A stretch of 55,998 nucleotides of DNA from Candidatus Azobacteroides sp. (GTDB lineage Bacteria > Bacteroidota > Bacteroidia > Bacteroidales > Azobacteroidaceae), in assembly GCA_009783445.1 (NCBI GenBank), contig WRFY01000120.1, forward strand, positions 1 through 55,998, in the 5' to 3' direction. The notes under the pieces are model-generated. The model was not told the origin of the DNA, did not search any database, and was given only the letters and a program-made list of their open reading frames with translations. Position numbers and translations under genes: made by a program. Positions 1-55,998 of this stretch are shown here, one piece after another (position 1 is the first letter of the stretch; each line of letters starts with the position of its first letter).

Positions 1-391
1 ATTGATAGATTCCGGCTGGGTAATAGGTATCCTGGTAAAGGTGCACAAACTCTTCAGCAAAGCTGTATGAAATAGAAGCTTCCGTTTTAAATATCAACGC
101 TTTCGTTAGAGGATTAAATCCCCCTTCCGTGCTGTTCGCATCTATTTTCACATCCGAAAAAGCATTCTTTTTACTCACGATATAGTCATACAGGCAGGTA
201 TATCCGTATAGAGGCAACAAATCGGCTACCGTTTGATTGAGGATCTTCATCCCACTGGTACTTAAGTGGAACTGTTTGACAATACCTTTTACTTGAGTGG
301 ATGGAGGCGTGGTACTGGCAGTGGAAGTACTTCCGCCGCTGGAGCTTGTGCTGCCGCTTGAGTCTGAACCGCCTCCGTTGCCGCCGGATTT
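1..391 (-). pseudogene. Out-of-frame continuation of the surface lipoprotein gene (partial)
   Basis: From 391 down to the window edge, the frame shifted by one base relative to the upstream ORF is open for 130 codons. It begins with a Gly/Ser/Thr-rich linker (about 30 residues) and continues as a normal-looking globular sequence containing EEFVHLYQDTYYPAG. One extra A at the AAA triplet (389-391 on the complementary strand) would join the two frames as ...TPTPVKSGGNGGG.... The EExxHxYQ string recalls a metal-binding helix of zincin-like proteins, but this is a guess from a short motif. The 3' end is outside the window. It may be a real frameshift, a phase-variable or decaying gene, or a base error. 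Confidence 0.6.
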
Positions 392-1236
392 ACAGGCGTT
401 GGAGTATAAGTAGCGTTCGGATCATTGTATGAAGGAACAATATAGATCGGAAAGCCGGGATAGTTTCCTCCTCCCCCGCCGCTCGCCGTAATGACGACTT
501 CGGGCAACATGCCTCCGTCCATTTCGCCGGCACGCAAAGCGCTTGCCTTTCCCTGGATCAAACTGTAGCCCGCCAGCAATTCTTTCATTTTATCCGCTTC
601 CTTTTGCAATTTTTCCTCATTGTCCCAGACTCCGAAAAAAGAGCCGAAATCGATCAATTGTCCATTTTGGTAACGATCTACCCGCAAAGGAGCCGTCGAT
701 AAAGGCAGAGAATAAATGATTCGTCCCGAAAAATTCCCGTAATCGCCGTAGTTGGGAAAATCCATCGCGCCGACTTCCTTTCGAGACAAAACATAATCAT
801 GGTCGGGAATAATCGTGACTAAATAAACTCCTAAATGGTTTGTATTCAGATCTTTTACCACTACTAATTTTTGCCGCAGAAGCGTTTCAACCCTTTCTCC
901 TTCTTGGGTTTCATCCGCCCACGCGGATACCATGAATGAATAATCGGTTACAATCGGAACATCTACCGCTGCCATGCTGTCCCGCCCGCTGACTACGGCC
1001 TTGTTCCATTGCGGAGTAAAGTTGCTTGCAAAACCGAGCGCCTCATTCTTGTCCAAGACGTTTCCGATTTGCATCATTTGTTCTTCAAAAAAGGCTTTCG
1101 CCTCTCCTTTTGTTATAGTCTCGGAGGACATTTCGTTTTCGGTTCCTAGTCCGTCGTCCTCGCTGCAAGTATAGAACATTCCTACTTGCAATGCCGCCCA
1201 TAGCATACAAAAATACTTTTTTCTTTTCATTGTCAT
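289..1236 (-). CDS. Surface lipoprotein, N-terminal part of a frameshifted gene
   Basis: 315-residue reading frame starting at 1236 (a second ATG lies at 1230). The N-terminus is a lipoprotein signal peptide ending at a cysteine followed by Ser-Glu-Asp-Asp, resembling the acidic surface-export signal of Bacteroidota lipoproteins, so exposure on the outer leaflet is inferred. The middle has no family I recognise. Around residue 245 there is LPEVVITA followed by a glycine run, a motif often seen before variable C-terminal domains in this phylum. The last 35 or so residues of this frame are Ala/Pro/Gln-rich and look out of frame. The other frame over the same bases reads as a Gly/Ser/Thr linker and continues open to the window edge. 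I therefore read this as the 5' part of a longer gene hit by a single-base change near 389-391. A strong promoter lies upstream at 1342-1372. Confidence 0.7.
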   Translation of the reverse strand: MTMKRKKYFCMLWAALQVGMFYTCSEDDGLGTENEMSSETITKGEAKAFFEEQMMQIGNVLDKNEALGFASNFTPQWNKAVVSGRDSMAAVDVPIVTDYSFMVSAWADETQEGERVETLLRQKLVVVKDLNTNHLGVYLVTIIPDHDYVLSRKEVGAMDFPNYGDYGNFSGRIIYSLPLSTAPLRVDRYQNGQLIDFGSFFGVWDNEEKLQKEADKMKELLAGYSLIQGKASALRAGEMDGGMLPEVVITASGGGGGNYPGFPIYIVPSYNDPNATYTPTPVNPAATEAVQTQAAAQAPAAEVLPLPVPRLHPLK

Positions 1237-1341
1237 AGCTCATTCGAGTTAATATTTTCTTTCTCTTTAAAAACAATCATTCATTTTCATCTCATTCTTT
1301 CTTCTATAGCGCTATTTCTTAGTTTAAAATGAAAATTAATG

Positions 1342-1372
1342 CAAAATTAATGGTCTGAAATGACATCTCAAA
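1342..1372 (-). promoter_or_regulatory. Bacteroidota housekeeping promoter of the surface lipoprotein gene
   Basis: On the minus strand, TTTG (1372-1369) is followed by 19 bases and TAATTTTG (1349-1342), an exact match to the primary-sigma consensus TTTG-N19-21-TAnnTTTG. Predicted transcription start is about 1335, giving a leader of roughly 100 nt. Confidence 0.7.
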
Positions 1373-1454
1373 GAAAAAATTAAAAATTTATTGTACTTTT
1401 TGAAATATTCTTCGGATAGGGGTCTATTATTTTGATTTTGATTTTGTATTGCAA

Positions 1455-1476
1455 GAATGCCTTTTCAAGGGCATTC
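1455..1476 (-). terminator. Weak hairpin after thrC
   Basis: Inverted repeat GAATGCC / GGCATTC with an 8-base loop, about 50 bases beyond the thrC stop. There is no clear U-run on the minus strand, so termination here is tentative. Confidence 0.3.
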
Positions 1477-1522
1477 GCTTCCTGTAGAGTAAGCATTGTA
1501 AAAGAATATAGAAAAAACAGAA

Positions 1523-2848
1523 CTACTGTTTCACGCCTCTGATATCGTTGAATTCCAATAGAAATTTTTTAAAATCCTGAAAATCCCTACTTAATTCGAC
1601 GGTTTGTTTCTTACCGGCCATGAACGCTTGCAAACGGGAAGGAATGTCGACAGGCTTTCCGGTAATTTCTTCTACCGTATCTTTGAACTTGGCAGGATGC
1701 GCCGTTTCTAAAAATAAACCTGTTTCATTGGCACGGAGACCATACAATAAAGCCGCATAGGCGCAGGCCCCGTGCGGGTCGAGTAAATAACCTGTTTGTT
1801 GATCGCAAGTTTGAATGGTTTTGCGAATGGATTCATCGTCGCAAGAGAATCCTGATATGATTTGCGTGACGGCTGCATGGTCGTGGTGGTATAGGTCTAA
1901 TATCCGGTCGAAATTACTGGGCGCGCCGACATCCATGGCATTGGCTAAGGTTTGAATCGCTGGTCGAGGATGGTAAACGCCTGTAAGCAAGTAGTGAAGG
2001 AAAACATCGTTCTGGTTGTTGGCCGCGATAAATCGCTGGATGGGCAAGCCCATTTGGCGGGCAACTAAACCGGCCGTAATGTTGCCGAAATTACCGCTGG
2101 GAACGCAACATACGATATTCCCCTCGATTCCCTGTTTTCTAAGCTGAGCATACGCATAAAAATAATAAAAAGCTTGCGGGAGAAAGCGGGCTACGTTGAT
2201 GGAATTGGCGGAGGTGAGCCTCAATTGGTCGTTTAGTTCAACGTCCAGAAAAGCGGATTTGACTAACGACTGGCAATCGTCGAACGTCCCGTCTACTTCC
2301 AGCGCCGTAATATTTTGTCCCAAAGTGGTGAATTGACATTCCTGTATGGCGCTCACTTTTCCTTTAGGGTACAATACATATACATGAATTCCTTCCACGC
2401 CCAAAAACCCATTGGCAACGGCGCTTCCCGTGTCTCCCGAAGTGGCTACCAACACATGAACCTGTTTGATTCCCTTCTGTTGAATGAAATATTTCAGTAA
2501 TCGGGCCATAAATCGGGCGCCGACGTCTTTGAAAGCCAAAGTAGGCCCGTGAAACAATTCCAAGGCGTAAATAGATTCCGATACGCGGACTACTGGAGCG
2601 TCGAAATTCAACGTTTCGTTCACAATATCTCGCAAATTTACGGCATCGAGGTCTTCTCCGAAGAAAGCGGACGCCACCTCATAAGCGATTTCCTGAAACG
2701 AAAAGCGGGTAATGTTTTCGTAAAAAGAAGCAGGCAACAGCTTGATGCTTTCAGGCATATAAAGTCCTTTATCGGGGGCTAATCCCTTAATGACCGCTTC
2801 TTGCAGATCTACTTCTGGAGCTTGTTTATTTGTACTATAATATTTCAT
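1523..2848 (-). CDS. thrC: Threonine synthase
   Basis: Converts O-phospho-L-homoserine to L-threonine with pyridoxal phosphate, the last step of threonine synthesis in the cytoplasm. The 441-residue length fits the ThrC class with an N-terminal extension. The N-terminus (KYYSTN... then GLAPDKGLYMPE) is the ThrC signature, and the PLP lysine lies in TLAFKDVGARF (Lys107). Glycine-rich phosphate-binding stretches follow (ATSGDTGSAV and CVPSGNFGN). It lies 12 nt downstream of a small TPR-like gene on the same strand, so the two are probably co-transcribed. The usual thrA and homoserine kinase partners are not adjacent. Confidence 0.96.
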   Translation of the reverse strand: MKYYSTNKQAPEVDLQEAVIKGLAPDKGLYMPESIKLLPASFYENITRFSFQEIAYEVASAFFGEDLDAVNLRDIVNETLNFDAPVVRVSESIYALELFHGPTLAFKDVGARFMARLLKYFIQQKGIKQVHVLVATSGDTGSAVANGFLGVEGIHVYVLYPKGKVSAIQECQFTTLGQNITALEVDGTFDDCQSLVKSAFLDVELNDQLRLTSANSINVARFLPQAFYYFYAYAQLRKQGIEGNIVCCVPSGNFGNITAGLVARQMGLPIQRFIAANNQNDVFLHYLLTGVYHPRPAIQTLANAMDVGAPSNFDRILDLYHHDHAAVTQIISGFSCDDESIRKTIQTCDQQTGYLLDPHGACAYAALLYGLRANETGLFLETAHPAKFKDTVEEITGKPVDIPSRLQAFMAGKKQTVELSRDFQDFKKFLLEFNDIRGVKQ

Positions 2849-2860
2849 TCCGAATGATTG

Positions 2861-3205
2861 CTATGGCTGAAAACGTTGCTCGTAGAACTTTTTTGTTTGT
2901 TCTTCACATTCCGTTGAAGCATTTTTTCCTGTTCCTTGAATATTTCGCGCAACCATCAGCGCTTGATTTTTGAAACGCGGAAACATCCCCGTTTCGTTTT
3001 CGAGGCATATTTCCAATGCTTTTTTGTAAACTTTATTGGCGTAAAAATGCTGCTCGCAATCGCAACACAATCCTCCCAGATTGATCAGATAATTAATCTT
3101 TCGTTCCACATTTTTACAGCACAATATGGCTCTCATGTATTCATCAACAGCGACTGCATACTTGTCGTCTGGAGTAGCGCTTTTGCGCATTTTCTTTGTT
3201 TCCAT
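2861..3205 (-). CDS. Small TPR-like protein upstream of thrC
   Basis: About 114 residues when started at the ATG at 3205 (METKKMRK...). The frame stays open to 3238, but the extra residues come from the AT-rich leader. No family is recognised with certainty. Residues about 20-85 look like two or three amphipathic helix pairs of tetratricopeptide type (YAVAVDEYMRAI... and ANKVYKKALEICLENE). The protein is cysteine-rich (CC, LCCDCE). There is no signal peptide, so it is probably cytoplasmic. It ends 12 nt before thrC. A TACCTTTG -7-like box lies at 3330-3323 on the minus strand, with a 3-of-4 match to the upstream TTTG element 19 nt further. A link to threonine synthesis rests on position alone. 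Confidence 0.65.
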   Translation of the reverse strand: METKKMRKSATPDDKYAVAVDEYMRAILCCKNVERKINYLINLGGLCCDCEQHFYANKVYKKALEICLENETGMFPRFKNQALMVARNIQGTGKNASTECEEQTKKFYEQRFQP

Positions 3206-3396
3206 ACTTAAATAGTTTAAATTGAAGGTTAAAACCACTTAAGACGGAGTCTCAATAAAAAAGACACACATCTTACATCGTCTTATGTGATAGTAAGTAT
3301 GGTGCCCTTTTTTAGTGACGCACAAAGGTAAAAAACTTTTTTATATTTTCATACTTTTTTATATTTTTGTTTTCAATATTTGAAAAAGTAATCCAC

Positions 3397-4215
3397 ATGA
3401 AACAAAAAAAAGAAAAAAGTCTGGCTATTATTGTGCTTCTGTTTCTGCTTTCTTTTCTAATTGTGCTTCTATTAGCGATTTATCGCATCCGCATATTGGA
3501 AAATAGGATTGGAAAAAGCGAAAAAGCGCCCGTAAAGAAAGAAGAGGTAAAAAATCTTCATTCGCAGAAAAAGAAAGATAAAGAGCAAGAAGAAATTGTT
3601 GTTGCCGAAAATCCAGTTCTTTCTGTCGACAGTCAAAGCGTGGTTGTCAAACCGGAGGAAAATGAAAAAGAGGAAGAAAGCAAAAAAGAAGATTTGCAAG
3701 ATTCGGGAGTCATTTCTCCGAAAAAGAAAGAGTTGACTTCTGTTTATATTCCATTAACGAAATCGGTATTTGGACGAACGGATGCACCGGAAAATGTATT
3801 TCTTACAAAACCCTCTTTGACTCAAGCAGAATGGGAAAATCTGAAAGTAGCGGAAGTTAAAACTCTTGCATCCCTGAAAAATATTCCCTTGGAAAATCTA
3901 AGAGAAGGAAAATTGTATTATCAAGGTGAAAACGGTCGCATGGAAAGTTTTCTGTATATGGATTCGAAACGGAAAATAAGCGAATATTTGATCACTTACG
4001 ATCCCAAAGGAAATAGCGTAGATTGCCTTGAAGTCGGTTGCTGGATTCCGGAAACCGATGAAAAAAAATTTGCTAATTTATCCAACAATAAGTTGTCGGT
4101 TTTTGAATTAGCTCCCGTCAAAGCGAACGGAAAAAGAGAGGAGATTGTAACCGAATACGCTATTACTCCCGCTCTGCAATTCGTCAGAGGCAAAGTTTTT
4201 TCGAAAATATTTTAA
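3397..4215 (+). CDS. Membrane-anchored protein with charged linker, unknown function
   Basis: About 272 residues from the ATG at 3397. A TTG 30 bases upstream is also in frame but less likely. After MKQKKEKS comes one hydrophobic helix (residues about 8-30), then roughly 90 residues rich in Lys and Glu that look disordered or coiled, then a globular C-terminal region (about 130-272) with alternating beta-like segments (LYYQGENGRMESFLYMD, EYLITYDPKGN). The topology suggests a single-pass inner-membrane protein with a periplasmic C-terminal domain. I do not recognise the family. It is divergent from the thrC operon and convergent with fabD. Confidence 0.7.
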   Translation: MKQKKEKSLAIIVLLFLLSFLIVLLLAIYRIRILENRIGKSEKAPVKKEEVKNLHSQKKKDKEQEEIVVAENPVLSVDSQSVVVKPEENEKEEESKKEDLQDSGVISPKKKELTSVYIPLTKSVFGRTDAPENVFLTKPSLTQAEWENLKVAEVKTLASLKNIPLENLREGKLYYQGENGRMESFLYMDSKRKISEYLITYDPKGNSVDCLEVGCWIPETDEKKFANLSNNKLSVFELAPVKANGKREEIVTEYAITPALQFVRGKVFSKIF

Positions 4216-4235
4216 TGACTTCTCAACTGATTTTT

Positions 4236-5114
4236 TCAGATTGCTCCCTGCGCGAGAACCTCAGGATTGATTTTTTTGATCAATCCTTGCAATACATTGC
4301 CCGGTCCTATTTCCGTAAATTCGACAGCGCCGTCTGCAATCATGTTTTGCACCGATTGCGTCCACTTGACAGGAGCGGTTAATTGGAAAATCAGGTTGGT
4401 TTTAATCGTATCCGGATTTGTTTCGCCTTTAGCATTTACGTTTTGATATACAGGACATATTGGCTGATGGAAAACAGTGGAGTCAATCGCTTCGGCCAAT
4501 TCGGCTCGGGCTGGTTCCATAAGGGGAGAATGAAAAGCGCCGCCCACTTTCAATTTCAAAGCTCGCTTCGCTCCGGCGTTTAGCAACTGTTCGCAAGCAA
4601 CGTCTACGCCCCGCATGCTTCCAGAAATAACAATTTGTCCCGGACAATTGTAATTGGCAGGGACCACCACTTCGTCGATCTGGGCACATATCGTTTCTAC
4701 CATTTCATCTGGCAAATGAAGAATGGCCGCCATGGTTCCCGGATTTTTTTCGCAGGCCTTTTGCATGGCCAATGCCCGTTTGTAAACCAAATTCAGTCCG
4801 TTTTCAAACGAAAGCGCACCGGCGGCGACCAAAGCAGAAAATTCGCCCAATGAATGACCGGCAACCATTTCCGGTTTGAAATCGTCTCCCAGCGTTTGGG
4901 CTAAAATCACGGAGTGAAGGAAAATAGCAGGCTGCGTTACTTTCGTTTGGCGCAAATCTTCATCTGTCCCTTCAAACATTAAATCGGTGATGCGGAATCC
5001 CAATTGTCTGTTTGCCTGCTCGAATAATCTTTTGGCGAGAGGAGATTCGTTATACAAATTGAATCCCATTCCCACAAATTGCGCTCCCTGTCCGGGAAAT
5101 ACATAAGCTTTCAT
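4236..5114 (-). CDS. fabD: Malonyl-CoA:ACP transacylase
   Basis: Transfers malonyl from CoA to acyl carrier protein to supply fatty-acid elongation. The start MKAYVFPGQGAQF at 5114 matches the family start; an ATG at 5126 adds four residues. The nucleophile is Ser88 in GHSLGEF, the QPA motif lies near residue 61, and the catalytic His is in GGAFHSPLM. The length of about 292 residues is normal. It is a single gene, convergent with the unknown gene at 3397 and divergent from tatA. A TATCTTTG box lies upstream on the minus strand at 5154-5147. Confidence 0.96.
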   Translation of the reverse strand: MKAYVFPGQGAQFVGMGFNLYNESPLAKRLFEQANRQLGFRITDLMFEGTDEDLRQTKVTQPAIFLHSVILAQTLGDDFKPEMVAGHSLGEFSALVAAGALSFENGLNLVYKRALAMQKACEKNPGTMAAILHLPDEMVETICAQIDEVVVPANYNCPGQIVISGSMRGVDVACEQLLNAGAKRALKLKVGGAFHSPLMEPARAELAEAIDSTVFHQPICPVYQNVNAKGETNPDTIKTNLIFQLTAPVKWTQSVQNMIADGAVEFTEIGPGNVLQGLIKKINPEVLAQGAI

Positions 5115-5246
5115 AATTTTTTGCATTGTATTTTATTATTCGGCTGCAAAGATAAAAAAGAATTATGAAACGAGCGCAATGAATTATTTCAGGATATTTT
5201 TTCTTATTTTTGCAGGACGATTATAAATCTAAAAAATAAAAATACT

Positions 5247-5459
5247 ATGCAAACTTTTTTGACATTAATTGTAGGACTTTCGATGCCGGGCGGTTTTGAA
5301 TGGGTTATTATCTTGGTAGCTATTCTTTTGCTTTTTGGCGGAAAAAAAATTCCCGAATTGATGAAAGGGATAGGGAAAGGAGTAAAAGGGTTCAAAGATG
5401 GTCTGAAAGGTTTAGAAGATGAAATCAATGCCGACGATTCGAAGGATAAAAATGCCTGA
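5247..5459 (+). CDS. tatA: Sec-independent translocase TatA
   Basis: The 70-residue pore/assembly component of the twin-arginine exporter. It has the usual TatA layout: a short N-terminal transmembrane helix, an FGGKKIPEL hinge, an amphipathic helix ([18 protein letters not shown]) and an acidic tail. It lies 19 nt upstream of tatC, and no tatB gene is present. This is the minimal TatA-TatC arrangement, in which TatA is assumed to cover both roles. A TATTTTTG -7-like box is at 5205-5212. Confidence 0.95.
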
Positions 5460-5478
5460 ATTGTTAAAGTAAAGAAAC

Positions 5479-6309
5479 ATGAGCGCAGAGGATATGTCGT
5501 TTTGGGACCATCTGGAAGAGCTGCGATGGACATTGATGCGGTCGATTATTGCATTGGTTTTATTTGCAATAGTCGGCTTTTGTTTTATGCCTTGGATTTT
5601 TGATCATATTGTCATGGCGCCTTGCCGATCCGATTTTTTCCTCTATAACCTAATGTGTAAGGTCAGTAAAAGCGTTTCTTTTCTGCCCGACTTTTGCGAT
5701 GATAATGCGGCGATTCATTTGATTAATATCAAGCTCGCTTCACAATTCTTTACGCACATGAGCATGTCCTTCTGGTTTGCGTTGATTTTGGCTTGTCCGT
5801 ATCTGTTGTTTGAAGTCTGGCTTTTTATCCGTCCGGCCTTATATGAAAACGAAAAGAAAAATGTCCGTTGGGTGTTTTTGTTCGGGAGCGTTATGTTTTT
5901 TATGGGGTGCATGGTGGGTTACGGAATGGTTTTCCCGATGACTTTACGCTTCTTGTATGCCTATCATTTGAGCGACCAGATAAACAACCAATTATCGTTG
6001 GATTCCTACATCGACAATTTTGTTACGATGATCTGGGTCATGGGCTTGGTTTTCGAGATGCCGTTGATATCCTGGATGCTGTCGAAAATAGGCCTTTTGA
6101 AAAAATCTTTTTTCCGAAAATACCGCCGTTACGCCATTGTTATCCTGTTGATAGCCGCCGCCGTGATCACCCCTTCCAGCGATCCGTTTACTTTGTCCAT
6201 CGTTTTTTTTCCACTTTATTTGTTATATGAATTGAGCGCCATCTTTGTCAGGGAAGACGATCCGGTAGAAGCAGATGAAATTTCAAAGGATGCTGCTGTA
6301 ACTAATTGA
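5479..6309 (+). CDS. tatC: Sec-independent translocase TatC
   Basis: 276-residue polytopic inner-membrane receptor for twin-arginine signal peptides. The N-terminal cytoplasmic segment MSFWDHLEELRWTLMRS carries the conserved HLEELR signal-peptide-binding motif. The six expected membrane spans can be traced, and the C-terminus is AAVITPSSDPFT...LYELSAIFV followed by an acidic tail. It forms an operon with tatA. A decayed copy of its 3' end is found about 33 kb away at 39017-39076. Confidence 0.96.
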   Translation: MSAEDMSFWDHLEELRWTLMRSIIALVLFAIVGFCFMPWIFDHIVMAPCRSDFFLYNLMCKVSKSVSFLPDFCDDNAAIHLINIKLASQFFTHMSMSFWFALILACPYLLFEVWLFIRPALYENEKKNVRWVFLFGSVMFFMGCMVGYGMVFPMTLRFLYAYHLSDQINNQLSLDSYIDNFVTMIWVMGLVFEMPLISWMLSKIGLLKKSFFRKYRRYAIVILLIAAAVITPSSDPFTLSIVFFPLYLLYELSAIFVREDDPVEADEISKDAAVTN

Positions 6310-6416
6310 TATGCAAATTATTATAGTGTTCTTTTATTGAACGCACGGCGATGCCATTCAACCTTATCTATTGATTTATTTGGAAATTTTGCCGTACGCC
6401 CACGTAAGCCAAGCTT

Positions 6417-6839
6417 TTATTTATTCTTTAGCAAGTCTCTGATTTCCGTCAACAACGTTTCTTCACGAGTTGGTTCTAGCGAAGCGGCGTCTTCTTTACG
6501 TTTCAGGGTGTTGATTCCTTTTATAAATAGAAAAATGATAAGCGCTAACAACAAAAAGTTAATGGATACAGTTATAAAATTGCCGTATGCAAAAATAGAC
6601 GTTCCGGCTATTTTTCTCGCTTCAGCCAGCGGTATTCCGTTAGGAACTGTTCCTTTCAGTACAAGGTACAGATTGCTGAAATCGGGTGTTCCAATGAGAG
6701 CCGATGTGAAAGGCATAATTATATCATTGACTACCGAATCGACAATCTTTCCAAAAGCGCCGCCAATAATTACGCCGACAGCCAAATCAATGACATTTCC
6801 TTTTAGTGCAAATTCCTTAAATTCTTTTACAAATCCCAT
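6417..6839 (-). CDS. mscL: Large-conductance mechanosensitive channel
   Basis: 140-residue pentameric inner-membrane channel that opens under hypo-osmotic stress. The N-terminal [33 protein letters not shown] is the conserved S1/TM1 region (quoted here in part: [17 protein letters not shown]). A second transmembrane helix lies near residues 85-108, and a Lys/Glu-rich cytoplasmic helix ends the protein. Gene and neighbour tatC converge. A TACTTTTG box at 6916-6909 with CTTG 20 nt further upstream is a plausible promoter. Confidence 0.95.
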
Positions 6840-6992
6840 GATCTTTTTTATTTAAAGCGTCAGTAAATAAATAATTCCGCAATGAAACGATAAGCGATTG
6901 TTCATAGACAAAAGTAAAACAATTATTTCAAAATTACAAGATGAAAATATTCAAAAAGAATTTTGTATTTTTACCGACTAAATCATGACCGT

Positions 6993-9122
6993 ATGCAAGC
7001 AATCTATTCAAAACTAATTGCTGAGTCGCTGGCAATTTCGGAAAAGCAGGTTTCTAAAACCATTGATTTATTGAACGATGGAGCGACGATTCCTTTCATA
7101 AGCCGTTACCGGAAAGAGGCGACGGGAGGTTTGGACGAAGTGGCCGCCGGCGAAATTAAACGTCAGTATGAAAAGCTTCTGGAGTTAAGCAAACGCAAAG
7201 AAACAATTCTTAATTCGATTGAAGAACAGGAAAAGTTGACTCCCGAACTGAAATCTCGAATTGAAAGTTCGTGGAATGCTACGGAATTGGAAGACATTTA
7301 CCTGCCTTACAAGCCCAAAAAACAAACGCGCGCCGAAATTGCACGAAAAAAGGGTTTGGAACCTTTGGCTAAAATCATTTTTTCGCAAAACGAACGAAAC
7401 CTTTCCAGTCAAGTTGAAAAATTCATAAAGGGAGAGGTGAATCACGGAGAGGACGCTTTGCAGGGTGCGCGCGACATTATCGCCGAATGGGTGAGCGAAA
7501 ATGAATCCGCCCGCCATTCCATTCGAAACTTGTTCGGAAGAGAAGCCGTCATTTCCTCCAAAGTGATTAAAGGAAAAGAGGAGGAGGCCAGCAAATACCG
7601 CGATTACTTCGATTTCAGCGAACCGCTTTCCAAGTGTTCTTCTCATAGATTGTTGGCCATGCGGCGAGGAGAAGCGGAGAATTTTTTGCGAGTCAGTATT
7701 TCTCCCGACGATACGCACGGCCTCGAAATTCTGGAGCGGCGTTTCGTAAAAGGAAATAACGACTGTTCGGAACAAGTAATTATAGCCGTAAAAGACAGCT
7801 ACAAACGTTTGCTCAAACCCGGAATTGAAACGGAATTTGCCGCTTTATCCAAAGAAAAAGCCGACAAGCAAGCCATTCAGGTTTTTGCGGAAAATCTACG
7901 GCAACTATTGCTTGCTCCGCCTTTGGGACAAAAACGGGTATTGGGCATCGACCCCGGTTTCCGTACCGGTTGCAAAGTGGTTTGTTTGGATATGCAAGGA
8001 AACCTGCTGCATAATGAAACAATTTATCCGCATCCTCCTCAAAACGAAAAAAGCAAGGCAAGCGCCAAAATTACCTCTCTGGTACAAGCTTACGCTATTG
8101 ATGCTATTGCCATCGGAAATGGAACCGCCAGTCGCGAAACGGAACAATTTATTGCCAATTTGCGTTACGACCGGAAAATACAGGTTTTTGTGGTCAGTGA
8201 AGACGGCGCTTCGGTTTATTCCGCATCCAAATTGGCGCGAGATGAATTTCCGGAATACGACGTGACCGTAAGAGGAGCCGTAAGTATTGGCAGGCGATTG
8301 ATGGATCCGCTGGCCGAATTGGTTAAAATCGAACCAAAATCCATGGGCGTGGGTCAATACCAGCACGACGTGAATCAGTCTGAATTAAAAAAAGCGCTGG
8401 ATCAAACGGTTGAAAATTGCGTGAACCGAGTGGGAGTCAATTTGAATACGGCCAGTACGTACTTGCTTATGTATGTATCGGGCTTGGGACCTTCTTTAGC
8501 AAAAAATATTGTGGAATATCGAACCAAAAACGGGCCGTTCAAATCGCGTAAAGAACTTTTGAAAGTACCCCGATTGGGAGAAAAAGCTTTTGAACAGGCC
8601 GCCGGTTTTCTCCGCATTCCCGATGCAGAAAATCCATTGGATAATTCGGCAGTTCATCCAGAAAGCTATTCCATTGTTGTACAGATGGCTAAAGATTTGA
8701 ATTGCAGTCCAACCGATTTAATCCAACAAAAAGAATTGCGGAGCAAAATTCAGTTGGTAAAATACGTCAACGAAAAAACCGGTCTGCCGACCCTCACCGA
8801 TATTCTGGAAGAATTGGATAAACCCGGACGCGATCCGCGGCAGGAAATCAAAGTTTTCGAATTTGATCCGAATGTCCGTACCCTTGCCGATTTGCAGGAA
8901 GGCCAAATCCTTCCAGGAATTGTCAACAATATTACCAATTTCGGTTGCTTTGTCGATATCGGAATCAAAGAAAAAGGTTTGGTTCATATATCCCAACTGG
9001 CCAACCGGTTCATTTCAGACCCTACGGAGGTAGTTTCTATACATCAACACGTTCAAGTCAAAGTACTGAATGTGGATTTGGAACGAAAACGGATTCAACT
9101 AAGCTTGATCTTAGATTCCTGA
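6993..9122 (+). CDS. tex: Tex family RNA-binding transcription accessory protein
   Basis: About 709 residues from ATG 6993; an in-frame TTG upstream is unlikely. The order is that of Tex: an N-terminal helical domain with IPFISRYRKEATGGLDE, a YqgF/RNase H-like domain (VLGIDPGFRTGCK), helix-hairpin-helix motifs (NTASTYLLMYVSGLG, SRKELLKVPRLG) and a C-terminal S1 domain (LPGIVNNITNFGCFVDIG). Tex binds nucleic acid and influences transcription and stress tolerance; its exact role here is not shown. The DUF4294 gene begins 4 nt after the stop, suggesting coupling. Confidence 0.95.
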   Translation: MQAIYSKLIAESLAISEKQVSKTIDLLNDGATIPFISRYRKEATGGLDEVAAGEIKRQYEKLLELSKRKETILNSIEEQEKLTPELKSRIESSWNATELEDIYLPYKPKKQTRAEIARKKGLEPLAKIIFSQNERNLSSQVEKFIKGEVNHGEDALQGARDIIAEWVSENESARHSIRNLFGREAVISSKVIKGKEEEASKYRDYFDFSEPLSKCSSHRLLAMRRGEAENFLRVSISPDDTHGLEILERRFVKGNNDCSEQVIIAVKDSYKRLLKPGIETEFAALSKEKADKQAIQVFAENLRQLLLAPPLGQKRVLGIDPGFRTGCKVVCLDMQGNLLHNETIYPHPPQNEKSKASAKITSLVQAYAIDAIAIGNGTASRETEQFIANLRYDRKIQVFVVSEDGASVYSASKLARDEFPEYDVTVRGAVSIGRRLMDPLAELVKIEPKSMGVGQYQHDVNQSELKKALDQTVENCVNRVGVNLNTASTYLLMYVSGLGPSLAKNIVEYRTKNGPFKSRKELLKVPRLGEKAFEQAAGFLRIPDAENPLDNSAVHPESYSIVVQMAKDLNCSPTDLIQQKELRSKIQLVKYVNEKTGLPTLTDILEELDKPGRDPRQEIKVFEFDPNVRTLADLQEGQILPGIVNNITNFGCFVDIGIKEKGLVHISQLANRFISDPTEVVSIHQHVQVKVLNVDLERKRIQLSLILDS

Positions 9123-9126
9123 AAAT

Positions 9127-9726
9127 ATGAAACATTTTTTTCTTTTCCTCCTTCTTCTGTTAACGAGCGTCATTTTTAGCGAGCGCATGCAGGCGCAAAA
9201 AGCGTCTTTTCAAGACAGCATTCCTCCTTTTTTCGTTATAGAAGGAGATACAGTCAAAACAATGGTACTTCGGGATATTTTCATTTATCCTTCTACCGGA
9301 TTCACTTCCTCAGGGCAGGACGAACAATACCGGAAACTCATCCGCGACATAAAAAAAGTATTGCCTTATTCCCAATTGATTTATGCTACACTGATTGAAA
9401 CTTACGAATACATTGCGACTTTGCCGACGAAACAAGAGCGGGAAAAACATTTGAAAAAAATGGAAAAAGAACTTTTCAATGAGTATAAACCGATTTTGAA
9501 AACGATGACTCTTTCCCAAGGTAAATTGCTGATCCGTTTGATAGACCGCGAATGCAGTCAAAGCTCGTACGATATTCTCAAAGCCTTTTTAGGGCCTTTC
9601 CGTGCAGGTTTTTGGAATCTGTTTGCCGGCATGTTCGGTGCAAGCCTCAAAACGGAATGGGATCCCAATGGAAAAGACGCTGCCGCCGAACGAATTATTC
9701 AAATGATCGAAATGGGATTGCTTTGA
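9127..9726 (+). CDS. DUF4294 secreted protein
   Basis: 199 residues with a signal peptide (residues 1-24, ending near MQAQ) and a mature part of charged amphipathic helices. The conserved stretch VEGDTVKTMVLRDIFIYP-like (residues about 38-57) is the hallmark of the Bacteroidota-only DUF4294 family, whose function is unknown. It starts 4 nt after tex and was probably transcribed with it. It is convergent with xth. Confidence 0.85.
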   Translation: MKHFFLFLLLLLTSVIFSERMQAQKASFQDSIPPFFVIEGDTVKTMVLRDIFIYPSTGFTSSGQDEQYRKLIRDIKKVLPYSQLIYATLIETYEYIATLPTKQEREKHLKKMEKELFNEYKPILKTMTLSQGKLLIRLIDRECSQSSYDILKAFLGPFRAGFWNLFAGMFGASLKTEWDPNGKDAAAERIIQMIEMGLL

Positions 9727-9732
9727 GGCAAT

Positions 9733-10506
9733 TTACGTTTCCACATTCACTCCCACCGGACAATGATCGGAATATTCGGCTTGCTGGTAAATTGCCGCGC
9801 TTTTCAGTTTTTCTTTCAGATTTTCCGTCACTATGTGGTAATCGATGCGCCAGCCTGTATTTTTTTCCCGCGATTTGGCACGGAAACTCCACCAAGTGTA
9901 TTGGTTAGGTTCCTGATTGAATTCACGGAAAGAATCCACAAAACCTTCTGCAAGGAAACGGTCGAACCATTCCCGTTCTTCCGGCAAAAAACCGGAAACT
10001 TTTGTGTGTCGTTCCGGATGATTAATATCAATCGGCTTATGACAGATGTTGTAGTCTCCGCAAACAAGCAAACGAGGACGTTCTTTCCGCAATTTCAGCA
10101 AGTAACAGAGGAATAGTTCCAAAAATTCCATTTTGAGATTTTGCCGTACATCGCCCGTTGTTCCCGATGGAATATAGACGCAAACGACTGTCAAATCTCC
10201 AAAATCTGTGCGAATCACCCGTCCTTCTCCGTCATACAAAGGATGCCCGATTCCCATTGCATAAAAATCGGGTTTGATTTTACTGAAAATGCCTACTCCG
10301 CTGTATCCTTTTTTCTGTGCAGAATGAATCAAATGGTAGGAATAACCCAAACTTTGGAATGTAAGCAGGTCAATTTGATCCGGCTGAGCTTTTGTTTCCT
10401 GTACGCAAAAAATGTCGGGACTCTCTTTTTCTAACCAATTCCAAAGGCCCCTGCTGATGGCCGAACGAATTCCATTGACGTTAAATGAAACTATATTCAT
10501 GATCAT
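9733..10506 (-). CDS. xth: Exodeoxyribonuclease III / AP endonuclease
   Basis: Base-excision repair nuclease of the ExoIII family, 257 residues. Motifs in order are FNVNGIRSA near the N-terminus, the metal ligand Glu in [20 protein letters not shown], and the catalytic SDHCPV near the C-terminus. The ATG at 10506 overlaps the speA stop as ATGA, implying translational coupling. An ATG two codons later (10500) matches the usual family start and is the alternative. Confidence 0.95.
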
Positions 10507-12395
10507 TCCAAATAAGTATATCCGTAAAGTCCTGAACGATAATTAGAAAGAAATTCTTTTCCTTCTTCCACCGAAATTTTTCCTTCTTTTACGGAAGAAG
10601 TAACCCACGATTCCACAGTGCGAACCAATTTTTTTGGGCTGTATTGAACATATTCCAATACATCGGCAACCGTTTCTCCATCAATAATCTGTTCTATTTC
10701 ATAACTTTCCTTGCTTACCGAAATATGAACGGCATTGGTATCTCCAAACAGATTGTGCAAATCGCCCAATATTTCCTGGTAAGCGCCTACCAGAAAAACC
10801 CCTATATAATAAGGTTCTTTTTTATTCAATGTATGCACCGGCAAATGATAAGAATAATTTTTCATGTTAATAAAATTATCTATTTTCCCATCCGAATCGC
10901 AAGTGATGTCTTGCAAGGTAGCTGTCCGGTTCGGTTTTTCGTCCAAACGCGAAAGAGGGACTATCGGAAATACTTGGTCGATAGCCCAAGAGTCGGGTAG
11001 GGACTGAAATAAAGAAAAATTGGAAAAATATTTATCCGGCAGCATTTTCGAAATCTTGCGTAATTCTTCCGGCGCATGTTTCATATTCATGGCCATGTTA
11101 TACACTTCACGCGCTATTGACCAATACAATTTTTCGACCTGAGCGCGGGTAACCAAATCCAACAAACCCAGACTGAACAAATCTAAGCATTCCTCTCGGA
11201 TTTGCTGCGCGTCGTGCCAGGTTTCAATGAGGCGGGGATGATTCATTTCATCCCACAATTTGTATAATTCTTTAACCATTTCGTGAGCATTGTCCGGCAA
11301 TTCCTCGTTTTCGTCCCATTCCGGCAAAGTGGCTGTTTCCAGAACCTGAAATACCAGCACCGAATGATGCGCCGTCAGAGAACGACCGGATTCGGTAATA
11401 ATATTGGGTTGCGGAATGTTATTTTTGATGCAAACGTCGACCAGCGTGGAAATAGAGTCGTTGACGTATTCTTGAATGGAATAATTCATGCTGCTTTCGC
11501 TGACCGAAGAACGAGTTCCATCGTAGTCTACGCCTAAACCTCCGCCAATGTCTACAAAATCAATATCATAGCCTAAATTGCGCATTTGTACATAGAATTG
11601 GGAAGCTTCCCGCAAGGCATTTTTGATTCGCCGAATTTTAGTTACCTGACTACCGATATGGAAATGAATCAATTTCAGACAATCTTCCATTCGGTTTTTT
11701 TCCACAAAATCCAATGCTTCCAATAGTTCGCTCGACGAAAGGCCGAATTTGCTGACATCGCCTCCCGAATCTTCCCATTTTCCGCTTCCTGCACTTGCTA
11801 ATTTGATGCGGATGCCTATATTGGGACGGATTTTCATCTTTTTCGATAAATCGGCGACAAGTCGTAATTCGTTCAATTTTTCAATAACAATGAATATCCG
11901 CTTACCCATTTTTTGCGCCAAAAGAGCCAGTTGAATATAATCTTCATCTTTGTACCCATTGCAGACAATCAAAGAATCGGAATTGGTGTTGATGGCCAAA
12001 ACGGCGTGAAGTTCCGGTTTGGAGCCGGCTTCCAGTCCAATATTGAACTTTTTGCCATGGCTGACAATTTCTTCTACCACTTGACGCATTTGATTGACTT
12101 TGATAGGATAAATGATAAAATTTTGAGCTGTATAATGATATTCTTCGGCAGCTATCTTAAAACAATTGGATATTTTTTCGATCCGATTATCCAATATATC
12201 CGAAAAGCGCAGCAACATTGGCGCTTCTACATCGCGAAGGACTAATTCGTCCATGAGTTCTTTTAAATCGACTGCTACTCCATCCTTTTTAGGCGTAACG
12301 GTAATGTGACCTTTGTCGTTAATGGAAAAATAATCCAAACCCCAGCCATGAATGTTGTATAATTCTGCCGAATCTTCCACTCGCCATTTTCTCAT
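10503..12395 (-). CDS. speA: Biosynthetic arginine decarboxylase
   Basis: 630-residue PLP enzyme of the alanine-racemase-fold class that converts arginine to agmatine for polyamine synthesis. The PLP lysine is Lys99 in [18 protein letters not shown] and [13 protein letters not shown] form the phosphate-binding and barrel segments, and the C-terminal region has the long helical insert typical of SpeA. The length agrees with SpeA orthologues. It overlaps xth by 4 nt. Confidence 0.96.
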
Positions 12396-12557
12396 TTCAA
12401 CAATTTAATTTTTATAAGATTATTTTTATGTGTAAATTTGTGGCGAAAATACGAAATAAAATCCGGATTGGAAAAGGAATCTATTTTTTATTCGAAAAGA
12501 GAACGAAAAGCGATGAAAATAATAATACGAATAAAACTATTTTTTAAACAAATATTG

Positions 12558-12590
12558 TTTGATTTTTTCAAACAGTAATTATTAACTTTT
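12558..12590 (+). promoter_or_regulatory. Candidate promoter and inverted repeat before the YtxH operon
   Basis: TTTG at 12558-12561, 21 bases, then TAACTTTT (7 of 8 to TAnnTTTG) at 12583-12590. The upstream element lies inside an inverted repeat TGTTTGA / TCAAACA (12556-12574, 5-base T loop), which could be an operator. Confidence 0.4.
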
Positions 12591-12606
12591 TAAAATTCTT
12601 TTGTAT

Positions 12607-12861
12607 ATGAAAATCTCAAATTTATTTATTGGCCTGGGCGCCGGCCTATTAGTAGGAGCTGCAATTGGTTTGTATTTTGCTTCCAGCGAAGAAGACAAAT
12701 CTCGGTTTATGGACGACATTAATTGCAAAGTGGACAAGGCCAAAAAAGCCATTGGAAAAGCAGTCAACGATGGCTTGGAAGAATTGGACAAAGCCACTGA
12801 AAAGGTAACGAAAGTAGCAAAAGAAACTTTTTCAAAAGCGACAGTAAATCCTGAACAATGA
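12607..12861 (+). CDS. YtxH-like small membrane protein
   Basis: About 84 residues from ATG 12607. One glycine-rich transmembrane helix (LFIGLGAGLLVGAAIGLYFA) is followed by a soluble amphipathic, Lys/Glu-rich helix with repeated Lys-Ala-Thr elements, the YtxH layout. Members are often stress-linked, but the molecular role is unknown. It is first in a tight three-gene unit with the holin-like and unknown proteins. Confidence 0.8.
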   Translation: MKISNLFIGLGAGLLVGAAIGLYFASSEEDKSRFMDDINCKVDKAKKAIGKAVNDGLEELDKATEKVTKVAKETFSKATVNPEQ

Positions 12862-12877
12862 TCTTGAAAAGGGAAAC

Positions 12878-13408
12878 ATGGAATCGGAAAGCAAATTAGG
12901 CGCGTTTATTTCCAAAATAAAAGCGGATGCACAGGAACTAATCGAAACAAAGATTGAAATTCTGAGATTAGAAATCCTGGAAAAGACGTCTATTGTCGGT
13001 TCTTTTCTGATTTATGGGTTCATTGTAATCAGCGTGGTCCTTTTTGCCCTCTTATTTGCCTTTATTGCATTGGGGTTGCTGATCGGAACATGGATGAATA
13101 GCATGGGAGGCGGTTTTGCGATCATATCTCTTGTTTACTTGATAATCTTGGTCATTGTGGTTATCAATCGTAAACATTTATTGACGGATTTGCAAAACGT
13201 GTTTTTAATGGGATTGGATTCGAGTTTAGGTAGTGAAAGCCAGTATGAAAACTGGTGGGCGCAAAAACGCAACTATTTTGGCCGTTATGCTCCCCGTCGG
13301 TATCGCCGTCGTCCACCTTCCAAACCTTTTTCCGAGGAAAGCGAGTATTCGGTAGAAAACGAGAAAAAAAATTCTGACATCACTAATAAAGACGCAAATG
13401 AACTCTGA
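12878..13408 (+). CDS. Phage holin-like (DUF1469) membrane protein
   Basis: 176 residues. An N-terminal amphipathic helix (residues 1-40) precedes two transmembrane helices (about 43-70 and 80-100). The cytoplasmic tail is Arg-rich around 150 (RRYRRRPPSKPF). The layout fits the Phage_holin_3_6/DUF1469 family, which in bacterial chromosomes is not necessarily phage-derived. It starts 16 nt after the YtxH-like gene and overlaps the next gene by 11 nt. Confidence 0.8.
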   Translation: MESESKLGAFISKIKADAQELIETKIEILRLEILEKTSIVGSFLIYGFIVISVVLFALLFAFIALGLLIGTWMNSMGGGFAIISLVYLIILVIVVINRKHLLTDLQNVFLMGLDSSLGSESQYENWWAQKRNYFGRYAPRRYRRRPPSKPFSEESEYSVENEKKNSDITNKDANEL

Positions 13409-13766
13409 CAAATTAACTCCATTAGAAGTTTTGCAAAGGAAAAAAAGTCATTTGCAGAATCAGTTCGATGTCTTAGCCAATGTGTTGGAAGCTGATGTCG
13501 ACTATTTGCGCTGTAATATTGGCGGTCTATTGGGCGAAAGTGCAATATTTGCCGTTGCTTCAAAAATGCCTCCTTTCGTACAAGGATTGATTATGAGAGG
13601 AGGGCAGGAGAAGGAAAGTTCCGGAGAGCCGGAAAAATTCCATATCATGCCTATGCTGAAATTCTTGATGGAAGGCGCAGTAAACATCGTTCCTTTTTTC
13701 ATGAAAGGGAAAAAAGGAATAATTACCGCTTTCCTGCTGAGACAAGCTAAAAAAGCTTTCTTTTAA
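13398..13766 (+). CDS. Unknown protein, third gene of the YtxH/holin operon
   Basis: 122 residues. The first 40 residues are an amphipathic helix (LEVLQRKKSHLQNQFD...), then a Gly-rich segment (NIGGLLGESAIFAV), and a moderately hydrophobic C-terminus (residues about 85-115) that may lie at the membrane. No family is recognised. The 11-nt overlap with the previous gene argues for a translationally coupled, functionally linked set, perhaps in envelope stress. Confidence 0.7.
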   Translation: MNSDKLTPLEVLQRKKSHLQNQFDVLANVLEADVDYLRCNIGGLLGESAIFAVASKMPPFVQGLIMRGGQEKESSGEPEKFHIMPMLKFLMEGAVNIVPFFMKGKKGIITAFLLRQAKKAFF

Positions 13767-13780
13767 CTGAAAGAACGGGG

Positions 13781-13853
13781 ATAACATAGATAACGCTGGT
13801 TTACATGGATTTTTTTTATTAGCGTCTGTAAAAATCAGTGTTATCTGTGTCAT
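13781..13853. repeat. Imperfect inverted repeat between convergent genes
   Basis: Arms 13781-13802 and 13832-13853 match at 18 of 22 positions as inverted copies, all differences being transitions. The sequence type (a GATAACACAGAT-like core) resembles dispersed intergenic palindromes. It lies between the stops of two convergent units and may also act as a two-way terminator. Confidence 0.55.
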
Positions 13854-13873
13854 CGGCGTTCAACCATTTGCCT

Positions 13874-14938
13874 TTAATTATCCGCGTTCAGAAGTACCAG
13901 CTTTTGAGCCAGTTGATGAAATGCAAGTCCTGTAAGAGTCGATTCGTCCAGCGCAACGGGTTTTCCGTGATCGCCACCTTCACAAATACTTTGAACGATA
14001 GGAATTTGTCCTAAAAAAGGAATATGCAATTCTTCCGCCAGTTTTTTCCCGCCATCTTTTCCGAAAAGATAGTACTTGTTTTCCGGCAACTCGGCAGGCG
14101 TAAACCAAGCCATATTTTCGACTAATCCCACAATCTGTACATTCACTTTTTCCCGCGTAAACATATTAATTCCTTTTCGGACATCGGCTAAGGCCACTTG
14201 TTGGGGAGTCGTTACAATCAGTACGCCGTTGACAGTCAATGTTTGTACCAAGGTCAGAGGGATATCGCTCGTTCCGGGAGGTAAATCCACCAGAAAATAA
14301 TCCAGTTCGCCCCAATAAACATCGGTAATAAGTTGTTTCAAGGCATTGCTTGCCATGGTTCCACGCCAGATCAAAGCATTTTCCTTATCCACAAAAAAAC
14401 CGATGGAAAGAAGTTTGACGCCATATTTTTCTACTGGAACGATCCAATCTTTTCCCTCAATCATTTCCATGCAAGGACGAGCGTCTTCTTCTCCAAACAT
14501 TTTCGGTATGCTAGGACCATAAATATCCGCATCCAGAAGACCCACTTTATATCCAGACTGGGCTAAGGCAACGGCCAGATTGGCCGCAACCGTACTTTTT
14601 CCCACTCCGCCTTTTCCGGAAGCTATCGCAAGGATATTTTTTACCTGAGGCAATAATTTTTTCGGCGCCGCCGGCTTCTGTTCTTTGATTTTTGCATGAA
14701 TATTCCCCTTGATATCTATGCCCGAATCGACATAAGTCAAAATAGCCGTTTCAGCCGCTTTGATAAGCGATTTTAGAAACGGATCATTGGGCTTTTCAAA
14801 AAGGATTGAAAAACTCACTTTATTGTCCTCAATACGCATATCGTCTTCAATCATACCCATTTCGACAATATTTTTGCCGGTTCCCGGATAACGGACTTTT
14901 TCCAATGCGTCTAAAATTAATCGTGGATAGAGTTTCAT
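13874..14938 (-). CDS. mrp: Mrp/NBP35-type iron-sulfur carrier ATPase
   Basis: About 354 residues from ATG 14938, which lies 10 nt after the trmB stop; a GTG at 14977 inside trmB is less likely. The N-terminal MIP18/DUF59-like domain (residues 1-85) is followed by a linker and a deviant Walker A ATPase (ASGKGGVGKSTVAANLA, about 107-122). The family delivers Fe-S clusters to apoproteins. The CxxC pair found near the C-terminus of many Mrp/ApbC proteins is absent here (TPAELPENKYYLFG occupies that place). It is the last gene of a run with the lamin-tail gene and trmB. Confidence 0.93.
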   Translation of the reverse strand: MKLYPRLILDALEKVRYPGTGKNIVEMGMIEDDMRIEDNKVSFSILFEKPNDPFLKSLIKAAETAILTYVDSGIDIKGNIHAKIKEQKPAAPKKLLPQVKNILAIASGKGGVGKSTVAANLAVALAQSGYKVGLLDADIYGPSIPKMFGEEDARPCMEMIEGKDWIVPVEKYGVKLLSIGFFVDKENALIWRGTMASNALKQLITDVYWGELDYFLVDLPPGTSDIPLTLVQTLTVNGVLIVTTPQQVALADVRKGINMFTREKVNVQIVGLVENMAWFTPAELPENKYYLFGKDGGKKLAEELHIPFLGQIPIVQSICEGGDHGKPVALDESTLTGLAFHQLAQKLVLLNADN

Positions 14939-14948
14939 ATTCAACTTC

Positions 14949-15713
14949 TTAATAAGATATTTGGAATTTATTTTCACTTTGTTTGCTTCGGTTGAAACTT
15001 CGGTAATGATCCCGTTCGATTTCCACCTCTGGTTCGATATACGTTTCCCTTGCTTCGCAACTAAAACGGATATACTTGACAGACAATCCTCTATCTAACC
15101 ATTGTCGTTCGTAAAACGTTTGGATGGAAAGGATTTCATCAGCCAACGGACTGTTGTACAAGTCGTCTGTCTGAACAAATAGCGGAAAATGATTGGCGCG
15201 AATCATTTCCTGCGTATATTTATACAGAAAAAGACTGTCTGTTTTCAAGTGGATCGTTCCAGAGTCGCCCAGAATATCTTGATAAAGTTTCATAAACCGA
15301 GCGCTGGTCATGCGCTTGTTTGCTTTACTCATTTGCGGGTCGGGAAAAGTAATCCATATTTCCGCTATTTCACCCGAAGAGAAAAAATAAGGAAGACATT
15401 CGATGTGCGTGCGAAGAAAAGCCACATTTGTCAAATGGTTTTCCAACGATTGCCGCGCGCCCGTCCACATCCGCGCGCCTTTGATGTCTACTCCAATGAA
15501 ATTTTTATCCGGAAATAATTGGCTTAATCCAACTGTATATTCGCCTTTCCCGCAACCCAATTCCAATACAATGGGAGAATTGTTCCTAAAAAACTGTTCC
15601 CTCCAATGCCCTTTCATCGCAAAGCCTTTTTCTTGCAAAACCGAATAAGGATATTGAAACACATGTGGAAATTCATTTAGGTCCTTAAATTTCTGTAATT
15701 TGTTTTTTCCCAT
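14949..15713 (-). CDS. trmB: tRNA (guanine-N7-)-methyltransferase
   Basis: Makes m7G46 in tRNA using S-adenosylmethionine. The 254-residue protein has the SAM-binding VLELGCGKGEYTVGLS, the substrate-site IWITFPDPQMSKANKRM and the C-terminal YIRFSCEARE region. An N-terminal extension of about 50 residues is common in Bacteroidota. Its start lies 9 nt after the lamin-tail gene's stop, and mrp follows 10 nt after its own stop. Confidence 0.94.
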   Translation of the reverse strand: MGKNKLQKFKDLNEFPHVFQYPYSVLQEKGFAMKGHWREQFFRNNSPIVLELGCGKGEYTVGLSQLFPDKNFIGVDIKGARMWTGARQSLENHLTNVAFLRTHIECLPYFFSSGEIAEIWITFPDPQMSKANKRMTSARFMKLYQDILGDSGTIHLKTDSLFLYKYTQEMIRANHFPLFVQTDDLYNSPLADEILSIQTFYERQWLDRGLSVKYIRFSCEARETYIEPEVEIERDHYRSFNRSKQSENKFQISY

Positions 15714-15722
15714 CCCTCCAAA

Positions 15723-16829
15723 TTATGGATTAGTCATGATATCTCCAGCAGAGGCGCCATTGACTGCATTACAAGAAGGAACGCCTAATTGAAAATTGCC
15801 TATTCCATCGGGAATACGCGAAAACGAGTACTTTGTTCCGCTGCCATAATCAGGCGTAACGCCATCCCCCCAATTACCGCCATTCGTGCGCGTAAAAGAG
15901 TCTACAAGCGTTTCTCCCGAATTTTTTAGTTCAAATTTTACATTCTGCTTTGGCGAAATTCCATTGGCCCCCGTATATTCGTCAGCGCCTTCTGCTCCGC
16001 CCGATTGTGCAATCGTATAGTATCCTCCTGCGGGAATCGAAGCCGCAGCTTTCCCTGTCCACCACGTTTGCAAATCATTTTTGACCAAAGTATATCCCTC
16101 CAACGATATAGCAACCGTTCCTCTGTTGTAGATTTCCACAAATTTACCATTGCCATCTACTTCATTAATCACCAATTTTTCTTGTGTGGTCGGCGCTAAT
16201 ATTAAATTAGTTGCAGACATGCCATTCAGCTCGTCAGGGGTAGGAGTTGTGAAGTAAAAAGGTCCGGTTCCATCGGGAATACGCGAAAACGATTGATCGG
16301 CAATAGCGTACGGAGCGGTATCTTCAGCTCGGAGACATTGATCTAACACATTTCCGTTAGGGTCTTCGAGTGTGATAACCAATATTCGTTGAGCGGTTAA
16401 ACCGGTTGTAAACGAACCCGGATTATTACGGCCGATCAAACTGAACAATTGACCTGCGCGCGCTACTTGCGTTGCATCGCCCGTCCATGTAAGACGATTA
16501 TCGGTTGGAGGAAAACTTCCGCCATTGGATCCGTTGGCATTATAATAAATTTTGCAACCGGCCAAATTAATGTCCGCCGTACCGGTATTGATCAACTCAT
16601 AAAATTTTTCGTCATCACCTCCTACTCCGCTCACTTCATTGAGTCTGAGTTTTGAATAATCAATAGAAGACGGAGGGGTAAAACTAATACTGTCCAAATC
16701 GGCAATATTGTATTCGTCGACTGTTCCATTCTTTTTGTGTATATAAATTTTGGTTTGCGCATTCATTGCAAATGTTCCAAAAATAAAAGCGGCCGTAAAA
16801 AACAGGCGTAAAATATTTTTTGTTTTCAT
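15723..16829 (-). CDS. Secreted protein with two lamin-tail domains
   Basis: 368 residues. A signal peptide (residues 1-25, ending FAMNAQ) is followed by a short module (KIYIHKKNGTVDEYNIADLDSISF-like, cited in part as GTVDEYNIADLDSISF) common in Bacteroidales secreted proteins. Two lamin-tail-domain-like repeats follow (about 60-200 and 214-365). Each starts with a LxxNEVxGxG segment and closes with SFSRIPDGxGxF. Such domains occur in extracellular proteins and nucleases, but no nuclease motif is visible and there is no T9SS C-terminal signal. It lies between a T9SS sorting-domain gene and trmB. Confidence 0.8.
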   Translation of the reverse strand: MKTKNILRLFFTAAFIFGTFAMNAQTKIYIHKKNGTVDEYNIADLDSISFTPPSSIDYSKLRLNEVSGVGGDDEKFYELINTGTADINLAGCKIYYNANGSNGGSFPPTDNRLTWTGDATQVARAGQLFSLIGRNNPGSFTTGLTAQRILVITLEDPNGNVLDQCLRAEDTAPYAIADQSFSRIPDGTGPFYFTTPTPDELNGMSATNLILAPTTQEKLVINEVDGNGKFVEIYNRGTVAISLEGYTLVKNDLQTWWTGKAAASIPAGGYYTIAQSGGAEGADEYTGANGISPKQNVKFELKNSGETLVDSFTRTNGGNWGDGVTPDYGSGTKYSFSRIPDGIGNFQLGVPSCNAVNGASAGDIMTNP

Positions 16830-16866
16830 GCTAAATAATCAATTAAAATTGTTTTGTTCTTCATTT

Positions 16867-17337
16867 TTATTGTTTTATAAATTTAATAACTTGTTCTCCT
16901 ATTTGCAACAAATACAAACCTTGTTGCAAGGACGACACATCCATCGGAGTAGAATTGTCTTGTGCAAAAATACTTTGCAAAAGCGTCCCTTTCAAGTCGT
17001 ACAGGTTTATTTTTACATTTTTATCCACGCCTACAATAGTCAGATGGGTTTGTACCGGATTTGGAAACACAAAAATAGATGATTCCAATTTTATGTTTTC
17101 GATGCCTGTCTCCTCCGCAAAAAGAAAACTGACGCATGCAATATGGATAGCATCGGCGCCGGATTTCATGTTTACAGTCATTAAACCCTTATCGAAAACA
17201 ATTTTCTGTACCTCCATCAAGGCGTAAGATGTTTCCGTTCCGTCGGCGTTCAAAGTAATTAATTTCCACTCCTGCTCTGCAAAAAGTTGCCCTGCCATGA
17301 GCAAAAGAACTCCTAAAAGAAAATTTTTTTTATTCAT
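16867..17337 (-). CDS. Short T9SS type A sorting-domain protein
   Basis: 156 residues. A signal peptide (1-20, ending LFA) is followed by the same short module as in the neighbour (DGTETSYALMEVQKIVF). The last 75 residues are a type IX secretion C-terminal domain: FVFPNPVQTHLTIVG, INLYDLKGTLLQS, LQQGLYLLQIGEQVIKFIK. There is almost no cargo between signal peptide and sorting domain. It was probably transcribed with the lamin-tail gene 37 nt downstream. Confidence 0.85.
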   Translation of the reverse strand: MNKKNFLLGVLLLMAGQLFAEQEWKLITLNADGTETSYALMEVQKIVFDKGLMTVNMKSGADAIHIACVSFLFAEETGIENIKLESSIFVFPNPVQTHLTIVGVDKNVKINLYDLKGTLLQSIFAQDNSTPMDVSSLQQGLYLLQIGEQVIKFIKQ

Positions 17338-17648
17338 ATACTTCTGTAAATTGATTTTAATTTTTGATGAACAGAGTTACCGTTCAAGATAGTACAATAA
17401 TATTGCAAAATTAAAACAAAAATGCAAAATAAATAGACTTATATTCAATTTATTATTTGAGAAACGATGGAGGCGTAGACAAATATTGAATCTGAAGGAT
17501 TCATATAGAAATAGAAATTAGAGTTTATGAAAATTAGTTTTCGTAGGCCGCGGATTGATTTTAATGCTAAAGTTGTATTCAGCGGTTGAATTTATGCACT
17601 CCCAATCCCAATAATTGTTGAAATAACGCATAAATTGCTTCTTACAAT
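17338..17648. other. Intergenic stretch between tamL and the T9SS protein
   Basis: 311 bases, AT-rich. A TAATTTTG -7-like box lies on the minus strand at 17413-17406, but no TTTG is found at the expected distance. Nothing else recognised. Confidence 0.5.
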
Positions 17649-19967
17649 TCAGAATGGATAGCCGATCGCGAGGTGAATCGTCGACTGACGGAAAAGATTA
17701 TCTTTGAATAAGACCATGCGTTTGCCTTCGTCGCGGGCAGGATCGTAAACGCGCGTTCCTGCATCTAAACGGAGAAGTAAAAAATTCAAATCGAAACGCA
17801 GTCCAAAACCTATCCCCACGGCTATTTCCTTATAAAACTGATTCCAACGAAAGAGACCGTCCGGTTGATTGGGATAATCTTTTATTGTCCAGATGTTTCC
17901 AGCATCAACAAAAAGAGCAGGTTCCAGCCACGACAAAACTTTGAGACGGTATTCGGCGCTCATGATCAACTTGATGTCGCCCACGTGAGTGGTCGGATCG
18001 CCTGCTATTCCTCGATTGTAAGAACCCGGGCCTAAATACCGTGTACTCCAACCTCTCACGCTGTTTGGGCCGCCGGCGTAAAATCGTTTTTCGAAAGGAA
18101 GAATATCCGAATTTCCATACGGATAGGCCGCTCCAATTCCCCAATGAAATGCCATCCGCGTAATTGGATTCAATGAAAATGTTTCCGAAAAATCGATCTC
18201 GCCTTTCGCATATTGCGCAAAAGGATTTCCGAAAATCCTATATTGCCCCTCTTCCGATTTACTGGCCTTTCTCTTTTTAAAATACCAGTTCAAGAGATTT
18301 CCGGAAGTTTCGGCATTGAAACGAATCGTATACAAATTCTGGCGCACCCCTCCCGTACCCGTATTCGTATAGATCAGACCATAATCAATTCCCGCTGTAA
18401 ATACATTGTCGTAACTGAGTTTTGTCAGCGAATCTACATAATTATTCAGGTAATCTTGAAATAGTTCGGATTTCCACGGCATATTCACATAATTGATATC
18501 TAAAAGGCTTAAACTGTGATTAGTCGTTTTCCTTTGACTCTCCCAACGTATTTTCCAGTTGAAATTGAAAAAGTTTCGCATGTATTCGGGACGTTGTTGA
18601 ATATTGTATCCCAAACTGTACTGAGTCTGCGTACTGAAACGATTGGCTACGTATTTTCCAATAAAAGGAAAATGCAATTTGGGAAATGTCAACGAAGGGT
18701 TGATTTCCAATTCGTAATAATTATTTGCGATAGCGCCTTCCGATTTTCCGCTCACAAATTCGTAAGCGCCCCGCAAATGGATATTGAAGATTTCAGAACC
18801 ATTGAAAATATTGAGATTTCCATAATTAACATCCAATGCGACGCCTAAATTTCCGGCCTTGTTGGTTCCTTCCAATCCGGTTTGTAGAGAATGACTGTTT
18901 CCCGGCGTCAGATAAATATTGCAGTCCAGCAAAGTAGAATCGGGATAGAGATTCTCGCCGTACTGAATGTCTACACGCCCCATGCAATTCAGGGACTGAA
19001 AAAGATTGTAAGTGGCTTCCCTTTGCCGTTCCCGAAACAGTTGCTCCGGAGCCACCATGACCTTTTCCGCGATCACCTTGGGACGCAGGAAATGCAAACT
19101 ATCATAATAAATATGAATTCCCTTGTATTCTACCGAATCCACTATTCGATAGTCTTCTCTTTCAAAAGGATCGTAACCGCTATACACGTTGACCCGTTGA
19201 ACGGTATAAGGACGAGCATACAGACTGTCCAAGGCGATCATGGTTAAATCCACTTGATTGGAACGGAGAGTCGTATCGGCTAAATAGTGCAGATTTTCTT
19301 TCGTAGAAGTATAATAGCCCAAATTCTGCAAGGTCGAACTGAGTCTTATCCGTTCTTTTTCAAGTAATTCAATGCTAAAAATTGAGCCTTCCCGAATTAT
19401 TCGCACCCGTCTTGAATTGCGATTCAAGCGGTTGGCATTATTTCTGTTTCTTTGGCTTCTTCGGTCTCTTAGTTGGGGAACGTCTATTTGGAAATTACGT
19501 ACTCTATAAGGTTCGCCGTTGTGAATGTGGTAAATAACTTCGGCAATATTTCCGATCGTATCTACCTGAGCCGATACTAAGGAGTTGAAATATCCCCTGT
19601 TATTCATTTCTGCTTCCAATTCGCTGATCGAAGGGCTAACCCACTGCGATTGAAATATCGCTGGAGGTTCGCCTAATTTACGAACAAATCTTTTGATGAA
19701 ATTGGAATCGTTCTTCACCATATTGTAAATGCGCGGCGCTAAGCCGGACGAATTCGCTCTTTGCTGAATAAAAGGCAGGAGCGATTCTTTGTCAGTTCCC
19801 TTGTCGTCCATCTGGATATCTACTTTGTTTAAAAAGTATTGCCCTTCAGGAATATATTTCGTAGGAGAACAAGCGGGATTGAAAATAAAAACAACCACAC
19901 AGTAAATTCCCATAACAACCGCCGGAATTTTTTTTTTCAGATCATACCTTTTTTTCATTCTCTTCAT
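17649..19967 (-). CDS. tamL: TamL/TamA-type outer-membrane lipoprotein (BamA/TamA family)
   Basis: 772 residues. The N-terminus is a lipoprotein signal with the lipobox cysteine in FNPACSPTK (about residue 33), which distinguishes the Bacteroidota TamL form from proteobacterial TamA. POTRA-like domains occupy about 40-350, followed by a 16-strand-type beta-barrel. The barrel carries GPNSVRGWSTRYLGPG, the conserved VRG loop motif of the BamA/TamA family, and ends in an aromatic-rich strand (STIHLAIGYPF). It probably assembles or transports envelope components with TamB. The ATG overlaps the tamB stop as ATGA. Confidence 0.9.
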   Translation of the reverse strand: MKRMKKRYDLKKKIPAVVMGIYCVVVFIFNPACSPTKYIPEGQYFLNKVDIQMDDKGTDKESLLPFIQQRANSSGLAPRIYNMVKNDSNFIKRFVRKLGEPPAIFQSQWVSPSISELEAEMNNRGYFNSLVSAQVDTIGNIAEVIYHIHNGEPYRVRNFQIDVPQLRDRRSQRNRNNANRLNRNSRRVRIIREGSIFSIELLEKERIRLSSTLQNLGYYTSTKENLHYLADTTLRSNQVDLTMIALDSLYARPYTVQRVNVYSGYDPFEREDYRIVDSVEYKGIHIYYDSLHFLRPKVIAEKVMVAPEQLFRERQREATYNLFQSLNCMGRVDIQYGENLYPDSTLLDCNIYLTPGNSHSLQTGLEGTNKAGNLGVALDVNYGNLNIFNGSEIFNIHLRGAYEFVSGKSEGAIANNYYELEINPSLTFPKLHFPFIGKYVANRFSTQTQYSLGYNIQQRPEYMRNFFNFNWKIRWESQRKTTNHSLSLLDINYVNMPWKSELFQDYLNNYVDSLTKLSYDNVFTAGIDYGLIYTNTGTGGVRQNLYTIRFNAETSGNLLNWYFKKRKASKSEEGQYRIFGNPFAQYAKGEIDFSETFSLNPITRMAFHWGIGAAYPYGNSDILPFEKRFYAGGPNSVRGWSTRYLGPGSYNRGIAGDPTTHVGDIKLIMSAEYRLKVLSWLEPALFVDAGNIWTIKDYPNQPDGLFRWNQFYKEIAVGIGFGLRFDLNFLLLRLDAGTRVYDPARDEGKRMVLFKDNLFRQSTIHLAIGYPF

Positions 19968-22900
19968 TTTTTCTTGAATTTATCAAATAATTTTTTGAAA
20001 GTCCGCGCATTTCGCTTATAGATAACGCCGACCCCTTGCGTAGTTTTGGCTAATTCGAAATACCGATTGTTGGTTACATTGTAAAATTTCAGCAAAATAT
20101 TTCCCGAAGGAATCAATTTATATTCCATATCGAAATCGCCCGTAAAATTATTCGACTGATCCATGTTGTCGCCATGCATCATCCCCACCGTTCCATTGAT
20201 AGTCAAACGATCGTTGAAAAGACGGGTAGAGATATTGACATCCATATCTACATTGTCGAAGTTGGAATCTTTCGTCCGCAAATTGGTCCCGATCGACCAT
20301 TGGCTGCCCAATGCGTTGGACAAGAGATTATTCAACTGACCGGTAATAGAAGACGAAGCCAAAGAAGTCCAAATCTGGCTGGTTCCCGTGTTCTGATTGG
20401 AATTGAGCGGATAGAAAGTTCCGAATGCAAGTAAATAAGCGATTTCTTTGATTCGTAAATCTTCGGTATGCAATAATCCGTCTAATTTTCGCTGCATGTC
20501 TTCAGATTCTCCGGGAAGCAAGACTCTGTATTTCAATTCCATTTTATCCCAATTGCCACTCGCAGTAAGAGAACAGGCCACCGGAGTTTTAGTAGTCGTA
20601 TATTTTTCAAAACCTTGATCGAGCGTAGTCAAATCGGCGCGCAGGTTGTAAAGAGCCGTCAAGTCGAAAGACGTGGCCATCGGATCGCCTCGGAAAACCA
20701 ATTTTCCACCCTGTTGAATTGTAAACGATTTTCTCGTGATATTCGCCAGCGAAAGCGTTGCGTTTCCCGATTCGACTATATAATTACCCAAAATACTCAT
20801 GGCAGCAGTATTCATATCATACGTCCATTGGAGCGAGCCGCTGCCTGCGATTCGGGCAGCGTCGTGTGTTGCCGGATTAAAAACCGCTCCCAGCGTCAAA
20901 CCGGTATCCAACCATAAGGAAAGATCAATCTTCAAGGGAAGCGTGAAATTGTCTTTCGCTTTTCGCTTTTTTTCCAACGCATCCTGATTTTCCTCCCCTA
21001 TATTTATGTAAGTGATTCCATCGTAATTTACGGCCGTACTTGGCGTATAGGGAATGTTAATCATTACAGTGGAAAGATTCGAATGCGTAATATTGCCGCT
21101 GATCAACCAGTCTTTGTTTTTTTGCTTCACATTCAAAATCCCGTTCACCCGTAAATTTCCGTAAAACAAGCTGTCGATTTGCCGTTCGTTGTTGAGGAGC
21201 AGAAAATCGCTTAAGCTAATGGATAAAAGAGGTTTGAATTCGGCAAAATTTTGATGCGTAATTTGTCCGTTTATCGTCAAGGGATGATCGTTTTCATCTA
21301 AAATCGTAAATCGGTTAAATTCAACCACATTCGAATTGAAAGAGATTGAATCGCTGGTGGAATATAAAGTATTGAGCATGTCGATTCCGAAGGTAGTGCG
21401 ATTGAAATACGCTTTCCCTGTGATTACAGGAGCAGATATCTTCCCTTCGACTTTGAATTCTGTACTTAAACTGCCGGATAAACCATGCAAAGTCCCTTGC
21501 ATCCAATCCTGCAACCATTGCAATTCGACTCCCTTGATATTGGCTGAAAGGGATAAGGAATCTTTTTCCGGCAGAATAATGCCTTGCATTGTCGATTGCG
21601 GACTGTTTTCACGATCTAAAGTGGCGCGCAAAGCCAAGCCGTTCCGTCGGCTACTCCAACCGCTGCTGATGCTTAAATTGCCTAAAGCTTTTTGATTCAG
21701 AATTATATCGTGGATGGAAAATTCACGGGCAAACAAAAAAGGAGTGGATAACAGATTTCGGGCAATAATTCGGCCGTCAGCAACTCCCGAAAGAGGAATA
21801 TCCGTTTTTGTTGCTCCAAAAATGGTGGACAGTTGAAATTGCGAAATATCCACTACAAGACTGTCTTCGCGGGAAGCGGAAATGATGCCGTCGGTTTTGA
21901 CATATTCGTTGACGTTGTTAGCCGAGTGAATCAACAGGTCGTGAATGCTGTAACGTCCTCCCTCTATCTCGATCTTTGCCGGATTGAGTTGGAAATACGT
22001 TTCGTTCAATACCCAAACGGACGGATTCAACGCAATCTGCATGTCGGGAACAAAACTTCCTTTTTTAGGGATAAATTCCACTTCGGCGTCAATGCTGCCG
22101 TCTAAATCATATTTTGACGATTTATTGTCCACGTTGAAAATAACGGACAGATTGTTTTGTTTATTTGCTAACAAAAGGCTCAATTGTAAAGTATCCGATT
22201 CGGAAAAAAGCGTATAAGCGCTCGTAGAAAGTTGAACATTGCTCCCGTCGTTGCTGTATTTTCCGATAAAAAGAATCGAATCGGGAATCGAAGAAGGAAA
22301 ATCCAGAAGATCCGAAATCGAACGAATGTTTTTCATTCCCAACCTGAAATTCAAGTTCTGCGCGAAGGAATCTTTTTTATTCGGACGTCGTTTGCTATTG
22401 GGGAACAACATCGGAAAAATTTCTTTCAAAGATTCTTCTATTCCGGCGTAAGTGAAATTGCCGTTGGCCCTAGCATTGATTGTGCGGGAAGAAATATTCA
22501 GTCGTTTATTGTTGTTGCCCGCCTGATAGGCCAGATTGAAACGAGGTTCGTAAAAAACGCCTTTATCCGTACGAAGCGATAAATTATCGACCGTTGCATC
22601 CACTCGCATATTTTCGGGATCCAGTCCTTCTACGCCGACCGTCAGTTTGGAAATCAGAGAAACATCTTTATAACCGGAAATAAAATTCAACGTATCCAAA
22701 TAAAGATAACGGACGTCGGCTGAAAGCTGGATTCCGGGTTTTTTCTTGTCCATATTGGCCAAAGCCTTAACTTGCAAATTCACACAACTGTCGTTACTGT
22801 TTAGGTTCAGTTGAATTGTATCGCCGGAGTAACTGCCCTCCGCTTGAATCTGGTTGTACGAATAAGCATTGTAATCGAAACGATCTAATTGAATTTCTCC

Positions 22901-24253
22901 CATGAGATTCATTTTCCCCGATGCATCGATACTTCCCCTGCTTTGTAAATGCAAATCGGTCAATCCGTAAATGGAATCTTGCAACAATGTTCTTATATCC
23001 AAATTCTCCGCATCGATCGCTGCGTTGAAATGAGACATTCCAGTATCAAAATCGAATCCGCCATCGCCCTCCAACTGGATTGTTCCTTGATCGCTTTGAA
23101 GCGTAAAATGCGCCAGTAAAGAGGCTAGAGTTCCTTGCAAAACGCCGCTCAGAGAAATGCCGCCCATTTTGAAGGGCACCTGTTCTTGATTTCCCGAAAC
23201 AAGCGACAGAATTCTTCCCATTTCATAATCATCTATCGATAAACGATTTAAATCAAATTGAATAGGAGACTTTTTCCATTGATTGTAATCTTCGATAGAA
23301 CCGGTAAACTTTAGATTAGCGTGTTTGCCGTAATTTGCTTGAAACTGAGTAATCTGTATTTGCGGCAACTTTCCCTTGATTTTTCCAGAAAAAAGCAAAT
23401 TGTCGTCCGCAAAATTCGATAATCCGGAATAAAACATATTGAAATCGGCCAGATTCATGGCGCTTTCACCCAAGACAATTTCGACATTTTCCTTCTCCAT
23501 GCGAACTTCGGGAATGAGTAAACGAGAACGAAGAAACTGAATCGACAGATTGTCCAATCCGATTTTTTCTCCTTCCGAAAAAATTTTCACTTCCAATTGG
23601 GCGACATTCAACCTGCTTTTTTCCGTAAAAGACAAATGCTTGACCTCGATGTCCAGGTGATTCGCCTCAATCGAATTCAAGTCGATATTCGATTGAATAT
23701 TAGAAATATAAATATGATTAAAATCAAAAACGCTATCCGATAAAAACGGCTCCGAATTTACATCGTAACGAAAACGACCTTCTTTCAAAGCGATGTCGCG
23801 GATTTGAACCGTAAACTTGGAAGCGGTCGTATCAGGCGTATCAGATGCAAAAGCATCCACAAGAAATTGAAAATTAAAATTGCCGTTTATGCTATCTTTA
23901 TTTAGATTAATTATAAATTTTTCCAAGTCGATGGACTTGATTCTTATTTGTTGTTTCAGCAAACGGGACAAATGGAAGGTTGCAGACGCTTTTTCCGCAA
24001 ACAAAAGGGTATCTCCTTTTTGGTCTTCCACATATACATTTTCGAGTTTCAATTGATTAAAAGGACGAAAATAGAGATTACCAATACTCATTCGATTGTG
24101 AGTGATTTTCATCAGTTCGTCCAACGCAATATCCTTTACCTTTTGTTGAACGGCAGGTAACCACAACAAAAGATAAATCGCTAACATCAGTACGCCAAGA
24201 GCGGTTATTATAATGTATGCTACACGAATCTGTTTTTTAACGATATCGCGCAA
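19964..24253 (-). CDS. tamB: Translocation and assembly module protein TamB
   Basis: About 1430 residues. An N-terminal transmembrane helix (RVAYIIITALGVLMLAIYLL) is followed by a very long beta-rich repetitive region of AsmA/TamB type and a C-terminal DUF490 domain (about the last 400 residues, ending ...YKRNARTFKKLFDKFKKK). It is expected to span the periplasm and work with TamL in outer-membrane assembly or lipid transport. No ATG precedes the membrane helix: the frame is open to a GTG at 24355 inside the OsmC-like gene. I prefer the TTG at 24253, which leaves 27 nt to the osmC-like stop. It overlaps tamL by 4 nt. Confidence 0.9.
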   Translation of the reverse strand: MRDIVKKQIRVAYIIITALGVLMLAIYLLLWLPAVQQKVKDIALDELMKITHNRMSIGNLYFRPFNQLKLENVYVEDQKGDTLLFAEKASATFHLSRLLKQQIRIKSIDLEKFIINLNKDSINGNFNFQFLVDAFASDTPDTTASKFTVQIRDIALKEGRFRYDVNSEPFLSDSVFDFNHIYISNIQSNIDLNSIEANHLDIEVKHLSFTEKSRLNVAQLEVKIFSEGEKIGLDNLSIQFLRSRLLIPEVRMEKENVEIVLGESAMNLADFNMFYSGLSNFADDNLLFSGKIKGKLPQIQITQFQANYGKHANLKFTGSIEDYNQWKKSPIQFDLNRLSIDDYEMGRILSLVSGNQEQVPFKMGGISLSGVLQGTLASLLAHFTLQSDQGTIQLEGDGGFDFDTGMSHFNAAIDAENLDIRTLLQDSIYGLTDLHLQSRGSIDASGKMNLMGEIQLDRFDYNAYSYNQIQAEGSYSGDTIQLNLNSNDSCVNLQVKALANMDKKKPGIQLSADVRYLYLDTLNFISGYKDVSLISKLTVGVEGLDPENMRVDATVDNLSLRTDKGVFYEPRFNLAYQAGNNNKRLNISSRTINARANGNFTYAGIEESLKEIFPMLFPNSKRRPNKKDSFAQNLNFRLGMKNIRSISDLLDFPSSIPDSILFIGKYSNDGSNVQLSTSAYTLFSESDTLQLSLLLANKQNNLSVIFNVDNKSSKYDLDGSIDAEVEFIPKKGSFVPDMQIALNPSVWVLNETYFQLNPAKIEIEGGRYSIHDLLIHSANNVNEYVKTDGIISASREDSLVVDISQFQLSTIFGATKTDIPLSGVADGRIIARNLLSTPFLFAREFSIHDIILNQKALGNLSISSGWSSRRNGLALRATLDRENSPQSTMQGIILPEKDSLSLSANIKGVELQWLQDWMQGTLHGLSGSLSTEFKVEGKISAPVITGKAYFNRTTFGIDMLNTLYSTSDSISFNSNVVEFNRFTILDENDHPLTINGQITHQNFAEFKPLLSISLSDFLLLNNERQIDSLFYGNLRVNGILNVKQKNKDWLISGNITHSNLSTVMINIPYTPSTAVNYDGITYINIGEENQDALEKKRKAKDNFTLPLKIDLSLWLDTGLTLGAVFNPATHDAARIAGSGSLQWTYDMNTAAMSILGNYIVESGNATLSLANITRKSFTIQQGGKLVFRGDPMATSFDLTALYNLRADLTTLDQGFEKYTTTKTPVACSLTASGNWDKMELKYRVLLPGESEDMQRKLDGLLHTEDLRIKEIAYLLAFGTFYPLNSNQNTGTSQIWTSLASSSITGQLNNLLSNALGSQWSIGTNLRTKDSNFDNVDMDVNISTRLFNDRLTINGTVGMMHGDNMDQSNNFTGDFDMEYKLIPSGNILLKFYNVTNNRYFELAKTTQGVGVIYKRNARTFKKLFDKFKKK

Positions 24254-24279
24254 TGGATCATTCGCTTTTCTTAGTTTAT

Positions 24280-24699
24280 TTAAACCGATTCCATATAAGC
24301 GACTGTCCGCGTAATTTTCAATTCGGCAGAAGATAAGGTGTTTGCCACAGGACACCCTTTGATAGCTCCTTCAATAATTTTTCGTTCTTTATCAGAGTAA
24401 CGATTGTGAGGGAAAGTAAAATTCACAATTAATTCTACAATCCGACGGGGGCTTTCGCCCATCACCTTGGTGGTCTCCACCGTTGCTCCGTCGATACTAA
24501 AGCCATGCGTTTGAGTAGCAATTCCTATGATTGTCAATGCGCAACTTGCATAAGAAGCTGCAAATAAATCGGTAGGAGAAAAAGCTTCTCCTTTTCCGTG
24601 ATTATCCAGAGGCGCATCAGTCACTATTTTAGCGCCGGATTGCAAATGTTTTGCTTCGGTTCGAAGATTGCCTAAATACCTTGTTTCTACTGTAGCCAT
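24280..24699 (-). CDS. OsmC family protein
   Basis: 139 residues of the OsmC/Ohr fold. The two conserved cysteines are in ASYASCALTIIG (about residue 53) and IKGCPVANTLSS (about residue 117). Family members reduce organic peroxides or act in related stress roles; this one looks like the YhfA-type subgroup. It lies just upstream of tamB on the same strand. A TAATTTTG box lies upstream at 24732-24725. Confidence 0.88.
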   Translation of the reverse strand: MATVETRYLGNLRTEAKHLQSGAKIVTDAPLDNHGKGEAFSPTDLFAASYASCALTIIGIATQTHGFSIDGATVETTKVMGESPRRIVELIVNFTFPHNRYSDKERKIIEGAIKGCPVANTLSSAELKITRTVAYMESV

Positions 24700-24824
24700 A
24701 TTGTTTTCTAATTTTAAGGATAGGCAAAATTACAGTAAAATTTTTGATTTGTCCCCAGAAGAATAAATTAATGTTATTTAAAAAATTCTTATCTTTGATG
24801 CTAAAGAGATAAAGAAACACAATT

Positions 24825-26393
24825 ATGCTAAACAATAGAAAGTTACCCATAGGCATACAAGATTTTGAAGATTTGCGGATCAATAATTATTTGTATGTCG
24901 ATAAAACTACTTTTATCTATCAGTTGGTAACAAGTGGAAAACCTTTTTTTCTCGGCCGTCCGCGCCGTTTCGGGAAAAGTCTTTTTTTGTCTACGCTCAA
25001 GGCTTACTTTTTGGGCAAGAAAGAACTTTTCGAAGGGCTGGCTATTGCCCGATGGGAAAAAGAGTGGATCGAATATCCGGTATTTCACATAGATTTAAAT
25101 GTAGGAATTTACAGCGATCTTAACTCGCTTTATCAAACGTTGAACTACAACTTACAAATAATTGAAGAAAAATGGGGACAAGCGCCCAGCGATGAGAATC
25201 CTGCTACCCGTTTTTCGTGGCTTATCCGTAAAGCCTGCGAACAATCAGGGCAAAAGGTAGTCGTTCTTATCGACGAATACGACAAACCCTTGCTTGGCAC
25301 GATGGGCGATCTCGATGCCAACGAAAATATTCGCAACGTTTTGAAGGGATTTTACGGAATACTCAAAAGCGCGGACGCTTACCTGCGTTTTGTTTTCCTT
25401 ACAGGCGTAACCAAATTTGCCCAAGTGAGCATTTTCAGCGACCTTAACCAATTGCAAGATATCAGCATGGATGAACGGTTTGCGGAAATTTGCGGTATTT
25501 CCGGACAGGAATTAATGGACGATTTCGAACCCGAAATTTCCTTATTGGCTCAAAAAACAGAAAAAACATACCAAGAAACGCTTGTCGAACTGAAAAGACG
25601 ATACGACGGCTACCATTTTGTCAAAAGAAGTGCGGGAATGTATAATCCGTTTAGTTTGCTAAATACCTTTGCCAAAAATGATTTTGCCAACTACTGGTTT
25701 CAAACTGGAACGCCGACATTTCTGGTTAAAATGCTTAAAGACGAAAACTTTGATATTCCCGATTTGGAAAATAACGTGCATGTTTCTCCTGAAGAAATTG
25801 TTGGTTACCGAGCCGAATGGAACAATCCCATACCCATTCTGTACCAAAGCGGCTATCTGACCATTCGGGATTACGACAATCTGTTTGATGAATACATATT
25901 GGGGTTTCCCAACGAAGAAGTCAAATACGGTTTTCTGAATGAGTTACTGCCGGCCTACGTACCGTTGTGGAAATCCAACCAGCATTTCGCCGCATCGCGT
26001 TTTGTCAAAGCTTTGATGAAAGGCAATGTAGACGGTTTTATGACCAATCTGCGCGCTTTCTATGCAACAATTCCTTACGATATGACTGGAAACAGAGACG
26101 AACGTTACTATCAATTTGTTTTCTATCTGCTTTTTTCGCTGATGGGACAGTTTGTACAAACGGAAGTAAAAAGTGCGCGCGGCCGCGCCGATGCTGTCGT
26201 AAAAACTTCAGACACAATTTATGTCTTTGAATTCAAAATGTCGGATAACGGGACGGCGGAAGAGGCTTTAAAACAAATTGACGACAAGGGCTATCTGATC
26301 CCCTACACAGCGGAAGGACGGAAAATAGTCAAAATCGGCACAGAATTCAGCGAGGAAAAACGCGGACTAAGTCGTTGGATTGTTGCGGAATAA
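24825..26393 (+). CDS. AAA-ATPase-like / PD-(D/E)XK nuclease family protein
   Basis: 522 residues. The N-terminal AAA-like domain (about 1-280) begins with LPIGIQDFEDLR...YVDKT and holds a Walker A-like FLGRPRRFGKSLFLS and Walker B VVVLIDEYDKPL. The C-terminal domain (about 430-510) is a PD-(D/E)XK nuclease-like fold with GRADAVV and YVFEFKM followed by ALKQI. The family is abundant and often multi-copy in Bacteroidota; its function is unknown, with mobile or defence roles suggested. It stands alone, preceded by a TATCTTTG box (24790-24797) and followed by a long hairpin at 26401-26457. Confidence 0.88.
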   Translation: MLNNRKLPIGIQDFEDLRINNYLYVDKTTFIYQLVTSGKPFFLGRPRRFGKSLFLSTLKAYFLGKKELFEGLAIARWEKEWIEYPVFHIDLNVGIYSDLNSLYQTLNYNLQIIEEKWGQAPSDENPATRFSWLIRKACEQSGQKVVVLIDEYDKPLLGTMGDLDANENIRNVLKGFYGILKSADAYLRFVFLTGVTKFAQVSIFSDLNQLQDISMDERFAEICGISGQELMDDFEPEISLLAQKTEKTYQETLVELKRRYDGYHFVKRSAGMYNPFSLLNTFAKNDFANYWFQTGTPTFLVKMLKDENFDIPDLENNVHVSPEEIVGYRAEWNNPIPILYQSGYLTIRDYDNLFDEYILGFPNEEVKYGFLNELLPAYVPLWKSNQHFAASRFVKALMKGNVDGFMTNLRAFYATIPYDMTGNRDERYYQFVFYLLFSLMGQFVQTEVKSARGRADAVVKTSDTIYVFEFKMSDNGTAEEALKQIDDKGYLIPYTAEGRKIVKIGTEFSEEKRGLSRWIVAE

Positions 26394-26400
26394 ACGGCGT

Positions 26401-26457
26401 CCGTCCTTACGAGTCCTTCCCCTGAAATACATTTCAGGGAAGGACTCGTAAGGACGG
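26401..26457. terminator. Long near-perfect hairpin after the AAA/nuclease gene
   Basis: Arms 26401-26428 and 26431-26457 are inverted copies over 27 bases with one bulged C and a 2-base loop. A T-run follows on the plus strand (GGGTTTTCCCC). The stem is far longer than a normal terminator and may be a repeat element. A partial likeness to the start of the xylB-xylA spacer (TCCTTACG...AGTCCC near 35660) is noted. Confidence 0.6.
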
Positions 26458-26547
26458 GTTTTCCCCTTAACTGAATGCTGTGAAGCAGAATTATAGGCAA
26501 GCTAAAGTATTCATTTTAAGGATAAAGCCTGTATAAATAAATAGCAT

Positions 26548-27741
26548 TTAAAGCGTTTTCATCCGTTCTACAGCTTCCAAAGTGTTTTCTCTGTTTCCAA
26601 AGGCTGTGAACCGGAAAAATCCTTCGCCGGCTTGTCCAAATCCCGAACCGGGCGTTCCTACAATTTGTGTCTTGTGGAGCAATAGATCGAAGAATTCCCA
26701 CGAACTCAGGTTATGAGGCGTTTTTACCCAAATGTAAGGAGCATTTTTCCCTCCGTACGTAGTCAACCCCAAATTTTCCAAGCCATTTTGAATAATCCGC
26801 GCATTTTCCATGTAATAAGCAATTACTTCCCGGATTTGTTTTTGGCCTTCCTGCGTATAAGTAGCTTCGGCTCCCCGTTGGACAATATAAGCTGTACCAT
26901 TGAATTTAGTCGATTGGCGGCGGCGCCATAAAGCATTCAGGGAAAGTATTTCTCCCTTAGACGTTTGGGCTGTCAGTTCTTTTGGAACCACTGTGTAACC
27001 GGCTCTCATTCCAGTGAATCCGGCCGTCTTGGAAAAACTGCGGAACTCAATGGCCGTTTTTTTCGCTCCTTCTATTTCGTAAATGCTATGAGGAATGTCC
27101 GGTTGAGAAATATAGGCCTCATAAGCGGCGTCGAAAAGAATTAAGGATTGATGTTCCAAAGCATAATCCACCCATTTTTCCAATTGTTCTTTAGTCAAAA
27201 CGGTTCCCGTAGGATTATTCGGATAGCATAAATAAATAACGTCGGCTATTTTTTCGGGAAATGCAGGTACAAAATGATTGGCCGGAGTACAGGGAAGCAA
27301 TTCAATGATGCGGCCGGCCATTTGGTTGGTATCTACATACACCGGATAAGCGGGATCGGTAATCGCAATTCGGTTGTTGGACGATAAAATATCTCCAATA
27401 TTCCCCGTATCGCTTTTGGCTCCGTCGCTCACAAATATTTCGTCGGCTTCCAAGGAAATGCCTCTATCCAAAAAATCGTTTTTCAGGATGGCATTCACCA
27501 GAAAATCATAACCCTCATACGGGGCGTATCCACGCATGGTTCGCGCATTGGCCATTTCATCGGTCGCTTTGTGAATCGCTTCAATCACGACGGGAACAAT
27601 TGCTTGAGTCACATCGCCGATTCCCAAGCTGATCACTGCTTTATCCGGATAGATTTCCTTATAATCTCTTACCCGTTTGGCTATTTCTGCAAATAAGTAA
27701 TTATTACCAATTTCGGTATAATGTTCATTAATTTTTATCAT
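26548..27741 (-). CDS. dapL: LL-diaminopimelate aminotransferase
   Basis: PLP aminotransferase that converts tetrahydrodipicolinate directly to LL-diaminopimelate for lysine and peptidoglycan synthesis. The 397-residue protein starts IKINEHYTEIGNNYLFAEIA, typical of DapL. Key segments are YPNNPTGTVLTKEQL, LILFDAAYEAYI and the PLP lysine Lys238 in FRSFSKTAGFTG. It follows dapF by 14 nt on the same strand, so the two consecutive pathway steps are co-transcribed. Confidence 0.96.
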   Translation of the reverse strand: MIKINEHYTEIGNNYLFAEIAKRVRDYKEIYPDKAVISLGIGDVTQAIVPVVIEAIHKATDEMANARTMRGYAPYEGYDFLVNAILKNDFLDRGISLEADEIFVSDGAKSDTGNIGDILSSNNRIAITDPAYPVYVDTNQMAGRIIELLPCTPANHFVPAFPEKIADVIYLCYPNNPTGTVLTKEQLEKWVDYALEHQSLILFDAAYEAYISQPDIPHSIYEIEGAKKTAIEFRSFSKTAGFTGMRAGYTVVPKELTAQTSKGEILSLNALWRRRQSTKFNGTAYIVQRGAEATYTQEGQKQIREVIAYYMENARIIQNGLENLGLTTYGGKNAPYIWVKTPHNLSSWEFFDLLLHKTQIVGTPGSGFGQAGEGFFRFTAFGNRENTLEAVERMKTL

Positions 27742-27755
27742 GAAAACTGAATTAT

Positions 27756-28583
27756 TTAAATTTTTCCTTCAAATACTTTGACAGCATCCCCTGTCATATA
27801 TACGTGGTTGTTTGTTTCGTTCCATTCGATATTTAAATTTCCGCCCAAAAGGGAAATAAAAGCTTTCCGTTCCAATATCTGATTCAAGACGCCGGCTACC
27901 AAAACAGCACAAGCTCCCGTACCGCAAGCTTGCGTTTCGCCGCTTCCTCTTTCCCATACTCTCATCCGAGCGTGTGTCGGCGAAAGAATTTCTACAAATT
28001 CAACATTGACTTTTTCGGGAAACATCGGATGATTTTCAATCTTTTTCCCAATCTTTTCCAATTCGAGCCGAGCGATATTTTCCGTAAAAATGACGGCATG
28101 AGGATTACCCATAGATACGCAAGTCAAAGCATATTTTTCCGGTTCAAAATTAATAACGCGATCGATGAGCGTTTCTTCTCCCCACACTACTGGGACGTCT
28201 TTGGCGCGGACGATCGGTTCGCCCATGTCTACTCTCACGGTTTCTACTTTTCCGTTTACGGGAAATAAATCCAATATTTTCACGCCGGCCTTGGTTTCCA
28301 ACGTGAGGGATTGCTTTTGAGTGTATCCGCTATCGTATACATACTTACCTACGCAACGAGAAGCATTTCCGCACATTTGGGCTTCCGATCCGTCCATGTT
28401 AAACATACGCATTCGAAAATCGCAGGTATCAGAAGGCATGATCAATACCAATCCATCCGATCCGATTCCTTTATGCCGGTCGCATACTTTTATCGCCCAT
28501 TCTTCCGGATTTTCTATCTTTTCTTTGAAACAATCAATGTATACATAGTCGTTTCCTGCGCCGTGCATTTTAATAAATTCCAT
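27756..28583 (-). CDS. dapF: Diaminopimelate epimerase
   Basis: Interconverts LL- and meso-diaminopimelate. The 275-residue protein starts [17 protein letters not shown]. The two catalytic cysteines are seen in [13 protein letters not shown] (Cys71) and [15 protein letters not shown] (about residue 220). It is first in the dapF-dapL unit. A TAATTTTG -7-like box is present upstream on the minus strand at 28631-28624. Confidence 0.97.
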
Positions 28584-28976
28584 TGTTTTCGTTCTTTAGT
28601 ATTATCTGAAAATTAAGATCATGCAAAATTACAATTTTTTCGTCAATTATTTTCAATTTATTGATGTTTCGCACTTCGTAACATACTGAAAAAAAGAATA
28701 AAAAGAAGTATTCTGTTTTTTTGCTCATAGCATTAATCCATAAAAACCATAGAATGGCACAGATTTTCAATTTCTTAATAAGTTCCACTATTTGCTTTAT
28801 TTCTTATGTTTTAACATTATAAAGGAAAAGTTTAGAAAAATTATCTGTGCATTATAGGGTTAAAGTCAAAAATAAATCGTAATTTTGCATAAAAGTGTGA
28901 GAAGAAGTCCTATTAAACAAAAGTCGATTAAAGACGGCAACACAGCCAACCTGCGCAATCAATAATAAAACAGCTT
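28584..28976. other. Divergent intergenic region with an 8-bp inverted repeat
   Basis: 393 bases between dapF and the DUF1287 gene. It holds the dapF -7 box, a TAATTTTG box at 28880-28887 on the plus strand, and the inverted repeat GCACAGAT / ATCTGTGC (28757-28764 and 28843-28850) around an AT-rich 78-base centre. No coding gene is seen. Confidence 0.5.
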
Positions 28977-29567
28977 ATGAGAAGGCGACTGATCATTTTT
29001 ATTTTTATTGGATTCATATTTTCGGAAACTTTTGCCCAAACGGATTTTTACAACCGGCTTGCAGATTCGACTTTGACATTGACAAAGCAAGGGGTACGTT
29101 ATGATCCTTCTTATTATTCAATCGATTATCCCAATGGAGATGTTCCATGCGACCGAGGCGTTTGTACCGATGTGATTATTCGTGCCTATCGGAAAGTAGG
29201 AACTGATTTGCAAAAGGAAGTACACGAAGATATGGCGGCGCATTTCGACCAGTATCCACGAATGTGGGGTTTATCTCGTACCGATAAAAATATAGATCAC
29301 CGGCGAGTACCCAACTTGATGACATTTTTTAAGCGGAAAGGTACGGTATTAAAAATAACAAACGATGCAAAAGATTATTTTCCGGGAGATATTGTTTGCT
29401 GGAATTTAGGCGGGTCGGCGACGCATATCGGAATTGTTGTCAAAAAAAAATCGTTCGATGGACAAAGACACTTGATTGTACATAACATTGGAGCCGGTCA
29501 AGTGTGCGAAGATTGTTTGTTTCGCTTTACAATCATCGGGCATTACCGGTATGAAAAACATCCATGA
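28977..29567 (+). CDS. DUF1287 secreted NlpC/P60-like protein
   Basis: 196 residues. A signal peptide (1-20, ending ETFAQ) is followed by a single DUF1287 domain. It has a cysteine in CDRGVCTDVIIRAYR (about residue 62), a histidine in GSATHIGIVV (about residue 156) and LIVHNIG, the Cys-His layout of NlpC/P60-like cysteine peptidases or amidases. It is probably periplasmic. tilS starts 31 nt downstream, and rho has its own promoter further on. Confidence 0.85.
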   Translation: MRRRLIIFIFIGFIFSETFAQTDFYNRLADSTLTLTKQGVRYDPSYYSIDYPNGDVPCDRGVCTDVIIRAYRKVGTDLQKEVHEDMAAHFDQYPRMWGLSRTDKNIDHRRVPNLMTFFKRKGTVLKITNDAKDYFPGDIVCWNLGGSATHIGIVVKKKSFDGQRHLIVHNIGAGQVCEDCLFRFTIIGHYRYEKHP

Positions 29568-29598
29568 ACCGAAATAACATATTTCCTTTAACCCATAT

Positions 29599-30921
29599 AT
29601 GATTGAAAAAATCAAGAAATATATTCGCGAACAAAACCTTCTGGATTCTTCCAGTTCTAAAATAATTGTAGGGCTGAGCGGAGGATCCGATTCGGTTGTT
29701 TTGCTTTTCCTTTTGTATCGCTTAGGCTACGATTGTCTGGCGGCTCATTGCAATTTTCACCTGCGGGGCGAAGAATCTTTGCGGGATGAACATTTTGCTC
29801 AGGAACTGGTCGCTTCTTGGGATATCCCTTTTTATAAACAAGATTTTAATACAAAAAAGATAGCCCATAAAAAAGGAATCTCAATCGAAATGGCTGCCCG
29901 CGACTTGCGCTATGCATGGTTTGAACAATTGCGGACAGAACATCAAGCTGATGTCATTGCTGTTGCTCACCACCAAGACGATAGTATTGAAACGCTGTTG
30001 TTGAATCTAATACGCGGTACGGGCGTCAAAGGATTGACCGGTATTCAAGCAAAAAATGGACGCATCATCCGTCCTTTGTTATGTGTTTCAAAAAACGAAA
30101 TTCTTCAATTTGCAGATCAAGAAAGAATACCTTATAGATTGGATTCCAGCAATCTGCAGGAAGAATATACCCGCAATAAGATCCGCCTGAAGCTGATTCC
30201 GCTCTTGAAATCCATTAATCCTTCGATCGAAACGGCTTTACTCCGTACCATGGAAAACATGAACGAAACGGCTAATATCTACGAACAACATCTGTCCGAA
30301 GCCATAAAAAAAGTATTCGATTCAGACAAAGGAACTATTTATATCCCTGATCTACAAAAGTTACCGTCGCCCCAATCTGTTTTATTCGAACTGTTGAAAA
30401 ATTACGGTTTTAGCCGCGACCTTGTTCAAGCGATTTTTCGTTCCTTGGAAAGTCAATCGGGAAAGGAATTCCATTCCTCCCGCTATACTGTAATAAAAGA
30501 CAGGGATCGATTTTTATTGATTCCCCGCAAACCAATCGGCGAAAAAAACGTTTATATGCTGCAAGAAGACGACCGGGAAATACATACTCCTATATTTCTA
30601 ACGCTTGCCTTCGAAGATTTTCACGAAAATTATGAAATTATAAAAGATAAAAAACGGGCTTATTTTGATGCCGGCCTGTTGCATTTTCCATTGAAAATAA
30701 GAAAATGGGAAAAAGGAGATAAGTTTGTTCCATTTGGTATGAACAAATTTCAAAAACTGAGCGATTACTTCAATAATCACAAATTCAGTAAGCCGGAAAA
30801 AGACAACACATGGTTGCTTTGTTCGGATGAAGAGATTATTTGGATCATTGGCAATCGAACGGACAACCGTTATCGGTTGACGAAGGGATGTCAAAAGGTA
30901 TGTATTTTAAAACTTTTTTAA
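29599..30921 (+). CDS. tilS: tRNA(Ile)-lysidine synthase
   Basis: Attaches lysine to C34 of tRNA-Ile(CAU), an essential decoding step. The 440-residue protein carries the N-type ATP-pyrophosphatase loop GLSGGSDSVVLL (residues 26-37), the HCNFHLRGEES segment, VAHHQDDSIETLLLNL, and a C-terminal domain (about 350-440) with KWEKGDKFVPFGM...KLSDYF. The start at 29599 gives the loop its normal position. Confidence 0.95.
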   Translation: MIEKIKKYIREQNLLDSSSSKIIVGLSGGSDSVVLLFLLYRLGYDCLAAHCNFHLRGEESLRDEHFAQELVASWDIPFYKQDFNTKKIAHKKGISIEMAARDLRYAWFEQLRTEHQADVIAVAHHQDDSIETLLLNLIRGTGVKGLTGIQAKNGRIIRPLLCVSKNEILQFADQERIPYRLDSSNLQEEYTRNKIRLKLIPLLKSINPSIETALLRTMENMNETANIYEQHLSEAIKKVFDSDKGTIYIPDLQKLPSPQSVLFELLKNYGFSRDLVQAIFRSLESQSGKEFHSSRYTVIKDRDRFLLIPRKPIGEKNVYMLQEDDREIHTPIFLTLAFEDFHENYEIIKDKKRAYFDAGLLHFPLKIRKWEKGDKFVPFGMNKFQKLSDYFNNHKFSKPEKDNTWLLCSDEEIIWIIGNRTDNRYRLTKGCQKVCILKLF

Positions 30922-30927
30922 AAAATA

Positions 30928-30958
30928 TTTGCGTCGAAAAAAAAAATGTGTATCTTTG
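30928..30958 (+). promoter_or_regulatory. Housekeeping promoter of rho
   Basis: TTTG (30928-30931), exactly 19 bases, then TATCTTTG (30951-30958): a perfect match to the Bacteroidota primary-sigma consensus. Predicted start near 30965 leaves a leader of about 94 nt before the rho ATG. Confidence 0.8.
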
Positions 30959-31058
30959 TCTCGAAATACTTCATCACATGTTCGCAACAGTTTGACTTAT
31001 TAGCGCGAAGCTTATCCACACTTTTGTATGATTATAATTTTAGACAATAATTTATTCT

Positions 31059-33158
31059 ATGCAGAAATATAACATTTTGCAACTTAAAGAAATGGATCAA
31101 AGCAGCTTAATTGTTTTGGCAAAAGAACTCGGATTAGATAATTTAGAGAAATTGCATAAAGATGAGCTGGTTTATCAAATTTTAGATCAGCAAGCCATAG
31201 TGAACGCTGCTAAACAAATGGCTGAAGGAAAGGAGTTAAACAACAAAAAATCCAAGCAAAAACAAACAAAACCGGCTTCTTCTACTCAAGGGAAACCAAT
31301 AGAACCGGAGAAAAAGGAAGAAGATAAAAGGATAGATGATCCTGTGACAAAAAGCGCACAAATTCAAAGCAAAACAGAAAAAACAAATGATAAAAAAATA
31401 ACAAGAAAATCAGAGAGTAAGCAAATGACAAAAACAGTCAAAAATCTCCCTTCGGAAATAGTAACCGAAGAAGAAGTAGTAAAAACGGAAATTCCGGGGG
31501 ATGAAATTCCCGGAAAGCCGGTGAAAAAGAAAAGGGAAAGAATTACCGCACCTGTTTCGGTCAATACGAAAACCAATCCGGTAAATGTTATTTTAACCCC
31601 CGTTCCTAACCCTCCCTTTTCAAACGAGACCGTAACCGTAAAAGAAATTACGGAAAAAGAAGTTACGCCGGAAAAAGAAATAGTAGAAAACAAAGTTCCG
31701 GAAAGCAAAGTTTTGGAAAACAAAGCTTTAGAAAATCAAAAGGTTGAGAAAGAGGAAGTTGATCGACGAGAAGAAATCCAAAAAGAAGAAACGCCCATGG
31801 AAGAACTCATTAGTACGGGAAAAGTTGTATTCAGGCACAGCCCCGAAGTGAACAGCGTTATGGATCAAGTCTTATTTGTTCCCAAACAAAGTTCCCAAGG
31901 ACAAGGCTCCAATAAAAATTCCAGCAACAATGCCAACAAAAATAAAAATCAGAATAACAATAACGCCAACAATGCGTCCAATGCAAATAATCTTTCCAGC
32001 CTTGCACCTAAAGACAAGTCCTTTGAGTTCGACGGCATATTGATTGGCACAGGCGTTTTGGAAATCATCCAAGAGGGGTACGGATTTTTACGTTCGGCCG
32101 ATTACAATTACCTGTCTTCTGCCGACGATATCTATGTTTCTCAATCTCAAATTAAACTGTTTGGATTAAGAACGGGCGATGTAGTGGAAGGCCCTATCCG
32201 TCCGCCCAAAGAAGGAGAAAAATTTTTCCCGTTAGTCAAAGTCGATTTAATCAACGGCCTTCATCCGGAAGAAGTACGCGATCGTGTGCCGTTCGATCAC
32301 TTGACGCCGTTGTTTCCCAACGAAAAATTCAACCTGACGCGAAGCATGAGTCCCAAAATAATGGATAAGTTAGCGCCCAGAGTAGTCGACCTGTTTTCGC
32401 CGATTGGCAAAGGACAACGCGGATTAATTGTAGCTCAACCCAAAACCGGAAAAACGGTGCTTTTAAAAGATATTGCCAATTCCATTTCTTGGAATCACCC
32501 GGAAGTGTACATGATTGTCCTGTTAATTGATGAACGACCGGAAGAAGTAACCGACATGCAGCGCAGCGTAGATGCCGAAGTAATTGCTTCTACCTTCGAC
32601 GAACCGGCTGAACGTCATGTAAAAATTGCGGATATCGTTTTGAACAAGGCCAAAAGAATGGTGGAATGCGGTCATGATGTAGTGATCTTGTTAGATTCGA
32701 TTACTCGTTTAGCTCGTGCTTACAACACAGTGCAGCCAGCTTCTGGAAAAGTATTATCCGGAGGCGTGGACGCCAATGCCCTGCAAAAACCCAAACGTTT
32801 TTTCGGCGCAGCCCGCAATATCGAAAACGGAGGTTCGCTGACAATCATTGCTACGGCTCTTACTGAAACAGGTTCGAAAATGGACGATGTAATTTTTGAA
32901 GAATTCAAGGGAACAGGAAATATGGAATTGCAGTTAGACCGTAAATTGTCTAACAAACGAATTTATCCCGCAGTAGATATTATCGCATCCAGTACGCGCC
33001 GCGACGATTTGCTGCAGGATCGCGATATCATCAATCGCATGTGGATTTTACGTAAATATTTATCGGACATGAATAGTCTGGAAGCTATGGAATTCGTTAA
33101 AGATCGAATGGAAAAAACATACAGCAACGAAGAATTTTTGATTTCTATGAACGGGTAA
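31059..33158 (+). CDS. rho: Transcription termination factor Rho with long disordered insert
   Basis: Hexameric RNA-dependent ATPase/helicase that ends transcription. The 699 residues split into an N-terminal Rho_N helix domain (1-45), about 280 residues of low-complexity linker (first Lys/Glu/Thr-rich, then Asn-rich around 285-310), the cold-shock-like RNA-binding domain (about 325-375), and the ATPase core with Walker [14 protein letters not shown] (about 460) and Walker [16 protein letters not shown]. Escherichia coli Rho is about 419 residues, so the excess is the linker. Disordered inserts of this kind are known in Bacteroides thetaiotaomicron Rho and are linked there to phase separation. 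Confidence 0.97.
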
Positions 33159-33241
33159 TACTTTTCCCGTATGAATCTTATTGTATAATTTTTTGTCTTT
33201 TATATTGCAAAGCATCCTTGCAATTCCTTGTTAATAGTGTA

Positions 33242-33294
33242 CTTATAACAATAAGGAAAAATAGCTTATTGTCCTTAATAAGATATATAAGGCA
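33242..33294. promoter_or_regulatory. Cluster of CTTAT/ATAAG half-sites between rho and xylR
   Basis: ACAATAAG (33248-33255) and CTTATTGT (33265-33272) form an 8-bp perfect inverted repeat with 9-base spacing. Further CTTAT or ATAAG elements sit on both sides, and a CCTTA / TAAGG pair follows. It could be part of the rho 3' end or an upstream operator for the xyl operon; the sequence alone cannot decide. Confidence 0.35.
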
Positions 33295-33337
33295 TTAGAA
33301 ATCAATTTGTTGAAGTAATAAATAATTGCATAAAAAT

Positions 33338-33368
33338 TTTGTAGTTGACAAAACAAATTCTATATTTG
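33338..33368 (+). promoter_or_regulatory. Housekeeping promoter of the xylR-xylBAE operon
   Basis: TTTG (33338-33341), 19 bases, TATATTTG (33361-33368): a perfect consensus match. The xylR ATG lies 41 nt beyond the -7 box. Confidence 0.78.
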
Positions 33369-33408
33369 CGGAACTAATACAACAATAAAAAACATTAGCC
33401 CGTAAACC

Positions 33409-34125
33409 ATGGAAAACTCTTTTTTGCAGACTTACGTCTCAATAGATTGTGTTGTTTTTGGATTCGATAAAAGTCAATTGAATATATTGTTGGTTCAACG
33501 AGATACGCCGCATTCTACCGGGACAGAATGGAAACTTCCCGGTAGTCTTATTTATCAGCAGGAAGACGCCAATGAGGGAGCGCACCGCGTGCTGAACGAA
33601 CTGACCGGCGTCAAAACAATGACCCTGCGGCAATTCAAAAGTTTTACTTCTCCCCAACGCATATCCAACCTCTGCGACGTCGATTGGTTGGAAGCTACTT
33701 ACCACAATAAAATAGAACGTTTGATTACGATAGCCTATCTGTCGCTGATTAAAATAAATCGCAAATTCAATTCTGTTTCAAAATATAAAACCGTCGATTG
33801 GTGTCCAATTTCGGAGTTACCTCAAATGCCTTTTGATCACAATCAAATTGTGAAAGAAGCGTTGGAAGAAATCCGCAGTTGGGTAGAAAGAGATCCCATC
33901 ATCCTATTCGAACTTCTACCGACCAAGTTCACGGCAAGCGAATTAAGGCGTTTATACCAAGCCATTCACCATCGTGAATACGATGTGCGTAATTTTCATA
34001 AAAAAATTACGCGGATGGAATACCTCCTTCCTTTGGAAGAAAAACAAGAAAAAGTTTCGCATCGGGCGGCAAGGTATTATAAATTCGATCGAGTTATGTA
34101 TAACAAACGAAAGATAAGCTTGTAA
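33409..34125 (+). CDS. xylR: NUDIX-type transcriptional regulator of xylose genes
   Basis: 238 residues. The N-terminal NUDIX-fold domain (about 8-145) has a degenerate NUDIX box (GALxLNEL-like region HRVLNELTGV lacks the full catalytic glutamates), as in regulators that bind rather than hydrolyse. The C-terminal winged-helix domain (about 160-238) contains FTASELRRLYQAIHHREYDVRNFHKKI. This layout matches NrtR/AraR-type sugar repressors, and the position directly before xylB, xylA and xylE matches the Bacteroides xylose cluster. It probably represses the operon until a xylose-pathway ligand binds. Confidence 0.85.
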   Translation: MENSFLQTYVSIDCVVFGFDKSQLNILLVQRDTPHSTGTEWKLPGSLIYQQEDANEGAHRVLNELTGVKTMTLRQFKSFTSPQRISNLCDVDWLEATYHNKIERLITIAYLSLIKINRKFNSVSKYKTVDWCPISELPQMPFDHNQIVKEALEEIRSWVERDPIILFELLPTKFTASELRRLYQAIHHREYDVRNFHKKITRMEYLLPLEEKQEKVSHRAARYYKFDRVMYNKRKISL

Positions 34126-34179
34126 AAAAGCAATCAGACAATAAAGCACGGAAACAAACAATAAAAACAGTAAAAAATT

Positions 34180-35655
34180 ATGTATTTATTAGGATTTGAT
34201 GTAGGAAGTTCTTCGGTAAAAGCCTGTTTGGTGGAAGCCGGATCGGGGAAAATCATAGCTCAGGATTTTTTCCCAAAAGTGGAAATGCAAATTATTGCCG
34301 AAAAACCGGGTTGGGCAGAGCAAAATCCCGAATCGTGGTGGGCAAATTTAAAATTAGCCAGTGAATCCGTGTTGCAAAAATCAGGCGTTGCAGCAGAAGA
34401 TATCCGGGCAATCGGCATTTCCTGGCAAATGCACGGATTGGTTTTGATAGACAAAAATAAAAAAGTGCTTCGTCCCGCCATTATCTGGTGCGACAGCCGC
34501 GCTGTTCCCTACGGAGAAAAAGCGTTTGAAACGATTGGAAAGGAAAAAGTACTATCGCATTTGTTGAATTCACCGGGTAATTTTACTGCATCCAAATTGG
34601 CCTGGGTCAAAGCCAATGAACCGGCAATCTATGAACAAATTGATAAACTGATGTTGCCCGGCGACTACATCGCTATGAAGTTAACGGACGAAGTATCAGT
34701 TACCGTCGAAGGTCTATCGGAAGGAATATTCTGGGACTTCAAAAATCATTGCCTGTCGGAAGACATTCTCCAGTATTTCGGCTTCGACCGAAGTCTTATT
34801 CCCCCCATCCAACCTACCTTTGGCATACAAGGATTAGTTTCTGCGGAAGCGGCCAAGGAATTGGGATTGAAAGAAGGTACGCCCGTTTGTTACCGTGCAG
34901 GCGACCAGCCCAACAACGCACTTTCGCTCAATGTGTTCAATCCGGGTGAAATCGCTTCGACCGCGGGAACTTCCGGCGTAGTTTATGGAGTGTTGGGACA
35001 AGTGAATTACGATCCCTTATCGCGCGTCAACACTTTTGCCCATGTGAATCATACCGAAGAGCAAACTCGTCTGGGTGTTTTATTGTGTATCAATGGAACG
35101 GGAATATTAAATTCGTGGATGAAACGCAACATTGTTTCGGCAGGAATATCTTATAACGACATGAATCGTTTGGCTTCCCAATCGCCGGTTGGCAGCAGGG
35201 GAATTTCGATTATTCCGTTCGGCAATGGCGCTGAACGTATCTTAGAAAATAAGGAAGTCGGATGCTCCATCCACGGCATTAATTTCAATATCCACAATCA
35301 ATCGGATATACTGCGTGCCGCTCAAGAAGGAATTGTCTTTTCTTTCCAATACGGCATGGAAATCATGAAGGAAATGGGAATGAATATTCAGGTGATCCGA
35401 GCAGGAAATGCCAATATGTTCTTGAGTTCGATTTTCCGTCAAACCTTGGCAAGCATCAGCGGGGCAACCATCGAACTGTATGATACCGACGGAGCGGCTG
35501 GAGCGGCCAAAGGAGCGGGAATCGGCGCAGGTATTTACAAAGATAACCAAGAAGCATTTGCTTCGCTCGAAAAGCTCGCCATCATCAATCCTGAAGAATC
35601 AGACGGTCCGTATCAAGAAGCGTATGAACGATGGAAACAATATTTAAGAAGGTAG
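34180..35655 (+). CDS. xylB: Xylulokinase
   Basis: FGGY-family kinase that phosphorylates D-xylulose to xylulose 5-phosphate. The 491-residue protein begins YLLGFDVGSSSVKACLVE (ATP-binding DxGxxxxK). It also has the WQMHGLVLID and WCDSRA segments of xylulokinases, the catalytic Asp in YRAGDQPNNAL (about residue 242) and the ATP-site ASTAGTSGVVYG. It lies 54 nt after xylR and 78 nt before xylA. Confidence 0.96.
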   Translation: MYLLGFDVGSSSVKACLVEAGSGKIIAQDFFPKVEMQIIAEKPGWAEQNPESWWANLKLASESVLQKSGVAAEDIRAIGISWQMHGLVLIDKNKKVLRPAIIWCDSRAVPYGEKAFETIGKEKVLSHLLNSPGNFTASKLAWVKANEPAIYEQIDKLMLPGDYIAMKLTDEVSVTVEGLSEGIFWDFKNHCLSEDILQYFGFDRSLIPPIQPTFGIQGLVSAEAAKELGLKEGTPVCYRAGDQPNNALSLNVFNPGEIASTAGTSGVVYGVLGQVNYDPLSRVNTFAHVNHTEEQTRLGVLLCINGTGILNSWMKRNIVSAGISYNDMNRLASQSPVGSRGISIIPFGNGAERILENKEVGCSIHGINFNIHNQSDILRAAQEGIVFSFQYGMEIMKEMGMNIQVIRAGNANMFLSSIFRQTLASISGATIELYDTDGAAGAAKGAGIGAGIYKDNQEAFASLEKLAIINPEESDGPYQEAYERWKQYLRR

Positions 35656-35733
35656 AGACGATCCTTACGGTAGTCCCCTATAAATAACGAATTATAATCT
35701 AAAATATTTATTATAAAAATTTCAAAAAAAATT

Positions 35734-37050
35734 ATGGCAACAAAAGAGTACTTTCCCGAAATTGGGAAAATTAAATTCGAAGGAAAAGAAAGTAAAAATC
35801 CGTTGGCATTTCGTTATTACGATGCCGAAAAAGTAGTGTATGGTAAAAAAATGAAAGAATGGCTCAAATTTTCGATGGCGTGGTGGCACACCCTTTGCGC
35901 CGACGGAGGCGATCCATTCGGTCCCGGAACCAAAACATTTCCTTGGTCAAAAGGCGCATCGGCTTTGGAAATCGCTAAACACAAAATGGATGCCGGTTTT
36001 GAATTTATGCAAAAAGTTGGCATTGAATACTATTGCTTTCATGATCTAGATTTGATTTCTGAAGGCGATTCGATTGAAGAATACGAAGCCAATATGAAAG
36101 CGATCGTTGCCTATGCAAAGCAAAAACAAGCGGAAACCGGAATCAAATTGTTGTGGGGTACAGCCAATGTGTTCGGCAACAAGCGTTATACAAACGGAGC
36201 TGGTACGAATCCCGATTTCAATGTAGTAGCTCGCGCTGCCGTTCAAATCAAAAATGCTTTGGACGCAACCATTGAACTTGGCGGACAAAATTATGTATTC
36301 TGGGGCGGTCGCGAAGGGTATTATTCGCTGCTGAACACCGATATGAAACGGGAAAAAGAACACTTAGCCAAGTTGTTGACCGCAGCCCGCGATTATGCTC
36401 GTTCCAAAGGCTTCAAAGGAACATTCTTGATTGAACCGAAACCGATGGAACCGACCAAGCATCAATACGATGTGGATGCAGAAACAGTTATCGGCTTCTT
36501 GCGCGCTCACGGTTTGGATAAAGATTTCAAATTGAATATCGAAGTCAATCACGCTACCTTAGCCGGCCATACGTTTGAACACGAATTACAAGCGGCATCC
36601 GATGCTGGTCTGTTGGGTTCGATCGACGCAAACCGCGGCGATTATCAAAACGGTTGGGATACCGACCAATTCCCCATTAACGCCTTTGAACTTGCTCAGG
36701 CTATGCTGGTTATTTTGAAAAATGGAGGTTTGCATAATGGCGGTACGAATTTCGACGCGAAGACCCGCCGCAGTTCTACGGATTTGGACGATATTTTCAT
36801 TGCACACATCTCCGGAATGGATACTTTTGCCCGTGCATTGGAATCGGCTGCCGCTATCTTGGAACAATCTCCTTATACACAAATGGTGAAAGACCGCTAT
36901 GCTTCTTTCGATTCGGGCGAAGGCAAAGAATTCGAAGACGGCGCATTGTCGCTTGAAGATTTAGTAAAATATGCAAAATCGAAAGGCGAACCGGTTCAAA
37001 TCAGCGGAAAGCAAGAATTGTTTGAGTCGCTCATTAACATGTATGTTTGA
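35734..37050 (+). CDS. xylA: Xylose isomerase
   Basis: Metal-dependent TIM-barrel enzyme that converts D-xylose to D-xylulose. The 438 residues correspond to the longer class II type. The catalytic His is in [10 protein letters not shown], metal ligands in [16 protein letters not shown] and [18 protein letters not shown], and more acidic ligands in [19 protein letters not shown]. It is the middle gene of xylB-xylA-xylE. A 23-bp inverted repeat follows its stop. Confidence 0.97.
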
Positions 37051-37066
37051 TGTTGAATGTTAAATC

Positions 37067-37121
37067 GTTGAATGGTTGAGTCGTTGAATTGTTTAACGAT
37101 TCAACGATTCAACCATTTAAC
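37067..37121. repeat. Inverted repeat in the xylA-xylE spacer
   Basis: Arms 37067-37089 and 37099-37121 are inverted copies with 21 of 23 matches and a 9-base loop. Each arm is itself built of GTTGAAT-type heptads. A stem this strong inside an operon could stabilise the xylBA message or attenuate xylE, or it may be a dispersed intergenic repeat. Confidence 0.65.
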
Positions 37122-37135
37122 AACAAAAAAGCGCC

Positions 37136-38572
37136 ATGGACAAAAATTATAACTTGACCTACATTATTGGCATTACCTTAGTGGCTACCTTAGGTGGGTT
37201 GTTGTTTGGATACGATACGGCGGTTATTTCGGGAGCAGAAAAAGGATTAGAGGGATTTTTCTTACAAGCCACTGATTTTCAATATAATAAATTTTTGCAT
37301 GGAATCACTTCATCCAGTGCATTGATTGGTTGTGTGATCGGAGGCGCCATATCGGGACTCTTTGCCATGCAGTTTGGGCGGCGCAATTCCCTGCGTTTTT
37401 CATCTGTATTGTTTTTCCTGTCGGCATTGGGTTCTTACTACCCGGAATTTTTATTCTTTCCACTCGGAATACCTTCTTGGAATTTATTGATAGCTTTCAA
37501 CCTGTATCGCATTTTGGGAGGAATCGGCGTGGGATTGGCTTCGGCCATTGTACCCATGTATATTGCCGAAATAGCGCCGTCGTCTATTCGCGGCACGTTG
37601 GTTTCCTGCAACCAATTTGCCATTATCTTTGGTATGTTGGTGGTGTATTTTGTGAATTTTTTAATTTTGGGCGATCATGCCAATCCGATTATTGACAAAA
37701 GTGCAGAGGGAATCCTTTCGGTCAATGCAGCCTCTGATCCATGGACCATCGCCCGGGGGTGGCGATACATGTTCGGTTCGGAAGCATACGTAGCTGCCGT
37801 GTTCGGCTTCCTGCTGTTCTTCGTACCGAAAACGCCGCGCTATCTGGCGCTAACCGGTCAAATACCGGAAGCTTTGACTGTTTTGACAAAAGTGAACGGC
37901 GAAACAAAAGCCAAAGAAATTTTAGCCGATATTGTAGCTACATCGAAAGAAAAGACGGAAAAACTGTTTGCTTACGGAACAGCGGTAGTTATTATTGGCA
38001 TTCTTTTGTCGGTATTCCAACAAGCGATCGGAATCAATGCCGTGCTGTATTATTCGCCGCGTATTTTTGAAAGTGCAGGTACAGGCAACGGTATGATACA
38101 AACGGTAATCATGGGAGTGGTAAATATTGTGTTCACGGTAATTGCCATCCTGACGGTTGATAAATTTGGACGCAAACCTTTGTTGATTATTGGTTCCATA
38201 GGGATGGCCATTGGCGCCTTTGCTGTAGCGCTTTGCGATCATTACGACAAGAAAGGTATTGTGCCGGTGGCATCGCTCATTGTATATGCCGCTTTTTTCA
38301 TGATGTCGTGGGGACCGATATGCTGGGTATTGATTTCGGAAATTTTCCCGAATACCATTCGCGGCAAGGCTGTAGCCATTGCAGTCGCTTTCCAATGGAT
38401 TTTCAATTACATTGTTTCCTCTACCTTCCCGCCATTGTACGATTTCAGTCCGATGGTAGCTTATGGATTGTATGGAACCATGTGTGTGCTGGCAGCCATA
38501 TTCGTTTGGAAATGGGTACCGGAAACGAAAGGAAAAACCTTGGAAGACATGAGTAAGTTGTGGAAAAAATAA
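37136..38572 (+). CDS. xylE: D-xylose:proton symporter (sugar porter, MFS)
   Basis: 478-residue inner-membrane transporter with 12 predicted helices. Sugar-porter signatures are LLFGYDTAVISG in helix 1, GRRNSLRFSS after helix 2, RILGGIGVGLASAIVPMYIAE in helix 4 (quoted in part: GGIGVGLASAIVPMYIAE), VDKFGRKPLLI in the second half and VPETKGKTLEDM at the C-terminus. QQAIGINAVLYYSP holds the substrate-site glutamines. It imports xylose for XylA and XylB and ends the operon. Confidence 0.94.
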   Translation: MDKNYNLTYIIGITLVATLGGLLFGYDTAVISGAEKGLEGFFLQATDFQYNKFLHGITSSSALIGCVIGGAISGLFAMQFGRRNSLRFSSVLFFLSALGSYYPEFLFFPLGIPSWNLLIAFNLYRILGGIGVGLASAIVPMYIAEIAPSSIRGTLVSCNQFAIIFGMLVVYFVNFLILGDHANPIIDKSAEGILSVNAASDPWTIARGWRYMFGSEAYVAAVFGFLLFFVPKTPRYLALTGQIPEALTVLTKVNGETKAKEILADIVATSKEKTEKLFAYGTAVVIIGILLSVFQQAIGINAVLYYSPRIFESAGTGNGMIQTVIMGVVNIVFTVIAILTVDKFGRKPLLIIGSIGMAIGAFAVALCDHYDKKGIVPVASLIVYAAFFMMSWGPICWVLISEIFPNTIRGKAVAIAVAFQWIFNYIVSSTFPPLYDFSPMVAYGLYGTMCVLAAIFVWKWVPETKGKTLEDMSKLWKK

Positions 38573-38582
38573 AAAAAGAATA

Positions 38583-38620
38583 AATAACCCCCTAATGATT
38601 TTACATCAGTGGGGGTTATT
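38583..38620 (+). terminator. Terminator hairpin after xylE (copy A)
   Basis: A 10-bp perfect stem AATAACCCCC / GGGGGTTATT begins 10 nt after the xylE stop and is followed by ATTTGCAT. The same hairpin with small changes recurs at 39264-39300. Confidence 0.7.
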
Positions 38621-39016
38621 ATTTGCATAATTGAATTCTTCGTCCTTTTTATTTTTGCTAATTTCAGAAACCCTGATTTAGCATAAATCAAATTGTCGTA
38701 ATTTTCCTCTTTTACAGAATGATATTGTTGTATTCCTGATGCCATTATATTAATCTGATATACGGATTATATACAGTAAATTACATTATCTTATACGGCC
38801 ATAATTCTGTCTCATAAGGGATGTTTCTTTTAAAAAGGCGCAAATGTTTGAATATCATATCAAAAACCTTATTTACTGCCGATCCCTTAATAGAGTTGAT
38901 CGACGCTACCCGCACCCTATTCCTTATTCCTTTATTTTCAAGGATTTTAGAATAAGGGAAATGAATGCGGTTAAATTCTGCGCTACGAAGGGAGCTTTGA
39001 AAGATAAGGTTTTAAT

Positions 39017-39076
39017 ATTGAGCGCCATTTTTGTCTGAAAAGACGATCCGATAGGAGCAGACGAAATTTCATTAGA
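39017..39076 (+). pseudogene. Remnant of the tatC 3' end
   Basis: About 49 of 60 bases match the 3' part of tatC (6231-6290) without gaps. It would read LSAIFV-stop-KDDPIGADEIS against LSAIFVREDDPVEADEIS in TatC: the Arg codon AGG has become TGA. Sequence before and after does not obviously match tatC, so only this short end survives or was ever copied. Confidence 0.7.
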
Positions 39077-39166
39077 CAAAACATAACGAAACGAATATTG
39101 GATGCATCATCAATTGTTTGATAAATGATCCGTAATTTGTCAGAAATATGTAATTTCAACTAACAC

Positions 39167-39209
39167 CTGCGTTTTTGTTGCGTACGAAACGCTAACAACA
39201 AAAACGCAG
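39167..39209. repeat. Strong hairpin in the gene-poor spacer
   Basis: Perfect 14-base arms CTGCGTTTTTGTTG (39167-39180) and CAACAAAAACGCAG (39196-39209) enclose an inner GCGT / ACGC pairing. Weaker pairing (TTCAAC / GTTGAA) extends outside across a 7-base bulge on the left. Confidence 0.6.
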
Positions 39210-39263
39210 TTGAACGACATCTACTGAGCTCGATTATTTTATGCAGACAGTGGGATGTTACAA

Positions 39264-39300
39264 AATAACCCCCAATGATTTTGCTTCATTGAGGGTTATT
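39264..39300. terminator. Terminator-like hairpin (copy B)
   Basis: 15-base arms with 14 matches (AATAACCCCCAATGA and TCATTGAGGGTTATT) and a 7-base loop, followed by ATTTGCAT exactly as in copy A. It lies 124 bases beyond the glsB-like stop and could end transcription from either side. Confidence 0.6.
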
Positions 39301-39423
39301 ATTTGCATTCAATCCTGCGGATTGTGGCGACTTTCTTTTTATTTTGCCCGGAGGGAATAAAATAAACGGATGAAGTCTTTCCTACGCTTTTCAAACAAGC
39401 GCTTCATTCAAATTGACCGTCGT

Positions 39424-39666
39424 CTACTTTTTCTTTATCAACGATAAGATGAACAGTAAAACGACAGCGCCCACGACGGCACAGATCAAGTTGCCGAGGA
39501 TGCCAGAGGTAGATATTTTCAGCAAGCCGAAAATCCAACCGCCAAGTACGCCTCCCACAATACCTACCAGCAAATTAACCCAAAGGCCGAAGCCTCTACC
39601 CTTCATAATCAGGCCCGCTATAAAACCAGCGGCAATGCCAATTAAAATAAACCAAAGAAATCCCAT
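39424..39666 (-). CDS. GlsB/YeaQ/YmgE family small membrane protein
   Basis: 80 residues with three hydrophobic glycine-rich helices: FLWFILIGIAAGFIAGLIM, a KGRGFGLWVNLLVGIVGGVLGGWIFG segment (cited in part) and LICAVVGAVVLLFILSLI, ending in KKK. This is the transglycosylase-associated / GlsB family, linked to stress response, with unknown mechanism. It is a single gene, divergent from the amidase. Confidence 0.88.
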   Translation of the reverse strand: MGFLWFILIGIAAGFIAGLIMKGRGFGLWVNLLVGIVGGVLGGWIFGLLKISTSGILGNLICAVVGAVVLLFILSLIKKK

Positions 39667-39911
39667 AATAAATTAATTTTTAGTAAAGTAATCGAATAGG
39701 ACAAAGATAGACTATTTTTATTGCATTGATAAAAAAACAAGCAAATATTTATAAAAAAACAAGCAAAAAAGTGGGCAAAAAGCTTTTTTTCGAATATTAT
39801 CCCTTAAAATAAATAAAAAAAGCGAACAAGTCGACACGAAAGCGGGAGGGGAAGCGTAATTATTCAAAATATTCACGTAAATTTGTTGCCGATATTATAA
39901 AATTTCGACTT

Positions 39912-41153
39912 TTGAGAGAATTGTCTTATAAACTATCGCTGTTTTTTCTGGCGTTAACAATTGTGTCGTCTGTTTTCGCCGGCATACGCGACGAGCCTTT
40001 CGTCTTGGTATTAGATGCCGGCCATGGAGGAAAAGATTCAGGGGCAATCGGTAAAAAAGCAAAAGAAAAAGATATAAACCTCGCTGTCACTTTGCTTGCA
40101 GGCAAATATATAGCAGAGAAGCATCCCGACGTTAAAATCATTTATACGCGCGACAAAGATGAATTCAAGGGTTTGAATGAACGAGCCAATATTGCAAATA
40201 AATCTAAAGCCAATTTATTTATTTCCATTCATACTAACTCGTCGGAATATTCGTTTGTACGGGGAGTGGAGGTGTATACGTTTGGTATTTCCCGAACCAA
40301 AGAAAATTTGGAAGTGGCAAAAAGGGAAAATTCGGTCATTTTTCTGGAAGACAATTACGAAGAAAAATACGAAGGATACGATCCGAATTCTCCGGAGTCC
40401 TCTATCCTGTTCGAATTTATTCAGAACAAATTTGTAGAACAAAGCATCAATTTTGCTTCTACTGTGCGGAATGAAATGAAAAATTGCGCCAAATGGAAAG
40501 ATCGGGGAGTAAAACAAGCCGAATACCTGGTATTGCGCAAATCGAGCATGCCGCGCATTTTGATCGAGCTGGATTTTATCACCAATCCGGAGGCCGAAGC
40601 GTTTTTGACCAGCGAAGCCGGCCAGAAAAAATATGCAAGAGCCATTTGCGACGCTTTCACGCAATATAAAAGAGATTACGACCGCAAAAACCGGATTTCT
40701 CAGGTTTCGCAACCAACGCAAAGAAAAACGGAAGAGAAAGAAAGGCGAGCAAACAATCAAACGGTCAATGAATCGAACGGCGGGCAAGGGGTAGATACAG
40801 ACAATTATTATGCAGATACCCAAACGGCTAATAACCGAAGCGATAAAAAGGCGGGAAACGATAATGATCAAGGCAATAAAAACAATAAGAACAAGGTAAG
40901 CCCGAAAGAAACCACTCAGAAAAAAATCGTATATAAAGTACAGATTTTGGCTTCGCCTAAAAAGTTGCCTGACAAATCGCCTTTATTAAAAGGTTATAAA
41001 GCCGATTTTTATATAGAAAACAATTTATATAAATATACTTACGGAGAATCAACCAGTAAACAAAAGATTTTTCAAATTAGAAAATCTTTATTAAAAGATT
41101 TTCACGATGCTTTTGTCATCGTATTTGAAGATGGAGTAAAAGTTCAAAAATAA
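39912..41153 (+). CDS. N-acetylmuramoyl-L-alanine amidase with C-terminal SPOR-like domain
   Basis: 413 residues. The signal peptide (about 1-24, ending VFAG) is followed by an Amidase_3 domain with zinc ligands in VLDAGHGGKDSG (His), KAKEKDINLAV (Glu) and FISIHTNSS (His), and the catalytic Glu in RILIELDFITNPEA. A disordered Asn/Lys/Glu-rich linker (about 255-335) leads to a final domain starting VYKVQILASPKK, which resembles SPOR peptidoglycan-binding domains. No ATG precedes the signal peptide: start is TTG at 39912 or 39921. A TAAATTTG box at 39878-39885 predicts transcription start near 39892, consistent with that. It cleaves septal peptidoglycan, by family. The MCE gene follows 13 nt later. 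Confidence 0.92.
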   Translation: MRELSYKLSLFFLALTIVSSVFAGIRDEPFVLVLDAGHGGKDSGAIGKKAKEKDINLAVTLLAGKYIAEKHPDVKIIYTRDKDEFKGLNERANIANKSKANLFISIHTNSSEYSFVRGVEVYTFGISRTKENLEVAKRENSVIFLEDNYEEKYEGYDPNSPESSILFEFIQNKFVEQSINFASTVRNEMKNCAKWKDRGVKQAEYLVLRKSSMPRILIELDFITNPEAEAFLTSEAGQKKYARAICDAFTQYKRDYDRKNRISQVSQPTQRKTEEKERRANNQTVNESNGGQGVDTDNYYADTQTANNRSDKKAGNDNDQGNKNNKNKVSPKETTQKKIVYKVQILASPKKLPDKSPLLKGYKADFYIENNLYKYTYGESTSKQKIFQIRKSLLKDFHDAFVIVFEDGVKVQK

Positions 41154-41166
41154 TTAGAAAACAAAC

Positions 41167-42057
41167 ATGAAGAAATTATTTTCCAAAGAAGCTGTTATAG
41201 GAATAGTCACTGCAATAAGTTTATTCGTACTGTATCTCGGAGTCAATCACTTAAAAGGAATCAATATTTTTAAGCCGACGAATCAGTATTATGTACTTAT
41301 GCCCAATGTATCCGATTTGCAAAACTCGAGTCCGGTCTTTGTGGACGGATTTAAAGTAGGGATAGTGAATTCGATTCAGTACGAATACGAGAACCCCCTT
41401 TCGCATAGTATTGTGGTGCAAATCAGTTTGGATAAAAGCATGAAACTACAAACCGGAAGTTATGTCGAACTAAAATCCGGATTGACTTCAGGGGCTTATT
41501 TAGACATGAAGCTGAATCATTATGTCAGTACTTATTGCCATCCGGGAGATACGATTCACGGTATTGCAGATATCAGTTTGATGGAAAAAATTTCCAATGA
41601 ATTCATGCCGCAAATCGAAAATTTGCTTCCGCGCCTGGATTCCATACTGGCTGGCATTCAATTCATAGTTAACCATCCAGCATTGACCCAATCTTTGGAA
41701 CAGATAGAAATGACGACCGTTCATCTTCAAAAATCTTCTAAACAGCTAAATCTGCTTTTGTCCAATGAGGTTCCAGTCATTTTAAATAATTTAGGAAAAG
41801 TTTCATCCGATTTTACGACCGTTAGCGAAAATCTGAAAGGGATGGATTTGCAGGGTACGCTCAATACAGTCGACGGTGCGCTCCAGAACATCGACCAAAT
41901 GACGAAGCAATTGAACAATCCAGACAGTTCGCTCGGTCTTTTGATGAAAGACCGGAATTTATACGATCATTTGGATTCGACTGCTCTCAATGCTTCCAGA
42001 CTTCTTTTAGACATTCGAGAACGCCCCAAACGCTATGTCCATTTTTCTGTTTTTTAG
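41167..42057 (+). CDS. MlaD/MCE family protein
   Basis: 296 residues. One N-terminal transmembrane helix (IGIVTAISLFVLYLGV) is followed by a single MCE domain (about 38-120) containing YYVLMPNVSDLQNSSPVFVDGFKVG-type sequence (cited in part: SSPVFVDGFKVGIVNSI) and a long helical C-terminal region (about 140-290). It is probably the substrate-binding part of an Mla-like lipid transporter across the envelope. The ATPase and permease genes are not next to it. It was probably transcribed with the amidase. Confidence 0.9.
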   Translation: MKKLFSKEAVIGIVTAISLFVLYLGVNHLKGINIFKPTNQYYVLMPNVSDLQNSSPVFVDGFKVGIVNSIQYEYENPLSHSIVVQISLDKSMKLQTGSYVELKSGLTSGAYLDMKLNHYVSTYCHPGDTIHGIADISLMEKISNEFMPQIENLLPRLDSILAGIQFIVNHPALTQSLEQIEMTTVHLQKSSKQLNLLLSNEVPVILNNLGKVSSDFTTVSENLKGMDLQGTLNTVDGALQNIDQMTKQLNNPDSSLGLLMKDRNLYDHLDSTALNASRLLLDIRERPKRYVHFSVF

Positions 42058-42375
42058 ATAAAATAAGAAGGGAGAGATTTCGTTTCCACACAAAAAGGAA
42101 AGCGAAACATCTTATTTAGATTCATTCTAAAAAGCAGCGAAAAAAAAATAAAAAAAAATCTTTCAAATATCATAGGCTCATTCTTAGTCATAAGTTCGCT
42201 TTTCAACGAGTCTAATTTGAAGCAAAGTGAAAATAATATACGTAATAGATTGAGTGTCAGATGTGTATCTTTACCTGTAATTGTCCAATATAAGTTACTG
42301 ACAAAGAGACAATAAAAAATTTTACTGAAAACCAAGAAAAAAATCATTTTTTTATCCCGTTTTTTTTTTGAAATT
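42058..42375. other. AT-rich leader region of dnaA
   Basis: 318 bases with A- and T-runs and no gene. No cluster of TTATCCACA-type DnaA boxes was found, so I do not call an origin here. A TATCTTTA -7-like box lies near 42262-42269. Confidence 0.45.
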
Positions 42376-42418
42376 TTGCATTACAAAAGTGAGTGTGTAG
42401 TGTGTGTTCATCAAATAC

Positions 42419-42445
42419 AAAAGTACGGACTGCAAAAAGTACGGA
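42419..42445 (+). repeat. Direct repeat at the dnaA start
   Basis: AAAAGTACGGA occurs twice (42419-42429 and 42435-42445), 16 bases apart, the second copy ending on the first base of the ATG at 42445. Possibly a regulator site controlling dnaA. Confidence 0.45.
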
Positions 42446-43881
42446 TGTATTGTAGTGTTAAAAAACAAAAAAGTGTTCAAGTGGAATCCTGTAATATAAT
42501 ATGGAAACAGTGCTTAGAAATTATTAAAGACAATATTTCGGAAAGCGTCTTTAGTACCTGGTTTACTCCCATCATTCCTTTGAAATATGAAGAAGATGAT
42601 TTTACCATTCAGGTTCCAAGCCAGTTTTTCTACGAATATTTGGAAGATAAATATGCAGACCTGGTTCATGCAGTTCTTTCCAGAGTAACGGGTAAAAGAA
42701 TCATTCTCAATTATCGTATCATCATTGATACTTCAAACCGAAGCAACGGACATACCACTTTACCCAGTGAACGTCCGGCCAGTTTTAGTGAAAATCAGCG
42801 GATAGCCAATAATTTGAATAAAGCTCCCAACGTTTTGTACCAACCTTCGGATTTGGATTGGGATCCTAATTTGAACAACCGTTTGTGTTTTCACAATTTT
42901 TTTGAAGGCTCCAGCAATAAGCTGGCGCGTTCGATTGCGTTGACTATTGCTCAAGAACCGGGAAAAGAATTTAATCCCTGTTTTATATATGGCAATTCGG
43001 GCGTTGGAAAAACCCATCTATGTCATGCGATCGGAAACAAAATAATGGAAATTGATCCGCAAAAAAAAGTGCTTTACATTTCGGCCCATTTGTTTGAAGT
43101 TCAATTCACGGATGCACGGAAAAAAAATACGCACAACGATTTTGTTCATTTTTATCAAGGAGTAGATGTGTTGATTTTGGACGATATACACGAGTTGGCC
43201 GGAAAAGAAAAAACCCAGCAGGCTTATTTCCATATTTTCAACCATCTCAAATTGATCGGGAAACAGTTAATTCTCACAGCCGACAAAGCGCCGGTCGACA
43301 TTCAGGGATTAGAAGAACGTCTTATTGGCCGTTTGAAATGGGGTTTGACCCTGGAAATGCACAAACCGGATTTGGAACTGCGAAAGAAAATTCTTCACAA
43401 CAAAGTAAAACAAGACGGATCCAACATTTCCGAAGAAATCATCAATTATATCGCAGAAAACGTAACCGAACATGTCCGCGATTTGGAAGGAATTATCAGT
43501 TCGTTAGTGGCTCACTCGTTAGTATACAACCGAGAAGTAAATCTGGATTTGGCTAAAAGGGTGGTAAGTAAAACAATCAAAATGGAAAAGAAACACATCA
43601 CTATCGAAAAAATCCAAGATGTGGTGAGTTCTTATTTCAAAATCAATATTGCGGAAATTCATTCAAAATCACGCAAAAGAGAAATTGTTCAAGCGCGGCA
43701 AGTGACTATGTTTTTATCCAAAAAACATACCGATCTTTCGTATTCCCGCATTGGTACCATAGTCGGAAAAAGAGACCATGCTACTGTATTGCACGCTTGC
43801 AAAACGATTCAGGACAGCTTGGATATAGACAAAGGATTTCGTTTGAAAATGACCGACATCGAAAATTTATTGCATCAATAG
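42445..43881 (+). CDS. dnaA: Chromosomal replication initiator protein DnaA
   Basis: AAA+ initiator that binds origin boxes and opens DNA. Domain I (CNIIWKQCLEIIKDNISESVF...), a variable linker, the AAA+ core with Walker A YGNSGVGKTHLCHAIG (about 181-196) and Walker B VDVLILDDIHEL, and domain IV with GKRDHATVLHACKTI. About 478 residues from ATG 42445. A GTG at 42481 gives MESCNIIWKQCL, which matches the start of Bacteroides DnaA better, so the true start could be there. The frame also extends upstream to a TTG at 42376, which is unlikely. Confidence 0.95.
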   Translation: MYCSVKKQKSVQVESCNIIWKQCLEIIKDNISESVFSTWFTPIIPLKYEEDDFTIQVPSQFFYEYLEDKYADLVHAVLSRVTGKRIILNYRIIIDTSNRSNGHTTLPSERPASFSENQRIANNLNKAPNVLYQPSDLDWDPNLNNRLCFHNFFEGSSNKLARSIALTIAQEPGKEFNPCFIYGNSGVGKTHLCHAIGNKIMEIDPQKKVLYISAHLFEVQFTDARKKNTHNDFVHFYQGVDVLILDDIHELAGKEKTQQAYFHIFNHLKLIGKQLILTADKAPVDIQGLEERLIGRLKWGLTLEMHKPDLELRKKILHNKVKQDGSNISEEIINYIAENVTEHVRDLEGIISSLVAHSLVYNREVNLDLAKRVVSKTIKMEKKHITIEKIQDVVSSYFKINIAEIHSKSRKREIVQARQVTMFLSKKHTDLSYSRIGTIVGKRDHATVLHACKTIQDSLDIDKGFRLKMTDIENLLHQ

Positions 43882-43925
43882 GAAAGAAGAGCGAATGGCG
43901 GGAAGGAAGGAAAATATAAAATAAC

Positions 43926-44693
43926 CTAACTCGGTGGCGGCGTTTCGAATAAGGTAGAAGGGTACTCGATATTCGTTAAAAACAAGGCATGAGCGGGAGC
44001 GGAACTTCCCGCTTTTCCTCTATCTTTGCTTTCGATCACTTGGCGAAATTCTGTTATCGACAGTTTTCCTCTGCCCACTTCAAGTAATGTTCCGACGATC
44101 GCGCGCACCATATTTCGCAAAAAACGGTCGGCCTGAATGGTGAAGACAGATATTTTATCTGTTTCTTTGGTCCAAATCGCCTTTTTAATCAAGCAATTAT
44201 TCGTTTTTACATCTGTATGCAATTTGCTAAAACTGGTAAAATCGGTATATTCCATCAATATTTGCGCGGCTTCATTCATCGATCCATAGTCTAAGGGATG
44301 AAATTGTCTGTATAGCAGTTCGTTACAGAACGGATACTTTTCGGTTGTGATGAAATAGCGATAGGTTCTCGAAAGAGCGTCGAAACGGGCATGCGCGTCA
44401 GCTTTGACCGCAACAATGGCTTTCACCACAATGTCAGGAGGAAGAATGCCGTTTAATTTATCTGTTAATCCGACAGTCTCTGTTCTGTTTTTGGGAGAGT
44501 CGAAGTGGGCAACCATCAACGAAGCATGAACGCCCGCATCGGTTCGTCCCGCTCCCGTAATGCGAATGGGTGCGCGCAACAAAAGACTCATACTTTCTTC
44601 TATTTTAGCCTGTACGCTGATTCCATTGGGCTGTATTTGCCACCCGCAATAGTTTTTGCCGTTGTATGCAAGATATATAAAATAACGTTCCAT
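43926..44693 (-). CDS. truA: tRNA pseudouridine(38-40) synthase
   Basis: 255 residues. The N-terminal [21 protein letters not shown] is typical of TruA, with the catalytic aspartate in [13 protein letters not shown] (about residue 52) and [17 protein letters not shown] in the C-terminal half. It modifies positions 38-40 of the anticodon arm. It is convergent with dnaA. A TATTTTTG box lies upstream at 44714-44707 on the minus strand. Confidence 0.96.
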
Positions 44694-44912
44694 AAAAATT
44701 GAATTGCAAAAATATTTTTTAATTTCGAATTATTCTAACATTCTGTTTTAATATTCCTAAAATAAGTTTATTTTTGCGGGTGATGCTGAATTTTCAAAGG
44801 GTATTTTTGTTAAATAGTTTAAATTGTTTATTCTTTTTATGGGGTATTTCACGGCTGGCCGATCATAAAAGTACAAACGAAAATATTATTCACTATTAAA
44901 ACAAATAAAGAA

Positions 44913-46172
44913 ATGAAAACAAATATCAAACAAATCGGTATTGTAACCTTGTTTATTTTATTGTTTTCGAGCTTTACGAACGTAAGAGCCGAAGGCGACG
45001 ATTCTTATTTCACGATCAGCGGGGTGGTGAAGGATAAATCAAACAAGAAAAAGGTGGAATATGTGAACATATCCGTACCGGGAACCAACATCAGCAGCAT
45101 CACGAACGAAGATGGAGCATTTGTACTCAAAATCAGAGATTCGATTCAGGCGAAAGAAGTCGAATTTTCCCGAATCGGCTATTTCAATACCCGCGTTCCC
45201 ATCTATGGCGCTGATTTATTGGATCAAACATTCTATTTGGTCCCAAACGAAAAACAGTTGAAAGAGGTTATTGTTGAAAGTTGGGGAAGTCCTGCGGATT
45301 TAGTAAAAGAAGCGTTAAGGCGAGTAGCTCATAATTACAGCAACAAACCCAATTTACTGACTGGATTTTATAGAGAAACGGTACAAAAAAGGAAAAAATT
45401 CATCAATATTTCCGAAGCCGTTATCCATATCTATAAAAATTCGTATTCGGACATCACCTCCAATGATCGGGTACAAATTTTCAAGGGTCGAAAATTGATC
45501 ACCACGAAAGTAAGCGACACTTTGGCCGTGAAATTGCAGGGCGGGCCTAACTTATCTATTTATGGCGATATAGTTAAAAATCCTGATATTTTGTTTGATG
45601 AAGAATCTTTGTCTTATTTCAGCTTCAAAATGGAAAATTCGGCATTTTTGGACAACCGGCAACAATATGTAATCAGTTTTACCCCTGTGATCACTCTGCC
45701 TTACCCATTGTATTACGGAACTTTATATATTGATAAAGAAACGTTGGCTTTTACTCGCGCCGAATTTTATTTGGATTTGAAAGACCGAAACAAGGCCATC
45801 GAAGCGATATTGCGTAAAAAACCGGCTGGACTGCGATTCAAGCCCGATGAAGTCTTTTTTGTCGTTTCCTATAAGCAGCGAGAGGGTAAAAGCTACTTGA
45901 ATTATATCCGTAATGAACTGAAATTCAAATGCGACTGGCAACGCCGACTGTTTGCGACAAACTATACGGTAGTGAGTGAAATGGTGGTAACCGAAATGAA
46001 AGAAGATGCTGTAAGTAATATTCCCCGCAAGGAATCGTTCAATAAAAATGAATCGCTGAGCGATAAAGTTATGAGCTTTTATGATGATAATTTTTGGGGA
46101 GCGTACAATATTATTGAACCAACCGAATCGCTGGAATCAGCAGTAAATAAATTGAAAAAAGAACATCAGTAA
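44913..46172 (+). CDS. Carboxypeptidase-regulatory-like domain protein, paralogue without STN
   Basis: 419 residues. A signal peptide (1-26, ending NVRAEG) is followed by a carboxypeptidase-regulatory-like Ig-fold domain (about 32-110, YFTISGVVKDK...SITNEDGAFVLKI) and an uncharacterised domain of about 300 residues. That domain shows GFYRETVQKRK, LYYGTLYIDKETLA, YLNYIRNEL and NIPRKESF. It aligns well with the C-terminal part of the protein at 47654-49186, so the two are paralogues flanking a sigma/FecR pair. A periplasmic or outer-membrane location is inferred. A TATTTTTG box lies at 44769-44776. Confidence 0.8.
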   Translation: MKTNIKQIGIVTLFILLFSSFTNVRAEGDDSYFTISGVVKDKSNKKKVEYVNISVPGTNISSITNEDGAFVLKIRDSIQAKEVEFSRIGYFNTRVPIYGADLLDQTFYLVPNEKQLKEVIVESWGSPADLVKEALRRVAHNYSNKPNLLTGFYRETVQKRKKFINISEAVIHIYKNSYSDITSNDRVQIFKGRKLITTKVSDTLAVKLQGGPNLSIYGDIVKNPDILFDEESLSYFSFKMENSAFLDNRQQYVISFTPVITLPYPLYYGTLYIDKETLAFTRAEFYLDLKDRNKAIEAILRKKPAGLRFKPDEVFFVVSYKQREGKSYLNYIRNELKFKCDWQRRLFATNYTVVSEMVVTEMKEDAVSNIPRKESFNKNESLSDKVMSFYDDNFWGAYNIIEPTESLESAVNKLKKEHQ

Positions 46173-46220
46173 ATTATGAATTTTACAACAGGCCATTCAT
46201 AATTTATAATTTATAACAAA

Positions 46221-46796
46221 GTGCCAATCAGCATATTGACTTTCAAGAAAATAAAAGACGGAAACATATGGGCTTTCGAAACCCTTTTCCGATCCTACTA
46301 CGAACCCTTGTGCCGTTACGCCTATCAATGGGTCGAAAATAGGGAAACGGCTGAAGAAATCGTACAAGATCTATTTTATATTCTTTGGAAGGAAAGGCAA
46401 ACCCTGCAAGTGTTCACTTCCGTGAACGGATATTTATATCGTTCCGTCAAAAACAAATCGCTGCAATATGTTGAGAAAAGAAAAGTAAGAGATGCCTATC
46501 AGAAAATGTGCGCGGAAAATACAATTCTGGAAACTCCCACACCTCTGGAAGAATTGGAATACAAAGAGTTGGAACAGCATATAGAGGAAACCTTGCGCCG
46601 TTTGCCCGAACGCAGGCAAAAAATATTCCGAATGAGTCGGATGGAAGGAAAAAAGTATCATGAAATCGCGCAGGAACTGCAAATATCCGTAAAAACGGTA
46701 GAAGTCGAAATAAGTAAAGCGCTTCAGGAATTACGCGATCAATACAGTTCTACATACGATTCAAAAAAGCAAAAAGTCAAAAAGTCAAACGCATGA
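46221..46796 (+). CDS. ECF-type RNA polymerase sigma factor
   Basis: 191 residues from a GTG start. Sigma region 2 covers about 17-60 (FETLFRSYYEPLCRYAYQW, AEEIVQDLFYILWKER). Region 4 covers about 115-170 (LRRLPERRQKIFRMSRMEG, YHEIAQELQISVKTVEVEIS). It belongs to the Bacteroidota sigma-70 family controlled by FecR-type anti-sigma factors. Its stop overlaps the FecR start as ATGA, so the two are translationally coupled. The paralogous gene ends 48 nt upstream. Confidence 0.93.
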   Translation: MPISILTFKKIKDGNIWAFETLFRSYYEPLCRYAYQWVENRETAEEIVQDLFYILWKERQTLQVFTSVNGYLYRSVKNKSLQYVEKRKVRDAYQKMCAENTILETPTPLEELEYKELEQHIEETLRRLPERRQKIFRMSRMEGKKYHEIAQELQISVKTVEVEISKALQELRDQYSSTYDSKKQKVKKSNA

Positions 46797-47647
46797 AACA
46801 AAATAAAGACGGCATATGCCGGATGGATGTGGATAAAGCATGGAATAGCCTCTATGCACGATTGGAAAAAGAGCAGCTATTGACCATCGAAGCAGAACAT
46901 TTCTCTTATCGAAAACGAAAAATACCGCTTCAATGGGTGGCGGCGGCTGCTATTTGTGCCGGAATTATTTTTTCTGCCTTCTATTTTTCTCAAAACAGGG
47001 ATCATTCGGCGTTATTTCTAACCAATACAGATTCCAGCACATTGGTCTCTACGCTTGAAGACGGTTCAATCGTTTATTTGGCAAGTCAGGCATCTCTTTG
47101 CTATCCATCCGCTTTTGCTGTTGATCAGCGAAAAGTGGAACTCAACGGCAACGCTTTATTTTGCGTAGCAAAAGATGAAAAACGTCCTTTTGTTGTTAAA
47201 ATCAATGGAATCCGAATCGAAGTGGTAGGAACCATTTTTGCCGTTCAATCTTCTCCCGATCATTCGTTTGAACTTTCAGTAAAACAGGGAAAAGTAAATG
47301 TTCAAGCCAAGGACGATCCCATAATTCTTCCTGTGGAAAGCGGCGAAACCGTTCAATTGAATACGGGCAAACTGAGCAAGTCGAGAACGGAAGATTTTCG
47401 ACTATTCCGCCTTTTCACCGACAAGATGCGTTTCAAGGACGAAAAATTAGACCACATTGTTCAGGCTATTAATACCCTCTATGGTTCTCCAATCCTTATT
47501 GCCGACGAATCCATCCATAACAGGACATTGACTGTTACGTTTGAAAATAACTCCGTTGAAACGATGACGGAATTAATCTGCATGGCATTGCACTTGGAAC
47601 AAATCAATAAACAGGATACCATCTTTATCCGGTCATTCATAAAATAG
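46793..47647 (+). CDS. FecR-type anti-sigma factor
   Basis: 284 residues. A cytoplasmic sigma-binding N-terminus (about 1-45) precedes a single membrane helix (LQWVAAAAICAGIIFSAFYF), then the FecR domain (about 85-200, with GSIVYLASQASLCYPS and EVVGTIFAVQSS) and a DUF4974 C-terminal domain (about 210-280, KMRFKDEKLDHIVQAINTLY). By family it holds the sigma factor until an outer-membrane partner's STN domain signals through the periplasmic part. The STN-bearing protein starts 6 nt downstream. Confidence 0.93.
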   Translation: MKQNKDGICRMDVDKAWNSLYARLEKEQLLTIEAEHFSYRKRKIPLQWVAAAAICAGIIFSAFYFSQNRDHSALFLTNTDSSTLVSTLEDGSIVYLASQASLCYPSAFAVDQRKVELNGNALFCVAKDEKRPFVVKINGIRIEVVGTIFAVQSSPDHSFELSVKQGKVNVQAKDDPIILPVESGETVQLNTGKLSKSRTEDFRLFRLFTDKMRFKDEKLDHIVQAINTLYGSPILIADESIHNRTLTVTFENNSVETMTELICMALHLEQINKQDTIFIRSFIK

Positions 47648-47653
47648 AGATTT

Positions 47654-49186
47654 ATGCGAAGTTGTTTCATTGGAATAATTTGTTTTTTCGGGTGTTGTTC
47701 TTTTGCAAAAGCAGAGGAAATTCTCGATCAGGAAATACAATTGCCCAAAACAAGGGAAACAACGTATGAATTACTCAACCGAATTACCGACCTTACAGGT
47801 TTCTTTTTTATTTACGATAGCGATGTCATTCGCAATGAAAAAAAAATCAAATTTTCCGGAGGAAAACACACCTTGAGGCAATCCATTTACTTGATCACTC
47901 AGAATCAAAACATACAAATCAAGGTGATGGGCCGGCATATCCTTTTGTATAAGAAAGAAGCCTTGCCTTCCAGCGTCAGTAAATCCGTACCGATAATTAA
48001 CGACAGCCTGACTTATGTTGTTGCAAAAGCCATGGTAAAAGATGCCCAAACCCAAGAACCTATTCCGCATGTTTCCGCAAGCATCGCAGAAACCGGCATC
48101 GGAACCATTACCAATCAGTCGGGCGAGTTTATGCTTAAAATACCGCTTTCCGATTCCACTCAATACATTCAAATTTCTCATGTAGGTTATAATCAACAGA
48201 TTATACCCGTAGAGTTGTTTCGGAACAATCCGGTAGATATCTATATGCAAACAAAAATAATTCCGCTGGAGGAAGTCATCATCGGCTTGGTCAATCCGCA
48301 AAAAATCATACGGGAAATGCTTAATAACAAACCTATTAACTATCAGAAGGATCCCGTTTATTTCACCGCCTTTTACCGAGAAGGCATAGAGAAAAAAAAT
48401 ACCCTTATCAGTTTGACCGAAGCTGTATTTCAAATATATAAAACCGGCTTTGAATCGTCCGCCAACGATCAGGTCAAATTATTAAAAATGAGAAAAATAA
48501 GTAATGAAGACGAACATGATTCCCTGATCGTAAAAATGAGAGCCGGAATTGATGCCTCTTTGCGTTTGGATATTATCAAATACATTCCCGATTTTCTCGA
48601 TTTGAGCAACGAACCCCCATTTATCTATACCAAAATAGACATGACGGTAACCGATTCCAGTTTAGCGCATGTAATTGCTTTTGAGCAAAAACCCGGAATT
48701 GCGGAACCATTTTATAAAGGGGAACTCTATATTGATGCAGAAAACAGCGCTTTGTTGGCTGCGCATTTTGAAGTTGATCCGCGTTATATTGATAAAGCAA
48801 CAGATATATTTGTACTCAAAAAACCCAAAGGAGTGGACATCAAACCGGAAAATGCCAGCTATTATGTATATTACAAATATTGGAATGGAAAGTATTATTT
48901 AAACCACATTCGAGGAGATGTAACATTCAAGATGAAAAAAAAGAATATTCTTTTTCAACCTTCCAAATCCATTCATATTTTTTTTGAAATGGTTGTTTGC
49001 AAAATCGACACCTGTGATGTGAAAAGATTTCCGCGCAAAGAAAGCATCTCTACCCGCACGGTATTTTCAGAAACAAAATTTCACTACGACAACCGCTTCT
49101 GGGACGATTTCAATGTCATTCTTCCCGAAAAAGAACTCAATGAAGCGATCACTCGCATCTCTTCCAAAATAGAAGAAATGGAGTGA
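47654..49186 (+). CDS. STN-domain and carboxypeptidase-regulatory-like protein
   Basis: 510 residues. A signal peptide (1-20, ending SFAKAE) is followed by a secretin/TonB short N-terminal (STN) domain (about 30-100, TTYELLNRITDLTGFFFIYD), a carboxypeptidase-regulatory-like domain (about 125-205, VKDAQTQEPIPHV...TNQSGEFMLKI) and the same uncharacterised C-terminal domain as its paralogue (AFYREGIEKK, YKGELYIDAENSALL, YLNHIRGDV, RFPRKESI). There is no TonB-dependent receptor barrel or plug. In related sigma/FecR systems the STN domain belongs to a SusC-like receptor; here it is on a receptor-less protein. It is last in the sigma-FecR operon. Confidence 0.85.
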   Translation: MRSCFIGIICFFGCCSFAKAEEILDQEIQLPKTRETTYELLNRITDLTGFFFIYDSDVIRNEKKIKFSGGKHTLRQSIYLITQNQNIQIKVMGRHILLYKKEALPSSVSKSVPIINDSLTYVVAKAMVKDAQTQEPIPHVSASIAETGIGTITNQSGEFMLKIPLSDSTQYIQISHVGYNQQIIPVELFRNNPVDIYMQTKIIPLEEVIIGLVNPQKIIREMLNNKPINYQKDPVYFTAFYREGIEKKNTLISLTEAVFQIYKTGFESSANDQVKLLKMRKISNEDEHDSLIVKMRAGIDASLRLDIIKYIPDFLDLSNEPPFIYTKIDMTVTDSSLAHVIAFEQKPGIAEPFYKGELYIDAENSALLAAHFEVDPRYIDKATDIFVLKKPKGVDIKPENASYYVYYKYWNGKYYLNHIRGDVTFKMKKKNILFQPSKSIHIFFEMVVCKIDTCDVKRFPRKESISTRTVFSETKFHYDNRFWDDFNVILPEKELNEAITRISSKIEEME

Positions 49187-49217
49187 GGCGCGTCCCTTCC
49201 CTGATGAACTGAGTATT

Positions 49218-49304
49218 CGTTCTTGCGAGGGGCAAAGCCTGAAGCAATCCGTAACAAATACTGTTGAATTGCTTCCCGCTCATATCTCTCAATCGCTATG
49301 ACGG
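49218..49304. repeat. REP-like degenerate inverted repeat
   Basis: Contains GCGAGGGGCAAAGC...GAAGCAATCC on the left and GAATTGCTTCCCGC...CGCTATGACGG on the right, which pair imperfectly. This CGTCAT-TGCGAGG-GAAGCAATC type is a widespread dispersed intergenic palindrome. It lies between convergent genes and may also terminate transcription. Confidence 0.5.
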
Positions 49305-49345
49305 AATCCGGTTGATCCGTTTTCCTCTGCGTTCTTATTTATCAT

Positions 49346-50752
49346 TCAAAACAGAAAGAAATTTTTAGCATTGTAATAACTGATATTTTCCACCATCTGG
49401 CCCAGAAAATCGAGTTCATCCTCTGGCAAGCATCCGTTTTCCACATCAGAGCCGATTAAATTGCAGAGTATCCGGCGGAAATATTCGTGTCTCGGATAGG
49501 AAAGGAAACTGCGCGAATCGGTCAGCATGCCGACAAAACGGCTCAACAATCCCAATACCGATAAAGTATTTATTTGCTTTTCTATACCTTCTTTCTGATC
49601 GAGAAACCACCAGCCCGAACCGAATTGAATTTTTCCGGCAACGCTTCCATCCTGAAAATTACCAATCATGGTAGCAACCATTTCATTGTCAGCTGGATTC
49701 AGATTGTAAATGATAGTCTTTGCCAATTTATTTTGTTTGTCGAGCGTATCCAGAAATTTAGACATGGCTTTCGCCGTCAGAAAGGTGCCGATAGAGTCGA
49801 AGCCGGTATCAGCTCCTATTTGGTTGAATAAACGGGTGTTATTATTTCGTATCGCTCCGTAGTGAAATTGTTGCGTCCATCCTTTTTCCCAATTCATTTC
49901 TGCAAAGATCACCAGCATCGCTGATTTGAATTTCAATATATCCCAATAACTCAATTCTTCGCCTCCATATACTCGGTTAAATATCTCTTTGATTTCATCG
50001 TCTGTATAGTCTTCGGCAAAAAATTCTTCAATTCCATGGTCGGATAATTTGCAGCCTTGTTCTGCAAAAAACTCCTGCCGTTTCCGAAGCGCGGCAATTA
50101 AATCATCGAAAGAAGAAATGGAAATATTGGATACATTCGACAAGGTTTCGACATACGACCGGAAGGCGGTCGGATTTTCTACGGCCATCGCTTTGTCAGG
50201 ACGCCAAGTTGGCAACATTTTGATTTCAAAACCGTCGTTTCGGGTTTTAATATGGTGTTCGAGCGAATCCACAGGGTCGTCGGTTGTACAAATTGTTTCT
50301 ACCTTGTATTTCCGCATCAAATTGCGAGCCGAGTATTCCGGCGTTTGCAATTTAGCTGTACATTCTTCGTAAATTTCCCTTGCAGTACGAGGCGATAACA
50401 ATTTTTTTACTCCAAAACCGGTTTTTAATTCCAGATGAGTCCAATGATAAAGCGGATTACGCATAGTATAGGGAACTGTTTCCGCCCATTTTTCAAATTT
50501 TTCCCAATCGGAAGTTTTTTTCCCTGTGCAATATCTTTCGTCGATGCCGTTGGCGCGCATGGCACGCCATTTGTAATGATCGCCCCCCAACCAAATTTCT
50601 GTCAAAGACCTGAATTGATAATCTTCGGCAACCATTGAAGGAATTATATGGCAATGATAATCAATAATTGGCTGTTTCTCAGCATGTTGATGATACAGCT
50701 TTTGCGCGGTTTCCGTTTGCAGCAAAAAATCTTCGTTCATAAACTTTTTCAT
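49346..50752 (-). CDS. uxaC: Uronate (glucuronate/galacturonate) isomerase
   Basis: 468-residue amidohydrolase-fold enzyme that isomerises D-glucuronate to fructuronate and D-galacturonate to tagaturonate. The metal-site motif IIDYHCHIIP lies at about residues 29-38. LTEIWLGGDHYKWRAMRANG and SRSFLSYPRHEYFRR are UxaC signatures. It stands divergently from the other uronate genes, so the spacer at 50753-50905 holds both promoters, including a TAATTTTG box on the minus strand (50809-50802). Confidence 0.96.
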   Translation of the reverse strand: MKKFMNEDFLLQTETAQKLYHQHAEKQPIIDYHCHIIPSMVAEDYQFRSLTEIWLGGDHYKWRAMRANGIDERYCTGKKTSDWEKFEKWAETVPYTMRNPLYHWTHLELKTGFGVKKLLSPRTAREIYEECTAKLQTPEYSARNLMRKYKVETICTTDDPVDSLEHHIKTRNDGFEIKMLPTWRPDKAMAVENPTAFRSYVETLSNVSNISISSFDDLIAALRKRQEFFAEQGCKLSDHGIEEFFAEDYTDDEIKEIFNRVYGGEELSYWDILKFKSAMLVIFAEMNWEKGWTQQFHYGAIRNNNTRLFNQIGADTGFDSIGTFLTAKAMSKFLDTLDKQNKLAKTIIYNLNPADNEMVATMIGNFQDGSVAGKIQFGSGWWFLDQKEGIEKQINTLSVLGLLSRFVGMLTDSRSFLSYPRHEYFRRILCNLIGSDVENGCLPEDELDFLGQMVENISYYNAKNFFLF

Positions 50753-50905
50753 GATAAAATAGCTATTTTAAATAATGATAAAACTTTTCCGTGTACGCTC
50801 GCAAAATTATAAAAAAACAGAATGCGTTTTTGAAATTGTTTGTATTTTTGCGATTATTTTTCTGCGCAATAGAGGGAGTTTCATTTGAGAAAAAAAGTCA
50901 AGCGG

Positions 50906-51106
50906 ATGGATATACATCATCATCAAAGAAAAATACGGATCAAAGATATTGCTCTTTTGGCGGGCGCTTCGGAGGGAACAGTCGACCGAGTTCTTCATCA
51001 CAGAGGAGTGGCGGCCGTTCGAAGTGTGAAAATCGTCAACAAGGCGGTGAAAAGATTGAATTATTCGCCCAATCTATTTGCCCGTTCGCTGGCTTCAAAA
51101 AAATAG
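50906..51106 (+). pseudogene. LacI-family regulator, DNA-binding domain only
   Basis: About 66 residues from ATG 50906 (a TTG at 50885 is also in frame). KIRIKDIALLAGASEGTVDRVLH and NKAVKRLNYSPNLFARSLAS (each shown in part) form a complete LacI helix-turn-helix and hinge helix. A TAG stop follows at 51104-51106, where a full LacI protein would continue for about 270 residues. The 54 bases to uxaB have no remnant of the sensor domain. It is probably a truncated hexuronate regulator; a functional isolated DNA-binding domain cannot be excluded. A TATTTTTG box lies at 50843-50850. Confidence 0.75.
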
Positions 51107-51160
51107 GAAAGAAAACATAGATTATTATATTGAATTTAAGGAATAAATTTTTTCATCGTC

Positions 51161-52621
51161 ATGGAAAATATTAACAGAAAAACAGCAAAAAAAGCCCAAC
51201 TCTATCCTGAACGCATCATCCAATTCGGAGAAGGGAATTTTCTTCGCGCGTTTGTAGACTGGATTGTCTATAACATGAATCAAAAAGTAAACTTCCAAAC
51301 AGGAGTAGTGGCTGTGCAACCGATTTTTACGGGAATGATCGACTTACTGAACGAACAGGACGGCTTGTATCATGTAAATCTGCAAGGAATAGACAGGGGA
51401 AAAGTTATCGACAACATTGACTTGATAGATGTGATTACGCGCGGAATCAATCCGTATTTACAATTTGACGAATACCTTCAACTGGCGGAAATTCCGGAAA
51501 TGCGTTTCGTCATTTCCAATACAACCGAAGCGGGAATTGCATTCGATCCGACTTGCCGCTTGGACGATCAACCGGCAACATCTTATCCCGGCAAATTGAC
51601 GCAATTGCTTTATCGCCGCTATCAAACATTTCACGGCGCACCGGACAAGGGATGGATTATTTTCCCTTGCGAATTGATTTTTCACAATGGCATCGAATTG
51701 AAAAACTGCATTCATCAATACATCGACCTGTGGCAATTGGGCGACGATTTCCGGAATTGGTTCGACAACGCTTGCGGCGTCTACAGTACATTGGTAGACC
51801 GTATTGTTCCCGGTTATCCCAAAAATACAATTGATGAAATTCTGGATAGAATACAATACAACGATCAATTGGTGGTAAAAGCTGAAATTTTCCATCTATG
51901 GGTTATCGAAGCGCCAGAATCGGTGGCCGCTGAATTTCCTGCTGGAAAAGCCGGATTAAACGTTCTGTTTGTTCCAAACGAAAAACCTTATCATGAACGA
52001 AAGGTTACATTGTTGAACGGTCCGCATACAGTTTTGGCTCCCGTCGGTTATTTGGCTGGTCTGAGTACCGTTCGAGAATGCGTGGAAGATGAAATTGTTG
52101 GCTCGTTTGTTCATCAAGTCATGTACGACGAGTTATTGCCAACATTGGACTTGCCTAAAGAAGAATTGGAACAATATGCTTGCGACGTATGGAACCGTTT
52201 TCGCAATCCGTATGTTAAACATTTAGTAACCAGCATTATGCTCAATTCGTTCCCCAAATACAAAACGCGCGATTTGCCGGGATTGAAAATATACAGAGAA
52301 CGGACTGGCCGCCTGCCTTCGGGCTTAGTACTGGGACTGGCGGCCATCATTACCTGTTATAAAGGGGACAAGCAATGCGAGGATGAAATCGTACCCAACG
52401 ACGATAAGGCTATTCTGGATTTATTGACTAAACTTTGGAAAATAAATGATTTGGCTAAGGTAGCCCAAGGCGTTTTGGCGGCAACATTTATTTGGGGTGA
52501 AGATTTGAATATGATTTACGGATTGACCGAAAAATTAACCGAATACTTGAAGTCTATAGAGGAAAAGGGGATAAAAGAAACGCTATGCAATTGCTTAAAA
52601 TCAACTCTGCCGACAACGTAG
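51161..52621 (+). CDS. uxaB: Tagaturonate reductase (altronate oxidoreductase)
   Basis: 486-residue NADH-dependent long-chain mannitol-dehydrogenase-family enzyme that reduces D-tagaturonate to D-altronate. The N-terminal RIIQFGEGNFLRAFVDWIVY is the UxaB cofactor-binding start. Further family segments are TTEAGIAFDP, GWIIFPCELI and TLLNGPHTVLAPVGYLAG. It overlaps uxaA by 37 nt. Confidence 0.94.
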   Translation: MENINRKTAKKAQLYPERIIQFGEGNFLRAFVDWIVYNMNQKVNFQTGVVAVQPIFTGMIDLLNEQDGLYHVNLQGIDRGKVIDNIDLIDVITRGINPYLQFDEYLQLAEIPEMRFVISNTTEAGIAFDPTCRLDDQPATSYPGKLTQLLYRRYQTFHGAPDKGWIIFPCELIFHNGIELKNCIHQYIDLWQLGDDFRNWFDNACGVYSTLVDRIVPGYPKNTIDEILDRIQYNDQLVVKAEIFHLWVIEAPESVAAEFPAGKAGLNVLFVPNEKPYHERKVTLLNGPHTVLAPVGYLAGLSTVRECVEDEIVGSFVHQVMYDELLPTLDLPKEELEQYACDVWNRFRNPYVKHLVTSIMLNSFPKYKTRDLPGLKIYRERTGRLPSGLVLGLAAIITCYKGDKQCEDEIVPNDDKAILDLLTKLWKINDLAKVAQGVLAATFIWGEDLNMIYGLTEKLTEYLKSIEEKGIKETLCNCLKSTLPTT

Positions 52622-54069
52622 CCATTGCATTAACCGAGTTGCACAAGGGAGAAACAGTTGAGGTGGAGGGAAATACCATCGCTTTGCTTTCTGATATTCC
52701 TGCAGGGCACAAACTGGCGCTGAAAACGATCCCTGAGAAAAACGACGTCGTCAAATACGGTTATCCTATCGGTCATGCCCTCCGGACGATTGCTCTGGGC
52801 GATTGGGTCAATGAACAAACAATAAAAACTAATCTGTCCGGATTGATGGAGTATGAATACCATCCGCAACCGGTTCAATTGGCTATTTCCAATCAAAATT
52901 TGACTTTCAAAGGATACCTCCGCTCCAACGGAAGCGTTGGCATTCGAAACGAAATCTGGATTATTCCTACTGTTGGTTGCGTCAATGGAACGATACAAAC
53001 GCTTGCCGAACAGTTGCGGCGGGAAACGCAAGGGCAGGGAGTAGACGCCATTGCGGCTTATCCGCACAATTACGGTTGCTCTCAATTGGGCGGCGATCAC
53101 GAAAATACGCGAAAAATCTTGCACGACATGGTATTGCATCCCAATGCCGGAGGCGTTTTATTGGTAGGTTTAGGCTGCGAAAACAATCAGATGGATGCTT
53201 TCATCGAAATGCTGGGAGAGTATGACGCCGACCGTATCCGGTTTATCGAAACGCAAAAAGTAGCAGACGAATACAAAGAAGGAATGCAGCTTCTGCGAGC
53301 AATCTACCAAACTGCATCCAAAGATGTACGTGAAAACGTTCCCTTGTCGGAATTAAAATGCGGATTAAAATGCGGCGGTTCGGACGGTTTTTCCGGTATT
53401 ACGGCCAATCCTTTACTGGGCGCTTTTTCCGATTTTCTGATTGCACAGAGCGGAAGTACGGTATTAACGGAGGTGCCGGAGATGTTTGGCGCCGAAACAA
53501 TCTTGATGAATCGATGCGTCAATCGGGAAATATTTGAAAAAACCGTCCATTTAATCAACGATTTCAAAGATTATTTCATGCAGAACGGACAAGCGGTTTA
53601 TGAAAATCCATCGCCGGGGAACAAAGCCGGAGGTATCTCCACATTGGAAGAAAAATCGCTGGGATGTATACAAAAAAGTGGAAAATCGCAGGTACAAGAT
53701 GTTTTGAAATATGGCGACCGCATTCAAACCAAAGGATTAAATCTGCTGAATGCTCCCGGAAACGATTTAGTGGCATCGACTGCTTTGGCCGCTTCCGGAT
53801 GTCATTTGGTGTTATTCACCACCGGACGGGGAACGCCTTTCGGAACGTTTGTTCCTACCTTAAAAATTGCATCGAACTCAAATTTATTCCAAAAAAAACC
53901 GAATTGGATTGATTTTAATGCAGGAACAATACTGGAAAACGAAACAATAGGCGCTGCTAACGAACGGTTTATCGAATATGTTATTCGAGCGGCAAGCGGC
54001 GAACGGGTCAACAATGAAAAGAATGGATACCGTGAAATAGCTATTTTTAAAACCGGCGTAACGTTGTAA
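52585..54069 (+). CDS. uxaA: Altronate dehydratase
   Basis: Dehydrates D-altronate to 2-keto-3-deoxygluconate. The 494 residues comprise an N-terminal SAF domain (about 1-90) and a C-terminal UxaA/GarD core with GSVGIRNEIWIIPTVGCVN, AYPHNYGCSQLGGDHENT, LKCGGSDGFSGITANP and FTTGRGTPFGTFVPT. Conserved cysteines in GCxN, GCSQ and LKCGGSDG fit its metal site. The 37-nt overlap with uxaB indicates translational coupling. Confidence 0.95.
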   Translation: MQLLKINSADNVAIALTELHKGETVEVEGNTIALLSDIPAGHKLALKTIPEKNDVVKYGYPIGHALRTIALGDWVNEQTIKTNLSGLMEYEYHPQPVQLAISNQNLTFKGYLRSNGSVGIRNEIWIIPTVGCVNGTIQTLAEQLRRETQGQGVDAIAAYPHNYGCSQLGGDHENTRKILHDMVLHPNAGGVLLVGLGCENNQMDAFIEMLGEYDADRIRFIETQKVADEYKEGMQLLRAIYQTASKDVRENVPLSELKCGLKCGGSDGFSGITANPLLGAFSDFLIAQSGSTVLTEVPEMFGAETILMNRCVNREIFEKTVHLINDFKDYFMQNGQAVYENPSPGNKAGGISTLEEKSLGCIQKSGKSQVQDVLKYGDRIQTKGLNLLNAPGNDLVASTALAASGCHLVLFTTGRGTPFGTFVPTLKIASNSNLFQKKPNWIDFNAGTILENETIGAANERFIEYVIRAASGERVNNEKNGYREIAIFKTGVTL

Positions 54070-54126
54070 AATAGGCAGATTCAATAAAAAATTCTATCTT
54101 TGTCAAAACGTAAAACATCACAGAAT

Positions 54127-55461
54127 ATGAGATTCGAAATTATCAAATCAAAAACAACATTCGCGCTAATAAAAAAACGCTTACGGAAGTGGAAAACAAG
54201 TTTTATAGCGTTCAGTTTTTTTGCAGTAAGTATTTTACAGTTAGCATGCAGTAATAATGAAGGCGATGCAGAAAAACCCGTTTATTCATCTCCGATAAAA
54301 ATCGATTTGTCGGCTACCGAATTGCAATTGACAGGTGAAAGTCAAAATTTCGCTGCTAACTTATTTTCGACTATTCATGAATTACAGGCAAATGATCCAG
54401 AATCCGAAAATATAGTGATTTCCCCTTTAAGCCTGAATATGGCATTGGCTATGGTTTGGAATGGCGCTAACGGCGAAACGAAGCAGGCCATTCAGAAAGC
54501 AATGGGAATGGGCGATTATCCACAGTCGGAAGTAAACGATTATTTCAAAAAAGTGAGGGAAAATTTCGTTAAAACCGATCCGACAGTGAAATTATCTATC
54601 GCCAATTCGATTTGGACAAGGCAGGATTTTTCGGTAAAATCCAGTTTTTATGACGTTAACAAGAACTTTTATCAAGCCGAAGTAAAAGAAGTTGACTTTT
54701 CATCTCCTAATGCCCCTTCTCTCATAAACCAGTGGTGTTTTGACAATACGAACGGATTGATTAAAGAAATAATCGAAGGAAAAATATCCAACGATGTAAT
54801 GATGTATTTGATAAATGCTCTTTACTTCAAAGGAGAATGGTCGGATCATTACGGATTTGATCCGGTTGCAACAAGCGACGCTGCGTTTACAAAAGAAAAC
54901 GGCAGTTCAACTCAGGTAAAAATGATGAATCAGAACAATACATTGCCGTATTATAATGACGAATATTTGTCAACTACTTCTTTGCCGTTTGGAAACGATG
55001 CTTTCAGCATGGCATTTTTTCTTCCGAACGAAAATGTTTCCTTTGCCGAAATGTTGAATCAATTGAAGCAACCGAGCTATTTTGCCCAATGTCTGCAATC
55101 GAGCGGTAAGGCAGACGTCGACTTATATATTCCAAAATTTACTACCGAATATGAGATTACATTAAATGAAACCTTGAAGCAGTTGGGAATGGATATTGCC
55201 TTTACGGACGGGGCTGATTTTTCGGGTATTTCGGATACTCCTTTGTGTATTTCAAATGTAAAACAGAAAACATCGGTTTCGGTCGATGAAAAAGGAGGGG
55301 AAGCGGCGGCCGTCACAGTTGTCGAAGTGATTATGACCTCTGTAGATCCAACAAATACTCCCAAAACAGTTTTCCGAGCTGATCGTCCGTTCCTGTTTGT
55401 TATTCGAGAAAATTCCACCGGAGTTGTTTTGTTTATGGGGAAGATAGGTGGCGTCCAATGA
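54127..55461 (+). CDS. Serpin-family lipoprotein
   Basis: About 444 residues from ATG 54127 (a TTG at 54100 is in frame). Placement of a TATCTTTG box at 54095-54102 argues for the later start. The N-terminus has a hydrophobic stretch and lipobox ending LQLACSNNEG, so membrane anchoring, perhaps on the surface, is inferred. The serpin core follows (NIVISPLSLNMALAMVWNGA, LINALYFKGEWSDHY). The hinge DEKGGEAAAVT has the small residues needed for loop insertion, so an inhibitory serpin is likely. The reactive loop follows with a P1-P1' near Thr-Ser in VIMTSVD, by counting from the hinge. It sits between uxaA and kdgK, unrelated to sugar use. Confidence 0.92.
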   Translation: MRFEIIKSKTTFALIKKRLRKWKTSFIAFSFFAVSILQLACSNNEGDAEKPVYSSPIKIDLSATELQLTGESQNFAANLFSTIHELQANDPESENIVISPLSLNMALAMVWNGANGETKQAIQKAMGMGDYPQSEVNDYFKKVRENFVKTDPTVKLSIANSIWTRQDFSVKSSFYDVNKNFYQAEVKEVDFSSPNAPSLINQWCFDNTNGLIKEIIEGKISNDVMMYLINALYFKGEWSDHYGFDPVATSDAAFTKENGSSTQVKMMNQNNTLPYYNDEYLSTTSLPFGNDAFSMAFFLPNENVSFAEMLNQLKQPSYFAQCLQSSGKADVDLYIPKFTTEYEITLNETLKQLGMDIAFTDGADFSGISDTPLCISNVKQKTSVSVDEKGGEAAAVTVVEVIMTSVDPTNTPKTVFRADRPFLFVIRENSTGVVLFMGKIGGVQ

Positions 55462-55534
55462 TTTGAAAATATGGCCGATTGAATAGGAATGCTTTCGAAC
55501 GGAAAGTGATTATCAAAAGATTAATATATTTTAT

Positions 55535-55998
55535 ATGAACAAAAAAATAGTAACATTAGGAGAAATTATGCTTCGCCTTTCCACTCCGGGCAATACCCGA
55601 TTTATTCAATCGGAAGTATTCGATGTTGTTTTTGGAGGAGGCGAAGCCAATGTAGCGGTCAGTTGTGCCAACTATGGTCACGACGCTTATTTTGTAACTA
55701 AACTACCCAAACACGAAATTGGCCAAGCGGCCATGAATGCTTTGCGCCGATACGGCGTCCACACAGATTTTATTGCCCGCGGCGGCGAACGGGTTGGTAT
55801 TTATTATCTGGAAACAGGGGCTTCCATGCGTCCCAGCAAAGTGATCTACGATCGGGCACACTCGGCCATTGCCGAAGCGGCTCCTTCCGATTTCGATTTC
55901 AATGCCATTATGCAGGGCGCCGACTGGTTTCACTGGTCGGGCATCACGCCGGCCATTTCCGACGAAGCTGCCGAATTGACCCGATTGGCTTGCGAAGC
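55535..55998 (+). CDS. kdgK: 2-keto-3-deoxygluconate kinase, 5' part
   Basis: The first 154 residues of a PfkB-family sugar kinase; the rest lies beyond the window. KIVTLGEIMLRLSTPGN and VFGGGEANVAVSCANYG are the PfkB N-terminal signatures, with the acidic-sugar specificity typical of KdgK inferred from context. It would phosphorylate the KDG made by UxaA to KDPG. It starts 73 nt after the serpin gene. Confidence 0.9.
   Translation, partial: MNKKIVTLGEIMLRLSTPGNTRFIQSEVFDVVFGGGEANVAVSCANYGHDAYFVTKLPKHEIGQAAMNALRRYGVHTDFIARGGERVGIYYLETGASMRPSKVIYDRAHSAIAEAAPSDFDFNAIMQGADWFHWSGITPAISDEAAELTRLACE

Follow-up and report, generated by a model that had tools for sequence, protein, structure and literature searches.

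A probable self-regulating FecI/FecR-type operon of Bacteroidales in which a barrel-less STN protein stands in place of the TonB-dependent receptor

In the Bacteroidota, FecI/FecR systems are commonly interpreted as switches for nutrient uptake that work with TonB receptors; the sigma/FecR pair described here is encoded without one. In the known systems, the receptor contacts the STN-like C terminus of FecR through its own STN domain (PMC11637429). The locus examined here lies in a window (the whole analyzed stretch of 55,998 nucleotides, contig WRFY01000120.1) from a 2.70-Mb Candidatus Azobacteroides-type genome. An earlier note on this DNA described an ECF sigma factor and a FecR protein flanked by two paralogous proteins, which we designate P1 and P4. 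The four open reading frames were recovered at the positions given there, all on the forward strand (Table 1), and their positions, domain matches, and the alignment of P1 with P4 confirmed that description. The intergenic gaps of 48, -4, and 6 bp and the common strand fit with an operon. Comparison with L031, a relative whose proteins are 62 to 80% identical, gave dN/dS ratios of 0.13 for P1, 0.16 for the sigma factor, 0.22 for FecR, and 0.15 for P4, which indicates purifying selection on all four genes.

Table 1. Features of the P1-sigma-FecR-P4 locus, in positions of the window
Feature	Position	Strand	Basis
Predicted ECF-type promoter, TTATGGGGTATT-TCACGGCTGG-CCGATCATAAAA, 42 bp 5' of the P1 start codon	44837..44870	+	profile score 18.1
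P1, exported, 419 aa: signal peptide, CarbopepD_reg_2, and common C-terminal domain, without STN	44913..46172	+	
P1 C-terminal domain, residues ~124-419, common to P4, weakly LolA-like	45282..46169	+	hhalign, Pfam
ECF sigma factor, FecI-like (TIGR02985), GTG start	46221..46796	+	
FecR-family transmembrane anti-sigma factor, 4-bp overlap with the sigma gene	46793..47647	+	
FecR Gly146-Thr147	47228..47233	+	no variation among 40 aligned sequences
FecR_C domain, residues 211-279, STN-like, predicted dock for the P4 STN domain	47423..47629	+	
P4, 510 aa: signal peptide, STN, CarbopepD_reg_2, and common C-terminal domain, without plug or barrel	47654..49186	+	
STN domain of P4, residues ~29-102	47738..47959	+	
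P4 C-terminal domain, residues ~213-510, proposed sensor, terminal motif YDxxFWxxxNxIxP conserved	48290..49183	+	

P1 and P4 share 32% amino acid identity over 392 aligned positions (E value, 1e-58) and are thus paralogues. Both contain a CarbopepD_reg_2 domain (E values, 1.1e-11 in P1 and 6e-14 in P4), and their C-terminal domains of about 300 residues matched each other in a profile-profile comparison (hhalign E value, 1.4e-95), so that P1 corresponds to the last two domains of P4 without the STN domain, as had been proposed. The STN domain itself is weakly recognizable in the P4 of the window (E value, 0.0028, under the Pfam cut-off) and clear among its relatives, with the family matched in 43 of 59 full-length P4 proteins (best E value, 7e-13). 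The P4 family profile also aligned over the full domain length with the signaling domain of PupA (2a02), weakly at an E value of 0.032, and over the whole domain with PilQ (E value, 0.22), while the P4 STN profile was found to be related to the C-terminal domain of FecR (hhalign P value, 4e-7). Because of the matches in relatives, the alignments with PupA and PilQ, and the kinship with the FecR C terminus, the assignment of this region to STN holds, and the possibility that it is unrelated to STN was not borne out.

The first ~210 residues of P4 comprise STN followed by CarbopepD_reg_2, the same N terminus in the same order as in SusC/RagA receptors, whereas the remainder of P4 is the P1-type domain. 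In the Pfam search no plug or barrel family was found in P4 or in its 59 relatives, and the 510 residues of P4 end in the common domain, which upholds the earlier description of a protein without plug or barrel. TIGR04056 aligns to P4 over its first 83 positions only, and its score of 40 bits is far under the cut-off of 368. The reading of P4 as a SusC fragment was dropped, since its last 300 residues match P1 rather than a plug.

The sigma factor matched TIGR02985 with an E value of 2.8e-53 and contains sigma-70 regions 2 and 4; its start codon is GTG in the window and ATG at the equivalent place in L031. The FecR protein contains a FecR domain (E value, 4.1e-13), a FecR_C domain (E value, 3e-7), and one hydrophobic membrane stretch at residues ~44 to 67. 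Its profile matched the solved anti-sigma factors 4m0n and 4m0h (3e-51) and the PupR chain of the PupR/PupB complex (6ovk, 1e-11; PMC7186176). Self-cleavage of FoxR takes place at a Gly-Thr pair (PMC11637429); Gly146-Thr147 of the FecR protein probably occupies the position of the FoxR cleavage site. Three elements of a FecI/FecR system are present, namely a FecI-like sigma factor, a membrane FecR with FecR and FecR_C domains, and an STN-bearing partner encoded alongside. The unit resembles FecIRA, FoxIRA, and PupIRB in its FecI-like sigma factor, its FecR with an STN-like FecR_C domain and an invariant GT, and its STN partner (PMC11637429, PMC7186176), but unlike these it lacks a TonB-dependent receptor, plug, or barrel.

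The closest precedent, unmentioned in the earlier note, is the VreA-VreI-VreR (PUMA3) system of Pseudomonas aeruginosa, in which an exported STN protein without a β-barrel accompanies a FecI-kind ECF sigma factor and a FecR-like regulator (PMC2729926), all three of which have their likeness in the present unit. VreA is a 23-kDa protein with a TolA/TonB-like C-terminal domain (PMC2729926), whereas P4 combines a carboxypeptidase-regulatory-like domain with a different domain of ~300 residues; no TonB_C or TolA family was found in any of the 59 P4 relatives, which carry that different domain in its place. The VreA system furthermore has another gene order and controls at least 27 genes (PMC2729926), while the present unit includes the paralogue P1 and has a promoter that occurs chiefly at the operon itself. 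The Bacteroides BT4460-62 genes, which encode a carboxypeptidase-regulatory protein and a sigma factor and respond to iron (PMC10434189), were also considered as the same system, and identity could not be shown.

When 393 Bacteroidales genomes were searched with a profile, approximately 80 of them, from some 29 family-level groups, proved to encode full-length P4. The gene directly upstream of P4 encodes FecR in 78 of the 84 P4 loci collected, and the complete order P1-sigma-FecR-P4 was found in 61 of the 78 loci having enough upstream sequence, spanning some 20 or more family-level groups. The absence of this order from relatives, which would have spoken against a functional unit, was thus not observed. 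Outside the Bacteroidales, a survey of 392 genomes of the phylum yielded, among the matches listed, none with the full STN form; these came from several families of the same class. No relatives were found in viral contigs, and a reading of the locus as a defense system was dropped, as annotation with PADLOC gave no relevant match.

The sets of pairwise distances for the four proteins are correlated with one another (r, 0.78 to 0.85; P4 versus FecR, 0.85), as expected if the operon was inherited as a block. That a sigma/FecR pair merely came to lie next to two unrelated exported proteins is highly improbable and was rejected by the conservation survey: although some genomes have P1 alone, or other genes in its place, the same order recurs in the 61 loci, the distances are congruent, and the promoter described below comes and goes with the sigma gene. 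A tree of the P1 and P4 proteins places all P4 sequences on one side of a branch with a support of 100, so that a single origin of the STN-bearing paralogue is most likely. In the genus to which the window belongs, the whole unit was found in its own genome and one other (G000 and G033) only, while P1 occurs in about 13 genomes. The stand-alone P1 genes of Azobacteroides nest within the group of operon P1 genes, from which it follows that these bacteria lost the sigma factor, FecR, P4, and the promoter and kept P1.

The conservation of P4 also bears on whether FecR might be addressed in trans by an ordinary SusC/TonB-dependent receptor that carries an STN domain and whose gene lies elsewhere, with P1 and P4 as mere targets and the P4 STN domain as a leftover of a fusion. 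Candidates for such a receptor exist, since SusC-sized proteins of the same genome match the STN and carboxypeptidase-regulatory part of P4 (for example, residues 5 to 213 of the query at G000:C122:9265-9855, in a frame of 1,154 aa). We regard this explanation as unlikely, because an unused STN domain would be expected to decay, whereas P4 is under purifying selection, its STN domain dates from a single ancient origin and has been retained, and FecR adjoins P4 in nearly all loci.

The stretch 5' of P1 is well conserved between the window and the 80%-identical relative L031. Dyad counts in 61 upstream regions found ATAGGGTA in 44 of them, against 0.4 expected, and a profile of nnATAGGGTAtt, 10 bp, and nnnATCtTAnna was fitted on the 61 four-gene loci, giving the consensus ATAGGGTAW-N14-ATCWTA before P1. 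ECF sigma factor promoters consist of two short blocks, and the separation of ~15 bp seen here has that form. The profile scored 14 to 22 in 55 of the 61 loci; the spacer is nearly constant in length, and the site typically lies ~40 bp from the start codon. In shuffled controls (610 regions) the maximum was 13.8 and 99% scored below 6.9. Because these loci had also served for the fit, independent tests weigh more. The promoter was found in none of 12 P1 genes without an adjacent sigma/FecR/P4 set, compared with 55 of 61 (Fisher P value, 1e-9). The P1-sigma-FecR locus L041, which lay outside the fit, has a promoter scoring 18.7, and in five loci without P1 the motif sits before the sigma gene with scores of 13 to 17. 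In the window, the site in Table 1, which is conserved in L031, is the sole one on both strands to score 9 or higher.

A wider regulon was sought by pattern scans of G000 and 20 other genomes; the number of matches, many of them intragenic, was similar to that for the reversed control. One further convincing intergenic site was found, before an alcohol dehydrogenase-like gene in genome G162. Since the scans yielded the operon and little beyond the reversed control, the sigma factor would act mainly on its own operon, and the circuit appears to be largely self-regulating. Autoregulation, in which the sigma factor transcribes its own operon, is a computational prediction from the co-occurrence of promoter and sigma gene. 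The parts, their linkage, and the promoter with its sigma dependence come directly from the computation, and together the gene order, the tie of the STN protein to FecR, and the sigma-dependent operon promoter give good support to the receptor-less sigma/FecR signaling unit proposed for this locus.

The probable arrangement is a self-regulating trans-envelope operon of the FecI/FecR type in which the TonB-dependent receptor has been replaced by the barrel-less, exported P4. In FoxA and FoxR, the receptor signaling domain binds FoxR without signal and protects it from proteolysis (PMC11637429). Inner-membrane FecR would hold the sigma factor, and, by homology to FoxA/FoxR and PupB/PupR, the P4 STN domain would at rest dock on the STN-like C terminus of FecR and shield it from proteolysis. 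P4 would thus take the receptor's place, its STN domain holding FecR and its C-terminal part sensing. A periplasmic or outer-membrane event, bound by that C-terminal domain, may then alter or remove the contact between STN and FecR, upon which FecR would be degraded and the sigma factor set free, as in the known systems. The free sigma factor would transcribe its own operon from the promoter described above; more P1 would be made, and more P4, which would reset the switch.

P1 is most likely the effector, since its gene directly follows the promoter and is retained where the others were lost, and it shares the proposed ligand-binding domain. As P1 has the last two domains of P4, it might compete with P4 for its ligand, which would complete a feedback loop. 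The earlier reading of P1 and P4 as paired paralogous outputs accordingly stands for P1, while P4 is not an output alone; a role as sensor as well as target suits it better. A receptor-less unit that is intact across much of the Bacteroidales, with one main promoter and a paired sensor and effector, offers a clean circuit that can be tested, and the promoter motif can be tested immediately.

What the C-terminal domain might bind is suggested by distant similarities. PDB searches by sequence gave no solved relative of the domain; matches to casein kinase structures (E values, 0.002 to 0.6, with two profiles) were discarded as a short chance match to one conserved stretch, and an AlphaFold model of P4 made from four sequences had a pLDDT of 36. 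Among Pfam families, LolA_like (PF17131) recurred most and was the only repeated one with E values below 0.02 (4 of 49 members; best, 0.0029), although its matches at 0.0029 to 0.03 lie under the family cut-off. In the P1 of the window it was matched at 0.034, under the cut-off, and in one more distant relative at 0.003; in profile comparison with the C-terminal domain it gave a hhalign P value of 5e-4. The periplasmic part of DUF5686 proteins aligned with the C-terminal domain over 206 columns (hhalign score, 41.5; P value, 2e-4; best reversed-profile decoy, 32.8), and a terminal DxxFW motif is common to both. DUF5686 (PF18939) had no Pfam match in P1 or P4 of the window and was matched in 2 of 59 P4 relatives (best E value, 4.9e-6); the profile likeness covers one part of the family only. 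The domain may thus be a LolA-like periplasmic domain related to DUF5686, although the similarity is weak. It had been called uncharacterized: a shared domain of ~300 residues was indeed found, and the recurrent, weak LolA-like/DUF5686 similarity means that it is not wholly so.

These similarities also allow P1 and P4 to be outer-membrane assembly or lipid/lipoprotein-handling factors of a LolA- or DUF5686-like kind, raised by the sigma factor and FecR under envelope stress, with the P4 STN domain as a feedback brake instead of a sensor. The LolA_like and DUF5686 matches and the retention of P1 alone where the regulatory genes were lost agree with this explanation, which we consider quite improbable given how faint the likeness is; it overlaps the receptor-replacement reading and differs from it mainly in whether P4 senses. 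Within the reading of P4 as a receptor replacement, it is conceivable, though we would not expect it, that the LolA-like domain of P4 binds misplaced lipids or lipoproteins and releases FecR, and that the induced P1 takes the same ligand, repairs the fault, and silences the signal. RseB reports on lipids or lipoproteins to an anti-sigma factor through a LolA-like periplasmic domain. Together with LolA and LolB it offers a possible working analogy, while the likeness found here is to PF17131 alone and weak. If true, such an envelope-quality sensor would give the Bacteroidales an equivalent of the RseB branch of the sigma-E response, assembled from FecI/FecR components. The unit hints at how the Bacteroidales, an order of gut bacteria, may monitor their own envelope, a matter little understood in this group.

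FecI/FecR signaling and a barrel-less STN partner are known; the variant with a P1-type domain and its own promoter appears to be new. No description of the system was found in full texts mostly from outside the subscription journals, and large ECF classifications may list the group. The RefSeq product name "STN and carboxypeptidase regulatory-like domain-containing protein" most likely denotes proteins of the P4 type and shows that this domain order had already been seen by annotation; it is a name only, with no function or system described (PMC12893687). In Parabacteroides merdae with sialic acid, NQ542_RS07340, named a carboxypeptidase-like regulatory domain protein, and NQ542_RS07355, named an STN and carboxypeptidase regulatory-like protein, were both approximately fourfold lower (PMC12893687, Table 2). 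The two genes fit P1 and P4 by product names and tag spacing, not by sequence. RefSeq locus tags usually step by five, so the spacing of the two tags leaves two genes between them, in agreement with the order P1, sigma factor, FecR, P4. If this P. merdae locus is the one described here, P1 and P4 are coregulated in a cultured gut species.

In the genomes G201 and G278, an additional barrel-less STN-type protein is encoded between FecR and P4, the STN-containing protein of the cluster. Its domain order is an FecR_C/STN-like N terminus, a retropepsin-like aspartyl protease, and a PDZ domain. This arrangement, in which an FecR system lacks a receptor but has a protease built in, merits separate study. 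The sole other FecR found in the genome of the window (G000) is likewise without an adjoining receptor; there, the gene order is sigma factor, FecR, and a DUF4140-DUF4139 protein into which a carboxypeptidase-regulatory domain is inserted.

Some relative loci are missing P1, the exported protein without STN, upstream of the sigma factor gene. In one group, its position is occupied by a gene pair resembling an ABC exporter, and in another, an AEC-type transporter-like gene lies upstream, with the promoter motif before the sigma factor gene retained. The P1 of G007 is found as two overlapping open reading frames (250 and 169 amino acids), suggesting a frameshift. Downstream of the stand-alone P1 of G013 lies the gene for a distinct sigma factor (about 21% identity), along with one for a membrane protein resembling another anti-sigma factor; a second sigma system may therefore have co-opted this P1. 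In G162, an exported alcohol dehydrogenase-like gene is preceded by a good match to the promoter motif, scoring 19.4, and is a possible second target.

Elsewhere in the window, the adjoining Omp85- and TamB-family genes are a TAM-like outer membrane assembly pair, and the gene for an MlaD-type protein lies about 1 kb from the P1-sigma-FecR-P4 cluster.

Locations of features in the window and in the relative loci (L; locus-internal coordinates)
Feature	Location	Strand	Remark
Second STN-type protein	L156:3523-5088; L160:4459-6021		520 aa
Second sigma/FecR locus of G000	L194:2728-6517		Contig C119
Loci missing P1 upstream of sigma	L141, L142, L144, L146, L148; L117, L121, L133, L134		
Split P1 of G007	L049:5377-6635		
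Stand-alone P1 locus of G013	L043:4768-7867		
Promoter motif copy of G162	L309/L317, around 6061		
Omp85- and TamB-family genes	Window 17649-24355	Minus	772 and 1463 aa
MlaD-type protein gene	Window 41167-43881		Beside dnaA
Uronate isomerase gene (UxaC)	Window 49346-50752		Near serpin-family gene
Serpin-family protease inhibitor gene	Window 54100-55461
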